Source: Thalassobaculaceae bacterium (GTDB lineage: Bacteria; Pseudomonadota; Alphaproteobacteria; Thalassobaculales; Thalassobaculaceae). From it: 64,000 nucleotides of DNA. Position 1 is the stretch's first letter; the number at the start of each line of letters is the position of its first letter. This document shows positions 1 to 64,000 of the stretch, in pieces. The notes under the pieces were generated by a model that saw only the letters and a program-made list of their open reading frames with translations, was not told the origin of the DNA and made no database searches. Made by a program: the position numbers and the translations under genes. Location: positions 1 to 64,000 of the forward strand of contig JARGOG010000021.1 in NCBI GenBank assembly GCA_029212785.1, read 5' to 3'.

Positions 1-1029
1 AACGAATTCCTCCGCGACATCTGGTACTTCGCGATGCCCTCGGCGGCGCTGAAGTCCGGTGCGATGCTTGACAAGACTCTGCTGGGCGAGCCGCTGGTGT
101 TCGCGCGGACGTCCGAGGGCGCGGTCTTCGCCCTGCGCGACATCTGCCCGCACCGCGGTATCCCTCTTTCGGATGGCTGGTTCGACGGCAAGGAGGTGGA
201 GTGCTGCTACCACGGCTGGCGCTTCGCTCCGTCCGGCCAGTGCACCTGCATCCCGTCGCTCACCGAAGATCAGGAGATGGATGTCGGCGCGATCCGCGTG
301 CGGCCCTATCCGGTAGAGGAGCGCGGCGGCGGCATCTGGGTCTACATGTCCGCCGACCCGCGCGGTCGCGAGGCCCCGAGGATCGCGCCGCCGGACCTGC
401 CGGAGGTCACGGCCCGGGGGCCGGGCCTGACCGAGCGGATGCTGTTCCCGAGCCATATCGATCACGCGGTGATCGGCCTGATGGACCCGGCGCACGGCCC
501 GTTCGTGCATCAGAGCTGGTGGTGGCGGTCCCGCCGGTCGATCCACGAGAAGGCCAAGCGGTTCGGCCCAGCCGATTTCGGCTTCGCCATGCAGCGTCAT
601 CAGCCGTCCAGCAATTCCGCCGCCTACAAGCTTCTGGGCGGCACGCCGACGACGGAGATCCGGTTCCGCCTTCCTGGCATCCGCATCGAGGATATCGAGG
701 TCGGGACCAAGCGGGTCTGCAACCTGACCACCGTGACGCCGATCGACGCCGAGACCACCGAGATCCATCACATGATGTACTGGAACGTGGGTTGGGCGGC
801 GCCGCTGAAGCCGATCCTGCGGATCTTCGTGCGCAATTTCCTCGGCCAGGACCGCGATGTCGTGGTCAAGCAGCAGCGCGGCCTGAAACATGATCCCAAC
901 CTGATGCTGATCAACGACGCCGACATGCAGGCCAAATGGTACTACCGCCTGAAGAAGGCCTACGGCGCCTGGACCGACGGCGCGTTCGAGAACCCGGTGC
1001 GCGAGACCACACTGCGCTGGCGGAGCTGA
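1..1029 (+). CDS. Rieske 2Fe-2S aromatic-ring-hydroxylating oxygenase, 5' end outside the window
   Basis: Oxygenase component of a Rieske non-haem iron oxygenase, expected to take electrons from a separate reductase. The reading frame is open from base 1, and the first codons (NEFLRDIWYFAMP) are typical N-terminal Rieske sequence, so the gene starts upstream and the ATG at 34 is internal. The 2Fe-2S ligands are visible as CPHRG and CCYHGW about 20 residues apart. The mononuclear iron site fits HIDHAVIGLMDPAHGPF followed by VH. About 343 residues are present, close to full length for this family. No reductase or ferredoxin gene follows; the cyclase gene starts 7 bases downstream. The substrate cannot be read from the sequence. 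The family is sure, the specific reaction unknown. Confidence 0.88.
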   Translation, partial: NEFLRDIWYFAMPSAALKSGAMLDKTLLGEPLVFARTSEGAVFALRDICPHRGIPLSDGWFDGKEVECCYHGWRFAPSGQCTCIPSLTEDQEMDVGAIRVRPYPVEERGGGIWVYMSADPRGREAPRIAPPDLPEVTARGPGLTERMLFPSHIDHAVIGLMDPAHGPFVHQSWWWRSRRSIHEKAKRFGPADFGFAMQRHQPSSNSAAYKLLGGTPTTEIRFRLPGIRIEDIEVGTKRVCNLTTVTPIDAETTEIHHMMYWNVGWAAPLKPILRIFVRNFLGQDRDVVVKQQRGLKHDPNLMLINDADMQAKWYYRLKKAYGAWTDGAFENPVRETTLRWRS

Positions 1030-1036
1030 TCCGGGC

Positions 1037-2320
1037 GTGCGGACCACCGCCGATGTCCTGCGCGACCGCGAGGCGACCGGAATCGCCCTCTTCATCGCTC
1101 TGCAGGTCGCCGGACTGACAATTCTGGCGAGCGGCATCATGCTGTTCGTGTCGCGCGCGGTTCCGCTGACGATCCTGGCGATCACAATCCCGGCGCTGGC
1201 CGGCCTGATCGGTCTGCTGATCATGGTGCGCCGCCGCCGCCGGGTGGCGCTGGCCGGGCATCTGGCCATTGTGGTGGCATTCCTGGCGACCGGGCCGATC
1301 GTCTTCATGGAATGGCAGGGCACGGCAACCTCGGCCGCCTATCTGGTGAAGACCGGCTATCCGATGGGGCTGATTTTGCTGGTCCTGACTGCGACGACGC
1401 TGCAGCCGCATTATCCGGCGGCGGTGACCGTGCTGCTGGTGATCTTCCACACGTTGCTGATCGCGCTCGCCGTCGACGACCCGGCGACCGTGTTCGCTCA
1501 GGCCCGGACCTGGCAGGAGCATCTGATGGGACCGGCGCTGCATCTCGGCCGGGTGGCGAGCGAGATGGCATTCCTGATCGGCACCGGGGCGGTCGTGACC
1601 TTCTCGACCTGGGTCGCGCGGCGTACGGTGCTGTCCGCCGCACGCCTCGAGCAGGCCAACGGTCAGCTGCGCCGCTACTTCTCGCCGGATGTGGCCGAGC
1701 GGGTGGCGACGGCGGATCCCGATTTTCTGCGGCCGGGCGGCAGCCTGCGCTTCGTCGCCGTCCTGGTCTCCGACATCAGCGGCTTCACCGCGCTCTCGGC
1801 GGCCCTTGGACCGGATGCGACCCTGCGGTTCCTAGCCGTTTATCAGAAGCGGATGACAGAGGTGATCTTCCGCAACGGCGGGTCGGTCGATAAATTCATC
1901 GGCGACGGCATCCTCGCCACTTTCGGCGCCACGGGCGAAGCGCCGTTACCCTGTGCCCGGGCGGTGACGGCGGCGACCGAGATGATGGACGCGCTCGATG
2001 AGATCAATGCGGCGCGTATCGTGGCCGGGGCGCCGGCAATCGCCCATCGCATCGGCGTCCATGCCGGCGAGGCCATGGTCGGCAATGTGGGAACGGAGGA
2101 TCGCTTGGAGTTCACGGTGATCGGCGACGTGGTCAACCTGGCCGGGCGGATCGAGCAGGCCTGCAAGGTGACCGGCGACGCGGTCTTGCTGTCGCCGCCG
2201 GTGGTCGATGCCAGTCCGGGTGTTGCCGTCATCTCCCGTGGCCGTCCCGACCTGCCCGGTATCGACACCCCGCCCGAACTCTTCGCCCTGATCAGGCCGA
2301 CCGACCGGGATGCCAGATGA
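1037..2320 (+). CDS. Membrane-anchored class III adenylate/guanylate cyclase
   Basis: Probably makes cAMP from ATP. The N-terminal ~200 residues hold several hydrophobic segments (about six), for example GLTILASGIMLFVSRAVPLTI, so the enzyme is membrane bound. The C-terminal cyclase homology domain has the first metal-binding Asp in VSDISGFTALS, the purine-selecting Lys and second metal Asp in DKFIGDGILATFG, and the transition-state Asn/Arg in VNLAGRIE. A Lys in the first position fits adenylate rather than guanylate specificity. The start is GTG at 1037, just after the oxygenase stop. The stop overlaps the next gene's ATG by 4 bases, so translation with the MFS gene is likely coupled. All catalytic residues appear present. 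The sensed signal is unknown. Confidence 0.88.
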   Translation: MRTTADVLRDREATGIALFIALQVAGLTILASGIMLFVSRAVPLTILAITIPALAGLIGLLIMVRRRRRVALAGHLAIVVAFLATGPIVFMEWQGTATSAAYLVKTGYPMGLILLVLTATTLQPHYPAAVTVLLVIFHTLLIALAVDDPATVFAQARTWQEHLMGPALHLGRVASEMAFLIGTGAVVTFSTWVARRTVLSAARLEQANGQLRRYFSPDVAERVATADPDFLRPGGSLRFVAVLVSDISGFTALSAALGPDATLRFLAVYQKRMTEVIFRNGGSVDKFIGDGILATFGATGEAPLPCARAVTAATEMMDALDEINAARIVAGAPAIAHRIGVHAGEAMVGNVGTEDRLEFTVIGDVVNLAGRIEQACKVTGDAVLLSPPVVDASPGVAVISRGRPDLPGIDTPPELFALIRPTDRDAR

Positions 2321-3543
2321 AAGCGTTCGGTTCGATCGCGCTGGATTGGCGACTGCTGATCTTCGGCTTCCTGATGTCGTTCTCCTCGAGCTTCGGGCAG
2401 ACCTACTTCATCTCCCTGTTCTCGGCTGAATTCCGCGCGGCTTTCGGGCTCACCCATGGCGGCTTCGGCACTCTGTATTCGGCGGCGACGCTGACCAGCG
2501 GCCTGCTGCTGCTCTGGGCCGGTGGGTTGATCGACCGGGTGGACCTGCGGCTATTCGGCAGTGTCGTGCTGATCGGCATCGCCGCTGCCTCCGCACTCGC
2601 CGCCGGGGCCATGGGCCCGGTCACCCTGGTGGTGGTCCTGTTTCTGCTGCGGTTCTTCGGCCAGGGGCTGGCCAGCCACACCGCCGTCACCGCCGTCGCC
2701 CGCTACGCGAACCCGAAGGTGCGCGGCCGGTCGGTCAGCCTCGCCGCCCTCGGATTTCCGGTCGGCGAGGCGATCTGGCCGTCGGTGGCGGTCGCCCTGA
2801 TCGCCCTGATCGGCTGGCGCTGGACCTATGGCGGTGCGGCGCTGCTGGCGATTGCCGTGTTCCTGCCGCTTGCCTTGCTGCTGCTGGCGACCCACGGACG
2901 GCGCCATGCCGAACTGTTGGCGCGCACGACCGATGACGGCGACGGCGATATGCGGCAATGGACCCGAGGCGAGGTCATGCGCGACCCGACCTTCCTGTGG
3001 TCGCTGACCGCGGTGCTGGCGCCATCCTTCATCGTTACCGGCATTCTGTTCCATCAGGTGCACCTGACCGAAACCAAAGGCTGGGACTTGTCGGCCTTCG
3101 CCGCCGGGTATTTCGGCTACGCGGCCCTGCAGATCGCCGTCGCCCTCGTCACCGGTCCGACCATCGACCGCATCGGCGCCCGGCGGGTGGCGCGGGTGTA
3201 TCTGGCCCCGCTGGTGCTCGGTCTGGTGCTGCTGGCCGGATACGACGATGTCTGGGCCGGGCTGTTCTTCCTCGCCATGTGCGGTGCGACCTCGGGGGCG
3301 TCCTCCACCCTGCTCGGCACCCTGTGGGCGGAGATCTACGGCGTGCGGCATCTGGGGGCGATCCGGGCCTTGATCACCGCCTGTTCCGTGGTCTCCAGCG
3401 CCCTGTCCCCGGCCCTCATGGGCTGGGGCCTGGATGCCGGGATCTCGATCGAGGCGATCGCACTGGCCTGTGCGGTCTATCTCGCCGCCGCGATCGGCGT
3501 TCTGCTGACCTTGTTCTCCGGCGCCCGCGCGTCGACGGTGTAG
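2317..3543 (+). CDS. Major facilitator superfamily transporter
   Basis: A 408-residue inner-membrane carrier of the normal MFS length, with about twelve hydrophobic segments and a charged central loop (ATHGRRHAELLARTTDDGDGD) between the two halves. The loop-2/3 signature area reads AGGLIDRVDLR and the loop-8/9 repeat reads TGPTIDRIGARRVARVY, both typical of MFS. It overlaps the cyclase stop by 4 bases (ATGA), so the two belong to one transcript. The general layout resembles oxalate/formate or monocarboxylate-type MFS members, but no substrate residues can be recognised. Substrate and direction of transport are unassigned. Confidence 0.85.
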   Translation: MKAFGSIALDWRLLIFGFLMSFSSSFGQTYFISLFSAEFRAAFGLTHGGFGTLYSAATLTSGLLLLWAGGLIDRVDLRLFGSVVLIGIAAASALAAGAMGPVTLVVVLFLLRFFGQGLASHTAVTAVARYANPKVRGRSVSLAALGFPVGEAIWPSVAVALIALIGWRWTYGGAALLAIAVFLPLALLLLATHGRRHAELLARTTDDGDGDMRQWTRGEVMRDPTFLWSLTAVLAPSFIVTGILFHQVHLTETKGWDLSAFAAGYFGYAALQIAVALVTGPTIDRIGARRVARVYLAPLVLGLVLLAGYDDVWAGLFFLAMCGATSGASSTLLGTLWAEIYGVRHLGAIRALITACSVVSSALSPALMGWGLDAGISIEAIALACAVYLAAAIGVLLTLFSGARASTV

Positions 3544-3644
3544 CGGCCGCCGCGTCACGGGCGCGACGGGTTTCGCCTACCGGGCATTGCCAAGTGCCGG
3601 GCAACCCGCTCTGATTGTCCCTCATGTCAGATTTGGAGGGTGAG

Positions 3645-3938
3645 ATGGCCAAGGCCTACTGGATTTCCGCCTACCGCAAGATCAATGACGCCGACAAGCT
3701 GGCGGCCTACGCCAAGCTGGCGGGCCCGGCGATCGCTGCCGGTGGCGGCAAGTTTCTCGCGCGTGGCCTGCCTGCCAAGACCTACGAAGCGGGACTCTCC
3801 GAGCGAACCGTCCTGATCGAGTTCGAGAGCGTCGCCGCGGCCACCGCTGCGCATGACAGCCCGGCCTACAAGGCCGCCCTGGCCGCCCTTGGCGATGGCG
3901 CGGAGCGCGACATGCGGATCGTGGAAGGCGCTGACTGA
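3645..3938 (+). CDS. DUF1330 family protein
   Basis: A 97-residue cytosolic protein of the DUF1330 family (ferredoxin-like fold, dimeric alpha/beta barrel relatives). Family hallmarks are the opening MAKAYWISAYR, the segment LAAYAKLAGPAI, the glycine-rich turn GGGKFLARG and the tail ERTVLIEF followed by HDSPAYKAAL. I chose ATG 3645 because GGAGG lies about 6 bases upstream (around 3636) and the family begins exactly here; an in-frame TTG at 3615 would add ten residues without a ribosome site. The biochemical role of the family is not established. It stands alone between the MFS gene and a sulfotransferase-like gene. Confidence 0.85.
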   Translation: MAKAYWISAYRKINDADKLAAYAKLAGPAIAAGGGKFLARGLPAKTYEAGLSERTVLIEFESVAAATAAHDSPAYKAALAALGDGAERDMRIVEGAD

Positions 3939-4012
3939 GCATACCCGGCCCGGCGGGTCATTCGTCCGAGGCCACCATTGACGCGCCCCGCGGCCTCGGC
4001 TATCCGGCGACC

Positions 4013-4831
4013 GTGACTTCAGAAGCACCCATTCTCTTCATCGGCGGTCTCGGCGGATCCGGGACCCGCGCGGTGGCCGGCGCGATGATGGCGCTCGGCT
4101 ACTATGCCGGCGGCTGTCTGAATGGGGCCAACGACAATCTGATCTTCACCGAGCTGTTCAAGCGCCCGGACTGGCTCCGCGGCGGCGTGGGCCCGACGGC
4201 GATCGACCGCCGCTTGGCCCTGTTCGAGCGGGTGATGCGTCAGGGGGTGGGCGCGATGTCGGTCCTGCGCTGGCCGGCGCTCTGCCGATTCCGCCGGGAC
4301 CAGGGCGGCGGTCTTTCCGGACAGCCCTCGGCGGTCGGCTGGATGACCAAGGAACCGAACTGCCATCTCTTCGCCGAGCGGATTCTGGAACGCTGGCCGC
4401 AGGCCCTGTTCGCCTATGTCACGCGGCATCCCCTCGACATGGCCTATAGCGACAACAAGGGGCAGCTTGGCAACTGGGGCTGGCTTTTCGACCTGGACCC
4501 GACCGCCTTTACGGCCCCGGAAGCGGCGCAGCTCGAATACTGGATCCGCACCCAGCGGCGGCTCGACAGCCTGCTGGAACGTTATCCGGGGCGGATCCAT
4601 CCGCTGAATTTCGATGCCTTCGCCGTCGATCCCAAGGCCCATGTGAAGGCGCTGGCGGACCGGCTCGGGCTCGAAATCGGGGACGCGGCCCTGACGGCGG
4701 CCGTCTCGGGCGTGGTCCGGCCCGCGACCATCGGACGGTGGCGCGATCGGGACCTGTCCGTCTTCACACCTGATCAGCTGCGTTTCTGTCAGGAGACCGG
4801 TTGGCCTGTCGATCCGACAACGGACGCGTGA
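4013..4831 (+). CDS. Sulfotransferase-like P-loop protein
   Basis: A 272-residue protein that looks like a PAPS-dependent sulfotransferase. The N-terminus reads LFIGGLGGSGTRAVAGAM, matching the 5'-phosphosulfate loop of that superfamily. A central YVTRHPLDMAYSDNKGQLG resembles the 3'-phosphate-binding region (R-x-P-x-D-x-x-x-S). A late RPATIGRWRDRDLSVFTPDQ corresponds to the usual C-terminal R-x-G-x-W motif ahead of a 'D/Q' helix. The start is GTG at 4013 with no convincing ribosome site. The 3' end overlaps the convergent histidine kinase gene by 68 bases. The acceptor (carbohydrate, lipid or small molecule) is unknown. Confidence 0.75.
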   Translation: MTSEAPILFIGGLGGSGTRAVAGAMMALGYYAGGCLNGANDNLIFTELFKRPDWLRGGVGPTAIDRRLALFERVMRQGVGAMSVLRWPALCRFRRDQGGGLSGQPSAVGWMTKEPNCHLFAERILERWPQALFAYVTRHPLDMAYSDNKGQLGNWGWLFDLDPTAFTAPEAAQLEYWIRTQRRLDSLLERYPGRIHPLNFDAFAVDPKAHVKALADRLGLEIGDAALTAAVSGVVRPATIGRWRDRDLSVFTPDQLRFCQETGWPVDPTTDA

Positions 4832-7157
4832 CGCGATCGCCTGCCGCGTCCATCGCCGGCAGGGAGATCTCCACGCGGGTACCGTGGTTGATGATGCTGT
4901 CCAGTGTCACCTGGCCGTTCATGCGCTCGGTCAGGGACTTAACGATCGCGAGGCCGAGGCCGGTTCCTTCGACCGCGTTGTCGTCCGCCGTGGCATTCAT
5001 CGGATTGATACAGCGATAGAACGGGTCAAAGACGTGCGGCAGGTCGCGCGGGGCGATGCCGAGCCCGTCATCGATAATGGTCAGCGTCACTTGGTCGTTT
5101 CGAAGGCCTGTTCCCAGCTCGATCCGGCCGCCTTCTCTGCCGTACTTCGCCGCATTGGTCAGCAGATTGATCAGGATCTGCTTCACCGCGCGTGCGTCGC
5201 CCAGGATCGCTGTCGCCCGACCGGCCGTGCGGGTGACCTGCAGGTCCTGCTGACGCCGCGTCAGGATAGGACGGATGATCGCGAGGGCTTCTTCGATGAC
5301 GCCGTCGAGATCGACCTCTTCCGCCGCCAGGGTCCGGTCGCGCGCGCGGATTGAGGAGAATTCGAGGATGTCCTGGATCAGATCCAGCAGGTGCTGGCCG
5401 GACCGGTTGATGTCGCCGGCGTACTCCTTGAGCTTCGCTTCCTGCAGTTGGAATTCGTCGGTGGTCATCAGTTCCGACAGACCGATGATGGCATTGAGCG
5501 GGGTGCGCAACTCGTGGCTCATGCGCGCGAGGAATGCATCGGCCGCCCGGGCGGAGGCCTCGGCCTTCTCCAGCGCAGCCGTCATCGTTTCCTTGCTTGC
5601 CCGGGCCTGCGAATTGTCGAAGCCAACGATCAGCCGACCGCCATCCGGCGTGGCGCGATCGGTGATCCGGATCCAACGGTCGCCGAAGCGGAAGTCGTTG
5701 GCGGCATCGGCACCGCGATACTGCTCGAGCCGGTCCGCAACCATCCGTTCGACGGCCGCGTCGTCCAATTCCGGACTCCAGCGCCGCACCACGTAGCGGG
5801 TCAGGTCCTCGATTGTTGTCGCACGTCGATGAACCGCCTCGACGTCAATGTCAAAACTCTGCACGAAGGCCTGATTCATGAACCTGACAGTGCCGTCTCT
5901 GTCGAACAGCGCGATCATTTCCTGGATGCCTTCGAGGGCGGCAGCGACCAGCATCGCGTTGACGCGGTTCTGCTCAACGTCGGTGACGTCGCGAGACACG
6001 CCTTCATAGCCTAGGAACTGGCCGTTCTGATCGAAGCGGGGACCGCCGGAGACCGCAATCAGCCGGTCGACCGGGGTCGCGCTCACCCGATAGACGAAAT
6101 CCTGATAGCGCTCGCGGCTGGCGATCGCGTCGCGGTACCGGTCCCATTTCTCCGTCGTCGTGTCTTCGGCGGCGACGTCCTCGCGCCGCAGGCCGACCCG
6201 TTTGCCGTGCGCGACCGCCGGCGCCCCCCAAACCCGCACGAAGCGGTCTTCGGTATCGGTCTCGAAATACCACTGGCCCTGCGACTCAGCGATGGCGAGC
6301 GCCCGCTTTTCGACCTCCTCCGGCGCGGCGGCGCCGGATGTGGAGCTGGCCATTTCGGAGAACAGCGACAACCAGATCACGCGACCGTATGGGTCGACAT
6401 CGGGAAGTCGCTCCAGATGGACCGATTGCGTGCCGCCCCAGGCATTGGCGATCTTGATCTCGCGCCTGAAGGGCTTCATGTCGGCCATGTGCGCATCGAG
6501 CTGGGCGACGATATCCGGATTGAGCGCGGCAAATCCGAACAACTCGTCACAGATCGTTCCGAGCGCGTCCTCCTGGCGGTACCCGGTGACCCGCTCGAAG
6601 GCGGGGCTGGCCCAGAGAATTCTCTGCTCCCGGTCCGTCATGATGACCGCCCGCCGCATTTGGGCTAACGCCCGCTCGTTGCGCCAAGCCTGCAAATCGA
6701 CCCCGGACCTCAGGTCGTCGGAGAGCCGGCCGCGGGTGGCGCCGATGAGGTCGAGGGTGCTGCGGATATCGGCGTCCAGGGCTTCCGCCAGAGCGGCGGA
6801 ATGAAATGTCACGATAGCCGCGCGGTCCGGCCGCTTGTCATATCCGGGCAGACGGAACTCCCGCTGTTCATCCGAGAGGGGGAGGGAATGCGGAGCGAGA
6901 GTCGCCGACCGGGCGGCGGGGAGGCCCGATAACATGCGGACAAGGGTATTCGGATCCGGGAAACAGTCTGCCGATACCGCGATGCTCCCGCCTTCTCGAA
7001 GAAGATGGTGAAATGAGGGAAGAAGTCGGGTCTCCCGATCGCCAGTCGATGCAGAATCGAGGGCAGTATTGTCAGGGTATGCGACTTCAGTGTCTCCCTC
7101 AGGTTCGATGTACTCATCCACCATCAACCGGCCATGCCCTGCTTGAGCGTAAACCAT
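4764..7157 (-). CDS. PAS-domain sensor histidine kinase (orphan)
   Basis: A 797-residue soluble sensor kinase. Order of parts: an N-terminal ~170 residues without a recognised domain but with a DxFPDPNTLVRMLSGLP-like stretch; PAS 1 (AVIMTDREQRILWASPAFERVTGY); PAS 2 (YFETDTEDRFVRVWG to LGYEGVSRDVT); PAS 3 (MIALFDRDGTVRFMNQAF); a HisKA domain with the phospho-acceptor His in FLARMSHELRTPLNAI near residue 547; and an HATPase with N box NLLTNAAKYG, G1 IIDDGLGIAP and G2 GTGLGLAIV. No transmembrane helix or receiver domain is seen. No response regulator lies nearby, so the partner is elsewhere. The first Met at 7157 lacks a strong ribosome site; Met12 is an alternative. The short AT-rich stretch 7158-7195 probably holds the promoter. 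Confidence 0.9.
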   Translation of the reverse strand: MVYAQAGHGRLMVDEYIEPEGDTEVAYPDNTALDSASTGDRETRLLPSFHHLLREGGSIAVSADCFPDPNTLVRMLSGLPAARSATLAPHSLPLSDEQREFRLPGYDKRPDRAAIVTFHSAALAEALDADIRSTLDLIGATRGRLSDDLRSGVDLQAWRNERALAQMRRAVIMTDREQRILWASPAFERVTGYRQEDALGTICDELFGFAALNPDIVAQLDAHMADMKPFRREIKIANAWGGTQSVHLERLPDVDPYGRVIWLSLFSEMASSTSGAAAPEEVEKRALAIAESQGQWYFETDTEDRFVRVWGAPAVAHGKRVGLRREDVAAEDTTTEKWDRYRDAIASRERYQDFVYRVSATPVDRLIAVSGGPRFDQNGQFLGYEGVSRDVTDVEQNRVNAMLVAAALEGIQEMIALFDRDGTVRFMNQAFVQSFDIDVEAVHRRATTIEDLTRYVVRRWSPELDDAAVERMVADRLEQYRGADAANDFRFGDRWIRITDRATPDGGRLIVGFDNSQARASKETMTAALEKAEASARAADAFLARMSHELRTPLNAIIGLSELMTTDEFQLQEAKLKEYAGDINRSGQHLLDLIQDILEFSSIRARDRTLAAEEVDLDGVIEEALAIIRPILTRRQQDLQVTRTAGRATAILGDARAVKQILINLLTNAAKYGREGGRIELGTGLRNDQVTLTIIDDGLGIAPRDLPHVFDPFYRCINPMNATADDNAVEGTGLGLAIVKSLTERMNGQVTLDSIINHGTRVEISLPAMDAAGDRVTRPLSDRQANRSPDRNAADQV

Positions 7158-7290
7158 ATGAAGAAATTTCTTTATGATACATTAATAAACCAACGTGAGA
7201 ACAGCAGACGGCGAGAGCCACCGTCATCCGGCTGTTGCCGCCGCCGGATCGGCGGTGGAGCCGCGGGACGCATGCCGGACATCCGGGGGC

Positions 7291-7758
7291 TCAGAGTTTC
7301 TCGGCGGCCGTCTTCAGGATCGCCTCGACATGAGTGTCGAGTTCTTTGCTCATCTCGGTCAGAGCCTCGACCTCATAGGCGCCGAAGACTTGGCTCGGTC
7401 GGCGGTAGGTCACGAGAGCGCTGCCGTCGTCGGCCTCGGTGACGTAGAGCCGGATCGGCGCCTCGATCCCGGCGGCCGTGCTGGCCTGCAGCATGCGCCG
7501 CGCATAGTCCGGGCGGAAGAACAGGAACACCCGGTTGCCTGGCACGGTCTCTTTGAACGCAGCCTTGATCGCGCAGTCGGCGCAGGCGAGGCCGACGATG
7601 TTGAACCCGTTCTCGGTGATCGCCTCCTTCACGGCGGCGACATAGGGCAGGAACGGTTGGCTGGTTTCGAGACGGATCGTTCCGGAATAGGGGGCCGGCG
7701 CCTCGGCATGTGCCACGGAGGACAGCGTCAGAAGCAGGACCAGAAGCAGGGTACGCAT
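7291..7758 (-). CDS. Exported DUF302 family protein
   Basis: A 155-residue protein with a clear signal peptide (MRTLLLVLLLTLSSVAHA, cleavage expected after AHA) and a DUF302 domain. Typical DUF302 features are the alternating hydrophobic pattern around VAAVKEAITENGFNIVG, the GNRVFLFFRPDYARRML strand-helix unit and IEAPIRLYVTEADDGSALVTYRRPS. I chose the ATG at 7758 because GGAG lies at proper spacing and it places the signal peptide at the N-terminus; an ATG 15 bases upstream is less likely. A Cys pair (GLACADCAIKAAF) is present in the mature part and could bind metal or form a disulfide. The function of the family is not known. Confidence 0.85.
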   Translation of the reverse strand: MRTLLLVLLLTLSSVAHAEAPAPYSGTIRLETSQPFLPYVAAVKEAITENGFNIVGLACADCAIKAAFKETVPGNRVFLFFRPDYARRMLQASTAAGIEAPIRLYVTEADDGSALVTYRRPSQVFGAYEVEALTEMSKELDTHVEAILKTAAEKL

Positions 7759-7891
7759 GGACGGCTCCGTCATGCAGGTTCACCCGGTGATACGGCACCC
7801 GTCGGCTCGCATGAACACAAGTATGCGTGAAGGCCGCGGCCGTGGCTGCCAAGGCGTCTTGAGCGTGAACCCGGGCCGATGGTGCCGGCCG

Positions 7892-8563
7892 CTACACCAC
7901 CGCCCATTTCTGGTACAGGCGGGTGAAGACGTGGTGCAGGCGCAGCCGCTCGGGCTCGCCGGTCGCCTTCGGCAGGGCGCGAATGGCGCAGGACAGGTCA
8001 TAGAGGATCTGGCGTTCCTCATGGCCCGGCACCCGGCTCTGCATCCAGGTGACCACCGCCAGGCGCTGCCCGCGGGTGACCGGATCGACCCGGTGGATAT
8101 AGTGGGTCGGATAGACCACGGCGCCGCCGGCGGCGAGCCGGGTTCTGCTCTGACCGGTCGGGGTCTCCAGCACCAGATCGCCGCCGTCATAGCTGTCGAG
8201 GTCGCTCAGGAAGACGGTGACCGACAGGTCGGTGCGGGTCGCGTGGATCGGCCCGTCGCCCATCACCGGCGCGTCGACGTGATTGCCGTATTCCATCCCC
8301 GGCTCGTAGACGCTTACGATCGGCACCCGAATCTTGTGCGGCAGGGCGAATTCGCGGAAGTCCCGGCTCGCCTGCAGCGCCTTGGTCACCCGTTCGCCGA
8401 CGCGCTGGATCGCCGGGTCGTCGCCGGAGACCTCGAGGTTGCGTTTGACGTTGCGGGCCACCGGGCCGGCGGTCCCCCGACCGTCCAGCAGCCGGGCCTG
8501 CGCCAGATCGTCGCGGATCGCGGCGAGGTCCCCGGTGGAAAGGAGGGTTGGCAGTTGCAGCAT
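7892..8563 (-). CDS. Fe(II)/2-oxoglutarate dioxygenase of the PiuC/YbiX PKHD type
   Basis: A 223-residue dioxygenase whose full length and sequence match the PKHD-type hydroxylases (PiuC/YbiX). Iron ligands are His and Asp of GNHVDAPVM and the distal His of YPTHYIHRVDPV; the 2-oxoglutarate-binding Arg follows in TRGQRLAVVTWMQSRV. The family opening LLSTGDLAAIRDDLAQA and the helix RVGERVTKALQASRDFREFALP are also typical. In other bacteria these proteins are often linked to iron uptake loci, but no TonB receptor is visible here. It is transcribed towards the DUF302 gene and divergently from the TauD-like gene. The true substrate is unknown. Confidence 0.9.
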   Translation of the reverse strand: MLQLPTLLSTGDLAAIRDDLAQARLLDGRGTAGPVARNVKRNLEVSGDDPAIQRVGERVTKALQASRDFREFALPHKIRVPIVSVYEPGMEYGNHVDAPVMGDGPIHATRTDLSVTVFLSDLDSYDGGDLVLETPTGQSRTRLAAGGAVVYPTHYIHRVDPVTRGQRLAVVTWMQSRVPGHEERQILYDLSCAIRALPKATGEPERLRLHHVFTRLYQKWAVV

Positions 8564-8665
8564 CGTCAGTTGTCCATCGCCGGTGCGAGCGGGTCTTGAC
8601 CGCGCAATATCGCGGGAGTGACCATTCCGTCCCTAGGGAAAGAACGTCCTTATAAGGAGGCTTCC

Positions 8666-9547
8666 ATGGCTCTGTCGATCACTCCGCTGACGCCGGTTCT
8701 CGGTGTCGAGGTCACCGGCATCGATATCGGCGATCTGAGCGAGACCGATTTCACCGCGATCGAGACCGCGTTCGAGGATCACTCGGTCCTGGTGATTCGT
8801 GGCCAGCACGGCATCGACGACATCAAGCAGGCCGCGTTCTCGCGGCGCTTCGGCGAGCTGGAGACGACGATCTCCTCCAATCCCGGCGGTGAGGGGACGA
8901 ACATCGCCGTCTTCTCGAACCTGGATGCGGACGGGGGCCTGATCCCGCCCAAGGACAAGCGCATGGTGTTCAATTCGGGCAACCAGATGTGGCACACCGA
9001 CAGTTCCTATAAACCGGTGCCGGCCAAGGCGTCGATGCTGTCCGGACGGGTCGTGCCGCCCGAGGGCGGGGAGACCGAATTCGCCTCCGGTCGGGCCGCC
9101 TGGGATGCGCTGACCGCGGCGGAGCAGGCCGAGTACGAGCCGCTGATCGCCGTTCATGATTTCCTCTACAGTCGCGGACTGATCGACAAGTCGCTGCTGA
9201 CGGACAAGGACCGCAGGGAACTGCCGGCGGTGCGCCAGAAACTGGTGCGCACCAATCCGACGAATGGCCGCCGGGCGATCTACGCCGGCGCCCATGCCAG
9301 CCATATCGAGGGCCGGCCGGTGGAGGAGGGGCGCGCGCTGCTGCGCCGCCTCACCGACCTCGTGACCCGTGCGGACCATTGTTACGCCCACCAGTGGCGC
9401 GACGGGGATCTCGTGATGTGGGACAACCGCGCGGTTCTGCACCGGGGCAAGCCCTGGGATGAGAGCAAATATCCCCGTGTGATGCACCGCACGACCGTTG
9501 CCGGTCTCGGCCCCAGCGTGGAGGACGGAAAACCGTTGGCAGCCTAG
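8666..9547 (+). CDS. TauD/TfdA family Fe(II)/2-oxoglutarate dioxygenase
   Basis: A 293-residue dioxygenase. Metal ligands: His and Asp in MWHTDSSYKPVPAKASML, and the distal His in DNRAVLHRGKPWD. The 2-oxoglutarate Arg is in VMHRTTVAG. GGETEFASGRAAWDAL between them is a standard TauD/TfdA segment. The ATG at 8666 follows AAGGAGG by 5 to 6 bases and the family begins here with LTPVLGVEVTGIDI. The length and motifs fit members that act on taurine, 2,4-dichlorophenoxyacetate or related acids, but the substrate pocket cannot be assigned by eye. It stands alone, 262 bases before ureD. Confidence 0.9.
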   Translation: MALSITPLTPVLGVEVTGIDIGDLSETDFTAIETAFEDHSVLVIRGQHGIDDIKQAAFSRRFGELETTISSNPGGEGTNIAVFSNLDADGGLIPPKDKRMVFNSGNQMWHTDSSYKPVPAKASMLSGRVVPPEGGETEFASGRAAWDALTAAEQAEYEPLIAVHDFLYSRGLIDKSLLTDKDRRELPAVRQKLVRTNPTNGRRAIYAGAHASHIEGRPVEEGRALLRRLTDLVTRADHCYAHQWRDGDLVMWDNRAVLHRGKPWDESKYPRVMHRTTVAGLGPSVEDGKPLAA

Positions 9548-9622
9548 GATTTCTTCGACACGCTGTCGGATCGATCGCCGATAGGGGCCGGCCGCGTCGG
9601 CTCCCGCAACGGGAGTGCTGGA

Positions 9623-9769
9623 ATGACCATGTCGGCGTCTGATGCGGCGGAGCGGCCGGAGCACCGACTCCACCCGCTCTCCAGGCTGCATGACTGGGTC
9701 TATCCGTCCCGGGATGCGCTTCGCCCCGTGTCTCAAAGGCCCGCAGACCCGAGCTGGCTGACCGCGTGA
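9623..9769 (+). CDS. Possible 48-residue small ORF in the tauD-like/ureD gap
   Basis: A short open frame fills most of the 262-base gap before ureD. It starts ATG with GGGAG about 8 bases upstream and ends TGA. The translation begins MTMSASDAAERPEH and ends RPADPSWLTA, with a Trp/Tyr-containing middle (LHDWVYPSRDAL). No family was recognised. Codon choice is GC-rich like its neighbours, but a chance frame of this size is common in such DNA. Treat as a candidate only; the remaining gap sequence shows no other clear signal. Confidence 0.2.
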   Translation: MTMSASDAAERPEHRLHPLSRLHDWVYPSRDALRPVSQRPADPSWLTA

Positions 9770-9809
9770 CCAATCGATACCGACTTTGCCTGATGCCGGT
9801 GGGTGGCCT

Positions 9810-10646
9810 GTGAGCGAGACCAATCCTTCGCGCGGACTCCAGCGCTACACTGGCGCCCTGGACGTCGCGGTCGGAGCGGGGAAGCTCCAGCGGTGCCATT
9901 TCACGCCGCCGATGCGCCTGTTCCGCCCCTATGTCGAGATCGGCGAGCCGCGCACGGTGGTGGTCGCCAATGTGGCTGGCGGCGTGGTCGGCGGCGACCG
10001 GCTCAGCGTGTCCCTGGAGGTCGGCGCCGACGAGGCGTTGCTGGCAACGACCCAGGCGGCGGAGAAGGTCTATCGCAGCGACGGCGCCGACGCGGTTCTG
10101 TCCAACAGCTTCCGGGTCGCGGCCGGCGGCGTGCTGGAGATGCTGTCCTCGGGCACCATCCTGTTCGACCGCTCCCAACTGACGCGGATGACGGAGATCG
10201 ATATCGCCGGTGGGGGCCGTTTCGCCTATGCCGAGACCGTCGTGTTCGGCCGGATCGCCCGGGGCGAGGTCTTCGCAGACGGCAGTCTGCGCGACCGCAT
10301 CCGTCTGCGGCGCGACGGCAGGCTCATGTGGGCGGACGATTTCGCGCTGTCCGGCGACATCGCCGGGTCCATGGCGGCGGCGGCCGGGCTCGGTGGGGCA
10401 AGGGCGCTCGCGACTTTGCTGCTGGTCGGCGCGGGGGCCGGGCGGGCCGTCGCCGTCGCCCGGGACACCGCGGCCGGGGACGGCCTGCGGATCGGGGCGA
10501 GCGCGCTTGCCGAGGATTGTGTGGTGATCAGGATCCTCGCACGCGAACCGGCCGCCGCGCGCACTGCGCTGGCCGATATCTGGAGCACCAGCCGTGCCGT
10601 CTGGCTCGGCCGCCCGGCGCGCATGCCGGTGATATGGTCGGTCTAG
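9810..10646 (+). CDS. ureD: Urease accessory protein UreD
   Basis: Accessory scaffold that binds apo-urease and, with UreF and UreG, helps carbamylate the active-site Lys and insert nickel. Recognisable UreD segments are GALDVAVGAGKLQRCHFTPPMR, with VVVANVAGGVVGGDRLS (the conserved GG-GD turn), ATTQAAEKVYRS, and SGTILFDRSQLTR, which corresponds to the family's 'PxExILF' strand. The C-terminal GLRIGASALAEDCVVIRILA is also typical. The start is uncertain: GTG at 9810 puts the N-terminus (SETNPSRGLQRY) at the usual distance from the first strand; a TTG at 9786 adds eight residues. First gene of the ure operon; ureA follows after 84 bases. Confidence 0.9.
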   Translation: MSETNPSRGLQRYTGALDVAVGAGKLQRCHFTPPMRLFRPYVEIGEPRTVVVANVAGGVVGGDRLSVSLEVGADEALLATTQAAEKVYRSDGADAVLSNSFRVAAGGVLEMLSSGTILFDRSQLTRMTEIDIAGGGRFAYAETVVFGRIARGEVFADGSLRDRIRLRRDGRLMWADDFALSGDIAGSMAAAAGLGGARALATLLLVGAGAGRAVAVARDTAAGDGLRIGASALAEDCVVIRILAREPAAARTALADIWSTSRAVWLGRPARMPVIWSV

Positions 10647-10730
10647 GACCCATTTCGCAGTCGCGAAAAAGGATCGACGCCGGCGGCAACCGGCGGCACC
10701 CTATACGGCAATGACGAGCGGGAGGGACTC

Positions 10731-11033
10731 ATGCAACTCAGTCCACGTGAGAAGGACAAGCTGCTGATCGCCATGGCGGCGACGGTCGCGCGCCGGCGCC
10801 TGGAGCGCGGGGTGAAGCTCAACTACCCCGAAGCGATCGCGCTGATCACCGACTTCGTGGTCGAGGGCGCGCGCGACGGCCGCTCGGTCGCCGACCTGAT
10901 GGCGGCGGGGGCGGAGGTCATCTCCAAGGACCAGGTGATGGACGGCATCGCCGACATGCTGCACGAGGTGCAGGTGGAAGCCACCTTCCCCGACGGCACC
11001 AAGCTCGTCACCGTCCACGACCCCATCCGCTGA
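10731..11033 (+). CDS. ureA: Urease subunit gamma
   Basis: Small structural subunit of cytosolic nickel urease, 100 residues, the usual length. The sequence opens [23 protein letters not shown] and carries the family signature [21 protein letters not shown] and the ending [22 protein letters not shown] ribosome site precedes the ATG. It is a separate gene here, whereas beta and alpha are fused in the next gene 15 bases downstream. Confidence 0.97.
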
Positions 11034-11048
11034 GCGAGGAGAGAGGCC

Positions 11049-13094
<2,046 letters not shown>

Positions 13095-13119
13095 GGGGGC
13101 TAACCGATCCGACAAACCC

Positions 13120-13170
13120 CGTCATCCCGGCCGACCTCCGGGGCGAGCCCGGTGGTCGGCCGGGATGACG
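13120..13170. repeat. Long perfect hairpin inside the urease operon
   Basis: A 17-base perfect inverted repeat: left arm 13120-13136 (CGTCATCCCGGCCGACC), right arm 13154-13170. After one mismatch the stem continues for five more pairs around a GCGAG loop. It sits 25 bases after the ureBC stop. There is no T-run after it, so it looks more like a REP-type palindromic element or mRNA-stabilising/processing hairpin than a simple terminator. Confidence 0.7.
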
Positions 13171-13200
13171 ATGGAAAAAGAGATGTGGAGCGCTTTCAGT

Positions 13201-13244
13201 TCATCCACTGCCCGGCCTTGCGCCGGGGCAAGGCTGGGGGATGA
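13201..13244. repeat. Second hairpin between ureBC and ureE
   Basis: Outer arms TCATCC (13201-13206) and GGATGA (13239-13244) pair perfectly; inner arms 13211-13221 and 13228-13238 pair 10 of 11. The left-hand side has a 4-base bulge. It follows the 13120 hairpin by 30 bases and ends 32 bases before ureE. Both elements share the TCATCC edge, suggesting the same class of dispersed palindrome. Confidence 0.6.
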
Positions 13245-13276
13245 GATAAAAATGATTGGGGAAGGAAGCCGAGAGA

Positions 13277-13810
13277 ATGACCCGCGCCGTTGAGCATGCC
13301 CGCGCCGGGCACTGGCCGGAGACAGAGGCCACGGCCGTCGTGACCCTTGATTTCGACGCCCGCTTCCGGCGCCGCATGATGCTGACCACGGACGCGGGCG
13401 AGGACGTCCTGCTCGACCTCGCCAAGCCGGTGGCGATGGCTGGGGGCGACGGGCTGAAGCTCGACGGGGGCGGCTGGCTGAAGGTGGAAGCCGCCCCGGA
13501 AGCGCTGATCGAGGTGCGCGCCAGCTCGCCCCACGCCCTGCTGCGGCTGGCCTGGCATCTGGGCAACCGCCACCTGCCGGCGGAGATCCGCCAGGACACG
13601 ATCCTGATCCGCCCGGACCATGTGATCGAGGACATGCTGAAGGGCCTGGGGGCCGCGATCGCCCGGGTGACCCAGCCGTTCCAACCCGAGGGCGGCGCCT
13701 ATGGCGATCCGGCCTCGCCCGGCGGCCATCACCACGCCCATGACCACGGCCACGATCACGGGCACGGGCATCACCACGGGCATCACCACCCCCACTCGCA
13801 TGAGCACTGA
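13277..13810 (+). CDS. ureE: Urease nickel metallochaperone UreE
   Basis: Nickel-binding chaperone that hands nickel to UreG. 177 residues: an N-terminal domain (LDFDARFRRRMMLTTDAGEDVLLDLAKP), a C-terminal metal-binding domain (HALLRLAWHLGNRHLPAEI, with the conserved His of GNRH) and RPDHVIEDMLKGLGA. The last 28 residues are extremely His-rich (about 17 His), typical of UreE nickel-storage tails. ATG 13277 follows GGAAG; an in-frame TTG 21 bases upstream is less likely. The end overlaps ureF by 11 bases. The 182-base gap before it, with two hairpins, is unusual for an operon that is otherwise tightly packed. Confidence 0.95.
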   Translation: MTRAVEHARAGHWPETEATAVVTLDFDARFRRRMMLTTDAGEDVLLDLAKPVAMAGGDGLKLDGGGWLKVEAAPEALIEVRASSPHALLRLAWHLGNRHLPAEIRQDTILIRPDHVIEDMLKGLGAAIARVTQPFQPEGGAYGDPASPGGHHHAHDHGHDHGHGHHHGHHHPHSHEH

Positions 13811-14507
13811 CGGCACGACGGCCGGGCCCGAGCTCGGGTTGCTCAAGCTCGCGGCTTGGACATCGCCATCCTTCCCGGTCGGTGCCTTCGCCTACAGCCA
13901 TGGTCTGGAATGGGCGGTCGAGGCCGGGCTGGTGCACAACGCCGAGAGCCTGCGCGCCTGGACCGCTCACCTGATCGCCGCCGGCGCACCGCGTCAGGAT
14001 GCGGTGCTGCTCGCCCGTGCTTACCGCCAACTGGACGACGAGGTCGGGTTGCTGGAAACGGCGGAAGTCGCGGCGGCGCTGAAGGGCACGGCCGAACTGG
14101 CGCAGGAGACGGTGGTTCAGGGTGGGGCGTTTCTGCGGACCGTCCGCGCCGCCTGGCCCCAGCCACGCCTGGACGCCCTTGCCGCGATGTTCGCGCGCCA
14201 GAAGGTCGAGCTTGCCCTGCCGGTCGCGGTTGGTGTTTCGACGGCGGCGCACGGGATCGATCTGGCGGCGAGCGTGCGATTCTTTCTGCACGGCGTGGCG
14301 GCCAACACGGTGTCCGCCGCGATCCGGCTCTCCTTGATCGGCCAAACCGACGGACAACGGGTCACGGCGGCGCTGGAACCGGGTATCCTCGCCTCCGCGT
14401 CGGAAGCGCTGGCCGCCAGCCCCGACGACCTCTGGTCGGCCGTCCCCATGGTCGACTGGTGTTCAATGCGACACGAAACCCAGCACACGAGGTTGTTCCG
14501 GTCATGA
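13800..14507 (+). CDS. ureF: Urease accessory protein UreF
   Basis: 235-residue helical accessory protein, the GTPase-regulating partner of UreG in urease maturation. Family signatures: [30 protein letters not shown] near the N-terminus, and [24 protein letters not shown] in the C-terminal third, followed by [20 protein letters not shown], the usual UreF tail. The ATG at 13800 lies inside the last codons of ureE (11-base overlap). The frame is open further upstream, but that part is only a shadow of the His-rich ureE tail. Overlaps ureG by 4 bases. Confidence 0.95.
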
Positions 14508-15148
14508 GTACGGCACTGGCGAGTTCATCTGAGGGGGCCTCCTCCAACGGCCCTTTCCGCGTCGGCATCGGTGGACCGGTGGGCTCCGGCAAGACCGCGC
14601 TGGTCGAGGTGCTGTGCAAGGCGATGCGCGACGAGAACGACCTCGTGGTCGTCACCAACGACATCTATACCGATGAGGACCGCCGGATCCTGGTCCGCGC
14701 CCAGGCGCTGGAGGAGGAACGGATCATGGGCGTGGAGACGGGCGGCTGCCCGCACACCGCGATCCGCGAGGACGCCTCGATCAACCTCGCCGCGGTCGAG
14801 CGCATGGCCGGCCTGTTTCCCTCGGCGCAGATCTGTTTCATCGAAAGCGGCGGAGACAATCTGGCGGCGACCTTCAGTCCGGAACTGGCCGACATCACCA
14901 TCTACGTGATCGACGTGGCGGCCGGCGAAAAGATCCCGCGCAAGGGCGGCCCCGGAATCACCCGCTCGGACCTGCTGATCATCAACAAGATCGACCTGGC
15001 CCCGATGGTCGGCGCCGATCTCAATGTGATGGCGGTGGACGCCAAGAGAATGCGGGGCGAGCGCCCGTTCCTGTTCACCAATCTGAAGGACGGTACCGGC
15101 GTGCCCGAAATCGTCTCCTTCATCCGGCGGCACGGCGGATTGGGTTGA
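14504..15148 (+). CDS. ureG: Urease accessory GTPase UreG
   Basis: SIMIBI-class GTPase that couples GTP hydrolysis to nickel delivery into urease. 214 residues. P-loop [17 protein letters not shown], Mg-binding [11 protein letters not shown], nickel-binding Cys-Pro-His in [16 protein letters not shown] (read [14 protein letters not shown]), Walker [17 protein letters not shown] and guanine-specifying NKID. All motifs are intact. ATG 14504 overlaps the ureF stop by 4 bases. It is the last gene of the operon; nothing like a nickel transporter gene follows. Confidence 0.97.
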
Positions 15149-15565
15149 CCGAAGGCAGTCGGTGTTGATTTCAGGGGGCGAATAGAAGCAGCGTCGGGTA
15201 ATATATATTCAAAATATAGAGATATTTAATCTTATTAATTACTCATTAATGCATTTCCAGTAACGTCGCGCGGACCGTCGAGGCGGCCGACCGCCCATCG
15301 GGCGCGATGAAGGACGCGGTGGACGGTTTCGTCCAGCGCGCCCAGGCGGCGTGACTTCGCCGATCGGTTGAGTTCCAAGCCAGCTCCCTCGGCGATGGCG
15401 GCGGCCGTCGGCGGCGAAATTTTTTCACAGCGGCGAAATCAAGGGCCCGGATTCTCTAACAAAAGCGCGAAAAATATGACCTTTTTTCTCTTCAGGAATA
15501 TTTAATTTTCCTATTACATCCTCGTTGCAGTGGAGGAAACGAACAAGAAAGAAGGGTGTGTTAAA
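15149..15565. other. AT-rich intergenic island between ureG and the chemoreceptor
   Basis: 417 bases without an intact gene. Two stretches (about 15198-15250 and 15417-15535) are strikingly AT-rich for this genome, with runs such as AATATATATTCAAAATATAG and TTTTTTCTC. Between them lies GC-rich sequence, including the chemoreceptor remnant at 15253-15354. The second AT-rich stretch probably carries the promoter of the downstream chemoreceptor, but I cannot fix -35/-10 boxes with confidence. Confidence 0.6.
15253..15354 (+). pseudogene. 3' remnant of a methyl-accepting chemotaxis protein gene
   Basis: A reading frame with no start codon at its beginning translates as ISSNVARTVEAADRPSGAMK, continues DAVDGFVQRAQAA and stops at TGA 15352. 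It matches the extreme C-terminus of the intact chemoreceptor downstream (GELKDVVDRFVGKVQAA): 10 of the last 17 residues are identical and the stop falls at the same place. The upstream part of such a gene is missing; AT-rich unrelated sequence begins abruptly just before it. Best explained as the leftover end of a deleted paralogous receptor gene. Confidence 0.6.
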
Positions 15566-17569
15566 ATGTCAGCCCATTCGTATCTGTCGAACTTCAGAAT
15601 CGGCACCAGGCTTGCAGCGGGCTTCGGCATTATTATTGTGCTGTTGCTGGCACTGGCGGGCCAGGTCGGTTTCAGCCTCTGGCAGTCCAGGGGAGGCGTG
15701 TCCGACTATCGGGCGATCGCAACCAATACGAACCTGATTGCCCGAATCCAGGCGAATATCCTGACGACTCAGGTCAGGGTGAAGGATTTCGAACTCAGAG
15801 GATCCGATACGGCCATCGCGGCGGTCGAGGCGCGCCTCAGCGAAGTCCAGGCGATGCTTGATGAGGCGCAGGTGTCGATTACGGACGACAGCCAGGTCGT
15901 CCTGTTGAGCCAGCTCCAGCAGAACATGATGACCTACGGCCAGACCTTCGCTCAGGTCACCGCGTTGCAGGACAAGCGCAAGAAGATCGTGGCCGGCCTC
16001 GACGAATATGGGGAGCGGTTCACCGGCACGATCAAGGAAATGGTCCTGGACGCCAAGGAATGGGGTGACGTGGCCGCGATGGGCGACCTGTCCTACGCCC
16101 TGGAAGGTGCCCTTGAGGTCCGCTTCGCGTCGCAACGCTTCCTGGTCACAAACGATCCGGCATCTGTCGACTATGTGCGGAAGTATCTCGGTATTGCCCT
16201 GGAGATTATGACGAAGCTGGTGGATTCCGGCGATTTCCGGGCCATCACCGTGCAGGAGGATCTCACTGCCTATGGCGAGACCTTCGATTCCGTCGCCCAG
16301 ATGACCCAGCAGCGCAACATGCTGATCTCCGACACGCTCAATGTGATCGGCGAGCAGTCCTCGGCCCTGATCGAGCAAATGGAGGCAAAGTATCTCGACC
16401 TGCAGAACGGTCTCGGCTCGCATATGCAGTCGTCGGCCGAGGTCTCGTTGATCGTGGCGGCGGCGGTCGCATTGGCCGCTCTCTTGATTGGGATTGGCGC
16501 CGCGTGGCTGATCGCGCGCAGCATCACCGGTCCGGTCGGCTCGCTGACTGAAAGCATGGGACACCTCGCGGAAGGCGAACTGGAAACCGAGATCCCCTCC
16601 ACGGAGAACAGCGACGAGATCGGCCAGATGGCCCGGGCGGTGCAGGTCTTCAAGGAAAGCATGGTCAAGGCTCGGACGCTGGAGGACGAGCAGGCCGAGC
16701 TCGACAAGCGTCGCCAGGCCCGCGCCACCGCCCTGGAGGAGGCGATCTCCGAGTTCCAGACCGGAATCGGCGAGCGGCTGGAGAAGCTGCGCGGCGTGTC
16801 CGACGAACTGGGCGGGTCGGCCGAGACCCTGCGCCGGGTCGCCGGCGAGACCAAGGACCGCAGCTCCGAGGTCGCCTCGATCTCCGAGCAGACCTCTTCC
16901 AACGTACAGAGCGTGTCGGCGGCAGCGGAGGAAATGGACTCGTCGTTTGGCGAGATCGTCGGTCAGGTCAGCCGGTCCAACGATACTGTCCGCAATACCT
17001 CGGACAAGGCCCGGATGACGTTGTCCTCGATGGAGGACCTGGCCACGCAGTCCGAGGCGATCGCCCAGGTGGTCGAACTGATCACCAGCATCTCCGAGCA
17101 GACCAACCTGCTGGCTCTCAATGCCACCATCGAGGCGGCGCGGGCCGGTGAGGCGGGCAAGGGCTTTGCCGTCGTGGCGTCGGAGGTGAAGAGCCTGGCG
17201 ACCCAGACCGGAAAGGCGACCGAGGAGATCGCCGAGAAGATCCGCCGGGTGCAGGAAGCCTGCGGAACGTCGGTCGAGGCGGTGCGCGAGATCGTCACCA
17301 GCATCGAGCAGGTCGACGAGATCTCGACCGCGATCTCCGCCGCCGTGGAGGAGCAGAAGGCCGCCACCGCGGAGATCACCCGCAACATGCAGGAGGCGGC
17401 CCGCGGCACCGAACAGCTTTCGGTCAATATCGGTGGGGTCAACGAGGCCACCGACCGCACGGTGGAAACCGTCGGAGATGTGACCGATGCGGCCGGTCGG
17501 ACTCATGCCGTTTCCGGCGAACTGAAGGATGTGGTCGACCGCTTCGTCGGCAAGGTTCAGGCGGCTTAA
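15566..17569 (+). CDS. Methyl-accepting chemotaxis protein
   Basis: 667-residue transmembrane chemoreceptor. TM1 about residues 17-39 (LAAGFGIIIVLLLALAGQVG), a ~250-residue mostly helical periplasmic sensor, TM2 about 292-316 (IVAAAVALAALLIGIGAAWLI), a HAMP domain (ITGPVGSLTESMGHLAEGEL) and a cytoplasmic signalling hairpin with the CheA/CheW-binding tip ISEQTNLLALNATIEAARAG near residues 508-530. The ATG at 15566 has GAAGGG upstream; an in-frame GTG at 15530 would add a hydrophilic 12-residue leader. There is no C-terminal CheR pentapeptide. Monocistronic; a strong hairpin follows. Confidence 0.92.
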   Translation: MSAHSYLSNFRIGTRLAAGFGIIIVLLLALAGQVGFSLWQSRGGVSDYRAIATNTNLIARIQANILTTQVRVKDFELRGSDTAIAAVEARLSEVQAMLDEAQVSITDDSQVVLLSQLQQNMMTYGQTFAQVTALQDKRKKIVAGLDEYGERFTGTIKEMVLDAKEWGDVAAMGDLSYALEGALEVRFASQRFLVTNDPASVDYVRKYLGIALEIMTKLVDSGDFRAITVQEDLTAYGETFDSVAQMTQQRNMLISDTLNVIGEQSSALIEQMEAKYLDLQNGLGSHMQSSAEVSLIVAAAVALAALLIGIGAAWLIARSITGPVGSLTESMGHLAEGELETEIPSTENSDEIGQMARAVQVFKESMVKARTLEDEQAELDKRRQARATALEEAISEFQTGIGERLEKLRGVSDELGGSAETLRRVAGETKDRSSEVASISEQTSSNVQSVSAAAEEMDSSFGEIVGQVSRSNDTVRNTSDKARMTLSSMEDLATQSEAIAQVVELITSISEQTNLLALNATIEAARAGEAGKGFAVVASEVKSLATQTGKATEEIAEKIRRVQEACGTSVEAVREIVTSIEQVDEISTAISAAVEEQKAATAEITRNMQEAARGTEQLSVNIGGVNEATDRTVETVGDVTDAAGRTHAVSGELKDVVDRFVGKVQAA

Positions 17570-17609
17570 GGCCGCCGCAACATCCACCCGGTTGGGGTGG
17601 TGGGGAACG

Positions 17610-17641
17610 GGCGGCGCGCCGGGAAACCGGGGCGCCGCCTT
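17610..17641. terminator. GC-rich hairpin terminator between convergent genes
   Basis: Left arm 17610-17622 (GGCGGCGCGCCGG), GAAA tetraloop 17623-17626, right arm 17627-17639; 12 of 13 pairs match. It lies between the chemoreceptor stop and the convergent asparaginase stop at 17644, so it can serve both strands. The trailing T-run is short (TT), so termination may need help. Confidence 0.6.
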
Positions 17642-17643
17642 CG

Positions 17644-18681
17644 TCAGGTCAGCGACGCCCAGATGCGATCCATCGCGTCGCTGTCCAACGCGCCCATCAG
17701 CATCGCGGTCAGCAGCAGTCGGGCCTTCAGCGGCGGCAGGCGGCCCGCCGAGCGCACGCCACGGCGCAGCAGGTCCATCTCCGAGCCTTCCCGTTCATAC
17801 GTCTTGGCCAGCAGGTATCCCGCCTGCATGCGTCCGGCCATGACCACCGGAAGGCGCGGAATCAACGCGTCCAGATGGCCGGTCACCCAGGACGGGGTAT
17901 GCCCGCCGCCCATGGCGCCGAGCACCAGCCCCCGGTAGCCGAAACAGTCGGGATCGGCGGCCAATGCCGCCAGCAGGGCACCACTTTCCCCCATCCCCAT
18001 CGTCATCAGCGCCACGGCAGGCAGCGGCGGCGCGACCGCGGTCAGCAGCGTTGGTCCCAGGGCGGTATCCAGCGCCGCCTTGTGATCGCGCACCGGCCGT
18101 CCGGTCAGGCGCACCCGGTCCTCGACCACGACGCCAAGCGGTCCCGCCTCCGGACTGGCGAAGGCATCGATCCGGCTGGTGTTCGTCTTGGCGACATCGA
18201 CCGCGGCGTGGATCGAGTCGAGCATCACCACCATCACCCCGAGTTCGCCGGCGTCCCGGCGCACGGCCGGATCGGTCACCACCTGCATGGCGGCATAGAC
18301 GTTGCCGGGGCCGTCATGGGAGATCGAGAGCGGGTTGCGCATGGCACCGGTGACGACCACCGGCACGTCGACGCGCAGGACGAGATCCAACAGGAAGGCC
18401 GATTCCTCCATCGTGTCGGTGCCCTGGGTCACGATCGCCCCCTCGGCGCCATCGGCGACCGCCGCCTCGATGGCGCGCGCGACCTCGAGGACGGCGTCAA
18501 CCGACAGATCCGAACTGCCGATGGTGCTGATCGTGCGCGCCTCAATCTCGGCGAGGGCGTCGATGCCGGGTGCCGCCGCGACCAGTTGCTCCGCCGTCAG
18601 GCCGGGGCGGACGCCCGCCTCGCCCTTGACCATCGAGATCGTGCCGCCGAGTGCCAGCACCGCGATCCGGGGCTTGCCCAT
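17644..18681 (-). CDS. Asparaginase/glutaminase family amidohydrolase
   Basis: 345-residue member of the L-asparaginase (bacterial type I/II) family, hydrolysing asparagine or a related amide to the acid and ammonia. The first catalytic Thr is in VLALGGTISMVKG; the second triad (Thr/Asp) is in VTQGTDTMEESAFLLDL; Lys-equivalent and substrate contacts follow in GAMRNPLSISHDGPGNV. No signal peptide, so cytosolic. It is 36 bases downstream of the HAD gene and probably co-transcribed. The position after a dehalogenase-like HAD and the C-terminal divergence leave the exact substrate open. Confidence 0.88.
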   Translation of the reverse strand: MGKPRIAVLALGGTISMVKGEAGVRPGLTAEQLVAAAPGIDALAEIEARTISTIGSSDLSVDAVLEVARAIEAAVADGAEGAIVTQGTDTMEESAFLLDLVLRVDVPVVVTGAMRNPLSISHDGPGNVYAAMQVVTDPAVRRDAGELGVMVVMLDSIHAAVDVAKTNTSRIDAFASPEAGPLGVVVEDRVRLTGRPVRDHKAALDTALGPTLLTAVAPPLPAVALMTMGMGESGALLAALAADPDCFGYRGLVLGAMGGGHTPSWVTGHLDALIPRLPVVMAGRMQAGYLLAKTYEREGSEMDLLRRGVRSAGRLPPLKARLLLTAMLMGALDSDAMDRIWASLT

Positions 18682-18717
18682 TGTCTTCCTCCCGTTGTTT
18701 GGCCGAAAGGTGCGCGG

Positions 18718-19452
18718 TCAACGTCGCCTTGTCGAGGGGCTCGGTGCCCGGTCGAGGAATGCCGCGACGAAGCGCGCCATGGTCGGATAGACGGCGTCGG
18801 GCATCGCCAGCTCGGCGCCGAATCCGGTATGGCCCAGCGCCTTGCCGCTGCGGTCGATATGCACCACGGTCTGGCCGAGCAGGTTACAGGGGCGTACATC
18901 GGCGCGCCGGCTCTGGGCGACGTGCAGCACCCGGTGTGGCGGGATTCCGCGGGCGGCGAGGTCGGTCAGCGACAGCACGAAATGGCGCAGCGACGGCTTG
19001 TAGGCGCCGGCCCGTTCGGCGGTCACGATGATCTCGAACGGGTCCTGCAGCCGTGCCCGGGACAGGGCGAAAGAGGTGTCGTCCATGTTGGTCAGCGCGC
19101 CGAGCACGAAGCGCTCTTTCAGCCGGGCGAGGGCGGTGACGCTGTCGTCATAGGCCGGCCATTCGCCGACCGAGGCGCCGAAGGCCCGCTGCGCGTCGGG
19201 GTCCACCCGGCCGCTCCACTCGCCGGCGATATAGGCGATGACGAGCTCCAGGATCCGCGGATAGGGCCGCGCCGGGGACAGCATCTGGTAATGCGCCCGG
19301 GCCCGGTCGAAGGCGTCGATCAGCTCGGCATCGGTCGGGGAGGCGCCGTGTCCGTCCGCCCAGGCGCGCAGCCGGGCCAGGATGGACGGTTCCCAGTCGA
19401 TCAGGGTGCCGTAGACATCGAAGGTGATCGCGTCGAAATCGTCCGGGCGCAT
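18718..19452 (-). CDS. HAD superfamily haloacid dehalogenase type II-like hydrolase
   Basis: 244-residue HAD protein of the 2-haloacid dehalogenase type. Motif I FDVYGTLIDWE carries the nucleophilic Asp; motif II is LTNMDDTSF (Thr in place of the usual Ser); the motif III Lys is in RAGAYKPSLRHF; motif IV is HVAQSRRADVRP. Overall length and cap region (ELVIAYIAGEWSGRVD) are normal. Whether it truly removes halogen or is a phosphatase-like relative is not visible. It begins the leftward pair with asparaginase and faces the GntR gene across a 74-base divergent promoter region. Confidence 0.82.
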   Translation of the reverse strand: MRPDDFDAITFDVYGTLIDWEPSILARLRAWADGHGASPTDAELIDAFDRARAHYQMLSPARPYPRILELVIAYIAGEWSGRVDPDAQRAFGASVGEWPAYDDSVTALARLKERFVLGALTNMDDTSFALSRARLQDPFEIIVTAERAGAYKPSLRHFVLSLTDLAARGIPPHRVLHVAQSRRADVRPCNLLGQTVVHIDRSGKALGHTGFGAELAMPDAVYPTMARFVAAFLDRAPSPSTRRR

Positions 19453-19465
19453 TTCGCTTCTCCAT

Positions 19466-19477
19466 ATTATCGATAAT
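19466..19477. promoter_or_regulatory. Palindrome in the HAD/GntR divergent promoter region
   Basis: ATTATCGATAAT, a perfect 12-base palindrome, 14 bases from the HAD start and 50 bases before the GntR start. Its place between divergent genes, one of them a GntR-family regulator, makes it a candidate operator, probably autoregulatory. It is also the most AT-rich point in the region and could overlap a -10 box. Confidence 0.4.
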
Positions 19478-19526
19478 CGCTAAAATGATCCATGGACAGC
19501 ACGCCGTCAACAATCAGGATGGCTGG

Positions 19527-20216
19527 ATGGAGTTCAAACGCACCGTGATGCCCGGTCGCCGCTCAATGCCTGAGGAGATCGCCGGCCTGTTGCGCGAGGA
19601 GATTCTCGACGGCGTGCTGCCGCCAGAGGAGCGGTTGCGCCAGGAGCATCTGGCGCAGCGTTTCGGTACCAGCCAGGCACCGATCCGTGAGGCGTTCCGA
19701 CGGTTGGAGGCGGAAGGCCTCGCCATCGCGTTGCCGAATCGGGGCGTGCGGGTCGCCGGGCTATCGGTGGCGGAAGCTGAGGAGATCGGTGCCTTGCGCC
19801 GGTCGCTGGAGCCTGAGCTGGCAGCCTGCGCGGCCGCGCGGGCGGCGGCGATTGACGTCGTGGCGGCCCGCGCGGCGATCGCGGCGATGGCCGAGGCGTC
19901 CACACCGGCGGACCTCATGGCCGCCAACGCCGCTTTCCACGACGCGCTTTACCGCGCCGCCGGTCGGCCGATCACCTTGGAGCTCGTGACCGGCTTGCGG
20001 GCCCGTTATGAGCGGTACTTGCGGCTGATGTGGCGACTGACCGGCCATGCGGCGTTGTCCAACGACGAGCATGTCGAGATCCTGGATCTGGTGCTGTCCG
20101 GCGATAGCGCCGCGGTGCGCCGGGTGATGGGGCGCCATGTCGAAGGCTCGACGGCGCAGATTCTGCGCGCGCTCGCCACCTTGACCCCTGCGCCACCGCA
20201 TGGGGAAATGACCTGA
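19527..20216 (+). CDS. GntR family (FCD-type) transcriptional regulator
   Basis: 229-residue regulator. The N-terminal winged helix reads EEIAGLLREEILDGVLPPEERLRQEHLAQRFGTSQAPIREAFRRLEAEGLAIALPNRG in outline: helix, recognition helix SQAPIREAFRRLEAEGL and wing PNRGVRVAG. The C-terminal all-helical ligand domain has FCD-type residues (NAAFHDALYRAAG, SNDEHVEILDLVLSGD, RRVMGRHVEG), with Asp/His positions suited to metal and organic-acid binding. ATG 19527 follows AGGATGG. It lies directly upstream of the CoA-transferase and enoyl-CoA hydratase genes, which it probably controls. Confidence 0.88.
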   Translation: MEFKRTVMPGRRSMPEEIAGLLREEILDGVLPPEERLRQEHLAQRFGTSQAPIREAFRRLEAEGLAIALPNRGVRVAGLSVAEAEEIGALRRSLEPELAACAAARAAAIDVVAARAAIAAMAEASTPADLMAANAAFHDALYRAAGRPITLELVTGLRARYERYLRLMWRLTGHAALSNDEHVEILDLVLSGDSAAVRRVMGRHVEGSTAQILRALATLTPAPPHGEMT

Positions 20217-20250
20217 ACCAAGAACAACACGCGAAATCCGGGAGGATAGA

Positions 20251-21489
20251 ATGGCAAACCGGGGGTTCGGGCCGCTCCAAGGCATGACGGTGATCGAGCT
20301 CTGCCATCACATGGCGGGGCCGACCTGCGGCCTGATGCTGGCCGATATGGGCGCCGACGTCATCAAGGTGGAGAAGATCAAGGGCGGCGACGACACCCGC
20401 CGCAACCTGCCGCCGGAGATCAATGGCGAAGCCGCCGCCTTCATGATGATGAACCGCAACAAACGCGGCGTCGTCATCGACCTGAAGACCGAGGAAGGGG
20501 CGGAAATCCTGCGCAAGCTGGTCGCAGAGGCCGATGTGTTGACCGAGAATTTCCGGCCCGGAGTGCTCGATCGGCTGGGGCTCGGCTATGACGACCTCAA
20601 GGCGATCAATCCCGGCCTGATCTACGCCTCTATCTCCGGCTTCGGACGCACCGGCCCCTATGCCAAGCGCGGCGGTTTCGATCTCGTCGCCCAGGGCATG
20701 AGCGGGCTGATGAGCATCACCGGCGAGCGGCCGGACGGCCCGCCGGTCAAGGTCGGCGCCCCGGTCTGCGACATCACCGCCGGCCTGTTGTTGGCGCTGG
20801 GCGTCTGCGCCGCCTATTCCCATCGGCTGAAGACTGGGGAGGGCCAGCGGCTCGATACCTCGCTGATGGAGGCGGGCATCACCCACACCTACTGGCAGTC
20901 GGCGATCGCCTTCGCCACCGGTGTCGCACCCCGCGCCATGGGATCGGCCCATCCGTTGAGTGCGCCTTATCAGGCGGTGAAGACCGCCGACGGCCACATC
21001 AACATCGCCGCCAATACCGGCCCGTTCTGGGCCGGCATGCTGGAGATGATCGGCGCGCCGGAGCTGGCCGAGGATCCGCGCTTCCGCAGCAACGGCGACC
21101 GCATGGCCAACCTGAAGGAACTGGAGGCGGAACTGAACGCCCGGTTCGAGACCCGCAGCAGCGCCGAGTGGCTGACCGAGTTCGAGGCCCGCGGCATTCC
21201 CGCCGGTCCGATCTTCGACGTTCTGGAGATGCACCGGGACCCTCAGACCATCGCCCGCGAGATGGTGCCGACCACCGAGCATCCGGTCGCCGGCACGGTC
21301 CAGACCATCGGCCTGCCGATCAAGTTCGAGACCACGCCCGGCAAGGTGGCGACACCATCGCCCCTGTTCGGTCAGCACACCGCGGATGTGTTGGCCGAAC
21401 TCGGCTACGGCCGGGAGGATATTGCCGCGATGGCGGAGAAGGGGGCGGTCCTGTTGGGCGAATTCCCGAGCAAGGAGGCGGCGGAGTGA
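20251..21489 (+). CDS. Class III (CaiB/BaiF) CoA-transferase
   Basis: 412-residue family III CoA-transferase, moving CoA between organic acids through an Asp-CoA thioester. N-terminal GMTVIELCHHMAGPTCGLMLADMGADVIKVE is the standard CoA-binding start; the catalytic Asp is in RGGFDLVAQGMSGLMSITGE; the RPADSSW-equivalent C-terminal SAEWLTEFEARGIPAGPI is normal. GGGAGG precedes the ATG. It overlaps the enoyl-CoA hydratase gene by 4 bases and follows the GntR gene by 34 bases, so the three form one unit. The acid it activates is unknown. Confidence 0.93.
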   Translation: MANRGFGPLQGMTVIELCHHMAGPTCGLMLADMGADVIKVEKIKGGDDTRRNLPPEINGEAAAFMMMNRNKRGVVIDLKTEEGAEILRKLVAEADVLTENFRPGVLDRLGLGYDDLKAINPGLIYASISGFGRTGPYAKRGGFDLVAQGMSGLMSITGERPDGPPVKVGAPVCDITAGLLLALGVCAAYSHRLKTGEGQRLDTSLMEAGITHTYWQSAIAFATGVAPRAMGSAHPLSAPYQAVKTADGHINIAANTGPFWAGMLEMIGAPELAEDPRFRSNGDRMANLKELEAELNARFETRSSAEWLTEFEARGIPAGPIFDVLEMHRDPQTIAREMVPTTEHPVAGTVQTIGLPIKFETTPGKVATPSPLFGQHTADVLAELGYGREDIAAMAEKGAVLLGEFPSKEAAE

Positions 21490-22298
21490 CCGACGTGAAG
21501 GGTACGAGCGATCTGAGTGGGACCGAGGATGTGCTGGTCCATATCGAGGACCGCATCGCCACGGTGACGATCAACCGGGCGGCCAAGCACAACGCCATGA
21601 ACCTGGAGGTGTTCGGCGCCCTGGGCAAGGTGTTCACCGCGCTGGACGCCGATGCGGAGCTGCGCTGCGTGGTTATCCGCGGCGCCGGCGGCAAGGCGTT
21701 CTCCGCCGGGGCCGACATCTCCGAGTTCGAGAGCGTGCGCAAGGACAAGAAGGCGGCGATCCAATACGCCAAGACGTCCAACCCGTCCGGCCATGCGGTG
21801 CTCACCTGCCGGCATCCGACCATCGCCCTGATCGAGGGGCTGTGCGTCGGCGGCGGCTTCGGGCTCGCGGCCCTGTGCGACCTGCGGATCTGCGGCGAGA
21901 GCAGCCGCTTCGGCGTGCCGGTCAAGCGGCTGGGCCTGGTGGAATCGCCCGAGGAACTGGAGTTCCAGGTGAAAAAATACGGCGCCACGGCGATGCTGGA
22001 GGTGCTGCTGGTCGGTGACCTGCTGAACGCCGAGAAGGCCTATCACTACGGCATGGTCAACAAGGTGGTGCCGGACGCGGAGGTTGAGGCGGCGGCCTAT
22101 GAATGGGCTGCCAAGATCGCCGAGGGCGCACCGCTGACCGCGCGCTGGCACAAGAAGTTCGTCTACCGGCTGGTCGACCCCGCCCCGCTCAACGCCGCGG
22201 AGATCGACGAAGGCTACGACGCCTTCGACACCGAGGACTTTCAGCGCGGTTACAAGGCGTTTCTGGCCAAGGAGAAGCCGAGTTTCGTGGGGCGGTAA
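21486..22298 (+). CDS. Enoyl-CoA hydratase/isomerase family protein
   Basis: 270-residue crotonase-fold protein. The oxyanion hole is formed by GKAFSAGADISEF and CVGGGFGLAALCDLRIC. At the usual catalytic Glu positions the sequence reads LIEGLCVGG and GLVESPEEL; a Glu is present in the second, so hydratase or isomerase activity is possible. The start is GTG 21486, overlapping the CoA-transferase stop by 4 bases. Part of the GntR-led cluster, expected to act on the CoA ester made by the preceding enzyme. Confidence 0.9.
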   Translation: MTDVKGTSDLSGTEDVLVHIEDRIATVTINRAAKHNAMNLEVFGALGKVFTALDADAELRCVVIRGAGGKAFSAGADISEFESVRKDKKAAIQYAKTSNPSGHAVLTCRHPTIALIEGLCVGGGFGLAALCDLRICGESSRFGVPVKRLGLVESPEELEFQVKKYGATAMLEVLLVGDLLNAEKAYHYGMVNKVVPDAEVEAAAYEWAAKIAEGAPLTARWHKKFVYRLVDPAPLNAAEIDEGYDAFDTEDFQRGYKAFLAKEKPSFVGR

Positions 22299-22415
22299 TC
22301 TCCCTTTCCATTCCACGCGCCGATTTCCTGAGCGCGCGACGCGCGTCCCGGAAGTCGAGTGGGGCGGGAAGTGGACCGGGTGATGAAGCCGTGCTTCGTC
22401 GGCCGGTAGGGGGGC

Positions 22416-23012
22416 CTACTCCCCCGCCTCCGCCTTCGGCCGGTACCATTCCGGCCACATCTTCTCCACCACCGGACCCGTATCCGAGAACGCGTGGCAG
22501 GTGTTGAGCAGGCGGGGCGGACGGCCGGACCCCTCGCTCTTCTTCGGCGCCTCGCCGCGGGCCTCGGCCTCGCGCTGCATGCGGGACTTCTCGCCGAAGA
22601 TCGTCTGGTAGGCGACCGTGGCGAGCGGGCCGAGCAGTTCGACCAGATGGGTGCAGCCTTCCACGCCGCCGAGCCGCTCGCGCACCTGCTTACGCCAGCC
22701 GGCGCCGATGGACAGGCCCTCCAACCGCTTGAAGTTCGGCGTGATCGACGGGCAGACCGGGAACGGCCCGGAATCGGTGCAGGCCTCGGCGCCGTGGACG
22801 GCCAGGTTCTCGTCCACCGTCAGCCGCAGCCACATGTCGTGGATCGGCTCGCCCGGCTCGACGGTGCCGCGGAACTCGTTGGGGAAGGCATAGCTCTTGG
22901 TGTCGACCAGGTGGCCTTCGATGTCCCACATTCCGTCGCTGCGCCGCCAGCCCTTGCAGACGATGGTGCGGTCATGGACGGGTTGACGCTCTACGGGAGG
23001 GCTCAGCGGCAT
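22416..23012 (-). CDS. DUF2889 family protein
   Basis: 198-residue cytosolic protein of the DUF2889 family. Conserved features: MPLSPPVERQPVHDRTIVCKG-like opening, DGMWDIEGHLVDTKSYAFPN, EPIHDMWLRLTVDENL, the Cys-containing CPSITPNFKRLEGLSIGAGW and the signature LGGVEGCTHLVELLGPLAT. The function is not established; such genes are often linked to catabolic or CoA-ester loci. It converges on the enoyl-CoA hydratase gene. A G-run/C-run hairpin (22409-22425) overlaps its stop codon and may terminate one or both transcripts. Confidence 0.85.
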   Translation of the reverse strand: MPLSPPVERQPVHDRTIVCKGWRRSDGMWDIEGHLVDTKSYAFPNEFRGTVEPGEPIHDMWLRLTVDENLAVHGAEACTDSGPFPVCPSITPNFKRLEGLSIGAGWRKQVRERLGGVEGCTHLVELLGPLATVAYQTIFGEKSRMQREAEARGEAPKKSEGSGRPPRLLNTCHAFSDTGPVVEKMWPEWYRPKAEAGE

Positions 23013-23076
23013 GGGGGTCTCTCGTCGTAGCGGAAGGGCCGTGGGCGGAAGCGACGTGGCGTCGGCGGTTGTCGGA

Positions 23077-24384
23077 TCAGCCGTTGGCCGCGTCGGTGAT
23101 CGGGGTCATGCGCAGCAGGGTCATCTGATTGCGATGCCGCCGCAGGATCCGGAAGCGGAAGCCGTGGAAGGAGAATTCCTGCCCGACCTCGGGAATCTTC
23201 CGAGCTTCATATAGCACGAGCCCGGCGATGGTGGAGGCTTCTTCGTCCGGCAGGTTCCATTCGAACTCGCGGTTCAGGTCGCGCAGCGTCACCGATCCCT
23301 CGACGATGAAGGACCCGTCGGGCTGCGGACGGACACCGGCGACGGCCACGTCATGCTCGTCCAGGATGTCGCCGACGATCTCTTCGAGAATGTCTTCCAG
23401 GGTCACCACGCCCATGAAGCTGCCGTACTCGTCCACCACCACGGCGAAGTGCTCGCGGCGCTCGCGGAATGTCTGGAGCTGGTCGAGAAGGGTGGTGGTA
23501 TCGGGAATGAACCAGGGCTCGGACGCGATCGACATCACGTCGAAATCCTCCGGCGTCATGCCCTTGGCGGCGCGGATCGCCCGCAGCAGCGCCTTCACGT
23601 GCAGCACGCCGACGATATTGTCCTGATCCTCGCGGTACAGCGGCAGGCGGGTGAACGGACTCTCCAGAACCTGTTCCAGCAATTCGTCGATCGGCGCGTC
23701 GGCATCGATCATCCGCACCGATCCCCGGTGGGTCATGATCTCCTCGACCTCCACATCGGCCAGATCGAGGATGCTGCGGAGCATGGCGCGCTCGTGGTCG
23801 ACCTCCTGGCCGCCATCGGCATGCATCTCGATCAGGCCGCGCAGCTCCTCCTCGCGCTCGTCATGGCCGAGACCGGCGGCGACGGAGACGCCGAACAGCC
23901 GAAGCGTGGCGCCGACGATCACCCGGGTCGCCCAGGTGAAGGGTGTGAGGGCGAAGACCAGAACGCGGACCAGCGGTCCGACCACCAGCGCCATCTTGTC
24001 GGCGTTGTTGATGGCGTATGTCTTGGGCAGGACCTCGGCGAAGATCACCACCAGCACGGTCATCACCACGGTGGCGACGGCGACCCCATTCTCGCCGATG
24101 AGGGCAATCATCGCGCTGGTCGCCAGTGCCGAGGCCAGGATGTTGGCGATGTTGTTGCCGATCAGGATGGCGCCGATCAGGCTGTCGCTGTTTTCCTTGA
24201 GGTCGACCACGGTGGTGGCGCGTTCGTTGCCCTTGCGCGCGAGCTGGCTTAGCCGCGCCTTGCTGGCGGCGGTGAGCGCGGTCTCCGAACCGGAGAAGAA
24301 CCCGGACAGCAGGATGAGCAGCGCGATGACCCCGAGCGTGATCGCGGTCTCCAGGTCGATGTCGATCGATGACGGAAAATCCAT
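23077..24384 (-). CDS. CNNM/CorC-type (HlyC/CorC) membrane protein with CBS domains
   Basis: 435 residues: an N-terminal CNNM (DUF21) membrane domain with about four hydrophobic segments (ITLGVIALLILLSGFFSGSETALTAASKARLSQLAR), a CBS pair (MTHRGSVRMIDADAPIDELLEQV and VVVDEYGSFMGVVTLEDILEEIVGDI) and a C-terminal CorC_HlyC transporter-associated domain (GSFIVEGSVTLRDLNREF). The GSETALTA motif is the ion-site signature of CNNM proteins, linked to magnesium or cobalt handling. It is the last gene of the aroK-aroB-CorC set, 7 bases after aroB. Confidence 0.92.
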   Translation of the reverse strand: MDFPSSIDIDLETAITLGVIALLILLSGFFSGSETALTAASKARLSQLARKGNERATTVVDLKENSDSLIGAILIGNNIANILASALATSAMIALIGENGVAVATVVMTVLVVIFAEVLPKTYAINNADKMALVVGPLVRVLVFALTPFTWATRVIVGATLRLFGVSVAAGLGHDEREEELRGLIEMHADGGQEVDHERAMLRSILDLADVEVEEIMTHRGSVRMIDADAPIDELLEQVLESPFTRLPLYREDQDNIVGVLHVKALLRAIRAAKGMTPEDFDVMSIASEPWFIPDTTTLLDQLQTFRERREHFAVVVDEYGSFMGVVTLEDILEEIVGDILDEHDVAVAGVRPQPDGSFIVEGSVTLRDLNREFEWNLPDEEASTIAGLVLYEARKIPEVGQEFSFHGFRFRILRRHRNQMTLLRMTPITDAANG

Positions 24385-24391
24385 GACCGGT

Positions 24392-25534
24392 TCAGGCCGC
24401 CTTCGGTCGGGTCAGGAGCGTGCGGGCGAGGCCCGGCTCGATGTCGTCGCGGACCCTGGCGGACCCAAGGGCATCGAGCAGCACGAAAACGATGCGACCG
24501 TCGCGCGCCTTCTTGTCCTTGGTCATGTGCGCCAACAGGTCGTCTGCGGTCCAGCCGCCCGCCGGGTCGACCGCGTCGAGCTCGGTGCGTAGGCCAACGG
24601 CCGACAGATGGCGTGACAGCCGCTCAGCATCCTGACCGGTGCAGGCGCCGGTCCGGACCGAGAGACGCGCCGCCAGGATCATGCCGACCGCCACCGCTTC
24701 GCCGTGCAGCAGAGATCCGTCATAGCCGGCCATGGCTTCCAGCGCATGGGCGAACGTATGTCCGAAGTTCAGCAATGCGCGCCGGCCGCCGGCGGATTCC
24801 CGCTCGTCTCCGGCCACGACCTCGGCCTTGGCGCGGCAGGAAGCGACAATGGCCCGACGTCGGGCGGCCGGATCGCCGTCGATCACCGCCTGGCCGTGCT
24901 GTTCCAGCCATTCGAAGAAGTCGCGGTCGCCGATCGCGCCGTATTTCGCCACTTCGGCATAGCCCGATAGCAGTTCGCGCCTGGGCAGGGTGTCCAGCAC
25001 GTTGGTGTCGATCAGCACCCGGCGGGGCTGGTGAAAGGCGCCGATCAGGTTCTTGCCATGGGTGGTGTTGATCCCGGTCTTTCCGCCGACCGAGCTGTCG
25101 ACCTGGGCCAGCAGGGTGGTGGGGATCTGGATGAAGTCGAGGCCGCGCAGCAGGCTCGCCGCCACGAATCCGGCAAGGTCGCCGACCACGCCGCCGCCGA
25201 AGGCGACGATGATCGTGCGGCGGTCGATGCCGAGCGCCAGCGCCCGCTCCGAGACATCCTGATAGCGTGCGAAGGTCTTGCCGGCTTCGCCCGCCGGCGT
25301 GGTCAGGGTATCGACCCGGCGTGCAGCCGAGTGCCGCAGCGCGCCTTCCAGCGCGCCCAGATGCGGGCCGGCCAAGCCTTCATCGGCGATGATCACGACA
25401 TGGCGACCGTCGATCAGGTCGGCCAGCTCGCGATCGGCGGCGGCGATCAGCCCCGCGCCGACGCGGATGACATATCGCCGGTCCGCGAGATCGACCTCCA
25501 CGGTCTCGACTTCGCTCATCCCGGTCTCGTTCAT
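24392..25534 (-). CDS. aroB: 3-dehydroquinate synthase
   Basis: Second step of the shikimate pathway: DAHP to 3-dehydroquinate, NAD- and divalent-metal-dependent. 380 residues. NAD-binding GGGVVGDLAGFVAASLLRGLDFIQIPTTLLAQVDSSVGGKTGIN is the strong family signature; metal ligands are Glu in LSGYAEVAKYG and the His residues in LLNFGHTFAHALE and LLHGEAVAVGM. A second Met (25519) could be the start; ATG 25534 is taken here. It lies 27 bases after aroK, in one operon with it and with the CNNM/CorC gene. Confidence 0.97.
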   Translation of the reverse strand: MNETGMSEVETVEVDLADRRYVIRVGAGLIAAADRELADLIDGRHVVIIADEGLAGPHLGALEGALRHSAARRVDTLTTPAGEAGKTFARYQDVSERALALGIDRRTIIVAFGGGVVGDLAGFVAASLLRGLDFIQIPTTLLAQVDSSVGGKTGINTTHGKNLIGAFHQPRRVLIDTNVLDTLPRRELLSGYAEVAKYGAIGDRDFFEWLEQHGQAVIDGDPAARRRAIVASCRAKAEVVAGDERESAGGRRALLNFGHTFAHALEAMAGYDGSLLHGEAVAVGMILAARLSVRTGACTGQDAERLSRHLSAVGLRTELDAVDPAGGWTADDLLAHMTKDKKARDGRIVFVLLDALGSARVRDDIEPGLARTLLTRPKAA

Positions 25535-25561
25535 GCCCTGATCTCGTTCATTTGCCGCCGG

Positions 25562-26200
25562 TCATCGAGAGGATGCGGCCTCCCGCTCAAAATGGTCGAG
25601 AACCGCGTGATAGACCTTATCGACCGTCTCCTCAATCGGAACGCGGCGGGTCTCCACGACGATATCGGCCTCGCCATAGACCGGATAGCGCTTCCGCATC
25701 AGCTCGCGCAGGGTCGCCTGCGGATCCGCGGTCTTCAGCAGAGGCCTGTTCGAGCGCTTGGACACCCGCTCGAACAGGGTCTCGAAATCGGCCTTCAGCC
25801 AGAGCGACGTGGCGCGCTCCCTGATCAGCGATCGGGTGTCCTCCGCCATGAAGGCGCCGCCACCGGTCGCCAGAATACGCGGGCCGCCGCTCTCGATCAG
25901 CCGACGGATCACCCGGCGCTCGCCGTTGCGGAACTCCTCTTCGCCGAAGGCCTCGAAGATCTCCGGGATCGAGCGGCCTGCCGCCTTCTCGATTTCGGTG
26001 TCGGCATCGGCGAAAGCGACGCCGAAGCGCTGGGCCAGGCGGCGGCCGATGCTGCTCTTGCCGGCCCCCATCAGGCCGACCAGCACCAGCGGGCGCGTCA
26101 GCAGGTCCGTGACGACGGATTCCGGTGCCTCGTCTGGTGGCGATTCGGTCAATGCTGCCGGTGTGGTCGGGCGAGCCGCCATGGTCAATGTCCCGGACAT
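25562..26200 (-). CDS. aroK: Shikimate kinase
   Basis: Phosphorylates shikimate at O3 using ATP. 212 residues, slightly long because of a 36-residue hydrophilic N-terminal extension (Pro/Glu-rich) ahead of the core. Walker [16 protein letters not shown], shikimate-binding [28 protein letters not shown] and [11 protein letters not shown] are all intact, with the lid Arg in SKRSNRPLL. Met7 (26182) is an alternative start. First gene of aroK-aroB-CorC, transcribed away from the micro-protein gene across 183 bases. Confidence 0.95.
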
Positions 26201-26383
26201 GGCCGGATCCCGTGGGTTCGTTTGCGCGTACAGTGCGCCAGCGGTTAATGTGCCACTGTCGCGCCTTAGTTAGGACCGTAGCATATGCGTCGCGACACTC
26301 GCCAGCCGACTGACGGCATGCCGTTGGCGTCTTCGGTTGAGCGGGAGTCGTTCTGAATCGATTCCGGCGACCGGGCTTTGGCC

Positions 26384-26521
26384 ATGCGTTTTACTCTTTT
26401 TGTGTTTTTCCTTCTTCTCCTGATCATCGCCGGTGGTGCGGTGTTCCTGCTGACATGGGACATCCCGGCTCCGACGGCTCCGGTCGAGAAAGTGATTTCG
26501 AATGACCGGTTCCCGCGTTAG
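26384..26521 (+). CDS. 45-residue membrane micro-protein
   Basis: A tiny gene: MRFTLFVFFLLLLIIAGGAV, then FLLTWDIPAPTAPVEK and VISNDRFPR. A single N-terminal hydrophobic helix (about residues 4-23) is followed by a short conserved-looking tail with TWDIPAPT and NDRFPR. Small proteins of this shape occur upstream of xerD-linked loci in related alphaproteobacteria, to my recollection. The stop overlaps the next gene's ATG (26502) by 20 bases, which argues for translational coupling and against a chance frame. It is too short for standard gene calling. Likely inner membrane; function unknown. Confidence 0.7.
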   Translation: MRFTLFVFFLLLLIIAGGAVFLLTWDIPAPTAPVEKVISNDRFPR

Positions 26522-28367
26522 CCGACTATGTGCGGGTCTGGTGCGGCTCGGGGTCGGCCTGTTGGCCGGGGCGTCCCTTGTCGTACTGGTTCCGGATCGA
26601 GCGACGGCGCAGATCGGCGCGCCGATCCAGATCGGCCCTCCGCCTATCAATCCGCCGACCGATGCGCCGGGCAGCGCCCTGCCGGCCTTTCCGATCGAAC
26701 CGCCGCCGGCCGGCCAGTCCGTAACGCCGGCATTCCAGGTGGCGCCGCAGCCCCGGACCACGTCGGACGGGGCGATCACCATCGACCGGCTGCAGCGGCT
26801 GACGCTGGATGCGACCGGGACGCTCACCCCGGCGATCGGCGGCCTGCGCGCCGATTACTGGAACGGCACGCCGGGTGAGATCGCACTTCGCCTCGTCGCC
26901 CTGATGCCGGCGGCGCCGGACAGCCGGGCGCTGCGGGATCTTGGTCGACGCGCCCTGCTCAGCGCCGGGCCGGCGCCGGCCGACCTGACGCCGGAAGGTG
27001 CGCTGCTGCAGGGCCGGGCGGAACGGCTGCTGGCCATGGGCGCGATCGACGACCTCGGTGTGCTGGGCGACCGGATTCCCGGCGACCGGGTGTCGCTCGG
27101 GCTGAGCCGGCCGCTGGCGGAGGCGGCCTTCGCGCGCAGCGACGATGCGTGGGCCTGCGGTCTCTACGACCGGCTTACCCAGACGGCGACGGACGCGTTC
27201 TGGATCAAGGTCGCCATGGTTTGCGACGCCCGGGCAGGGCGGCAGGCCAAGGTCGATTTCGGCGCGCGGCTGCTGTCGGAGATCGGTGAGGAGGACGAAC
27301 TGATGATGGCGCTGGCCCAGGCGGCCGCTACCGGCCAGACCGGGGTCGAGTTCCGAATGGGCGGGGCCGGGCCGGTGCATCTGGCGCTGGCACGGGTCGC
27401 TGGGCTGAAGATCGATCCGGATATTCCCGCGATCCAATCGCTGCCGGTCCTGGTCGGCATCGCCCGGGGATCGGCGTCGGCACCCTTCGCGATCCGTCTC
27501 GAAGCGGCGGAGAAGGCGGAGCGGAGCGGTGCGATCGCGCCGCAGGAAGTCACCAACCTGTATAGCGAGGTTTCCGTCTCCATCGCATCGGTGGACGCGG
27601 CAATCGCCGCCGCCGAGGCCGATCCGGGGCCGCTCAGCCGGGCGATCCTGTGGCGGGTGGCGGAGGGGCAGACCGTGCCGGTCGCCCGCGCCCAGGCGGT
27701 AGCCAAAGCGATGGAGATGGCTGAAGACGACGGTGCATGGCGCCAGACCGTCCGGCTGTTCTCGCGGTTCCTGGTCTCGCTCGATCCCGGACCGGATCTG
27801 GACTGGTTCGCCGAGAACGCGGTGCGCGGGCTGGTGGCGGCGGGTGACATCCGTGCGGCGCGGCCCTGGATCGACCGGATGCGGCGGCTGTCCGCCTCCG
27901 GCTCCGACGACGCGTCCCTGGCCTGGTTGCGGCTATGGGCCGCGGTGCGGGTCGCCGGTGGCGACGAGGTGACCCCATATGACGAGGCGGCGGTTGCCCG
28001 CTGGTGGGAGCATCTGCGCTCGATCGATCCGCAGCAGGCCTCGCTGCGCGGCGCCGCGGCATTGGCGTTGATGGCGGCGCTGGGCGATCCGATCGGCAAT
28101 GATGCGTGGCGGGGACTGGTGTCCGAGCCTTCCATCGATGTGAGTGCGGTGCCTGGAACCGCCTATGCCTTCGCGATCCGCGCGGCGGGCGAGAGTCAGC
28201 GGCTTGGCGAGACGGTGGCCCTGTGTGTCGCCGCCCCGGGCGAGACCGCGCTTGGCGAGATCGCGGTGCCGGCGCTTGCCGATATCGTGCGGGCGCTGGT
28301 CGCCGTTGGGCTGGAACCGGAAGCGCGCCGCTTCGCCGCCGAAGCGGCCCTGGCTCACGGGCTCTGA
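26502..28367 (+). CDS. Exported helical-repeat protein of unknown function, 621 residues
   Basis: Starts with a signal sequence (GLVRLGVGLLAGASLVVLVPDRATAQ, cleavage expected after ATA), then a Pro-rich stretch (GPPPINPPTDAPG, FPIEPPPAGQ) and about 500 residues that are Ala/Leu/Arg-rich and look like helical repeats (TPR/SEL-like spacing, for example ALLQGRAERLLAMGAIDDLGVLGDRI). No catalytic motif is seen. It overlaps the membrane micro-protein gene by 20 bases and runs into xerD with a 1-base gap, so all three share a transcript. Related proteins are annotated only vaguely; I make no functional call beyond a periplasmic scaffold-like protein. Confidence 0.75.
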   Translation: MTGSRVSRLCAGLVRLGVGLLAGASLVVLVPDRATAQIGAPIQIGPPPINPPTDAPGSALPAFPIEPPPAGQSVTPAFQVAPQPRTTSDGAITIDRLQRLTLDATGTLTPAIGGLRADYWNGTPGEIALRLVALMPAAPDSRALRDLGRRALLSAGPAPADLTPEGALLQGRAERLLAMGAIDDLGVLGDRIPGDRVSLGLSRPLAEAAFARSDDAWACGLYDRLTQTATDAFWIKVAMVCDARAGRQAKVDFGARLLSEIGEEDELMMALAQAAATGQTGVEFRMGGAGPVHLALARVAGLKIDPDIPAIQSLPVLVGIARGSASAPFAIRLEAAEKAERSGAIAPQEVTNLYSEVSVSIASVDAAIAAAEADPGPLSRAILWRVAEGQTVPVARAQAVAKAMEMAEDDGAWRQTVRLFSRFLVSLDPGPDLDWFAENAVRGLVAAGDIRAARPWIDRMRRLSASGSDDASLAWLRLWAAVRVAGGDEVTPYDEAAVARWWEHLRSIDPQQASLRGAAALALMAALGDPIGNDAWRGLVSEPSIDVSAVPGTAYAFAIRAAGESQRLGETVALCVAAPGETALGEIAVPALADIVRALVAVGLEPEARRFAAEAALAHGL

Positions 28368-28368
28368 C

Positions 28369-29304
28369 ATGCCGGGTCCGGCACCTCTACCCGGAGCGGC
28401 TCCGGACTTCACTGTCGAAGCCTTCCTGGAGATGCTGGTGGCCGAGCGCGGGGTGTCGCGCAATACCCTGGATGCCTATCGCCGTGATCTCGCCGATGCG
28501 GGTGGCTGGCTGGCGGGGCGCAAGCGCGCGCTGGCGTCGGCCGACAGCGACGATCTGCGCGGATATCTAGACGGGCTGGAGCGCGCCGGCATGGCGCCGC
28601 GGACCGCCGCGCGCCGACTCTCGGCGCTGCGCCAGTTCTATCGCTTCCTCTATGCCGACGGGCACCGCGGCGACGATCCGACTACGGTGCTTGACGCGCC
28701 GCGCCAGGGTCGGCCACTGCCGAAGATTCTGTCCGAGGCCGAGGTCGACGCCCTGCTCGATACCGCGCGCGACGTCGATGGGCCCGAAGGGGTGCGACTG
28801 GTCTGTCTGCTCGAGGTGCTCTACGCCACCGGCTTGCGGGTCTCCGAACTGGTCGGCCTGCCCTTCGCCGCCGTCGCCCGCGACCCCCGGGTTCTGATTG
28901 TACGCGGCAAGGGCGATAAGGAACGGATGGTGCCGCTGACCGACGCCGCGATGACGGCAATTGCCGACTACAAGGCGGTGCGCGGCGTCTTCCTGACGAC
29001 CAAGTCTTCGCCTTTCCTATTCCCGTCGCGCGCCGCTGAAGGGCACCTGACCCGGCGGCGGTTCGGCCAGTTGCTGGACGAAGTGGCGCTGGAGGCGGGG
29101 ATCGACCGCAAGCGGGTGTCGCCCCATGTCCTGCGCCATGCCTTTGCCACACATCTGCTCGACCATGGGGCCGACCTGCGCAGCGTGCAGCAGATGCTCG
29201 GACATGCGGATATTTCAACGACGCAGATCTATACCCACGTCTTGGCCGAGCGGCTCCGGACGCTGGTCGAGAACCACCATCCGCTGGCGCAACGCCAAGG
29301 CTGA
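28369..29304 (+). CDS. xerD: Site-specific tyrosine recombinase XerD
   Basis: 311-residue tyrosine recombinase acting with XerC at dif to resolve chromosome dimers. SAM-like N-terminal domain (FLEMLVAERGVSRNTLDAYRRDL) and catalytic residues Arg157 (TGLRVSELVGLP), Lys181 (RGKGDKERMVPL), His253 and Arg256 (SPHVLRHAFATHLL), His279 (LGHADISTTQIY) and nucleophile Tyr288. All are intact. The ATG at 28369 follows the previous stop directly. Genomic position next to accA and opposite aroK/aroB agrees with a housekeeping recombinase, not a phage integrase. Confidence 0.93.
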   Translation: MPGPAPLPGAAPDFTVEAFLEMLVAERGVSRNTLDAYRRDLADAGGWLAGRKRALASADSDDLRGYLDGLERAGMAPRTAARRLSALRQFYRFLYADGHRGDDPTTVLDAPRQGRPLPKILSEAEVDALLDTARDVDGPEGVRLVCLLEVLYATGLRVSELVGLPFAAVARDPRVLIVRGKGDKERMVPLTDAAMTAIADYKAVRGVFLTTKSSPFLFPSRAAEGHLTRRRFGQLLDEVALEAGIDRKRVSPHVLRHAFATHLLDHGADLRSVQQMLGHADISTTQIYTHVLAERLRTLVENHHPLAQRQG

Positions 29305-29382
29305 GAGATGGTAATGGGTTGCCTTGAGACGGTGGGGCCGCATCTGTATGGTGCGGCGCCGCAAACGGAGTGACTTTCCCGC

Positions 29383-30333
29383 ATGCATCAGTTCCTCGAC
29401 TTCGAAAAGCCGATCGCCGATCTGGAAGGCAAGATCGAAGAGCTCCGCCATCTGTCGAGCGACGGCGATCTGAACATCGCCGATGAGGTCTCCAAACTGG
29501 AGACCAAGGTCGAGCGTCAGCTGCGGGCCACATACCAGAAGCTTACGCCCTGGCAGAAGGTGCAGGTCGCGCGCCATCCGGAACGTCCGCACGCCCAGGC
29601 GGCGATCGACCACCTGATCGACGAATATGTGCCGCTGGCCGGTGATCGTTCGTTCGCCGACGATCCTGCCATCGTCGGTGGCGTGGGTCGCTTCAGGGGG
29701 CGTTCGGTCGTGGTGATCGGCACCGAGAAGGGGGCGACGACCGAGGAGCGGGTGAAGCGCAATTTCGGCATGGCCCGACCCGAGGGCTATCGCAAGGCGC
29801 GGCGCCTGATGCAGTTCGCCGACCGTTTCAAGATGCCGATCCTCACCTTCGTCGACACTGCCGGTGCCTATCCCGGTGTCGATGCCGAGGCACGCGGCCA
29901 GGCCGAGGCGATCGCGCGGGCGATCGAGACCTGCCTGGGTGTCCGCGTCCCGCTGATCGCCGCCATCCTCGGCGAAGGCGGATCCGGCGGCGCGGTCGCG
30001 CTGGCGGCCGGCAACCGGGTGCTGATGATGGAGCACGCGATCTATTCGGTGATCTCGCCCGAGGGCTGCGCCTCGATCCTGTGGCGCTCGGCCGAGCATG
30101 CGAAGGACGCGGCCGAGGCGTTGAAGATGACGGCGCAGGACCTGGAGAAGCTTGGCGTGATCGACGGCATCGTGCCGGAACCGCTGGGCGGCGCCCACCG
30201 AGAGCCGATAAAGGCACTGGACGCGCTGGGTGCGGCGATCGACAGGAATCTGAGCGAGCTGGCCGGCCGGGACGGCGGCCAGATCCGCGCCGAGCGCCGC
30301 GACAAGTTCCTCGCCATCGGTGCCGCGGAATAG
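29383..30333 (+). CDS. accA: Acetyl-CoA carboxylase carboxyltransferase subunit alpha
   Basis: Alpha half of the carboxyltransferase of acetyl-CoA carboxylase, first step of fatty acid synthesis. 316 residues, full length. Opening FLDFEKPIADLEGKIEELR, carboxyltransferase core GRSVVVIGTEKGATTEERVKRNFGMARPEGYRKA, oxyanion-type FVDTAGAYPGVDAEARGQAEAIA and GEGGSGGAVALAAGNRVLMMEHAIYSVISPEG are all standard. It follows xerD by 78 bases. accD is not in the window. Confidence 0.96.
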   Translation: MHQFLDFEKPIADLEGKIEELRHLSSDGDLNIADEVSKLETKVERQLRATYQKLTPWQKVQVARHPERPHAQAAIDHLIDEYVPLAGDRSFADDPAIVGGVGRFRGRSVVVIGTEKGATTEERVKRNFGMARPEGYRKARRLMQFADRFKMPILTFVDTAGAYPGVDAEARGQAEAIARAIETCLGVRVPLIAAILGEGGSGGAVALAAGNRVLMMEHAIYSVISPEGCASILWRSAEHAKDAAEALKMTAQDLEKLGVIDGIVPEPLGGAHREPIKALDALGAAIDRNLSELAGRDGGQIRAERRDKFLAIGAAE

Positions 30334-30353
30334 CGCGCCGTTCACACCTCCCC

Positions 30354-30450
30354 TGTTATCCCGGGAGCGCGTCAGGGCTGCCCGGGACCTACACGCTATG
30401 AGCACGCCTGTCGGTCTCCCGGCTGTCGCTGCGCTCCGTCGGGATGACAG
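30354..30450. repeat. Imperfect long inverted-repeat element after accA
   Basis: The ends CTGTTATCCCGGG (30354) and the reverse complement of GTCGGGATGACAG (ending 30450) agree at 10 of 13 positions. Inside are smaller palindromes: TCCCGGGA (30359-30366) paired with CCCGGGA (30381-30387), and CTCCCGG near 30416. It sits between the convergent accA and DJ-1/PfpI genes. The edge sequence resembles that of the hairpin at 13120, suggesting a dispersed palindromic repeat family. Confidence 0.5.
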
Positions 30451-30468
30451 ACGGGAAGGTCGAAGGTG

Positions 30469-31059
30469 CTACACCGCCCCTTGATGCGGTGGGGCCGGGT
30501 CGTATTCCATATTGCGCTGGACCTGACGGGCGAAAGCCGGTTCCCAGATCTCGCCGATCAGCCAGAGCGCCATGTCGATCCCGGCCGACACGCCGGCCGA
30601 GCTGACCACGTTGCCGTCGCGCACATAGCGAACGTCGTCCAGCACCTCGCCTGCCTCGCCGCGGCCGCGCACCAGATCGACCGCCCGCCAATGGGTGGTG
30701 ATCCGCTTGCCCCTTGCCGGACCGGCGGCGGCCAGCAACATCGAGCCGGTGCATACCGAGGTCACCCAGGTGCAGCCTTCCGCCGTCTTGGCGATCCAGG
30801 ACAGCAGGCCGGGATTGTTCACCTCGCGCCGCGTACCCTGGCCGCCCGGCACCACGAGCACGTCGAGCGGCGGGCAGTCGGCCATGGTGTGGTCGGGGCA
30901 GATCCGCATGCCCTTGGCGCAGCGCACCGGCGCCTCACCGGGGCCGATCGTCATACACTCGATCTCGGGCTTCAGGTGGCGGGCCATGGTCCAGACCTCC
31001 CACGGACCGACCATGTCCAGTTCCTCCAGATCGTCGAACATCAGGAAGCCGACGCGCAT
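30469..31059 (-). CDS. DJ-1/PfpI family protein
   Basis: 196-residue single-domain class I glutamine amidotransferase-like protein. The nucleophile elbow has the conserved Cys in VTSVCTGSMLLAAAG; the acidic partner region is MFDDLEELDMVGPWEV; the following ITTHWRAVDLVRG and SSAGVSAGIDMALWLIG are typical of the isonitrile hydratase/ThiJ-like branch. No HTH domain is attached. It lies 25 bases downstream of a GlxA-type regulator with the same fold and is probably co-transcribed. Substrate unknown. Confidence 0.88.
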   Translation of the reverse strand: MRVGFLMFDDLEELDMVGPWEVWTMARHLKPEIECMTIGPGEAPVRCAKGMRICPDHTMADCPPLDVLVVPGGQGTRREVNNPGLLSWIAKTAEGCTWVTSVCTGSMLLAAAGPARGKRITTHWRAVDLVRGRGEAGEVLDDVRYVRDGNVVSSAGVSAGIDMALWLIGEIWEPAFARQVQRNMEYDPAPPHQGAV

Positions 31060-31084
31060 TGCACTCTCCTCGCTGGCGTGGGGA

Positions 31085-32086
31085 TCAGATCGCGGCGCCG
31101 GATTCGGAAGACCCGAACTGGCGCCGGTATTCGGCGGGCGAGACGCCGAAGGCGCGCTGGAAGCTGCGCCGCATGCGTTCGGCGTTCATGAATCCGGTCT
31201 GGGCGGCGACCTGCTCGACCGCCGTTCCCGGCCGTTCCAGGCGGCGCCGCGCGGCGTCCAGGCGGGCGCGTTCGACGAAGGCCGCCGGCGTCTCGCCGAC
31301 CGCCTCACGGAACCGCCGGGCGAAGGTCCGCGGCGACATGCCGACACGCGCCGCCAGGTCCTCGACGGACAGCCGCTTGTCCAGGTGATCGAACATCCAG
31401 GTCTGCAGCTCGGCCAGTCTGGTGTCGGGGGCGGATTGCAGGGCCAGCTCGGCGCTGTACTGACGTTGGCCGCCGCTGCGCTGCATGGCCATGACCTTGG
31501 AGCGGGCGATCCGCAGCGCCTCCTCGCGGCCGAGGTCGCGGGCGATCATCGCCAGGGCCAGATCCATGCCGGCGGTCACCCCGGCGGAACTCCAGAACCG
31601 GCCGTCCTCGACATAGATCCGATCCGGCTCGACCGAGATCTCGGGATATCTGGTGGCCAGGGTGGCGGCGTGCTGCCAGTGGGTGGTTACCCGACGCCCG
31701 TCCAGCAGCCCGGTCCGGGCCAGCAGAAAAGCGCCGGTGCAGACCGTGGCGACCCGCCGGCTCGCTTGCGCGGTGGCGATCACCCAGTCCCCGAGGGCTC
31801 CAGTGACGGTGGTCTGGCGCGCGCCTGGTCCGCCGGCGATCAGCAGTGTGTCGACCGCGCCCGGATCGAGTGACGCGATGGTCTCGTGCACTTCCAGCCG
31901 GAGCCCTGCTTCGGTCGCGACATAACGCTCTTCCGGCGACACCAGCACGACGCGATAGGCGCGGGCGGGCGAGCGGGGGCGCTGGGCGGACGCGAAGAGC
32001 TCGAACGGCCCGGTGACGTCCAGCAACTGGCTGCCGGGCACGACGAGGACGGCGACGCAAGGCAGAGAGGGCGGCGTATCGATCAT
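31085..32086 (-). CDS. GlxA family transcriptional regulator (DJ-1/PfpI plus AraC HTH)
   Basis: 333 residues. The N-terminal ~190 form a DJ-1/PfpI sensor domain with Cys in VATVCTGAFLLARTG and SSAGVTAGMDLALAMIARD. The C-terminal AraC domain has two helix-turn-helix units (VEDLAARVGMSPRTFARRFREAVG and VEQVAAQTGFMNAERMRRSFQRAFGVSPAEYRRQFG). Probably controls the small DJ-1 gene downstream and itself; the ligand is not known. Its start faces the PAS_5 gene across about 145 bases. Confidence 0.92.
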   Translation of the reverse strand: MIDTPPSLPCVAVLVVPGSQLLDVTGPFELFASAQRPRSPARAYRVVLVSPEERYVATEAGLRLEVHETIASLDPGAVDTLLIAGGPGARQTTVTGALGDWVIATAQASRRVATVCTGAFLLARTGLLDGRRVTTHWQHAATLATRYPEISVEPDRIYVEDGRFWSSAGVTAGMDLALAMIARDLGREEALRIARSKVMAMQRSGGQRQYSAELALQSAPDTRLAELQTWMFDHLDKRLSVEDLAARVGMSPRTFARRFREAVGETPAAFVERARLDAARRRLERPGTAVEQVAAQTGFMNAERMRRSFQRAFGVSPAEYRRQFGSSESGAAI

Positions 32087-32230
32087 GGCGCCAGACTGCG
32101 TTGTCGGCGATCTGTCCGCAATGTCAAATACCCCTCGATTTCCGCCAAGCGCTCCGCTGCGCCGGGAATGCCGTCTCGCCGTTCCATAGCGCGGTCGGCG
32201 GAGAGGCCGCCGACGGCAGAGGAGAAGGCC

Positions 32231-32752
32231 ATGACCATGTGCGACGATGGGGCGGGGGAGGAGCGCTGGGCGCTGGCCGGGCCGGAATGGTTCGACGACC
32301 TACGCCGATACTGGGACGACCAGCGGGCCGGGGCGGCCCTGCCGGACGCGGACGAACTGTTCCTGGCCGATCTCTGCGAGATCATGCCGAACCTGCTGCT
32401 CGCCTATTTCGACCCGCTGCGCGACGCCTTCCGGATCGAGTTCGCCGGTGCCATCGCGCGCGTCCTGCTGGGCGGCGACTTGATCGGACAGTATCCCGAA
32501 TGGGCCGAGCCGGGGACGGCGCTGTCCTGGATCGGGGCCGGATATGCCGGCGCCGGCCGGCTGGTGCCGCCCGGGATCGTGCAGATCCGTCTCCAGGACC
32601 TGATGGCGACGCATCTGCCGTATCGGGACGCCCGCGGCAAGGTCGGGCTGATCCTCACCGCCCTGGCCCGCAGGCCGGTGAACGCGGCGAATCAGGATGG
32701 CGCGACCGTGCTGCCGTTTCCCGGACCGTCGGAGGACCAGGAAGAGGAGTGA
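32231..32752 (+). CDS. PAS_5 (DUF1413-type) sensory-domain protein
   Basis: 173-residue protein with the alphaproteobacterial PAS_5 pattern: RRYWDDQRAGAALPDADELFLADLCEIMPNLLLAYFDP, FRIEFAGAIARVLLGGDLIGQYPEW and a late MATHLPYRDARGKVGLILTALARRP. Such domains are single PAS-like folds without an attached output domain. GAGGAGA precedes the ATG at 32231; upstream in-frame sequence is non-coding. It faces GlxA divergently and converges on the molybdopterin enzyme gene. A distant relative is found at 63304. Confidence 0.78.
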   Translation: MTMCDDGAGEERWALAGPEWFDDLRRYWDDQRAGAALPDADELFLADLCEIMPNLLLAYFDPLRDAFRIEFAGAIARVLLGGDLIGQYPEWAEPGTALSWIGAGYAGAGRLVPPGIVQIRLQDLMATHLPYRDARGKVGLILTALARRPVNAANQDGATVLPFPGPSEDQEEE

Positions 32753-32780
32753 CGGCCCCTTGAGCGGCCGGCCGAACCGT

Positions 32781-34826
32781 TCAGACCTTCGCGACCTCCA
32801 CCCGGGCGTCGTTGAAGCAGGCACCCTCGCAGAGGTCGGCCTTGTGGGTCGGCAGCAGGGCGTTGACCGTGAGGCCGGTTTCGCTGGTGCGCATCCACGT
32901 GCCCTTGGCCGAAAACACCGTGCCCGGCCGCACCGCATCGGTGACGGTGGCGCGCAGCCGGGTCTCGCCGAGGTCGTTGTGCACGCGCACCAGGTCGCCC
33001 TCCTCGATGCCGCGGGCCGCGGCGTCCACCGGATGGATTTCCAGCGGCTGCACTCCGTCGCTCGCCGCGTGGCCGCCGAAGGTGGCGTTGGTGCGGTCGG
33101 CCGAGGACGGCGTGATCAGGGCGAGCGGATAGGCGCTCTCCACCGGACGGTAGGCCGGCACCCTGAACCCGCGCGCTTCCGCCATCCAGTCGGAGGCGAG
33201 CTCCGCCTTGCCGCTGGCGTTCTTCGGGAACACGTTGGCGAAGGGTACGATCTCCTGCGTGCCGTCGGCTGTCATGTTCAGGGCACGGTCTAGCGGCAGG
33301 GCGCTCGGCCGCAGGCCTCCGAGCCGGGGATCTGCGCCATCGATCGCATCGTCCATCAGCTCGGCGTCGCTCGCCTTGAAGCATGGTTCGTCATAGCCGA
33401 AGCGGGCGGCGAGCCGACGGAAGATCTCCATGTTCGGCAGCGCCTCGCCAACCGGCGCGATCACCGGCTCGGCCCGCTGCAGATAGGTCTGGCCATAGGC
33501 GGGGAAGATGTCGGCATGCTCGAAATGGGTGCAGGCCGGCAGGATCACGTCGACATAGCGCATGCTGTCGGTCATCTGCACGTCGCAGCCGACGACGAAG
33601 ATATCCTCGCGGCTGAACGCCTTCATAACCTGCGCCTGATCCGGGAACACGGCGATCGGGTTGTGGTTGTAGACGAAGACGGCGGCGACCTTGGGATCGA
33701 GGTCGTCGCGCAGCATGTTGGCCGGCACGTCCATGATGTTCATGCGTCTTGTGCCCTCGGGAATGAGGTCCGTGCGCTGCAGCTTGGCCACGGTCTTCGG
33801 CACCGCGGCGCCGACCTTGGCGATGATCCCGCCGCCGCGCACACCCCATTTGCCGCACAGCACCGGCAGGGCGGCGATCGCCCGCACCGAATTGCCGCCG
33901 TTCTGATTGCGCTCCATGCCGTTGCCCATGCCGATCAGCGCCGGGCTGGCCCCGGCGTACCAGGACGCCAGGGTGCGGATCTGCTCCTGCGGAATTCCGC
34001 AGGTCTCGGCGGCGCGCTCGACGGTCCATTCCCGGGCGGCGGCCATGAACTCGTCGGTGCCGGCGGCCCAGCGGTCGATGAACGCTTGATCGAAAGCGCC
34101 GATCCGCTCCAGCTCAGCGGCGAGCGCGAAGGCCAGCACCACGTCGGTACCGGGCCGGATCGCCACATGCATGTCGGCCTGGTCGGCCGCCTTGATCCGC
34201 TTGGGATCGACCACGACGATCTTGGCGCCCGCGGCCTTCGCCCGGTTGATGGTGCGGATGAAGTGCAGGTTGGAGACGGTGACGTTGTTCGACCACACGA
34301 TGATCAGCTCGGCCCCGATTCCCTGTTCCGGCGGGGTGCCGGGCATGGCGCCGTAGACCGAGACGAAGGCCTCGCCCTTGACGCCGCCGCACATCGGCCC
34401 GCGATCGAGCAGAGTGGCGCCCAGTTTGTGGAAGAAGCGAAAATCCATCGACCCGCCGGCCAGCATGCCGTGCGGTCCGGCATAGGCGAGCGGCACGACC
34501 GATTGCGGGCCGTGGGCGTCGATCGCCTTGGTCAGGCCGGCATGGACCAGATCCAGCGCCTCGTCCCAGGTGATCCGTTCGAATTTGTCTTCGCCGCGCC
34601 TGCCGACCCGTTTCATCGGCTGGGTCAGCCGGCCCTCGCCATGGACGAAATGCGGGTAGTAGCGCGAGACCTTGTTGCAGACCACACCCTCGGTGAGCGG
34701 GTTGGCCGTGGAGCCGCGCACACCGGTGACCTTGCCGCTCTCGACCGTGACGTCGAGGCTACAGGTGTCGGGGCAGTCGAGCGGGCACACACTGGGTTTT
34801 GTCAGAGAAGCCTGGCCGTCGGGCAT
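32781..34826 (-). CDS. Molybdopterin-dependent oxidoreductase with N-terminal 4Fe-4S site
   Basis: 681-residue bis-MGD enzyme of the DMSO-reductase superfamily. The N-terminal cluster ligands are Cys in SVCPLDCPDTCSLDV plus GVVCNKVSRYYPHF. The central region binds the cofactor (WDEALDLVHAG, IVWSNNVTVSN, GGNSVRAIAALPVLCGKWG) and the C-terminal molydopterin-dinucleotide domain reads PLEIHPVDAAARGIEEGDLVRVHNDLG. No Tat signal, so cytosolic. The ATG at 34826 has GGAGG seven bases upstream; an upstream in-frame extension to 34934 lacks one. No partner subunit is adjacent, so the electron donor and substrate are unknown. A Cys (GPMCGG) lies near the expected Mo-ligand region. Confidence 0.9.
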   Translation of the reverse strand: MPDGQASLTKPSVCPLDCPDTCSLDVTVESGKVTGVRGSTANPLTEGVVCNKVSRYYPHFVHGEGRLTQPMKRVGRRGEDKFERITWDEALDLVHAGLTKAIDAHGPQSVVPLAYAGPHGMLAGGSMDFRFFHKLGATLLDRGPMCGGVKGEAFVSVYGAMPGTPPEQGIGAELIIVWSNNVTVSNLHFIRTINRAKAAGAKIVVVDPKRIKAADQADMHVAIRPGTDVVLAFALAAELERIGAFDQAFIDRWAAGTDEFMAAAREWTVERAAETCGIPQEQIRTLASWYAGASPALIGMGNGMERNQNGGNSVRAIAALPVLCGKWGVRGGGIIAKVGAAVPKTVAKLQRTDLIPEGTRRMNIMDVPANMLRDDLDPKVAAVFVYNHNPIAVFPDQAQVMKAFSREDIFVVGCDVQMTDSMRYVDVILPACTHFEHADIFPAYGQTYLQRAEPVIAPVGEALPNMEIFRRLAARFGYDEPCFKASDAELMDDAIDGADPRLGGLRPSALPLDRALNMTADGTQEIVPFANVFPKNASGKAELASDWMAEARGFRVPAYRPVESAYPLALITPSSADRTNATFGGHAASDGVQPLEIHPVDAAARGIEEGDLVRVHNDLGETRLRATVTDAVRPGTVFSAKGTWMRTSETGLTVNALLPTHKADLCEGACFNDARVEVAKV

Positions 34827-35073
34827 GGAATGCCTCCATTGTCTTGTTGCTAACGATCCTGCGCCGCTCTTGGCCCTTCCACTAGCGCCATTCGGTCGGT
34901 TTTCGTGGTGCCATCGATGACCGCTTGGCGCCACTACACGAAACGCTCACGCCCTGTTGACTGGCGTCTGCGCGACCAGGGGGCATCTTGGCCAGGGCGT
35001 GAGGGGCGATCATCATACCGACGCGGATACGCCCAGCCGGCCACAGGCCGGAGGGCCGGCGGATGGGGGAAAC

Positions 35074-35832
35074 TTGGGCGACGAGAAGGCCACTTCCGAG
35101 GAGACGGGTGCGGACAATGCCCGAGGCGTGGCCGTGCGCCGGATCCTGCCCGTCGGGTTGCTGATCTGCGGCCTGATCGCTTTCTTCGTCCTAGATCTCG
35201 ATCGCTTCGTCTCGTTCCAGTCGCTGTCGGACAACCGCGACCTGCTGCAGGCCTGGGTCGCCGCGCATCCGGTTGCGAGCCGCTTCGGCTATGCGCTGGC
35301 CTATGCCCTGTCGATCGCCTTCTCCCTGCCGGTCGGGCTGGTGCTGACGGTGACCGGCGGGCTGCTGTTCGGGTTGATCGAGGGGACCGCCCTCACCGTG
35401 GTCGCCGCGACCGCCGGCGCGCTTGCCGTGTTCCTGGCGGCGAAGACGGCAGTCGGCGACTGCCTGCGGGCCCGGGCCGGTCCGTTCGTCGCCCGGCTGG
35501 AGGAAGGGTTCCGCGAGAACGCGCTGTGCTATCTCCTGGTCCTGAGATTGGTACCGATCTTCCCGTTCTGGCTGGTCAATATCGTGCCGGCCCTGCTTGG
35601 CGTGCCGACCCGGATCTTCCTGATCGGCACCCTGGTCGGCATCATCCCCGGCACCTTCGTGTTCGTGTCGGTCGGCAATGGTCTGGATACTGTCTTCGCC
35701 AGCGGCGAGATGCCGGGTATTGGCATCTTCCTGGAACCGGGCGTGCTGATCCCGATTGCCGGGCTGACCCTGCTGTCGCTGATCCCGGTGATCTACAAGC
35801 GGTTCCGGCGCGGAACACCGTCCTCGGTGTGA
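35074..35832 (+). CDS. TVP38/TMEM64 (DedA-like SNARE-associated) membrane protein
   Basis: About 252 residues with several hydrophobic segments: ILPVGLLICGLIAFFVLD, FGYALAYALSIAFSLPVGLVL, GTALTVVAATAGALAVFLAA and a C-terminal pair around LIGTLVGIIPGTFVFVSVGNG. The family signature is visible: LTVTGGLLFGLIEG and FRENALCYLLVLRLVPIFPFWLVNIVPALLGVPTRIFL, with the conserved Arg and Pro. The likely start is TTG 35074 after GGGGGA; the frame is open back to 34957 without a better site. It is 93 bases before a flavoprotein gene and the two are probably co-transcribed, a pairing seen in other bacteria. Lipid or ion handling in the inner membrane is possible. Confidence 0.8.
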   Translation: MGDEKATSEETGADNARGVAVRRILPVGLLICGLIAFFVLDLDRFVSFQSLSDNRDLLQAWVAAHPVASRFGYALAYALSIAFSLPVGLVLTVTGGLLFGLIEGTALTVVAATAGALAVFLAAKTAVGDCLRARAGPFVARLEEGFRENALCYLLVLRLVPIFPFWLVNIVPALLGVPTRIFLIGTLVGIIPGTFVFVSVGNGLDTVFASGEMPGIGIFLEPGVLIPIAGLTLLSLIPVIYKRFRRGTPSSV

Positions 35833-35925
35833 TGCCGTCCGCGCGGATCTCGTCCGCATTCCTTGGCACCCACAAATCGGCGAGTATCAGGTCATGAGTC
35901 ACCCCTCCAGGGAGCGAGCCGGACG

Positions 35926-37350
35926 ATGAGCGAGACGGTGCAGGCGGATATCTGCGTGATCGGTGCCGGCGCGGGCGGTCTATCGGTCGCGGCCGGCGCC
36001 TCGCAGATGGGCGCGAGCGTCGTCCTCTTCGAAAAGGGGGCGATGGGGGGCGACTGCCTGAATGTCGGCTGCGTGCCGTCCAAGGCACTGCTCGCCGCCG
36101 GCCATGCCGCCCACGGCGCCGAACACGCCGCGCGCTTCGGCGTCGATGCCGAGGTCCACACCATCGACTGGGCGCGAGTCCGCGAGCATGTGCAGGGGGT
36201 GGTGGCCGAGATCGCGCCGATGGATTCCGTCGAACGCTATACCGGTTTCGGAGTGCGCGTGATCCAGGCCGAAGCGCGGTTCTCCGGTCCGCGCACGGTT
36301 GAAGGCGGCGACGTGAAGGTGGAGGCGAAATACGTCGTCATCGCCACCGGATCGACACCCGCGGTGCCGCCGATTCCGGGGCTGGATACCGTGCCGTTCC
36401 TGACCAACGAGACGATCTTCGATCTTACGGAGCGACCGCGCCGTCTGCTGGTGCTGGGCGGCGGGCCGATCGGCTGCGAGCTGGCTCAGGCCCATGCGCG
36501 CCTCGGTTGCGAGGTGGTGCTGGTCGAGGCCGCCCGCCTGCTCGGCCATGAGGACGAAGAGGCGGCGGAGGTGGTCCGTCTGGCGCTGCGGCGGGACGGT
36601 GTGGAGATCCACGAGGGGGCGGCGGCGGTGCATGCCGGCCCGACCAGGGACGGCATTGCGCTCACCCTCGATGGCGAGGGCGGAGAGACGGTGCTGACCG
36701 GCAGCCATCTTCTGGTCGCGGTCGGCCGGCGGGTCGGATTCGAAGGGCTCGACCTCGACCGCGCCGGCGTCGAAACCGACGAACGCGGGCGGCTGAGAGT
36801 GGATGCGCGGTTGCGCACGACCAACAAGCGGGTCTTCGCCGTCGGCGACGCGGCGGGCGGCGCGCAATTCACCCACCTCGCCGGATTCCATGCCGGCATC
36901 GTCATTCGCAATGCCTTGTTCTGGCTGCCGGCCAAGGCGGAGGTCATTCTGCCGCGGGTCACCTATACCGCGCCGGAACTGGCCAGTGTCGGCGCGGACG
37001 AAGCGACCCTGCGGGGCCGCGGCGAGGCGTTCGAGGTCCTGCGCTGGCCCTTCGCGGAGAACGATCGGGCCATGGCCGAGCGCGACATTGTGGGATTCAC
37101 CAAACTTTACGTCTCGCCAAAGGGTCGTATTCTGGGCGCGGTTGTGGTTGGCACGGAGGCTGGAGAGATCGTTTCGCTGTACACCCTGGCGGTCGCCAAG
37201 AAGCTCAAGGTCTCGGACATCGCGGGCCTCGTCGTGCCGTACCCGACGCGCAGCGAAGTGGTGAAGCGGGCCGCCGGCAGTTGGTATGTGCCGAAGCTGT
37301 TCTCCACTCGCACCCGTCGCATCGTGCGCTTCCTGATGCGGTTCGCCTGA
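35926..37350 (+). CDS. Mercuric-reductase-like pyridine nucleotide-disulfide oxidoreductase
   Basis: 474-residue FAD/NAD(P) flavoprotein. FAD-binding CVIGAGAGGLSVAAGAS, redox pair Cys44/Cys49 in GGDCLNVGCVPSKALL, NAD(P) site LVLGGGPIGCELAQAHARLGCEVVLVE and second FAD segment VFAVGDAAGGAQFTHLAGF. The dimer domain is present, but the usual catalytic His of the C-terminal HPTxxE motif is replaced: the sequence is VPYPTRSEVVKRA, with Tyr439 where His would be. There is no N-terminal heavy-metal domain and no C-terminal vicinal Cys pair, so mercuric reductase activity is unlikely. The ATG at 35926 begins the conserved domain. Partner of the TVP38 protein upstream. Confidence 0.88.
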   Translation: MSETVQADICVIGAGAGGLSVAAGASQMGASVVLFEKGAMGGDCLNVGCVPSKALLAAGHAAHGAEHAARFGVDAEVHTIDWARVREHVQGVVAEIAPMDSVERYTGFGVRVIQAEARFSGPRTVEGGDVKVEAKYVVIATGSTPAVPPIPGLDTVPFLTNETIFDLTERPRRLLVLGGGPIGCELAQAHARLGCEVVLVEAARLLGHEDEEAAEVVRLALRRDGVEIHEGAAAVHAGPTRDGIALTLDGEGGETVLTGSHLLVAVGRRVGFEGLDLDRAGVETDERGRLRVDARLRTTNKRVFAVGDAAGGAQFTHLAGFHAGIVIRNALFWLPAKAEVILPRVTYTAPELASVGADEATLRGRGEAFEVLRWPFAENDRAMAERDIVGFTKLYVSPKGRILGAVVVGTEAGEIVSLYTLAVAKKLKVSDIAGLVVPYPTRSEVVKRAAGSWYVPKLFSTRTRRIVRFLMRFA

Positions 37351-37369
37351 TTCTCGGGCGGGTAGGTCG

Positions 37370-38734
37370 ATGCGCTCGCTTTCCTTTCGGGTTCTGTGCC
37401 TGACCATCTTCTTCGTGATGGTCTCGGAGGTGATGATCTACACCCCGTCGATCGCACGATTTCGCCTGACCTATCTGACCGAGAAGATGGACAAGGCGCA
37501 TCTGGCGGCGATGGCCATCGACGGCTCGCCGGACCGGATCATCAGCCAGGAACTGACGTTCGAACTGCTGGACCACGTCGGCGCCTATGAGATCGTCGTC
37601 ACCGGCCCGGACGGTGACACCCGGTCGCTCAGCCGGCCGATGCGTCCGCCGGGTGAGGTGCAGATCTCGCTGTACTCCCCGATGGCGATGGAACTGGTTT
37701 TCGACGCGTTCGACGCGCTGTTTCAGACCGGAAACCGGATTTTGCGGGTGACCGGCCCGGCGCCGATGGAATCGGCGGCGACCGTCACGGTGACGCTTGA
37801 TGAGTTTCCGCTGCGCGCGGTGATGTACGACTACTCCTGGCGCATCCTGACCCTGTCGGTGCTGATTTCGGTTTTCACCGCCGCCCTGGTTTTCGTCAGC
37901 CTGCGTTGGCTCCTGGTGCGCCCGCTGGAGCGCATCACCGGCAGTCTCGTCGCCTTCCGTAAACGCCCCGAGGACCGCTCGACGGATCTTGACGACCGGG
38001 CCCGACGGGATGAGATCGGCGTTGCCCTGCGCGAACTCGGGCTCATGAAGGAGGAGATGCGGGCCGCGCTTCGCCAGCGCACGCGGCTGGCGGCGCTTGG
38101 CACGGCGGTCAGCAAGATCAGCCACGATCTGCGCAACATGCTGGCCACGGCCACGCTGATCTCCGACCGGCTGTCGATGAGCCAGGATCCCGATGTGCAG
38201 AAAGTGACGCCGACCCTGGTGAAGGCGATCGACCGGGCGGCCGCTCTATGCTCGACCACGCTCAACTTCGCGCGCGAGACGCCGCCGCTGAAGCTGGCGC
38301 CGGTTCGTCTTGCCGAGATCGTGGCCGAACTCAACGCCGAACTCGTCGCTCCCGCAGACGGGGCGTTCCGGATCGTGCTGTCCGAGGACGCGGATTTCGT
38401 CCTGCAGGCCGATCGCGATCAGATGTACCGGGTGTTCGCCAACATTGCCTCCAATGCGGTCAATGCCGGTGCCGACACCCTGCGGCTCGTGGTGCGTGAG
38501 GAGGGGGGGCGCTTGCTGGTGGATATCGTCGATAACGGACCCGGTATCCCGGAGGAGGGACGCGGCCGCCTGTTCCAACCGTTCCAGTTTTCCAGCCGCC
38601 GGGACGGGACCGGCCTCGGCCTCACCATCGCCCGAGACCTCGTCCAGGCCCATGGCGGAACGTTGACGCTGGAGCGCACGGGCGCGAGCGGGTCGACCTT
38701 CCGGGTGAATGTGCCTCTGCGCGCCACCGCTTGA
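37370..38734 (+). CDS. Transmembrane sensor histidine kinase
   Basis: 454 residues. TM1 about residues 5-25 (FRVLCLTIFFVMVSEVMIY), a periplasmic part of about 130 residues, TM2 (WRILTLSVLISVFTAALVFVSL), then a HAMP-like linker (LVRPLERITGSLVAFRKRPED) and a kinase core. The phospho-acceptor His is in SKISHDLRNMLATATLI near residue 250. HATPase boxes: NIASNAVNAGADTL, IVDNGPGIPE and GTGLGLTIARDLVQAHGG. No response regulator is near, so it is an orphan kinase. It starts 19 bases after the flavoprotein gene and may share its transcript. Confidence 0.9.
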   Translation: MRSLSFRVLCLTIFFVMVSEVMIYTPSIARFRLTYLTEKMDKAHLAAMAIDGSPDRIISQELTFELLDHVGAYEIVVTGPDGDTRSLSRPMRPPGEVQISLYSPMAMELVFDAFDALFQTGNRILRVTGPAPMESAATVTVTLDEFPLRAVMYDYSWRILTLSVLISVFTAALVFVSLRWLLVRPLERITGSLVAFRKRPEDRSTDLDDRARRDEIGVALRELGLMKEEMRAALRQRTRLAALGTAVSKISHDLRNMLATATLISDRLSMSQDPDVQKVTPTLVKAIDRAAALCSTTLNFARETPPLKLAPVRLAEIVAELNAELVAPADGAFRIVLSEDADFVLQADRDQMYRVFANIASNAVNAGADTLRLVVREEGGRLLVDIVDNGPGIPEEGRGRLFQPFQFSSRRDGTGLGLTIARDLVQAHGGTLTLERTGASGSTFRVNVPLRATA

Positions 38735-38992
38735 CGGTTCCGGCCTGAGCAGATTTTGCTTTGCCGGGTTTCGCATGTGCGGTGTAGCCTTTGGCCAAAC
38801 CGGCGGGCGGCCTCGGTCCCAAGCCGGCAATGGTGGGGCGGGCCCGCGCGGCCAAGATTCGTTGTGGTACGCCGAGCATCACTCTCGCGCCGCTGGTAGA
38901 CCGGCCGGCTCCGAAACGGGAGCGGCGAAGATTTCGGTGCCCGACCGTTTCCGACCCAGCGGTCGAAGCGTCAGGACCATTGGTGAAGGCCT

Positions 38993-39901
38993 ATGTCGAG
39001 AACGGTGGGAAAATCGGAGAACGACCTGGCTGGTGCGTATGATCCGGCGCTGTCGTTGAATCTGGACGGTGACGACGAGGCTGATGTCGAGATCGTCTCC
39101 GATCTGGAGACTCTGTCGGCATTTCTGGATGAGTGGCGCGAGGACGGGTGTTCGGTCGGGCTCGTTCCGATCCTGGGCGAGGCCCATGTCGGTCATCTGA
39201 TGCTGTTGGCATTGGCGGCGCGGGAATGCGACCGCGTGGTGGTCGCGGCGGGCCCTCGCGCGGAAATCCTGACCGATCCGGTCGGTCGCACCCTGCTGTC
39301 GCGCAACGGTGCGGATATTCTCTATCTGACGCCGACGGACGTGGATCCGGTGACGGTCGAAACGCTGCCGGGATTCGCCGAATCCATGGAAGGGACGTTC
39401 GGCCGCCTGTCCCTGACCGCGGCGGTCGGCAGGATCGAGCGTCTGGTCGAACTGATCGTGCCGAACCGATTGTATCAGAGCGGCGCGGTGTTCCAGCGCG
39501 CCTGTGTCCTGGCATCCCGGCTGGCGGGGCGTCCGGGGGCACCGCTGGTCCGGGTTGTCGATGCCGCGCGCGGGCCGGGTGGGATCACGCCAGTCGCCGA
39601 GATCGATCGGTTGGACGAGGCCGGGCGCGAGCGGGTCGCCAGTCTCAGCCGCATCATCGGCCGCATGGCCGGCCGGCTCGCCGACGGAGTCAGTACTCCG
39701 GCCGGTGAGGTTGCCTGGGGGCTGGATGCGTTGACCTCGGCGGAGTTCGACGGGATCGACTATCTCGAAGTGCGCAATCCGAAGACCCTGGCGCCGGTCG
39801 AGCGCGCCGGCGCGCCGGCGCGGGTCTTCGTCGCCGTCAGGATCGGCGATCTGCGCTTCGTCGACAGTGTGCCGGTCAGGTCGCCGGACGCAGACCGATG
39901 A
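38993..39901 (+). CDS. Degenerate pantothenate synthetase (PanC)-like protein
   Basis: 302 residues that align by eye to PanC along their length: [18 protein letters not shown] (residues 55-72) corresponds to the VPTMGxLHxGHLxL nucleotide loop, with the two His kept; [11 protein letters not shown] and GADILYLTP match the following strands; [20 protein letters not shown] and [19 protein letters not shown] match the C-terminal domain. The ATP/pantoate motifs are lost: FGEKDxQQ reads QSGAVFQRA, and neither HFRGV nor SSRN is found. It therefore probably does not make pantothenate. Convergent with gpt, overlapping it by 26 bases. Upstream 38735-38992 shows no gene I can support. Confidence 0.72.
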
Positions 39902-40382
39902 TCGGATCGACCGGCCGCGGCTCGGTATCCCAGGGGAAATAGATCCAGGTGTCCTGGCTCACTTCGGTGACGAAGGTGTCGACCAGCGGCTTGCCGGCCG
40001 GCTTGGCGTAGATCGTCGCGAAATGCGCCTTCGGCAGCATGGCGCGCACGACTTTCGCGGTCTCGCCGGTATCGACCAGATCGTCGACGATCAGCCAGCC
40101 GGCGCCGTCGTTGGTCAGAGACGGTGGCTTGACGACGTTGAGCGCGCCGCGCGGGCCGTCATAGCCCGCGTAGCTCGACACGCCGATGGTGTCGATCAGG
40201 CGCAGCTCAAGCTCGCGGGCGACGATCGCGGCCGGCACCAGACCGCCACGGGTGATGCCGATGATGCCCTCGAAAGGACCAAAATCCAGCAACCGCCAGG
40301 CCAATGCGCGCCCGGTACGGTGCAGTTCCTCCCAGGAGACCGGAAACGACCGCCGGTGCCCGTCATCGTCGCTTGCGTCCAT
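39876..40382 (-). CDS. gpt: Xanthine-guanine phosphoribosyltransferase
   Basis: 168-residue purine salvage enzyme using PRPP. PRPP-binding site [22 protein letters not shown], a [17 protein letters not shown] loop and a C-terminal [10 protein letters not shown] that is characteristic of bacterial Gpt (purine-stacking Trp). The ATG at 40382 has GGAGG about nine bases upstream; an upstream ATG at 40406 is less likely. The lack of an N-terminal extension fits the family. Single gene, convergent with the PanC-like gene. Confidence 0.9.
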
Positions 40383-40522
40383 GTTCGATTGCCTCCGCGC
40401 GCCCATGTGGATCTCCCCGGGCTATAGCGGCCCGGTGCTGCCCTGGCAATCGGCGAGGTGTCCGGGCGACCTTATCATCGGGCGGCCTGTCTTCGGGGCG
40501 CCGGTCTTCGGTCGGATCGCCG

Positions 40523-40972
40523 TCAGGAGGTGCGGTCGGGCAGGGTTTCCAGAACCACGCCGTCGATCTTCCAACTGCCGTCCGGTTGTTGCTCCATGAA
40601 GTAGAGCGCGCGCCGGGCGATGCCGTCGGGCCCGACGACGAAGACCGGCTGGGTCGGGTGCCCGTTCAGGGTGGTCGCCTCTTCGAACTCGAAGACCTGG
40701 GGACGGGCGACCGCCACATAGTCGCCCATCACCATGGAGCGGAACTGCTCGCTGCTGCCGAACAGGGCGTGGATGCTGGGGGAGGCATAGGAGAAAGCCC
40801 TGTCCCAGGCGTCGGCGCGGAACGCATCGACCTGGGCGGAGATCACGCCGCGGAAGGCGGCCGCCTCTTCCGCAGTCTGAGCCGCCGCCGGTGCGGTCAG
40901 CACGAACAGCGCGACGACCGCCGCGGCGATCCTCGGGATCAGGATTGGAATCGGGACAGCAGTCCGTGTCAT
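40523..40972 (-). CDS. Exported DUF4864 family protein
   Basis: 149 residues with an N-terminal signal sequence (IPRIAAAVVALFVLTAPAAAQ) and a DUF4864 domain: VISAQVDAFRADAWDRAFSYASPSIHALFGSSEQFRSMV, then YFMEQQPDGSWKIDGVVLE, a fold related to the NTF2/SnoaL type. ATG 40972 has GGAGG at a 6-base distance; an upstream ATG at 41020 is not supported. Periplasmic protein, function unknown. It runs leftwards between gpt and a lipoprotein gene. Confidence 0.83.
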   Translation of the reverse strand: MTRTAVPIPILIPRIAAAVVALFVLTAPAAAQTAEEAAAFRGVISAQVDAFRADAWDRAFSYASPSIHALFGSSEQFRSMVMGDYVAVARPQVFEFEEATTLNGHPTQPVFVVGPDGIARRALYFMEQQPDGSWKIDGVVLETLPDRTS

Positions 40973-41101
40973 TGGCCACCTCCGTCGCTCTCTACGACAG
41001 ACAGGACCCACTCGGATCACCCGGAAACCGGCGCGATCGACACGGCGGGGGCTGACCTCTGGCCCTCCAACCGACCACCCGCATCGACCGGTACAGACCG
41101 A

Positions 41102-42271
41102 TCAGCGGACGTAGATGCGCACCTCGTTGGTCCGTGCGTCCGGCGCCGACTGGGCCGAGAGCGCGACGCGGCCCGGCGGCAGACCCATTTCCTGCAGGCT
41201 GCGGAACACGGTCTGGGCGTTGCGCTTGGCCTGGTTGGCGTTGAGCGCGGCGCGACCCTGATTGGTGGATTGCGGGCTGACGGCGATGACGTCGAAGATC
41301 GCCTCCGGGCGGGTCTCGAGCGCGCGGCGGACGGCGCTGTACAGCGGCTGTTCGTACTCGACGCCCGGGCGGTCGAAGCGGATCACCACCAGCGGGCGAC
41401 GACCGGCGAGGCCGGCGCTGGACGGTGCCGGAAAGCTGGCGCCGCCGGCGGCCGCGGCCTGCGCGGTACCACCGCCGAAGGAGCGGTTGGCCAGGCTGGT
41501 GCCGAACAGTTCACCGTTCTTGATCGCCACGGCCATGGTGTTCAGGTCGTTGCGCTCGTTCGCGGCATAGGAGCTCTGGCGGCGGATGTCGTCGCTCAAC
41601 TCGGTCAGCAGGCGGTCGATCAGCACGACGGTCTGGTTGGTTTCGTCCTCGAGCACCGATAGCTGCTCGTGATCGGCTTCAACGGCGCCGGACAGGCCAT
41701 AGGCGGCGCGCACGGATTCGAGCAGATAAGTCGACAGCGCGGCGTCGGCGGAAACCCGATTGGCCAGCGCGTTCATGTTGGAGATGTCGGTATTCACCTG
41801 CTCCAGCTGGCGCTGGGCGCTGTTCCACTGGTCGACGAGCTGCGGGTTGCCCGGCGTGGTGCCGATCTGCAGCCGCGATTCGATCCCGGCAACGGTCTGA
41901 TGATAGGTCAGGGCATTCTGCGCGGTCGTGCCCCGCAGCGACTGCAGGGTGCCGTTGTGGCCCCGGATGCTGTCCTGCAGGCGGACCAGATCGCCGCGGA
42001 GCTGCTGCACCTTTTCGCCGACGAAAGTGCCGGTCGGCTGCATCGGCGCCGGCGCGCGTACCTCGAAATTGGTGCTGCCGAGCGGCGGCGGGCCACCGAT
42101 CAGCGGTGAGCCTGAGCGTTCGCCTGCGGACGGCTGAATGGCCACCGTCTCGGCCGGCGGAGCGTCAGCACTCGGCGCCTCTCCGGTGAGAGACGGCCAC
42201 AGCGAATCACTGCTGAACGAGCACCCCGCCAGAGCGAGTACGCCGGCACTGACAACGGCCAGGCGGCGCAT
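41102..42271 (-). CDS. Lipoprotein with coiled coil and OmpA-like C-terminal domain
   Basis: 389 residues. Lipobox MRRLAVVSAGVLALAGCSFSS, lipidated Cys at residue 17. After a Pro-rich stretch a long helical, Gln/Leu-rich region follows (VQQLRGDLVRLQDSIRGHN to LLTELSDDIRRQSSYAANERND), likely a coiled coil. The C-terminus LVVIRFDRPGVEYEQPLYSAVRRALETRPEAIFDVIAV with ANQAKRNAQTVFRSLQEMGLP resembles an OmpA-type peptidoglycan-binding fold. I chose the ATG at 42271 because it creates the lipobox; the frame is open 177 bases further upstream but has no signal there. Probably links the membrane and the cell wall. Confidence 0.75.
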   Translation of the reverse strand: MRRLAVVSAGVLALAGCSFSSDSLWPSLTGEAPSADAPPAETVAIQPSAGERSGSPLIGGPPPLGSTNFEVRAPAPMQPTGTFVGEKVQQLRGDLVRLQDSIRGHNGTLQSLRGTTAQNALTYHQTVAGIESRLQIGTTPGNPQLVDQWNSAQRQLEQVNTDISNMNALANRVSADAALSTYLLESVRAAYGLSGAVEADHEQLSVLEDETNQTVVLIDRLLTELSDDIRRQSSYAANERNDLNTMAVAIKNGELFGTSLANRSFGGGTAQAAAAGGASFPAPSSAGLAGRRPLVVIRFDRPGVEYEQPLYSAVRRALETRPEAIFDVIAVSPQSTNQGRAALNANQAKRNAQTVFRSLQEMGLPPGRVALSAQSAPDARTNEVRIYVR

Positions 42272-42587
42272 GGAGTCGAACGATCCGATCACCGCGTCAT
42301 CCCTTTTTATTCCCAACCCGGACCCCCGAAGGACACGTGCCACTCCCCCTCGCGGCCGGACGCGTCCATGATGCGATGCGCGGTGTCGGAGCCTTTGAAA
42401 TATCTCTTCCGAGAATTCCGTTGGCGATAGTCCTTCGACCTCGCTCACAAATCAGTGCTGGGATACTACTTAAACCACGGAATCCGAACAAGTTCTTTTG
42501 CCCCGAGGTTTTTCGTATCAGGCCCCTTGCCAAGCGGGAGGGGTTTGAGTAGTTTGCGCCGCCTTCGGGGGGTGCCCCCGCAAATAT
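42272..42587. other. Intergenic region between the lipoprotein gene and tRNA-Arg
   Basis: 316 bases. It contains leader sequence for the leftward lipoprotein gene (an in-frame extension up to 42448 has no ribosome site) and, in the right part, an AT-richer stretch followed by the tRNA promoter candidate at 42527-42555. A small G-run/C-run hairpin (42566-42580) lies between that promoter and the tRNA. No other gene is apparent. Confidence 0.5.
42527..42555 (+). promoter_or_regulatory. Candidate promoter for tRNA-Arg
   Basis: TTGCCA at 42527-42532 and TAGTTT at 42550-42555 with a 17-base spacer. Transcription would start near 42562, about 26 bases before the tRNA, a usual leader length for a precursor trimmed by RNase P. 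The -10 box is weak, so this is tentative. Confidence 0.4.
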
Positions 42588-42664
42588 GCGCCCGTAGCTC
42601 AACTGGATAGAGCACCTGACTACGGATCAGGAGGTTGGGAGTTCGAATCTTCCCGGGCGCGCCA
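42588..42664 (+). tRNA. tRNA-Arg(ACG)
   Basis: 77 bases including encoded CCA. The acceptor stem GCGCCCG (42588-42594) pairs with CGGGCGC (42654-42660). The D arm holds AGCTCAACTGGATAGAGC. The anticodon arm is CCTGA / CTACGGA / TCAGG with anticodon ACG, and the T arm contains GTTCGAATC. The A at position 34 would be edited to inosine by TadA to read CGN codons. No sign of a truncated copy or integrase next to it. Confidence 0.95.
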
Positions 42665-42773
42665 TTTCTCCTTTCTGACATCTCCGGTTCACGGTAACGG
42701 CTGCGCGAAATCCTCCTCGCGCCGGGCCTCTCATTGCGCGAATCGGCGGGCAACTCCCGGCCGGCCGGCACGC

Positions 42774-42802
42774 TTGACCCCTTATCTAGCACCCGCCATG
42801 AT
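42774..42802 (+). promoter_or_regulatory. Candidate promoter of the branched-chain amino acid ABC operon
   Basis: TTGACC (42774-42779), a 17-base spacer and CATGAT (42797-42802), a reasonable -35/-10 pair about 65 bases before the substrate-binding-protein start. Just downstream an imperfect direct repeat (GCGGACTGTC and GCCGCACTGTC) lies in the leader and might be a regulatory site. Confidence 0.4.
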
Positions 42803-42866
42803 TTCCTAGACAGCGGACTGTCGCAGCTAAAAAGCGGTGGCCGCACTGTCCCAAAGGGAGGAAGAC

Positions 42867-44117
42867 ATGTCCGTTACCCGTAGGGCGGCGGTTGCCGCCA
42901 CGCTCGGTCTCGCGCTGGCGATGTCCGCTGGCGCGCAGGCCGCTGATTCCATCAAGATCGCCTTCATCGACCCGCTTTCCGGACCGTTCGCCACCACCGG
43001 CGAATCGGGGCTGCGGTCTTTCGAGTTCGCCGCCGACGTACTCGTCAATCATAAGGGGGGCGTACTTGGCGGCCGGATGTTCGAGATCGTGCCGCTCGAC
43101 AACAAGATCAGTCCGAAGGAGAGCCTGATCCAGCTCAAGCGGGCGATCAGCGACGGCATTCAGTACATCGTCCAGGGCAATTCCTCGGGCGTGGCGAACG
43201 CTCTGACCGATGCCGTCGAGAAGCACAACAAGCGCAATCCCGATCAACGCATGCTGTTTCTGAACTACTCGGCGGTCGATCCGGCGCTGACCAATGAGAA
43301 GTGCAATTTCTGGCACTTCCGGTTCGACGCCAACGCCGACATCAAGATGGACGCGCTGACGGATGCCATCGCCGAGGATCAGGGCATCAAGAAGGTCTAC
43401 ATCATCGGCCAGGACTACAGCTTCGGTAAGGCCGTCGCCGCCGCCGCCGTCGACATGCTCGCCGAGAAACGACCGGATATCGAGATCGTCGGCAACGAAT
43501 TGCATCCGATCGGCAAGGTGAAGGACTTCACCCCCTATGCCACCAAGATCAAGTCATCGGGGGCCCAGGCGGTGATCACCGGCAACTGGGGTGCGGACAT
43601 GGTCGGCCTCGGCAAGGCGATCATCGAGGCCGGCGTGGATGCGCCGATCTACACCTATTACGGCGCCCATGACGGCATCACCGCGACGTTCGGCGAGCTC
43701 GGCGAGGGCATCATCCGCTCGATCCGCGAAGGCACGCTCAACCCGCCGACGCCGGAGTTCAAGGCGCTGAACGACGCGTTCAAGGCGAAGTATCCGGACA
43801 ACGACATCAACCAGCCGCGCATCTTCAACACGATCGCGATGCTGGCGATGGCGATCGAGAAGGCGGGCACGACCGACCCGGTGAAAGTCGCCTATGCTCT
43901 CGAAGGCATGGAGTACGACACCATCATGGGGGGCAAGGTTTGGATGCGGCCCTCCGACCACCAGGCCATCCAGGATGTCCATATCTCGGTGCATACCAAC
44001 AAGGACATCGTCGTCGACGCCGACAATTCCGGCTACGGCCTGAAGGACGAGAAGACCGTCACCATGGCCGGCAAGGACAGTCCGACCAGCTGCGAGATGA
44101 CGCGGCCGGACGCCTGA
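42867..44117 (+). CDS. Branched-chain amino acid type ABC transporter, substrate-binding protein
   Basis: 416-residue periplasmic binding protein of the LivJ/LivK type. The signal peptide is MSVTRRAAVAATLGLALAMSAGAQA. The fold start IKIAFIDPLSGPFATTGESGLRSFEFAADVL, KVYIIGQDYSFGKAVAAAAVDML and VITGNWGADMVGLGKAIIEAGVD are typical. The ATG at 42867 follows GGGAGGAA. It leads a five-gene operon with permeases and ATPases; 140 bases separate it from the first permease gene. The ligand may be an amino acid, amide or aromatic acid; urea is possible because a urease is nearby, but UrtA motifs are not evident. Confidence 0.92.
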   Translation: MSVTRRAAVAATLGLALAMSAGAQAADSIKIAFIDPLSGPFATTGESGLRSFEFAADVLVNHKGGVLGGRMFEIVPLDNKISPKESLIQLKRAISDGIQYIVQGNSSGVANALTDAVEKHNKRNPDQRMLFLNYSAVDPALTNEKCNFWHFRFDANADIKMDALTDAIAEDQGIKKVYIIGQDYSFGKAVAAAAVDMLAEKRPDIEIVGNELHPIGKVKDFTPYATKIKSSGAQAVITGNWGADMVGLGKAIIEAGVDAPIYTYYGAHDGITATFGELGEGIIRSIREGTLNPPTPEFKALNDAFKAKYPDNDINQPRIFNTIAMLAMAIEKAGTTDPVKVAYALEGMEYDTIMGGKVWMRPSDHQAIQDVHISVHTNKDIVVDADNSGYGLKDEKTVTMAGKDSPTSCEMTRPDA

Positions 44118-44257
44118 TCGCGGTGATCCGCGCGGCGCCGGGCGGCAGGCTCCGGGGAAGACCCGGGGCGGCCGTCGGCGCCACGCATCACACATCGTGA
44201 CGGCGACCGGGAACCGATGGCCCGGACGGGGCGGCCCGGAAACGACGGAATGACTCC

Positions 44258-45208
44258 ATGACCGAACTGGTGATTTTCTCGCTGCTGAACGGGCTGGTTA
44301 CGGGCCTGCTGCTGTTCATGCTGTCGAGCGGGCTCACGCTGATCTTCAGCATGATGGGCGTGCTCAACTTCGCCCATGCCAGCTTCTACATGCTGGGGGC
44401 CTATTTCGCGTACACGATCTCCTCATATATCGGCTTCTGGCCGGGGCTGATCGTCGCCCCGCTGCTGGTCGGGCTCGCCGGCGCCCTGGTCGAGCGCTAC
44501 GGCCTGCGCCATGTGCACCGCCACGGGCACGTGGCCGAACTGATCTTCACCTTCGGCCTCGCCTTTCTGATCGAGGAGATCGTCCAGTTTTTCTGGGGCA
44601 GGGCGACCAAGGATTATTCCGAACCGGAACTGCTGCACTTCCCGCTGTTCACGCTCTATGGCCAGAACTTCCCGGCCTATAAGGCGTTCATGATCCTGAT
44701 TTCGATCGGGATCTTCATAGGCCTCTTCACCGTGCTGAGCCGCTCGCGGATCGGGCTGATCATCCAGGCGGCGATCACCCACCCGCACACGGTCTCCAAC
44801 CTCGGCCACAACGTGCCGCTGGTGTTCATGGGCGTGTTCGGGGTGGGCTCGGCGCTGGCCGGGCTGGCGGGCGTGATCGCCGGACCGGCGCTCGGCACCT
44901 TCCCGGGCATGGCCTTCGTGCTCGGCTCGATCGTCTTCGTGGTGATCGTGGTCGGCGGGCTCGGCTCGCTGCCGGGGGCCTTCGTCGCCTCGCTGCTGAT
45001 CGGCTGGCTGCAGACCTTCGCCATCGCGCTCGACTGGTCGGTCAACGACCTGCTCGACATCCTGGGCGTCAGCTTCGACGCCGACCATGTGCTGCGCGAT
45101 CTCTGGACCCTGTCGTTGCCGCAGGTCGCGCCGATTCTGCCGTACATCCTGCTGATCCTGATCCTGATCTTCCGCCCGACCGGGCTCATGGGGAAACGCG
45201 AGACATGA
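44258..45208 (+). CDS. livH: Branched-chain amino acid type ABC transporter permease (LivH)
   Basis: 316-residue inner-membrane permease with about eight hydrophobic segments and the LivH fingerprints: LLNGLVTGLLLFMLSSGLTLIFSMMGVLNFAHASFYMLGAY (the 'LNFAHG' loop), SRIGLIIQAAITHP and the EAA-like ATPase-contact region. PGMAFVLGSIVFVVIVVGGLGSLPGAFVASLLIGW is the usual C-terminal half. It overlaps the next permease gene by 4 bases. Pairs with the LivM subunit in the membrane. Confidence 0.93.
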   Translation: MTELVIFSLLNGLVTGLLLFMLSSGLTLIFSMMGVLNFAHASFYMLGAYFAYTISSYIGFWPGLIVAPLLVGLAGALVERYGLRHVHRHGHVAELIFTFGLAFLIEEIVQFFWGRATKDYSEPELLHFPLFTLYGQNFPAYKAFMILISIGIFIGLFTVLSRSRIGLIIQAAITHPHTVSNLGHNVPLVFMGVFGVGSALAGLAGVIAGPALGTFPGMAFVLGSIVFVVIVVGGLGSLPGAFVASLLIGWLQTFAIALDWSVNDLLDILGVSFDADHVLRDLWTLSLPQVAPILPYILLILILIFRPTGLMGKRET

Positions 45209-46542
45209 GTGCCAGCGAAACCACCACGGCGCGGGTCGTGGCACCGGACACCGAACCGGCCTGGAAGCGGGTGGCGGACGACCAGATGCGCCGTGGCGCG
45301 TTCACCCGCACCCTGCCGATGTGGGTCGGCGCCTTCGCACTGCTCATGGTGATGCCGCTGCTGTTCCCGTCGGCGGTCGGCGTGACGATCATGAACCAGA
45401 TGGGCATCTCGATCGTCTTCGCCCTGAGCTACAACATGCTGCTCGGCCAGGGCGGCATGCTGTCCTTCGGCCACGCCGTCTATTTCGGTCTGGGCGGCTT
45501 CCTGTCGGTCCATGTCATGAACTATGTCGAGTATGACGGTTGGTGGCTGCCGCTGCCGCTGTTGCCCTTCCTCGGCGGACTGTTCGGTCTCGCCTTCGCG
45601 ATTCCGATCGCCGGATTCTCCACCCGGCGCGCCGGCACGGTCTTCGCCATGATCTCGCTCGGCGTCGGCGAACTGGTGGCGGCCTGTTCGATTATCTTCG
45701 TCGCCTTCTTCGGCGGCGAGGAGGGGGTGAGCGGCGACCGCACCATGGGGCCGCCGGTTTTCGGGTCCGAGTTTCTGAGCGAGGTCGAGGTCTATTACCT
45801 GACCGCGGTCATCGTGCTGATCTCGGCCTTGTTCATGTATCTGTTCTCTCGAACCCCGGCGGGCCGCATGGCAAACGCCGTGCGCGACAATGAGGAGCGG
45901 GCCGAGTTCGTCGGGTACAGCCAGCGCTATGTCCGCTTCGTCTCGTTCTGCGCGGCGGGATTCTTCGCCGGCGTGGCGGGCGGGCTGTTCGCCATCAACT
46001 ACGAGATCCTAACTGAGGAGAACCTGAATCTGGTGACCTCTGGCTGGGTGTTGTTGATGGCCTTCATCGGCGGGGTCGGCTTCTTCATCGGCCCGATCGT
46101 CGGCGCCATTCTGCTCACGTTGCTGCAGACCGTGCTCTCCAACCACACCGAACTCTGGCAGCTCTATGTCGGCATCCTGTTCGTGCTGACGGTGATGTAC
46201 GCGCCGCGCGGTCTTACCGGTCTGGTTATGATGCACGGCCCGGCCCTGCGGGCGGGGCGGCTGGGGATGTTGGCCGTGCCCTATGCTATTGCCGTCGTGC
46301 CGCTGCTGGCCCTGCTGGCGGGGACGGCCTTGCTTCTGGAAATGGGCCACACCGCCAACCAGAGTGTCGTCGGCGAGAGCGAGGCCCATGTCTTCGGCCT
46401 GACCCTCGACGTCACCACCGCCCTGCCCTGGGTCGTCGCGGCGGTCCTGGCGGTCGGCGGTGGCTATGGCCTGTACCGCATCGCCCAGTATCTGCGCGAC
46501 GCGTTTGCCCAGGCCACCGGCCCGGCGGGAGGCCACCAATGA
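45205..46542 (+). CDS. livM: Branched-chain amino acid type ABC transporter permease (LivM), long C-terminus
   Basis: 445 residues. The LivM core is clear: MGISIVFALSYNMLLGQGGMLSFGHAVYFGLGGF, FAMISLGVGELVAACSIIF, FSRTPAGRMANAVRDNEERAEFVGYS and LLMAFIGGVGFFIGPIVGAILL. Most LivM proteins end soon after, but here about 95 more residues follow with two further hydrophobic stretches (LGMLAVPYAIAVVPLLALLAGTALL and WVVAAVLAVGGGYGLYRIAQYL). It overlaps the permease upstream and the ATPase downstream by 4 bases each. Confidence 0.92.
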   Translation: MSASETTTARVVAPDTEPAWKRVADDQMRRGAFTRTLPMWVGAFALLMVMPLLFPSAVGVTIMNQMGISIVFALSYNMLLGQGGMLSFGHAVYFGLGGFLSVHVMNYVEYDGWWLPLPLLPFLGGLFGLAFAIPIAGFSTRRAGTVFAMISLGVGELVAACSIIFVAFFGGEEGVSGDRTMGPPVFGSEFLSEVEVYYLTAVIVLISALFMYLFSRTPAGRMANAVRDNEERAEFVGYSQRYVRFVSFCAAGFFAGVAGGLFAINYEILTEENLNLVTSGWVLLMAFIGGVGFFIGPIVGAILLTLLQTVLSNHTELWQLYVGILFVLTVMYAPRGLTGLVMMHGPALRAGRLGMLAVPYAIAVVPLLALLAGTALLLEMGHTANQSVVGESEAHVFGLTLDVTTALPWVVAAVLAVGGGYGLYRIAQYLRDAFAQATGPAGGHQ

Positions 46543-47306
46543 CCGCGGCTCTTCAGATGCAGGGTGTGCGCAAGAACTTCGGGCCGACCGAAATCATCCG
46601 GGGCATCGACCTGGAGATCCGCGCCGGTGAACGCCACGCCATCATCGGACCGAACGGGGCCGGCAAGTCGACCCTGTTCCACCTGATCAGCGGCAAGTAT
46701 TCCAAGACCGCCGGCCGGATCCTGCTGAACGGCACCGAGGTTACAGAGCTGCAGCCCTACCAGATCAACCGCATGGGGCTCAGCCGGTCGTTTCAGATCA
46801 CCAATATCTTTCCGCGCCTCAGCGTGTTCGAGAACGTGCGCTGCGGCCTGCTCTGGTCGATGGACTACCGCAACAGCTTCTGGCGCCTGGTCGATACCGA
46901 ACGCGCCCTGAACGAACGGGCGGCCCAGATCCTCGACCAGATCGGCCTGCTGGACCGCTGTGATCTGCCGGCCGGCGTTCTGGCCTATGCCGAGCAGCGG
47001 GCGCTGGAGATCGGCATCACCATCGCCGGCGGCGCCGACGTGATCATGCTGGACGAGCCGACCGCCGGGATGAGCCACAGCGAGACCGAGGGCGTGGTCG
47101 ACCTGATCCGCCGGGTGACCGAAGGGCGGACCCTGGTCATGGTCGAGCACGACATGGGGGTGGTGTTCAACCTCGCCGACCGGATCTCGGTCCTGGTTTA
47201 CGGCGAGATCATCGCGACCGGTTCGCCGGAGGAGGTCCGCGCCAGCAAGGCGGTGCAGGAAGCCTATCTCGGCACGGTGCAGGAGTCCGGCGAGGAGGTG
47301 CTCTGA
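46539..47306 (+). CDS. livG: ABC transporter ATPase LivG with degenerate signature motif
   Basis: 255-residue ATPase. Walker A IIGPNGAGKST (about residues 36-45), Walker B VIMLDEPTAG with catalytic Glu173, and H-loop His204 (MVEHDMG) are intact. The family-typical LivG segment LSRSFQITNIFPRLSVFENVRCG is present. The ABC signature, normally LSYGEQ in LivG proteins, reads LAYAEQ (residues 148-153): both Ser and Gly are replaced by Ala. Acts as heterodimer with LivF, encoded directly downstream (1-base overlap). Confidence 0.93.
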   Translation: MTAALQMQGVRKNFGPTEIIRGIDLEIRAGERHAIIGPNGAGKSTLFHLISGKYSKTAGRILLNGTEVTELQPYQINRMGLSRSFQITNIFPRLSVFENVRCGLLWSMDYRNSFWRLVDTERALNERAAQILDQIGLLDRCDLPAGVLAYAEQRALEIGITIAGGADVIMLDEPTAGMSHSETEGVVDLIRRVTEGRTLVMVEHDMGVVFNLADRISVLVYGEIIATGSPEEVRASKAVQEAYLGTVQESGEEVL

Positions 47307-48007
47307 TGCTCCAGGTCAACGACCTTCACGCCTATTACGGCAAGAGCCACATCCTGCAGGGCGTCAGTTTCGAGGTCGGCGAGGGTGAGATCGTTAGCCT
47401 GCTCGGACGCAACGGGGTGGGGCGCAGCACGACCTGCAAGGCGATCATGGGCGAGGTCCCGCCGGTCGGCTCGATCCGCCTGCGCGGACAGGAGATCGTC
47501 GGGCTGAAGCCGCATCAGGTCGCCCATCTCGGCATCGGCTACGTGCCGGAGAACCGGGACATCTTCCCGACCCTGACCGTGCGGCAGAACCTGATCCTGG
47601 GCATGAAGTCGGGCCGGGCGCGGCCCGACGACCGCTGGTCGATCGACGACATGTTCGATCTGTTCTCCAACCTGGCGGAGCGGGCCGACGTCGTGGCGGG
47701 CGCGCTGTCCGGCGGCGAGCAGCAGATGCTGACCATGTGCCGCACGCTGATGGGCGACCCGGATCTGGTGATGGTCGACGAGCCGACCGAAGGGCTCAGC
47801 CCGCAGATGGTCGAGAAGGTCGCCGGCCTGCTGGAGGAGATAGCCCGTCGCGGGATCTCCATCCTGCTGGTCGAGCAGAAGCTGACCATCGCGCTGAAGA
47901 TCTCGCACCGCCTGCTGGTGATGGGGCACGGCCATCTGGTGTTCGAAGGAACCCCGACCGACTTTGCCGCGAACGATCAGGTCCGTCGGGAATGGCTGGA
48001 GGTCTAG
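47306..48007 (+). CDS. livF: ABC transporter ATPase LivF with Arg in Walker A
   Basis: 233-residue ATPase. The signature LSGGEQQMLTMCRTLM (residues 134-149) and Walker B LVMVDEPTEGLSP with Glu159 are normal. Walker A reads LLGRNGVGRSTTCKAIMG: residue 40 is Arg where the phosphate-binding Lys is expected. At the H-loop the sequence is LLVEQKLT, with Gln191, as is usual for LivF. Last gene of the operon. The next gene is convergent, 7 bases away. Confidence 0.93.
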   Translation: MLQVNDLHAYYGKSHILQGVSFEVGEGEIVSLLGRNGVGRSTTCKAIMGEVPPVGSIRLRGQEIVGLKPHQVAHLGIGYVPENRDIFPTLTVRQNLILGMKSGRARPDDRWSIDDMFDLFSNLAERADVVAGALSGGEQQMLTMCRTLMGDPDLVMVDEPTEGLSPQMVEKVAGLLEEIARRGISILLVEQKLTIALKISHRLLVMGHGHLVFEGTPTDFAANDQVRREWLEV

Positions 48008-48014
48008 GGCGGGA

Positions 48015-48326
48015 TCAGTTGCTCGCCGACCGTCGGATGACCGTGACATATCCGGCCTGAATCGCCTGATAATAGCCCGACGCACAGAGGGCGGTGACGG
48101 CCTTTTCGCCCCGGGTCATCGCCTCGCGCAGGTCTCCCAGTGCGGCCCGCTTGCTCGCGGCGCCGACATAGGAGCGGCTGTCCGGATCGCGGCCGATCCG
48201 CTCTGACAGATCACCCTTGTAGCAGTATCCCATCAGCGCCTCGTAATAGGCCGGACCAGCGCCGGAAGCGGCGGCGGTGTGGCTGAACGTAAGGAATCCA
48301 ATAGCGATGAGCGCGGGCAGGCGCAT
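48015..48326 (-). CDS. Small secreted protein of unknown function
   Basis: 103 residues with an N-terminal signal peptide (LPALIAIGFLTFSHTAAASG) and a short mature part containing three Cys (MGYCYKGDL, VTALCASGYY and none elsewhere in the second half), an even number in the mature region being compatible with one disulfide. The tail is GYVTVIRRSASN. No family recognised. I chose the ATG at 48326 since it puts the signal peptide first; another ATG lies 12 bases upstream. AT-rich sequence (48360-48440) separates it from the manC gene and may hold its promoter. Confidence 0.65.
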   Translation of the reverse strand: MRLPALIAIGFLTFSHTAAASGAGPAYYEALMGYCYKGDLSERIGRDPDSRSYVGAASKRAALGDLREAMTRGEKAVTALCASGYYQAIQAGYVTVIRRSASN

Positions 48327-48442
48327 GGTGCGGCACACAGGGTTTGGTGGTCACGGCAGGTGGGACACCAAAGATATCGCGGAGTGTATTAATTTTTGAA
48401 TAAAATTTTCCGAAGCTTTGAGGCTATTTCAATGAGATTCCT

Positions 48443-49891
48443 TCATCCGATCGAGTCGTCGTCGCCTCGACCGTAGACGTCATCCAGGCGTTCGATATCC
48501 GCTTCCGACAGATGGCCGCCCGATTGCACCTCAATGATGGCAGCGGGTGCAGCGGTCGCGTTCTCCAGCCGGTGGACCCAGCCGAGCGGGATGTCGATGG
48601 ATTGATGGGGCGACAGGTCGACGACCTCCAGGGCATCGACCGTGGGCCCGAGCGTCACCCGGGCCTCGCCCTCGATGACGATCCAATGCTCGGCGCGGTG
48701 GGCATGGGTTTGCAGGGAAAGCCGCCCGCCGGGTTTGATGCGGATCTGTTTCACCAGAAACCCGTCGCCGATGTCGAGATTGCGATAGGAGCCCCAAGGG
48801 CGGTGGACGTCAGCATGACCGTCGACCTCGTCGCGCCCTTCCTTCCGTAGCTGGGCGACCAGGGCACGCACCTCTTGTGCCCGATCCCGTTTGGCGACGA
48901 GCACTGCATCGGCCGTGGCCACCACAACGGTGTCTTCGAGGCCGAGAGTGGCAACCAGCGGACCGGTCGAGATCGCCAGCGTGTCGGAGCAGTCCATATG
49001 CCGAACCAGCCCCGACGCGGCATTGCCCCGGCCATCGCGGCCGAGCGCGTCGGCCAGTGAATCGAAGGATCCGATGTCGCTCCACCCCGGATCGCAGGCG
49101 ATGACGCTGGCGGTATCCGTACGTTCCATGATCGCGTAGTCGATCGACACCGACGGTGAACGGGCGAAGGCGTCCGCGTCGAGCCGCAGGAAGTCGAGAT
49201 CCGCGCGCGCGGCGGCCAAGGCGGCCCGGCCGGCGGCCAGAACTTCCGGCACGAACTTCGCCGCCTCCGCCTGAAGCGTCGTGGCGGCGGCCAGGAAATT
49301 TCCCGAGTTCCACAGATAGCGTCCAGCGGCGAGGTAACCGCGTGCGGTCTCCGGATCCGGCTTTTCCACGAAGCGCTCGACGGTCCGTGCGCCCGCGGTG
49401 TCCGGCGTGCCTGCGAGAATATAGCCATAGGACGTCTCCGGCCGGTCCGGCGTGATCCCGAAGGTGACGATACGGCCCGCCTTCGCCGAGGGCAGGGCCG
49501 CCCGGACGGCATCGAGGAACGCCTCGGGCCGGGTCATCGCATGATCCGCCGCCAGCAGCAGAAGCACGGCTTCGGGATCTCGGGCGGCGAGGTGGAGGGC
49601 GGCGGTCACCGCGGCGGGTGCCGAATTCCGGGCGACCGGCTCGAGCAGGATCGCCGCCGGCTCGATCCCGATCGCGCGGAGTTGCTCGGCGACGATGAAG
49701 CGGTGGTCGGCGTTGGTGACGATGACAGGTGGGGCGAACAACACCGGATCCGACACCCGAAGGGCCGTGGTCTGCAGCAGCGAGTGTTCGCCCAGCAGGG
49801 TGAGGAACTGCTTGGGGAAGGCGCTACGGGATAGGGGCCAGAGCCGGGTGCCGGCCCCGCCCGACAGTAGGACGGGATGGATCTTGGTCAT
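48443..49891 (-). CDS. manC: Mannose-1-phosphate guanylyltransferase / mannose-6-phosphate isomerase
   Basis: 482-residue bifunctional type II PMI/GMP enzyme supplying GDP-mannose for exopolysaccharide or LPS. The N-terminal pyrophosphorylase motif is LLSGGAGTRLWPLSRSAFPKQF; the sugar-binding FVEKPDPETARGY is intact. The C-terminal cupin (PWGSYRNLDIGDGFLVKQIRIKPGGRLSLQTHAHRAEHWIVIEGEARV) carries the metal-binding His residues and the isomerase activity. An upstream in-frame extension to 50197 is a shadow of gmhB; the ATG at 49891 overlaps the gmhB stop by 4 bases. Confidence 0.95.
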   Translation of the reverse strand: MTKIHPVLLSGGAGTRLWPLSRSAFPKQFLTLLGEHSLLQTTALRVSDPVLFAPPVIVTNADHRFIVAEQLRAIGIEPAAILLEPVARNSAPAAVTAALHLAARDPEAVLLLLAADHAMTRPEAFLDAVRAALPSAKAGRIVTFGITPDRPETSYGYILAGTPDTAGARTVERFVEKPDPETARGYLAAGRYLWNSGNFLAAATTLQAEAAKFVPEVLAAGRAALAAARADLDFLRLDADAFARSPSVSIDYAIMERTDTASVIACDPGWSDIGSFDSLADALGRDGRGNAASGLVRHMDCSDTLAISTGPLVATLGLEDTVVVATADAVLVAKRDRAQEVRALVAQLRKEGRDEVDGHADVHRPWGSYRNLDIGDGFLVKQIRIKPGGRLSLQTHAHRAEHWIVIEGEARVTLGPTVDALEVVDLSPHQSIDIPLGWVHRLENATAAPAAIIEVQSGGHLSEADIERLDDVYGRGDDDSIG

Positions 49892-50460
49892 GGGGTCGCC
49901 CCGGACTGCGCGTGGAGGATGTCGGCGATGAAGGTATCGAGGTTGCCGCCGGCAAACAGGTGACCGGGGATCCCCGCCGCTTCGGCGGCCTGGATGTCTG
50001 TGGCGCGATCGCCGACCATGAAGGACGCGCCGGAATCCACCGGCCAGGTCGCCATCAGGTCGAGCAGCATGCCCGGCGCCGGCTTGCGCCAGGACGCCTT
50101 GTCCGCGAACCGCTCCGTCTGATGCTCCGGGTGGAACGGGCTGTAGCGCCAGTCGTCGATCCGGGCCCCGAACTGGCGAAGCGTGTCGCCCATCCATCGG
50201 TGCAGGGTCTCCACGTCTTCCGTCTTGTACAGGCCGCGGGCGATGCCGGACTGGTTGGTGACGACGAACACCCGATAGCCGGCCGCGTTCAGCCTGGCGA
50301 CGGCCGCGGCCGCGCCATCTACCCAGCGGATCTGGTCGGCCCGATGGGCATAGCCGGTGTCGATATTGAGAACACCGTCTCGGTCCAGAAAGGCGGCCGG
50401 GCAGGGCGCCGTTCCCATACCGGCCGATGTCTGGTCTCCGGAATTTTCGCGGGGCGGCAT
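49888..50460 (-). CDS. HAD-IIIA phosphatase, GmhB-like
   Basis: 190 residues. Catalytic motif I FLDRDGVLNIDTGYAHRAD, motif II VTNQSGIARGLY and motif III/IV WRKPAPGMLLDL and FMVGDRATDIQAAEAAGI. It matches D-glycero-D-manno-heptose-1,7-bisphosphate phosphatases, but the zinc-binding Cys residues of classical GmhB are absent (the loop reads SPFHPEHQTERFADKASW), as in a known zinc-less branch. It heads a two-gene operon with manC, so nucleotide-sugar synthesis for the cell surface is the likely context. Confidence 0.85.
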   Translation of the reverse strand: MPPRENSGDQTSAGMGTAPCPAAFLDRDGVLNIDTGYAHRADQIRWVDGAAAAVARLNAAGYRVFVVTNQSGIARGLYKTEDVETLHRWMGDTLRQFGARIDDWRYSPFHPEHQTERFADKASWRKPAPGMLLDLMATWPVDSGASFMVGDRATDIQAAEAAGIPGHLFAGGNLDTFIADILHAQSGATP

Positions 50461-50608
50461 GCGGGAAATCCGATTCGTTTCGATGGTGCCTCTATAGGCC
50501 TTGCGATGGTGAGAGGCGACTCGCGATGGCGCAACGAGTCGCAGTCCGGCCTCTGATCGTCTGCACGTTATTCAAGTAAATATTATCCCTTAATTCGGGC
50601 TATCAGGG

Positions 50609-51427
50609 ATGGGGACCGAAATGATGACCACGATACCTTATAAGAACCGGCTGCTGCCCAGCGTTGGATCCCTCGCCGTGCCGGAGAAGGAACTGTTCGC
50701 TGAATATTTTCTGCGATTGAACACCCAGTTCAAGCAGTACGGCCTGGAAATGGCGGTTCATGACGATATGGCGGCCTTCGATCGCGTATGCCGGGAAACC
50801 GGCAAGTTTCTGCCGAACGCCTTCAATCCGGCTGCCGTCTCGTTTCCGCGGGGGCACGCGATCTGGATGAGCGTGCACGACGAGACCTCCGAGCGGATCG
50901 CGACCTTCGCCATCCGTCTGTTCGATCTTGGGCAGCGCACGCTCGGCGACTGGCTGTCGACGCTTTCGTTCTTCTATGCGGCGCCGGCCCGCGACATGGC
51001 GAGCGGCGAGCGTTTCATCATGAGCGAGGAGGCGGATGCCTATGCCAGTGCGGTGCGGCGGCGCTGCACCTATATCGGGGGCCTGTGGCTGGCGCCGGCC
51101 TGGCGCGGCCGGACCGTTCTGGCCGAAGTGCTGACGACGGCCGGATGCGCGCTGGCGCTGGCGCGATGGGACGCGGCCCCGATGGTGTCGATCGCCGAGG
51201 ACGAGGTCTACGCCAAGAACGCCTCGAAATACCGCTTCGATGAGGCGCATCCGGGTGTCAGGTGGTTGCGCCCTCACAAACCGGAGCGCAATCGGATGTG
51301 GCTTCTCGGCCGGACGCGCCGCGCCGTGGTTGCCGATGTGGCGCATTTCGTCGAGATGCCGGATGAACACGCGCTGGTCGCGGCCGAGGCGACCGCGCCG
51401 AAGGCGGCAGGCAGATCGGGAGGGTGA
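50609..51427 (+). CDS. GNAT-like protein of unknown function
   Basis: 272-residue cytosolic protein. The middle section YIGGLWLAPAWRGRTVLAEVLTTAGCALALARWDAAPMVSIAEDE resembles a GNAT acetyltransferase core: a strand, an arginine/glycine-rich pyrophosphate loop (PAWRGR) and a helix. The first 100 residues (PEKELFAEYFLRLNTQFKQYG) and the last 50 show nothing recognised. An ATG at 50621 is an alternative start. AT-rich DNA upstream (50565-50590) probably holds its promoter. Acetyl acceptor unknown; weak assignment. Confidence 0.55.
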   Translation: MGTEMMTTIPYKNRLLPSVGSLAVPEKELFAEYFLRLNTQFKQYGLEMAVHDDMAAFDRVCRETGKFLPNAFNPAAVSFPRGHAIWMSVHDETSERIATFAIRLFDLGQRTLGDWLSTLSFFYAAPARDMASGERFIMSEEADAYASAVRRRCTYIGGLWLAPAWRGRTVLAEVLTTAGCALALARWDAAPMVSIAEDEVYAKNASKYRFDEAHPGVRWLRPHKPERNRMWLLGRTRRAVVADVAHFVEMPDEHALVAAEATAPKAAGRSGG

Positions 51428-51460
51428 CCCGAACGCTCCATCCGATCCGGTGCCGCCGGA

Positions 51461-52771
51461 TCAGATGGGGGCGGCCAGTTCCAACTCGCAGGTGGAGAGC
51501 AAGGCATTGATCCGGTCGGTTCCGTCGACGCGCTGGAACAACGGTACCGTCAGCCGCGACCATTGGATGGCCTGCAGGCCATCGCTGCCGAGGACCACGC
51601 CGTTGCAGCGGTGCAAGATCGGCTCGCGGCGTTGCTGGACCGATTTCAGGTCACGCTGGACGCTGAGGCCGAGGCCACGATCGGGGACGTCGATCAGGCG
51701 CGATCCCTCCATGCCGCGATGTACCCGGTCGTCCCAGATGTTGATCTGGCCGGGCGCGTAGCGGGCGATCCGCATGTCGTCGTTCTCGTCGATCACCAGC
51801 AGTTTGGTGCGGGCCTGGAAAACACCCAGCCGTTCCAGGTCGCGTAGGATCGTATCGCTCTGACAGGCGTTGGCCTGCTCGTCCTGCCAGCGCTTGAGGG
51901 TGACCGCGAAGAGATGGTCCTCGGCCCAGCCGGTACTCGAGGCCAGGACCTGATGGATCGGGACTTCGACGCTGTCGACCATCGCCAGCGGTTCGTCATT
52001 GGCGGCGATCCGGCACAGGGCGCGCAGCCGGTCGGCCAGTTCCACCGGTCGGCCCTTCTCGCGGATCCAGGCGGTGCCGTCCCACCAGGCGAAGGTCACC
52101 TCGCCCGGCAGCATCGACCAGATGCCGCACAGGGCGACCAACTGGTTCAACGACTCCCGGCGCACCGCGGCCGGGTCGAGGGCGATGAGATCGGGCACCG
52201 AGGTGTGGAACGATTGGCCGTGCAGGCTCCAGTTACGTTTGACGCCGACCCATCCGAGGGTGCGCAGCGCAAAGCTCACCATCTCCGGCGTGGGCTCGAC
52301 GAGGCGGCGGTCTCTCAGCGAGTCCGCTGTGTTCAGCGGAGCGAGCCACTCGGCCATGGCGAGGCTCCGGGCGAACCGTTCCTCGTCCACATGGGGCCGA
52401 TCTGCGTCCTCGCGCAGGATCGGCGAGGCCAGCGGGTAGCGCAGCGTGTCGGACAGGGCATAGGGCACCGGCAACGGGAACGCTTCCGCGCCCCAGACCG
52501 AGAATTCGTCCTCGTCCCGGCGCTGGCGCGTAACCCGGTCCAGATACCGGCAGGCGCTTTCGGGTTCGAGAAAGGCGATATCGACAGGTTCGGCGTCGCA
52601 GTCGAGCAGCACGAGTTCGATCATTCGGCGCGGGGCGCGTTCCTCCAGCGCCGACGGGAGGGCCTGGAGGGCCTGCTCGCAGACCTTGCTTGGGTTCAGT
52701 CGGACGACGGCCCGGGCCGGCTGGATGCCGACATCGACCCAGCCGAGATGGTGCAGCATGGTGTTGAGCAT
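51461..52771 (-). CDS. Uncharacterised protein with PAS_5-like C-terminus
   Basis: 436 residues from the Met at 52771 (MLNTMLHHLGWVDVGIQ). The frame stays open to a GTG at 52900, but that stretch is weakly coding. Repeated Leu/Arg-rich sequence with LRTLGWVGVKRNWSLHGQSFHTS mid-protein echoes the N-terminal LHHLGWVDVGIQ, so the protein may contain two related halves. The end (ARYAPGQINIWDDRV, SRLIDVPDRGLGLSVQRDLKSV) resembles the PAS_5-type pattern. No enzyme motif is visible. It converges on the GNAT-like gene. Confidence 0.55.
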   Translation of the reverse strand: MLNTMLHHLGWVDVGIQPARAVVRLNPSKVCEQALQALPSALEERAPRRMIELVLLDCDAEPVDIAFLEPESACRYLDRVTRQRRDEDEFSVWGAEAFPLPVPYALSDTLRYPLASPILREDADRPHVDEERFARSLAMAEWLAPLNTADSLRDRRLVEPTPEMVSFALRTLGWVGVKRNWSLHGQSFHTSVPDLIALDPAAVRRESLNQLVALCGIWSMLPGEVTFAWWDGTAWIREKGRPVELADRLRALCRIAANDEPLAMVDSVEVPIHQVLASSTGWAEDHLFAVTLKRWQDEQANACQSDTILRDLERLGVFQARTKLLVIDENDDMRIARYAPGQINIWDDRVHRGMEGSRLIDVPDRGLGLSVQRDLKSVQQRREPILHRCNGVVLGSDGLQAIQWSRLTVPLFQRVDGTDRINALLSTCELELAAPI

Positions 52772-53148
52772 GGCAGCTTCGCCGCCATTTCCATCAGAAT
52801 GGCGGTCTTCGCGTCCGCACTGGGTCAACCAGAACCCCTCGCCGACGCTATTTCCGACGTTCTCCCCCATGCCCACACGCCCCTGGACAGATTGCAGCAC
52901 AAAAACTGTCGCATGCGGACATCAACGCAAACAAGACCGATTCGCGTGAGAAAGGTCACATTTGTCAATGGTTGAAAAGATCAGGTGCATACTAGACGCA
53001 ATGTTGTGACGGTTTGTCACCGGACCTGATCAAGAATTCGGAGTCGACGCTGACTGTATACTGTCGGGGTCGGTTTCCCGATTGAATGTTGATCGAATGA
53101 TGCGTGGCCCTGCAGGCAGCACCGAAGCCGCCCGCAGGGCACAGAGTG
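52772..53148. other. Intergenic region with nested inverted repeats
   Basis: 377 bases between the start of the uncharacterised gene and the end of sodB. GATCAGGT (52979-52986) pairs with ACCTGATC (53024-53031), enclosing GTGAC-N5-GTCAC (53006-53020). A related half-site pair (GGTCACATTTGTCA) lies at 52954-52967. On the minus strand TTGACA lies near 52968. This looks like the control region of the leftward gene with two operator-like sites; no gene is visible. Confidence 0.4.
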
Positions 53149-53757
53149 TTAGGACGCGGCGCCGAAGATCTCGGCCACACGATCCCAGTTCACCAGGTCG
53201 TTGACGAACGCCTTGACGTAATCCGGGCGGGCGTTGCGGTAGTCGATGTAGTAGGAGTGCTCCCACACGTCGCAGCCGAGCAGGGCGGTGCCCTCGCCGG
53301 TGGCCAGCGGGTTCACGCCGTTGGCGGTCTTGGTGACGGCGAGCTTGCCGTCCTTGCCGAGGACCAGCCAGCACCAGCCGGAGCCGAACTGGGTGACGCC
53401 GGCCTGCACGAAGGCCTCCTTCATGGCATCGACGCTGCCGAAGTCGGAGACGATCTTCTTCTCCAGCTCACCCGGGATGGCGCCGCCGCCCTTCGGCTTC
53501 ATCCATTTCCAGAACTCGACATGGTTCCAGTGCTGGGCCGCGTTGTTGAACAGGCCACCGCCGGCGCCGCCGTTGTAGGAAGCCACGACGATTTCCTCGA
53601 GCGACTTGCCCTCGAGACCGCTGTCCTTCAGCAGATTGTTGCCGTTGGTGACATAGGCGTTGTGGTGCTTGTCGTGGTGGAACTCCAGGGTTTCCTTGGA
53701 CATGACCGGCGCCAGGGCGTCGTGCGGATACGGCAGATCGGGAAGTTCAAAGGCCAT
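53149..53757 (-). CDS. sodB: Iron superoxide dismutase
   Basis: 202-residue Fe-type superoxide dismutase, cytosolic. Metal ligands are in TLEFHHDKHHNAYV, NNAAQHWNHVEFW and the Asp/His of DVWEHSYYIDYRN. The Gln of AAQHWNH is characteristic of the iron type. ATG 53757 has GGAG upstream; in-frame sequence further up is leader. Located downstream of the DUF1932 gene in the same direction, but separated by 135 bases, so it probably has its own promoter near 53880. Confidence 0.95.
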   Translation of the reverse strand: MAFELPDLPYPHDALAPVMSKETLEFHHDKHHNAYVTNGNNLLKDSGLEGKSLEEIVVASYNGGAGGGLFNNAAQHWNHVEFWKWMKPKGGGAIPGELEKKIVSDFGSVDAMKEAFVQAGVTQFGSGWCWLVLGKDGKLAVTKTANGVNPLATGEGTALLGCDVWEHSYYIDYRNARPDYVKAFVNDLVNWDRVAEIFGAAS

Positions 53758-53892
53758 CGTGGCTCTCCTCTCGTGAAACTCGTGCCCGGCGGACAGGGGT
53801 CCGTCCGAGGGGCCGGTGCGCGGTATATCGGCAATGCGGATCCGCGTCTCTCCCGGCCGCATGTCACCATGTAATACCAAGAGATTTCTTGT

Positions 53893-54798
53893 CTAGTGGG
53901 AAGCGGTGTCCGCCGTCTTCTCCGACACCGCCTCCAGGAACTCTTCCAGGGTCTCCGGACCGCCGTCGATGAAGCGCTCACGGAGGCCGAGATCGGCGAC
54001 CCACATTTGGCGATCACGGGTGCCGAGCGCGGTCGAGGGCTCTAATCCCAGGTCGCGCAGGGTGTCGGCGACGCTGTCCATCTCGATCGCTCGGCGTTTG
54101 CCGTGCACCGCCATGCGGCCCATGTGATACGTCGCCAGCGCGCGCCAGTCCGTATCCGGGAAGGTCGATTGAATTGATGCCAGCACCCGGTCGGCGACAC
54201 CGGCCCGGTCGGCGGCGACCAGGCTCTCGCACAGGATCGCCTCGATGCCCTTCATGAAGACCGAGCGGGCCATCTTGATGGTCGAGGCCTGGCCGACGGT
54301 GTCACCGACGACCTCCACGGTCATCCCGAAGGACCGCAGGTTCTCCGCCGCCGCTTCGGCCGCCTCGCCGGCCAGCAGCATCGGCACCAGATGGCCGCGC
54401 CCCGGCACGGTGTCCATCACCGCCACGTCCACGTAGCGGGCGGCGGAGGCGCCCTCCACCGCTTTGGCCGCCTTCACCTTCTTCCCCGGCGAGCAGGAGT
54501 TGAGGTCGAGATAGAGCTGGCCCTGGCGCAGATGCGGGGCGGCCGCCTCGGCCGCCTCCAGCGCACGTTCGGAAGTGACGGTGGAGAGGATCAGGTCGGC
54601 CTCGCCGACGGCCGCCGCGGACGTGAGGCAGGCTTTCGCTCCAAAGCTCTCGGCCTTGGCCACCCAGGCGTCCCGGGTGGCGGGATCGCCGGCCAGGAGA
54701 TCGTAGGCGGCGACCGACTTGGCGCCGGCACCGAGCATGCCCTGACCGATCTGCGGCCCGGCCTCGCCGAAGCCGATGAAGGCGAGATTCATGCTCAT
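53893..54798 (-). CDS. NAD(P)-binding oxidoreductase with DUF1932 C-terminal domain
   Basis: 301 residues of the 6-phosphogluconate-dehydrogenase-like superfamily. Rossmann motif LAFIGFGEAGPQIGQGMLGAG at the N-terminus; ADLILSTVTSERALEAAEAAAPHL and YVDVAVMDTVPGRG continue that domain. The Lys of VGQASTIKMARSVFMKG is the likely catalytic residue. The C-terminal helical part (WRALATYHMGRMAVHGKRRAIEM) is DUF1932. Its start overlaps the CoA-transferase stop by 4 bases. Probably oxidises a beta-hydroxy acid in the same pathway as its neighbours. Confidence 0.88.
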   Translation of the reverse strand: MSMNLAFIGFGEAGPQIGQGMLGAGAKSVAAYDLLAGDPATRDAWVAKAESFGAKACLTSAAAVGEADLILSTVTSERALEAAEAAAPHLRQGQLYLDLNSCSPGKKVKAAKAVEGASAARYVDVAVMDTVPGRGHLVPMLLAGEAAEAAAENLRSFGMTVEVVGDTVGQASTIKMARSVFMKGIEAILCESLVAADRAGVADRVLASIQSTFPDTDWRALATYHMGRMAVHGKRRAIEMDSVADTLRDLGLEPSTALGTRDRQMWVADLGLRERFIDGGPETLEEFLEAVSEKTADTASH

Positions 54799-56018
54799 CC
54801 GATTGCTCCTGTGTCCCTGAAGGCCCGGATCGCGGCCGGATCGTAGCCAAGTTCGGCGAGCAGGGTGTCGGTATCGCCGCCAAGCTCGGGGCCGGGCCGT
54901 TTCGGCGGAGTGGAGCCGGAATTGCGGATCGGATGGGCGACCATCCGGAACGCTTCCTCAAGCCCGAGTGCCGCGCCGTTCGGGGGTGGTGGAAAATGAT
55001 GGATGCCGTCGCGCTCGGCGACGAAGGGATTGTCCATGGCAGCGTCGATGTCGAGGATCGGCGAGGCCGGGACCGAGCCGCCGAACTCCACCATCCATTC
55101 GGCGGTGGTCTTTGCGCTAAGAGCCTCGTCCAGGATCTCCTGGATGGCCGGACGCTCGGCGAAGCGGGCCTTGAAGGAGACGAAGCGCGGATCCGTCGCC
55201 AGCTCCGGGCGACCGATCTTCTGGCACAGCGCCGGCCAGAACTTCTCCTTGTTGCACATCAGGTAGATCCAGCCGTCCTTGGTCTTGAAAGTCTGACACG
55301 GGGTCAGGGACGGATGGGCCGAGCGCGGCAGGCGGTCCTGCACATGGCCGGCGTTCAGGTACCAGGTCGAAAGATAGGTGACCGTGTGCAGGGCCAGATC
55401 GAACAGGCTGACATCGACGTCGCGGCCCTCGCCGGTGGTCCGGGCCTGGATGATCGCCGACGACACGCCGAAGGCCATGGTCACGCCGGTCATCAGGTCG
55501 ACGACCGAAAGGCCGAAGCGGCTCGGCGGCGATCCGGGCTCGCCGGTGACCGAAAACCACCCGGCCTCGGCTTGCATCAGATAGTCGTAGCCGGGCCAGG
55601 TCTTGCGTGGTCCATCGCGGCCATAGGCCGACAGATGGGCGCAGACGATCTTCGGGTTCACCTCCCGCAGGCTCGCATAGTCGAGGCCGAGCTTCTCCGG
55701 TACGTCGCCGCGCAGATTGTTGGTGACAGCGTCGGCGGTGGCGGCCAGTTCCCGGAAGATCCGCCGGCCCTCCTCGCTGCGCAGGTCGAGGGCGACGCTG
55801 CGCTTGTTGAGGTTGAACGAGTGGAAGAACTGGCTCTGCTTGCCGTCCTCGTCGAAGAAATACGGGCCGACGGCGCGCGACATGTCGCCGCCATCGGCCG
55901 GATTCTCGACCTTGATGACCTCGGCGCCCTGGTTGGCGAGATACATGGTGCCGAACGGGCCGGCACCATATTGCTCGACAGCCAGAATACGCACGCCTTC
56001 CAGCGGTTGACCCGCCAT
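54795..56018 (-). CDS. Class III (CaiB/BaiF) CoA-transferase
   Basis: 407 residues. Opening LEGVRILAVEQYGAGPFGTMYLANQGAEVIKVENP, catalytic Asp in WPGYDYLMQAEAGWFSVTGE and CoA-binding VDLMTGVTMAFGVSSAI. The C-terminal TTAEWMVEFGGSVPASPILDI is the normal dimer swap region. Third gene of a four-gene operon (57427 leftwards): 60 bases after the dehydrogenase and overlapping the DUF1932 gene by 4. It should activate the organic acid handled by that operon; the acid is unknown. Confidence 0.93.
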   Translation of the reverse strand: MAGQPLEGVRILAVEQYGAGPFGTMYLANQGAEVIKVENPADGGDMSRAVGPYFFDEDGKQSQFFHSFNLNKRSVALDLRSEEGRRIFRELAATADAVTNNLRGDVPEKLGLDYASLREVNPKIVCAHLSAYGRDGPRKTWPGYDYLMQAEAGWFSVTGEPGSPPSRFGLSVVDLMTGVTMAFGVSSAIIQARTTGEGRDVDVSLFDLALHTVTYLSTWYLNAGHVQDRLPRSAHPSLTPCQTFKTKDGWIYLMCNKEKFWPALCQKIGRPELATDPRFVSFKARFAERPAIQEILDEALSAKTTAEWMVEFGGSVPASPILDIDAAMDNPFVAERDGIHHFPPPPNGAALGLEEAFRMVAHPIRNSGSTPPKRPGPELGGDTDTLLAELGYDPAAIRAFRDTGAIG

Positions 56019-56078
56019 GGCCTTCTCCTCAGTCCGTCTCCTGCCCGGTATGGTCTTCTTTTTGGTCTTGAGGCCTGT

Positions 56079-56990
56079 TCAGGCCTTCGGGCCCTTGAGC
56101 TTCACGGCGTTGATTTTCTCCAGGTACTCGATGGTCGCCTCGTGGTTCGTTTCAGGCATGACCTCGTTGTACTTGGTCCAGATCTGGTTCAGCTCGTGCA
56201 GCAGCGGCGCGAACATGTCCTGGTCACCGGCGAGGCCGGCGGCGATGCCGATATCCTTGGCCATCAGCGCGGTCGCGAAGCCAGAATTGTAGGTCCGCGG
56301 CAGCACCGACTGGTGATACTTGCGTTCGGTCGAGGAGTTGCGGCCGGTCGAGACGTTCAGGATGTCGACCATGGCGGCCGGATCCAGACCGAACTTCTGG
56401 CCGATCAGCAGTGCCTCGTTCGCCGCGGTCAGGCCGACGGCGGACAGATAGTTGTTCAGGCACTTCATCGCGTGGCCTGTGCCGAGCGGGCCGCAGCGGA
56501 AGATGTTCTTCCCCGTCGCCTCGAAGAACGGCATGACCTTGGCCAGCGCCGCCTCGTCGGAGCAGCCAACCATGATGGAGAGCGTCGCCTTGTCGGCGCC
56601 GGTCACGCCGCCGGAGACCGGCGCGTCGATCAGGGTCACGCCCTTGGCATGCAGTTCGTCGCCGAGCTCGCGGGTGCCCATCGGGGCGGACGAGCTCATG
56701 TCGACGACGATCTTGCCCTCGGCGAAACCGGAGGCGAGGTTGTCGCCGTCGCCGAAGCAGATCCGGCGGACCACCTTGCCGTCGGGAACGATGGTCACGA
56801 GAACGTCCGACATCTCGGACAGGGCGGCGAGGCTGGGCGCCCGCTTGGCGTCGAACTCATCGGCGAAACGGCCGAGCTTGTCCTGGTCGAGGTCGAAGAC
56901 CGCGATATCGACGCCGGCCTGTTTCGCGTTGCGGGCCATCGGCCAACCCATGTTGCCGATGCCGATCCACCCGACGGTGATGTCGGACAT
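56079..56990 (-). CDS. 3-hydroxyisobutyrate dehydrogenase-like NAD-binding protein
   Basis: 303 residues. NAD motif GWIGIGNMGWPMARNAKQAGVDIAVFDLD, substrate-binding VDMSSSAPMGTRELGDEL and DAPVSGGVTGADKATLSIMVG, catalytic Lys in GTGHAMKCLNNYLSAVG. All residues of the beta-hydroxyacid dehydrogenase family are intact. It belongs to the operon led by the carboxymuconolactone decarboxylase-like gene, 53 bases downstream of it. Likely substrate is a 3-hydroxy acid; 3-hydroxyisobutyrate itself cannot be asserted. Confidence 0.9.
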   Translation of the reverse strand: MSDITVGWIGIGNMGWPMARNAKQAGVDIAVFDLDQDKLGRFADEFDAKRAPSLAALSEMSDVLVTIVPDGKVVRRICFGDGDNLASGFAEGKIVVDMSSSAPMGTRELGDELHAKGVTLIDAPVSGGVTGADKATLSIMVGCSDEAALAKVMPFFEATGKNIFRCGPLGTGHAMKCLNNYLSAVGLTAANEALLIGQKFGLDPAAMVDILNVSTGRNSSTERKYHQSVLPRTYNSGFATALMAKDIGIAAGLAGDQDMFAPLLHELNQIWTKYNEVMPETNHEATIEYLEKINAVKLKGPKA

Positions 56991-57043
56991 GTCTTTCTCC
57001 GTTGCTCGTTGGTGTTCTTGGGATGGGGTGCGGGTGATGGGGA

Positions 57044-57427
57044 TCAGTCGAGCCCCATCTCCTTGAACACCTCACGGGCGTTGCGGAAGGCGTCGATCGC
57101 CGCCGGCACGCCGCAATAGATGGCGGTCTGCAGGAAGATTTCCTTGATGTCGTCCTTGGTTAGGCCGTTGTTGATGGCGCCGCGGATGTGCAGACGCAGT
57201 TCGTGGCTGCGGCCGAGCGCCACCAGCATGCCGAGGTTCAGCATCGAACGTTGCTGACGGTTCAGGCCCGGCCGGCCCCAGACCTCGCCCCAGCAGTACT
57301 CGGTGACGAGTTCCTGCATCGGCATGTTGAAGTCGTCGGCGGATGCGATCGACTTGTCGACATACTCTGCACCCAGCACTTCGCGGCGGTTCTTCAGACC
57401 GGCCTCGAACATGGCCTTGTCGCTCAT
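57044..57427 (-). CDS. Carboxymuconolactone decarboxylase (PcaC/AhpD-like) protein
   Basis: 127 residues, the length of PcaC. EYVDKSIASADDFNMPMQELVTEYCWGEVWGRPGLNRQQRSMLNLGMLVALGRSHEL and AINNGLTKDDIKEIFLQTAIYCGVPAAIDAFR in outline match 4-carboxymuconolactone decarboxylase. The Cys-x-x-Cys of AhpD peroxidase relatives is absent, so a decarboxylase or related reaction is likely. First gene of the leftward operon; GGAGG lies before the ATG, and the palindrome at 57443 is 15 bases upstream of the start. Confidence 0.88.
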   Translation of the reverse strand: MSDKAMFEAGLKNRREVLGAEYVDKSIASADDFNMPMQELVTEYCWGEVWGRPGLNRQQRSMLNLGMLVALGRSHELRLHIRGAINNGLTKDDIKEIFLQTAIYCGVPAAIDAFRNAREVFKEMGLD

Positions 57428-57442
57428 GGTACTTCCTCCGAT

Positions 57443-57452
57443 TTGTATACAA
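57443..57452. promoter_or_regulatory. GntR-type operator candidate before the decarboxylase operon
   Basis: TTGTATACAA, a perfect 10-base palindrome lying 15 bases upstream of the decarboxylase start codon. This form matches known operators of FadR-subfamily GntR regulators (TTGTATACAA class). Binding here would block transcription initiation or the leader of the four-gene operon. No GntR gene sits beside it; the nearest in this window is at 19527, too far to assume. Confidence 0.5.
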
Positions 57453-57628
57453 GATTGGCCCAGACCCTAGACCTGACGCGCGTCGGCGCCAAGATAGGAA
57501 GGGTGGTAAGGCGGGTTTCGCCCCTTCGATGGCGGGTTTGGGACGACAAAGTCCCGTTCGTGCGTCTAGGGTGCGCACCGCTCGACGACACGCAACCCCC
57601 GTTTTTGGGGGTGCGACAACTGGCTGAG

Positions 57629-58069
57629 ATGACGACCATGGCGCCCGAGGGACCGATGAGCTTCACGATCGACGAACCGCGCGCGGCGGAGACGACCGAG
57701 GTGGTGGACGCCCTTTACACGGTGCGGATCAACACGCTGGTTGTGGATTTCCAGATCGGCATTCATGCCCACGAGCAGGGTGTCCGGCAGCGCGTGCGGG
57801 TCGACATTGCCGTCGATGTGGTGCGGCCCGACGGCGGTTTCCATGAGGATTACGCCCGGGTTTATTGCTACGAACGCATCGTCAAGGCGGTCCGCGCGCT
57901 GGCTGGCGGCGGCCATGTGAAGCTGGTCGAGACCCTTGCCGACCGGGTCGCCGAAATCTGCCTGGCCGACGAGCGCGCCAAGCGGGCCGAAGTGACGATC
58001 TCCAAGCTCGACGTGTTCCACGATGCCGAAAGCGTCGGCGTGACGGTGGTGCGCCGCCGGGTGAACTAG
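57629..58069 (+). CDS. folB: Dihydroneopterin aldolase family protein
   Basis: 146 residues, FolB/FolX fold of folate and pterin metabolism. Core: VDALYTVRINTLVVDFQIGIHAHEQGVRQRVRVDIAVDVVRPDG, YCYERIVKAVRALAGGG, and the C-terminal HVKLVETLADRVAEICLADERAKRAEVTISKLDVFHDAESVG with the conserved Glu and Lys (SKLDVF). Length and sequence fit the FolB branch. The start is uncertain: ATG at 57629, 57638 or 57656 are all in frame. It is divergent from the decarboxylase operon and followed by the pirin gene. Confidence 0.82.
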   Translation: MTTMAPEGPMSFTIDEPRAAETTEVVDALYTVRINTLVVDFQIGIHAHEQGVRQRVRVDIAVDVVRPDGGFHEDYARVYCYERIVKAVRALAGGGHVKLVETLADRVAEICLADERAKRAEVTISKLDVFHDAESVGVTVVRRRVN

Positions 58070-58132
58070 TTGCCTGCTCCTCCGTCGGCCCTGATTGGCG
58101 TATGATGGCGGCGGATTAGGGAGTGGCCGGCC

Positions 58133-59053
58133 ATGAGCACGCTGCAGGAACTTGACCCGGACTGCTACGACGCCGAAAACCCGGACGCCGTCGATTTGAC
58201 GATCGTCCCCCGCGCCCGCGACATCGGCGGGTTCGAGGTGCGACGCGCCTTGCCGTCGGCCAAGCGGCAGATGATCGGCCCCTTCATCTTCTGGGACCAG
58301 ATGGGTCCGGCCGCCTTCCCGATCGGGGAGGGGGTCAACGTCCGCCCGCACCCGCATATCGGGCTTGCGACCCTGACCTATCTCTTCGACGGCGAGATCC
58401 ATCACCGTGACAGCCTCGGTTCGTCGCAGCCGATCCGACCGGGCGAGGTCAACCTGATGACTGCCGGCAAAGGCATCGTCCATTCCGAGCGCATGGATGA
58501 CGCGGTCAAGGCGATGGGGCCGAACCTGTTCGGCATCCAGTCCTGGATCGCCCTGCCGAAATCCAGCGAGGAAACCGCACCCGCCTTCGAGCACCGCGCC
58601 CAGACGGAACTGCCGACGCTGGAGGCCGAGGGCAAGGCGGTGCGCATCGTCGCCGGCTCGATGTGGGGTGCTGCCTCGCCGGTCACGACCTTCTCGGAGA
58701 TGATCTATGCCGACGTGGCGCTGGAGACCGGCGCGAAGCTGCCGATCCCGGCGGAGCATGAGGAACGGGCGATCTATGTCGCCGAGGGCACGGTGATCGT
58801 CTCCGGCGACCGCTTCGAATGTGGTCAGCTTCTGGTTCTGCACCCCGGCGACCCGGTCACCGTGGAGGCGGCCAGCCGGGCCCGCATTCAGGTGCTCGGT
58901 GGCGAGCCGATGGACGGTCCGCGCTTCATCTGGTGGAATTTCGTGCACTCCTCGAAGGATCGGATTGAGGCGGCCAAGGCGGACTGGAAGGCCGGCCGGT
59001 TCGACGTCGTTCCCGACGATACCGAGGAGTTCATCCCGCTGCCGGAGAAGTGA
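58133..59053 (+). CDS. Pirin family protein
   Basis: 306-residue bicupin. The metal-binding His residues are in VNVRPHPHIGLATLTYLFDGEIHHRDSLGS and GKGIVHSERM, and the second cupin has VSGDRFECGQLLVLHPGD. Pirins of this type bind Fe and can act as quercetinase or regulators. It starts 63 bases after folB. Between this gene and the convergent SDR lies a nested palindrome (59108-59160), probably the transcript end. Confidence 0.9.
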   Translation: MSTLQELDPDCYDAENPDAVDLTIVPRARDIGGFEVRRALPSAKRQMIGPFIFWDQMGPAAFPIGEGVNVRPHPHIGLATLTYLFDGEIHHRDSLGSSQPIRPGEVNLMTAGKGIVHSERMDDAVKAMGPNLFGIQSWIALPKSSEETAPAFEHRAQTELPTLEAEGKAVRIVAGSMWGAASPVTTFSEMIYADVALETGAKLPIPAEHEERAIYVAEGTVIVSGDRFECGQLLVLHPGDPVTVEAASRARIQVLGGEPMDGPRFIWWNFVHSSKDRIEAAKADWKAGRFDVVPDDTEEFIPLPEK

Positions 59054-59107
59054 GGCCGGCTCCCGCGCTCTTTCAAATTTATTTTTTCAATCTCGAGCAA
59101 ACCCGAC

Positions 59108-59160
59108 TTCCTGGACGTGTCACGTATCCCTGGACCCGGTCCGGGGATACGTCCGGGAAA
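59108..59160. repeat. Nested palindrome between the pirin and SDR genes
   Basis: An inner arm of 14 bases (59123-59136, CGTATCCCTGGACC) pairs with 59138-59151 with one mismatch around a single C. An outer arm TTCCTGGAC (59108-59116) pairs 8 of 9 with GTCCGGGAA (59152-59160). It lies between convergent genes and could act as a bidirectional terminator; the sequence also looks like a dispersed palindromic repeat. Confidence 0.55.
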
Positions 59161-59193
59161 TCGGACCGGATTGGATGAGGTGCCGCGGGAAAC

Positions 59194-59952
59194 CTACCCC
59201 ACCCGCACCATCGCCCCGTCGACCGGGATCGCCGCGCCGCTGATGTAGCGGGCGAGCGGCGAGGCCAGGAACACCATCAGGATCGCCAGATCCTCCGGCT
59301 CGCCGAAATATCCCGCCGGAATGTAGCGGTCGATAAAGGCCTGCCGACTCTCCTCGGTCGGATGCAGCCGGTTGTCGATCTGCTCGGAATGGATCCGGCC
59401 GGGAGCGATTGTGTTGACGGTGATCCCGAAGGGCGCCAGCTCCAGCGACATCGTGCGCGACCAGGACTGCAGCGCCGCCTTGGCCGGCATGGCGGCGTTC
59501 ATCGAGCTGCCGACCATGGCACCGGTGACGTTGATGATGCGGCCCCAGCGGCGCTCCTTCATGCCGGGCACGACCGCCGCCGACAGCCGCCGCGCCGCCT
59601 CGAAGTTCAGCTTGAAGGACGCCTCCCAAAACGCCTCGTCCCACGGATCCTCCATCGGGCGCGAGCCGCCGGCATTGTTGATCAGGATGTCGACCGCACC
59701 GCCGGCCGCGTCCAGGGCGCGATCGGCGATACCGGCGCAGCCCACGACGCTGTCAAGGTCGCCGGTCACTGCCACGGGTGCTGGGGCACCGGCTTTCACC
59801 ACGTCATCGATCACAGCCTGAAGAGCGGCTTCCCTGCGGCCATGGATGATCACCTTCGCCCCTTCACGGGCCAGAAGAAGGGCGGCCGACCGTCCGATGC
59901 CGGAGGAGGCGCCGGAAATCAGGGCGGTCTTGTCGGAGAGAAGGAGATCCAT
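59194..59952 (-). CDS. Short-chain dehydrogenase/reductase-like protein lacking catalytic Tyr
   Basis: 252 residues. The NAD(P) motif GASSGIG (14-20) and structural NNAG (92-95) are present, as is the Lys of the SDR active site (MPAK, Lys158). But at the position of the catalytic Tyr (four residues before Lys) there is Ala154, and the Ser region reads NVTGAMVG (141-148), with no Ser there. The C-terminus (GYFGEPEDLAILMVFLASPLARYISGAAIPVDGAM) is typical. The ATG at 59952 follows GAGGA; an upstream extension to 60120 has no signal. Divergent from the SMP-30 gene, 166 bases away. Confidence 0.82.
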   Translation of the reverse strand: MDLLLSDKTALISGASSGIGRSAALLLAREGAKVIIHGRREAALQAVIDDVVKAGAPAPVAVTGDLDSVVGCAGIADRALDAAGGAVDILINNAGGSRPMEDPWDEAFWEASFKLNFEAARRLSAAVVPGMKERRWGRIINVTGAMVGSSMNAAMPAKAALQSWSRTMSLELAPFGITVNTIAPGRIHSEQIDNRLHPTEESRQAFIDRYIPAGYFGEPEDLAILMVFLASPLARYISGAAIPVDGAMVRVG

Positions 59953-60118
59953 GTGGGTATCCTCAGATCTGGTGTCCGGGAGCGACAGGCCTGCTCCATA
60001 GCCTATCGGGCGCATCATGCCCAAAGCGACCGTCATCCGATCATGCCGGTTCGGCAAGACCGCTTTGCGCGTGCCCGTCTTTTCCGCGATCCGGGGGCGG
60101 AGTACAGTCCGACCCATC

Positions 60119-61105
60119 ATGGATTTTCAAATCACCCCCGATACCGTCTCGTTCTTCGGTCATGGCCTCAGCCGCCCGGAATGTGTCGCCTGTACTGCGG
60201 CTGGCGCGATCTGGGTCAGTCATGCCCTGGCGACAGGCGGCGGCGGCGTGGCCCGGCTCGACGCCGACGGCACCCCGCACACGATCGTCGCATCCGATGG
60301 CGCGCCCGCCGACTTCATGCCAAACGGCTGGTCGATGGCGCCGGACGGTTCCTTCCTGATCGCCAATCTCGGTGACAGCGGCGGCGCCTGGCAGCTCTTC
60401 CCCGACGGATCCTGCAAGCCGGTGCTGCTGGAGATCGACGGCTACAAGGTGCCCCCGGTCAATTTCGTCCATCTGGACGAGGAGGGTCGGGTCTGGATTT
60501 CGATCAGCACCTGGCGCATCCCGCGCGACCGGGCCATGCATCGCGAGGTCGCCGACGGATTCGTCATCCTGATGGACGCGATCGACCGGCCGGATACCGC
60601 GCGCATCGTCGCCGACGGCATCGGCTACACCAACGAGGTCAAGGTCGACCCGACGGGCCGCTGGCTCTACGTCAACGAGACCATGGCCCGGCGGCTGTCC
60701 CGCTTCGAACTCAAGGGCGACGGGCTCGGCACCCGGCAGACGGTGGTGGACTACATCGACGCGGTGATCCCCGACGGGTTCGAATTCGACGTGGAGGGCG
60801 GGGTGTGGTGTGCCAGCGTGATGAGCAACCGCCTGGTGCGCGTGGCGCCGGATACCAGCCAGCATGTGATCCTTGAAGATTGCGATCCCGCGGAGATGGC
60901 CGATGCCATGACCCGCTGGCGCGACGGCGGCTACAGCCGCGACGACCTGATGATCGGTGCGAAGCGGTCGCTGAAGAACATCGCGAGCATCACGTTCGGC
61001 GGACCGGACCTGAAGACGGTCTATTGCGGCTCGCTTGCCGGCGAGGGGCTGGTGACATTCCGCTCCCCGGTGGCCGGCGCCGTGCCGCCCCACTGGACAT
61101 TCTGA
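60119..61105 (+). CDS. SMP-30/gluconolactonase family lactonase
   Basis: 328 residues of the six-bladed beta-propeller SMP-30/LRE family. Metal-site residues expected of the family are seen as Glu in LSRPECVACTA, Asn in GIGYTNEVKVDPTGRWLYVNE and Asp in AVIPDGFEFDVEGGVWCAS. Family members hydrolyse lactones. ATG 60119 begins the propeller (MDFQITPDTVSFFGHGLSRPE). It leads the operon with the HMG-CoA-lyase-like and CoA-transferase genes, 17 bases before the former. Confidence 0.85.
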   Translation: MDFQITPDTVSFFGHGLSRPECVACTAAGAIWVSHALATGGGGVARLDADGTPHTIVASDGAPADFMPNGWSMAPDGSFLIANLGDSGGAWQLFPDGSCKPVLLEIDGYKVPPVNFVHLDEEGRVWISISTWRIPRDRAMHREVADGFVILMDAIDRPDTARIVADGIGYTNEVKVDPTGRWLYVNETMARRLSRFELKGDGLGTRQTVVDYIDAVIPDGFEFDVEGGVWCASVMSNRLVRVAPDTSQHVILEDCDPAEMADAMTRWRDGGYSRDDLMIGAKRSLKNIASITFGGPDLKTVYCGSLAGEGLVTFRSPVAGAVPPHWTF

Positions 61106-61122
61106 CAAACGGAGGAAACGAA

Positions 61123-62061
61123 ATGACACAGGTTCGCAAGGTGGAGGTGACCGAAGTCGGCCCCCGCGACGGCCTGCAAGCCGAGAAGCGGATGATTCCG
61201 GCGGCGGAGAAGATCGCGCTGATCAACCGGCTGATCGATGCCGGCGTGCCGCGGATCGAGGCGACGTCCTTCGTGTCGCCCAAGGCGGTGCCGCAGCTTG
61301 CCGACGCGGCGGAGGTCATGGCCGGCATCGACCGGTCGAAGGGCGCGATCATCGCCACTTTGGTCCCGAACGGCCGCGGCGCCATCCGGGCCGCCGAGTG
61401 CGAGGTCGACGAGATGGTGGTCTTCGTGTCGGCCTCCGAAAGCCACAACAAGAAGAACGTCAACCGTTCGATCGAGGAGTCGCTCAAGGGCTTCGAAGAG
61501 GTCGCGCGGATTGCCGAGGACGCCAAGATCCCGGTGCACGGTGCCATCGCCACCGCCTTCGGCTGCCCGTTCGAAGGCAATGTGCCGGCGAGCCAGCTGG
61601 CGATGATCGCCAAGCGGTATCAGGACATGGGCTTCGTCGGCATGACCTTCGGCGACACCACCGGCATGGCGACGCCGCCGACGGTGCGGGCCGGCGTGGC
61701 GGCGGTGCGCGAGGCCGCCCCGAAGCTGACCATGGGCCTGCATTTCCACAACACCCGCGGTATCGGTCTCGCCAATGTCATGGCCGGGCTCGATGAGGGA
61801 ATCGACAAGTACGAGAGCTCTTTCGGCGGCACCGGCGGCTGCCCGTTCGCGCCGGGGGCGACCGGCAACATCTGCACCGAGGATCTGATCTACCTGCTGC
61901 ACGAGATGGGCATCGAGACGGGCATCGATCTGCGCCAGCTCATGGCCATCGCCTGCGACGTGGAGACGGTCGTCGGCCACGCCCTGCCGGGCCAGGTGAT
62001 GCGCGCCGGGCAACGCCTGGACCTGCACGACATGGACGCCGTCCGCACCGCCGAGGGGTAA
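61123..62061 (+). CDS. HMG-CoA lyase-like (HMGL family) aldolase
   Basis: 312 residues. Opening VEVTEVGPRDGLQAEKRMIPAAEKIALI with the catalytic Arg-Asp pair, the metal-binding HFHNTRGIGLANVMAGLDEGI (His residues) and the lyase signature FGGTGGCPFAPGATGNICTEDLIYLL with its conserved Cys. The length and order are those of hydroxymethylglutaryl-CoA lyase; in such operons the true substrate may be another 3-hydroxy-acyl-CoA. GGAGG precedes the ATG. It is followed by a CoA-transferase gene 6 bases later. Confidence 0.93.
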   Translation: MTQVRKVEVTEVGPRDGLQAEKRMIPAAEKIALINRLIDAGVPRIEATSFVSPKAVPQLADAAEVMAGIDRSKGAIIATLVPNGRGAIRAAECEVDEMVVFVSASESHNKKNVNRSIEESLKGFEEVARIAEDAKIPVHGAIATAFGCPFEGNVPASQLAMIAKRYQDMGFVGMTFGDTTGMATPPTVRAGVAAVREAAPKLTMGLHFHNTRGIGLANVMAGLDEGIDKYESSFGGTGGCPFAPGATGNICTEDLIYLLHEMGIETGIDLRQLMAIACDVETVVGHALPGQVMRAGQRLDLHDMDAVRTAEG

Positions 62062-62067
62062 GCATAC

Positions 62068-63249
62068 GTGTCTGACAGTGACATTACGGGCGCCCCGGCC
62101 GGGGCGCTCGACGGGATCCGCGTTGTCGATCTTACCCGCATTCTGGCGGGACCGTTCTGCACCCTGATGCTCGCCGATATGGGCGCCGACGTGATCAAGG
62201 TGGAGCCGGCCGCCGGCGACCCGGTCCGCGGCCAGGGGGCGATGGTCGACGGTTACAGCTGGTACTTCGCCCAGTTCAACCGCAACAAGAAATCCGTCGT
62301 CCTCGACCTTTACACCGACGACGGCAAGGCCGACCTGACCCGACTGCTGGAGACGGCGGATGTGGTGGTGGAGAACTACCGTCCCGGCGTCTTCGCCAAG
62401 ATGGGTTTCTCCGCCGAGCGGTTGGCCGAGATCAATCCCCGGCTGATCTGCGCCAGCGTCAACGGCTACGGCTCCTCCGGTCCCTATGTCGACCGACCGG
62501 CCTTCGACTTCATCGCCCAGGCGATGAGCGGCTTCATGGCGGTGAACGGCGATCCGGACGGTCCGCCGCGACGGGCCGCGCCACCAATCTCGGACCTGAT
62601 CGCCGGCCTGTACTGCGCCTTCGGCGTGGTCTCGGCCCTGCAGGCGCGGCACTCCACCGGGCGCGGTCAGCAGGTCGAGAGCAGCCTGACCGGCGGCCTG
62701 ATCTCCATGATGGCCTATCTTTCGGCCGAACATTTCGCCACCGGCCACAACCCGACCCGTACCGGCAACAACCATCCGATCGTCGCCCCCTATGGGCTGT
62801 TCGAGGCGGCGGATGGCGAGATCGCGGTCGCGCCGTCGAACGACACGTTCGTGGAACGCTTCCTGCGGGTGCTTGGGCTGGAAGCGCTGCTGCGAGAGCC
62901 GGAATTCGACACCAATGCCAACCGCATGGCCAATCGGACGGCGTTGAACGCCCGGGTCAACGCGGTCACCCGCGCGAAGCCGGTGCAGTATTGGATCGAC
63001 GCGATCAACAAGGCGGGGTGTCCGGCGGGGCGGGTCATGGGCCTGGACGAGGTCTTCACCGATCCGCAGGTGCTGGCCCAGGAGATGGTGATCCAGTCGG
63101 AGCGTGACGGGCGCGAACCGATCAAGATGACCGGCTTCCCGGTCAAGCTGTCCGCAACGCCGGCCGCCCTTCGGCAGCCGCCTCCCGAACTGGGCGAGCA
63201 TACGGATGAAATTTTAACAATTGTGAGAAAGGCCACAAAGTCGCATTGA
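62068..63249 (+). CDS. Class III (CaiB/BaiF) CoA-transferase
   Basis: 393 residues. LDGIRVVDLTRILAGPFCTLMLADMGADVIKVEPAAGDPVRGQG at the N-terminus, catalytic Asp in DRPAFDFIAQAMSGFMAVNG, and FGVVSALQARHSTGRGQQVES next to it. C-terminal AINKAGCPAGRVMGLDEVFTD is standard. Start GTG 62068. The order lactonase, lyase, CoA-transferase suggests that it activates the acid that the lyase cleaves. Last gene of the operon. Confidence 0.94.
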   Translation: MSDSDITGAPAGALDGIRVVDLTRILAGPFCTLMLADMGADVIKVEPAAGDPVRGQGAMVDGYSWYFAQFNRNKKSVVLDLYTDDGKADLTRLLETADVVVENYRPGVFAKMGFSAERLAEINPRLICASVNGYGSSGPYVDRPAFDFIAQAMSGFMAVNGDPDGPPRRAAPPISDLIAGLYCAFGVVSALQARHSTGRGQQVESSLTGGLISMMAYLSAEHFATGHNPTRTGNNHPIVAPYGLFEAADGEIAVAPSNDTFVERFLRVLGLEALLREPEFDTNANRMANRTALNARVNAVTRAKPVQYWIDAINKAGCPAGRVMGLDEVFTDPQVLAQEMVIQSERDGREPIKMTGFPVKLSATPAALRQPPPELGEHTDEILTIVRKATKSH

Positions 63250-63303
63250 CGCTGGGGAATTCTGTCTTACGATCTTCACAAGCTCGTCATCACGGGACCA
63301 CCA

Positions 63304-63828
63304 ATGGCGCTCACCGACACCGTTTTCGTCTATCCGGATCTCGACACCAGCTCGGTCGAGTACGCGCCGGATTTCAGCACGGCCGGGGTTCGCTCGTGGC
63401 TTCGCACCATCAAGATGCGCGACGTTCTCGATTTCTGGAATGACATCCGTCAGTTCCGGCGCTGCCCGAACATGACCGATGTCGAATTCACCTCGGTTCC
63501 CGAACTTGCCAACTGGATGATCCTGCTCGAACGTCCGGTGCCCGGCGGCGAGTGTCTGTTCCGCAAGGTCGGCGCCAAGATCGTCGAGCTGTCGGAGCTC
63601 GACATCACCGGCCAGCCGTTGCTCTCCCTGCCGGATCCGGAATACCGCCGGATGTTCCAGGCGAATTGCGACGCCGTCACCCGCGCCGCCATGCCGCTCG
63701 CTTCGCGCTATCGCCGTATGCTGAAGGGGCGGAGCTTCGATTTCGAGCGACTCGACCTGCCGCTGATGCTGGAATCCGGACGGGTCGGCGGCGTTCTCGT
63801 CGGCATGCACGCCGCCGGCGCCGACTGA
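63304..63828 (+). CDS. PAS_5-type sensory-domain protein
   Basis: 174 residues related in pattern to the PAS_5 protein at 32231: MRDVLDFWNDIRQFRRCPNMTDVEFTSVPELANWMILLE, CLFRKVGAKIVELSELDITGQPLLSL and YRRMFQANCDAVTRAAMPLAS. The C-terminal FDFERLDLPLMLESGRVGGVLVGM resembles the PAS_5 end strand. It is a stand-alone domain, 55 bases after the CoA-transferase and 76 bases before a helix-turn-helix gene. Role unknown; signal sensing is inferred. Confidence 0.75.
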   Translation: MALTDTVFVYPDLDTSSVEYAPDFSTAGVRSWLRTIKMRDVLDFWNDIRQFRRCPNMTDVEFTSVPELANWMILLERPVPGGECLFRKVGAKIVELSELDITGQPLLSLPDPEYRRMFQANCDAVTRAAMPLASRYRRMLKGRSFDFERLDLPLMLESGRVGGVLVGMHAAGAD

Positions 63829-63904
63829 GCCGTCCACGCCTGCTTGCGGTTCCTGCCGCGATCTCCGAGGATGGCGGCCGGTTTCCGGATCGGTGGACGT
63901 TCCC

Positions 63905-64000
63905 ATGAATTTCGGTCCAATCCTGCGCCGCATCCGCGCGGTGCGCCGTCTCAAGCAGCAGGCCGTCGCCGACCTGGCTGGCGTGACCCAGGCGACCGTG
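63905..64000 (+). CDS. XRE-type helix-turn-helix protein, 3' end outside the window
   Basis: The first 32 codons of a gene cut by the window end: MNFGPILRRIRAVRRLKQQA, then VADLAGVTQATV. This is the first part of a lambda-repressor-like HTH (helix 1 LRRIRAVRRLKQ, helix 2 AVADLAGV, turn to helix 3 TQATV). Typical continuations read SRWE. Its remaining domains lie outside, so a C-terminal sensory or cupin domain is possible. The start ATG is weakly supported by a ribosome site (GGTGGAC). Confidence 0.7.
   Translation, partial: MNFGPILRRIRAVRRLKQQAVADLAGVTQATV

Follow-up and report, generated by a model that had tools for sequence, protein, structure and literature searches.

A conserved SMP-30, HMG-CoA-lyase-like and CoA-transferase gene triad in a Thalassobaculaceae bacterium and its putative role in lactone or hydroxy acid catabolism

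Toward the end of the window (the whole 64,000-nucleotide stretch of contig JARGOG010000021.1 that was analysed), three plus-strand genes encode an SMP-30/gluconolactonase-family protein (SGL), an HMG-CoA-lyase-like protein (HMGL) and a class III CoA-transferase (CaiB) (Table 1). The gaps between them are 17 and 6 nt, and the three genes form a tight operon. A preliminary description of this DNA had grouped them with a divergent short-chain dehydrogenase/reductase (SDR) gene as a lactone-to-acyl-CoA cleavage pathway. The three genes and their order proved to be real and conserved, while the fourth member of the proposed set did not hold up.

Table 1. Features of the operon locus (positions in the window)
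Feature	Position	Strand	Length	Family or remark
Divergent SDR	59194..59952	-	252 aa	PF13561/PF00106; probably outside the conserved module
Divergent intergenic region	59953..60118		166 bp	Between SDR and SGL
SMP-30/gluconolactonase-family protein (SGL)	60119..61105	+	328 aa	Putative metal-dependent lactonase; PF08450
HMG-CoA-lyase-like 3-hydroxyacyl-CoA lyase, HNTRG subtype	61123..62061	+	312 aa	PF00682
Class III (CaiB/Frc) CoA-transferase	62068..63249	+	393 aa, GTG start	PF02515
PAS_5-domain protein	63304..63828	+		PF07310; directly downstream of CaiB

A search for the same gene order recovered the triad both within family f1 and beyond it. An SGL orthologue is present in 24 of the 36 family f1 genomes; CaiB accompanies it at all 24 loci, and HMGL lies between the two at 21 of them. 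The triad is retained where SGL identity falls to about 50%, and it also occurs in three gammaproteobacterial MAGs (L070, L073 and L074). Partial sets were also found: three genomes of genus g9 have SGL and CaiB without the lyase, five of genus g2 have the lyase and CaiB without this SGL, and in genus g7 P450 and Zn-ADH genes are inserted at the operon locus.

The SDR adjoins the operon at only 4 of the 24 orthologous loci, all in genus g1. In all four copies the catalytic Tyr is replaced (AMPAK or AAPAK instead of YxxxK, with the Lys kept), and alignment with FabG places an Ala at the catalytic Ser position. Since the gene is not conserved and its product has no catalytic Tyr, oxidation to a lactone, which had been proposed as the first step, is unsupported; we rejected the SDR in this role, and the conserved module probably does not include it. 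The locus as first delimited began at 59952 and so took in only the SDR start codon; the body of the gene extends to 59194.

The flanking regions were also surveyed. A repeat scan of the divergent intergenic region detected an imperfect inverted repeat (60016-60028/60061-60073); no sigma-70-like promoter was found there, and scans for promoters and terminators yielded no signal beyond chance expectation. A dedicated regulator divergent from SGL was considered and set aside, as the recurrent divergent gene encodes a second SMP-30 protein (g3, g4, g7, g8, g9 and g12). The PAS_5 gene accompanies the operon in genus g1 (conserved in L024-L026), with 32% identity in L031. The upstream DUF1932-CaiB-HIBADH-CMD cluster (53893-57427) is a conserved neighbour of the triad in g1 and g5 alone (L024-L027) and is probably not needed for the pathway. 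In g7-g10, LepA and prephenate dehydratase beside CaiB look like housekeeping neighbours.

SGL belongs to the SMP-30/gluconolactonase family (PF08450, 76.4 bits against a cut-off of 26.3), and its predicted structure is a confident beta-propeller (pLDDT 93.9), for which the best Foldseek match was the beta-propeller lactonase RPA3624 (8djf). Residues E21, N115, N172 and D219 are invariant in an alignment of 20 orthologues; by analogy with the Glu/Asn/Asn/Asp set of SMP30 and DFPase, they are candidate metal ligands. Counting against the pathway proposed below, neither HMGL nor this CaiB was found beside other SGLs at any of 25 loci in a class-wide sample (L219-L243).

The CoA-transferase is a class III enzyme (PF02515, CoA_transf_3, 441.9 bits). 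Its best equivalog models were succinate--glutarate (326/750 bits) and oxalate (302/522 bits), and all seven NCBIfam models for named functions (glutarate, oxalate, mesaconate, carnitine) scored below their curated cut-offs. Among solved class III enzymes, those with the most similar sequences carry names that refer to oxalate, formyl-CoA or hydroxymethylglutarate. Relatives of the lyase were paired with CaiB at 12 of 12 loci in a phylum sample (12 of 26 matching genomes) and at all five plasmid loci that were examined among the HMGL matches. Several of these CaiB-paired lyase relatives adjoin TRAP or TTT carriers.

The lyase scored 157.3 bits against PF00682 (HMGL-like) and passed the cut-off of the HMG-CoA lyase (EC 4.1.3.4) subfamily model NF004283 (362.7 bits, cut-off 246). 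Alignments with solved HMG-CoA lyases, of the window lyase with 6nds and 1ydo and of its orthologue L099 with 2cw6 and 2ftp, indicated that GPRDG, HFH and GGCPFAPGATGN are retained; these presumably correspond to the Arg-Asp, HxH and Cys-loop motifs that form the catalytic core of HMG-CoA lyases. The lyase thus shares family and core motifs with LiuE of the leucine pathway, to which it is 47% identical (G036). It differs in lying outside the liu cluster, in being paired with CaiB and in reading HFHNTRG where the liu-cluster LiuE of G036 reads HFHDTYG; HDTYG is also found in 2ftp.

Taken together, these data suggest, with a probability of roughly 55%, a three-enzyme catabolic operon that handles a branched hydroxy-(di)carboxylate, taken up as its lactone or in free acid form, the reactions and their order being deduced from the gene families. 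The SMP-30 propeller would hydrolyse the lactone to a hydroxy acid, the class III transferase would move CoA onto this acid, probably from succinyl-CoA, and the HMGL-type lyase would cut the resulting 3-hydroxyacyl-CoA between C2 and C3, releasing an oxo compound and a short acyl-CoA, most likely acetyl-CoA. The SDR would be dispensable, and the lyase might additionally serve leucine breakdown by cleaving HMG-CoA. Of the order originally envisaged, the oxidation step is unsupported, while ring opening, CoA transfer and C-C cleavage are what the three conserved neighbouring enzyme genes most naturally suggest, with comparative support from Burkholderia, discussed below, and Acetobacteraceae. 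In the latter, one locus has the arrangement DctP-SGL-DctM-CaiB with a divergent CitE-type lyase (L077) and another the arrangement SGL-DctM-CaiB-lyase (L080). CitE-type lyases occur in all 34 genomes searched, so that their presence alone is uninformative. The earlier remark that the combination has no known substrate agrees with our searches of the open-licence literature, which found no description of it. In the present reading, three generic annotations turn into a proposed pathway that is open to experiment, is conserved among marine Alphaproteobacteria and comes with a specific substrate candidate to start from.

The alternative to which we give most weight, while still regarding it as unlikely, is that leucine breakdown in this genome relies on the lyase for its (S)-HMG-CoA step, with CaiB recovering free 3-hydroxy-3-methylglutarate by means of succinyl-CoA and SGL hydrolysing some by-product, for example a cyclic derivative of HMG. 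The family assignment of the lyase and the resemblance of CaiB to succinate--glutarate and succinate--hydroxymethylglutarate transferases are consistent with this notion, as is the distribution of leucine genes. The liu/mcc genes lie elsewhere in the genome, and LiuE is absent from the liu clusters read in G002, G003, G007 and G025. In 14 family f1 genomes, a lyase of the operon type is the sole HMGL homologue at E<=1e-20; 12 of the 14 carry an MccA orthologue, and five of these 12 belong to g2 and are without SGL. Because it is the only close HMGL in the 12 MccA-bearing genomes, the lyase may also, or instead, act on leucine-derived HMG-CoA. A bifunctional citramalyl-CoA/HMG-CoA lyase is described for Mycobacterium tuberculosis in PMC6689899, but it has the CitE fold. 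Against a purely leucine-directed role stand the position outside the liu cluster and the HNTRG motif, the TRAP/TTT importers beside relatives of the lyase, and genus g9, which kept SGL and CaiB and lost the lyase. Moreover, no full-length MccA orthologue was found in any of the four SGL-bearing g8 genomes, all of which keep the lyase, although two of them (G012 and G034) retain an MccB homologue (71-72%). The preliminary description had itself raised a lyase confined to leucine-derived HMG-CoA as the case against its pathway; the liu/mcc genes elsewhere and the 12 MccA-bearing genomes speak for that case, and g8 speaks against it. The lyase therefore raises the question of whether bacteria with a LiuE-less liu cluster use a CoA-transferase-linked HMGL for leucine.

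It is conceivable, but distinctly improbable, that SGL is instead an aldonolactonase of a sugar-acid pathway, acting for example on apionate or another branched sugar acid of four or five carbons, in which CaiB and HMGL replace the kinase and dehydrogenase steps of its relatives. The closest SGL relatives outside the clade (42-46%) adjoin PdxA-like, Gfo/Idh and DUF1537-type genes, 8 of the 25 class-wide SGL loci adjoin PdxA-like and/or Gfo/Idh dehydrogenases, a sugar-acid type of context, and the Foldseek list topped by a lactonase includes a xylonolactonase. However, the triad has neither a sugar dehydrogenase nor a sugar importer as a conserved neighbour, and the names of the solved CoA-transferases nearest CaiB point elsewhere. 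Finally, a merely historical adjacency, with the three genes co-transcribed but serving separate pathways, would fit the partial sets of g9 and g2 and the insertions in g7, but is very unlikely given the persistence of the triad at low SGL identity and in gammaproteobacterial MAGs, and given that SGL-with-CaiB requires three changes on the SGL tree and hence occurs in separate branches.

For the lactone or hydroxy acid operon that we prefer, the favoured substrate candidate, itself held with little confidence, is 2-hydroxyparaconate/itatartarate, converted to acetyl-CoA and hydroxypyruvate, which would make the operon a complete assimilation route. The SMP-30 lactonase would open 2-hydroxyparaconate to itatartarate, the CoA-transferase would form itatartaryl-CoA, and the HMGL-type lyase would split this into acetyl-CoA and hydroxypyruvate, the latter entering glycerate metabolism. 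We favour this candidate because two Burkholderia plasmid loci (L185 and L186) join SGL, CaiB and HMGL to the C4-dicarboxylate carrier DctA and a D-2-hydroxyacid dehydrogenase, adding a glycerate kinase or a VOC gene whose product is 62% like that of P. aeruginosa. Their SGLs fall on a separate branch of the SGL tree, and their CaiB and lyase are only 33% and 44-46% identical to those of the window. No matches to the D2HDH and GLYK references were detected at the family f1 operon loci, and this makes itatartarate a less convincing substrate for the operon of the window. 2-Hydroxyparaconate is an antimicrobial fungal lactone that slowed the growth of an engineered P. putida. P. putida engineered with the P. 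aeruginosa cluster did not use itatartarate as a carbon source, and the study consulted reported only the lactone-opening step. If the candidate is correct, an SMP-30 enzyme would stand in for the VOC lactonase PA0880, and the operon would provide an assimilation route for 2-hydroxyparaconate and a metabolic fate for itatartarate.

The SGL-HMGL-CaiB operon is a variant of a known catabolic module, CoA-transferase plus lyase; the variant itself is new. The P. aeruginosa itaconate/methylsuccinate cluster PA0878-0886 (Ich, Mcd, the RdoPA 2-hydroxyparaconate lactonase, MmgE/PrpD, Ict, Ccl and TRAP) likewise combines a class III CoA-transferase, a 3-hydroxyacyl-CoA lyase and a lactonase gene, and the likeness extends to MmgE/PrpD in the g8, g9 and g12 relatives and to TRAP carriers in the Acetobacteraceae relatives. 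In P. aeruginosa, however, the lactonase is a VOC protein and the lyase is CitE-type, whereas the window operon has an SMP-30 propeller and an HMGL-type lyase; the window CaiB is 37% identical to Ict and the PrpD of L040 32% to its counterpart, and neither the MaoC hydratase Ich nor the CitE-type Ccl was among the reference matches at the f1 operons. (R)-Citramalyl-CoA lyase is an HMGL-family enzyme encoded together with a class III transferase. The couple that it forms in Chloroflexus with succinyl-CoA:(R)-citramalate CoA-transferase has this type of transferase in common with the window operon and, by description, is set apart by having no lactonase; the two reactions (EC 2.8.3.20 and EC 4.1.3.46) are among those listed in PMC8307300. 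The Burkholderia clusters described above, on p3 of Caballeronia zhejiangensis and plasmid 2 of Paraburkholderia caribensis, bring SMP-30, HMGL and CaiB together as in the window, but with an SGL of another branch, a CaiB of 33% identity, and additional DctA, D-2-hydroxyacid dehydrogenase, and glycerate kinase or VOC genes.

Three of the four genes that the preliminary description had joined into one pathway, those for an SMP-30/gluconolactonase-family putative lactonase (SGL), an HMG-CoA-lyase-like protein (HMGL) and a class III CoA-transferase (CaiB), constitute a real, conserved module, while the fourth, a divergent SDR gene proposed for an oxidation step, is not kept with the operon. The intergenic gaps are 17 nt (SGL/HMGL) and 6 nt (HMGL/CoA-transferase). 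The SGL, which shares 88% identity with its counterpart in Thalassobaculum litoreum DSM 18839, has a confident predicted structure (pLDDT 93.9) whose top Foldseek match is the beta-propeller lactonase RPA3624, followed by DFPase and, further down the list, by Drp35, SMP30 and a xylonolactonase. At 362.7, the lyase clears the HMG-CoA lyase subfamily cut-off of NCBIfam (246); the CoA-transferase reached the cut-off of none of seven named NCBIfam models.

Features of the operon and of other CoA-transferase loci in the window
Feature	Position	Strand	Remarks
SGL	60119-61105	plus	first of three consecutive genes
HMGL	61123-62061	plus	HMG-CoA-lyase-like gene; second of three
CaiB	62068-63249	plus	class III CoA-transferase; GTG start; third of three
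SDR	59952 to 59194	minus	
Four-gene cluster	53893-57427	minus	DUF1932 dehydrogenase, second class III CoA-transferase, HIBADH-type dehydrogenase, 4-carboxymuconolactone decarboxylase-like protein
Third class III CoA-transferase, then enoyl-CoA hydratase	20251-22298		CoA-transferase 41% to operon CoA-transferase

An SGL orthologue is present in 24 of the 36 genomes of the window's family (G000-G035); all 24 loci were inspected, and CaiB accompanies SGL in every one. The window's gene order, which was to be sought in relatives, recurs with HMGL between SGL and CaiB in 21 of them; HMGL is absent in three g9 genomes. A scan of named genomes also revealed the triad in three gammaproteobacterial MAGs (L070, L073 and L074). 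Within the phylum sample, SGL was matched at E<=1e-30 in only 3 of 398 genomes, the window's own counted. One supported clade of 27 rows in the SGL tree (SH-aLRT 99, quick method) unites the family with these three MAGs; 24 of its rows carry both HMGL and CaiB, and the other 3 only CaiB. No prior description of the three-gene module was found in the open-licence papers searched. From protein family and context, we infer that it would act through lactonase, CoA-transferase and lyase steps, with a confidence of 0.55.

The SDR gene adjoins the operon in only 4 of the 24 loci, every one in the window's genus, and AMPAK or AAPAK replaces the classical YxxxK in all four copies (window, L024, L025 and L026). 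Alignment to FabG places alanine at the serine position; the lysine of the motif is retained. Replacement of both catalytic residues, tyrosine and serine, makes an ordinary dehydrogenase role unlikely, judging from sequence, and the gene probably does not belong to the proposed set. This SDR-fold protein, conserved in four genomes of one genus, may have a non-redox or regulatory role.

Proteins related to the window lyase form a group linked to CoA-transferases: matches at E<=1e-85 occur in 26 of the 398 phylum-sample genomes, and the lyase adjoins CaiB in all 12 loci fetched from these. The pair also lies in five plasmid loci chosen among the HMGL matches (Nitratireductor, Skermanella, Ponticoccus, Paracoccus and Roseomonas), with tripartite tricarboxylate transporter genes nearby in four. 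The Chloroflexus (R)-citramalyl-CoA lyase is akin to HMG-CoA lyases. Genome G000 has a second HMGL homologue (G000:C139:160940-161818, L002/L044; 41%) adjoining another CaiB, and GPREGFQ-type HMGL-CaiB pairs are present in other family genomes. The four-gene cluster of the window is conserved next to the triad in the window's genus, g1, and in g5, and its 4-carboxymuconolactone decarboxylase-like protein reaches the TIGR02425 cut-off.

The operon lyase could serve leucine breakdown. MccB homologues (at least 71%) occur in 25 of the 33 family genomes searched, and the liu clusters of G002, G003, G007 and G025 (L197, L198, L200 and L201 in the family) contain LiuB, LiuC and LiuD but lack LiuE, the HMG-CoA lyase of that pathway. 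In 14 family genomes (G004, G006-G010, G016, G017, G019, G021, G025, G027, G030 and G033), HMGL matches at E<=1e-20 are confined to the operon-type lyase, and 12 of the 14 have an MccA orthologue (at least 58%; G019, partial); five of these 12 are g2 genomes with lyase and CaiB and without an SGL orthologue. A leucine role is thus possible. Restriction of the lyase to leucine-derived HMG-CoA, the alternative named in the preliminary description, is opposed by genus g8, which keeps the lyase although none of its four triad-bearing genomes (G012, G021, G031 and G034; MAGs, 71-91% complete) shows a full-length MccA orthologue. The best full-length match there is 46% (G012); G012 and G031 each have a 55% match spanning the initial 450 residues, and G021 and G034 gave no MccA match; an MccB homologue is still present in G012 and G034. 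The operon lyases have HFHNTRG, and the LiuE of G036, the sole one read within a liu cluster, has HFHDTYG.

The surroundings of the lactonase, lyase and CoA-transferase module vary. A second SMP-30 protein is divergent from or near the operon in genera g3, g4, g7, g8, g9 and g12, and the last four variously add an oligopeptide-type ABC transporter, a HAD hydrolase, an MmgE/PrpD protein, an ADP-forming acyl-CoA synthetase-like protein and a PhyH oxygenase; in g7 a P450 is inserted between SGL and HMGL, alone or together with a zinc alcohol dehydrogenase. In Acetobacteraceae, the order in L080 is SGL-DctM-CaiB-lyase; the DctP-SGL-DctM-CaiB row of L077 is accompanied by a divergent lyase of the HpcH/HpaI (CitE) type, which falls under both the citE and RipC/Ccl cut-offs.

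The class sample contained SGL at E<=1e-60 in 28 of 385 genomes. Among 25 further loci examined (L219-L243), none had HMGL or the triad CaiB, and 8 had PdxA-like and/or Gfo/Idh genes adjoining SGL; in G036 the neighbours are Iso_dh-family, Gfo/Idh and SBD_N/NBD_C genes, the last of DUF1537 type. Such neighbours suggest a possible descent of the lactonase from enzymes that open sugar-acid lactones. On Palleronia and Martelella plasmids (L187 and L188), an SMP-30 relative (38-40%) lies beside tricarballylate tcuA/tcuB and a dehydrogenase, which is another carboxylate context for the SGL group.

That the module acts on 2-hydroxyparaconate (2-HP) and itatartarate, the hydroxy acid from its lactone opening, is a substrate reading we hold at long odds. 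If cleavage of itatartaryl-CoA gave hydroxypyruvate, a 2-hydroxyacid dehydrogenase and a glycerate kinase would be required to process it; neither turned up close to the triad among the window's family. Two Burkholderia-type clusters, the only ones and both reached via the SGL search, bear on this. Caballeronia zhejiangensis p3 has LysR, CaiB, HMGL, SMP-30, MFS, VOC, a symporter (reaching the DctA subfamily cut-off) and a D-2-hydroxyacid dehydrogenase. Paraburkholderia caribensis plasmid 2 has glycerate kinase (above the TIGR00045 cut-off), D-2-hydroxyacid dehydrogenase, SMP-30, MFS and symporter, with LysR, HMGL and CaiB on the opposite strand. The D-2-hydroxyacid dehydrogenase reached no model cut-off. 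The VOC gene also occurs without the SMP-30/HMGL/CaiB set; on Paraburkholderia plasmids (L195 and L196) one like that of the P. aeruginosa cluster lies beside an MFS transporter without the itaconate cluster, possibly a stand-alone 2-HP resistance pair.

The P. aeruginosa itaconate cluster compared here comprises MaoC, acyl-CoA dehydrogenase, VOC, PrpD, CaiB, lyase and TRAP genes, and the Caballeronia VOC protein is 62% identical to its VOC counterpart. The equivalent gene of PA0878-0886, PA0880, has been reported to encode a 2-HP lactonase, and in that work a 2-HP/itatartarate mixture was not used as a carbon source (PMC9875883; PMC12290011). Relative to the window, the Burkholderia clusters show 39% (SGL), 44-46% (HMGL) and 33% (CaiB) identity, and their SGLs lie on a branch of the tree separate from the window's clade.
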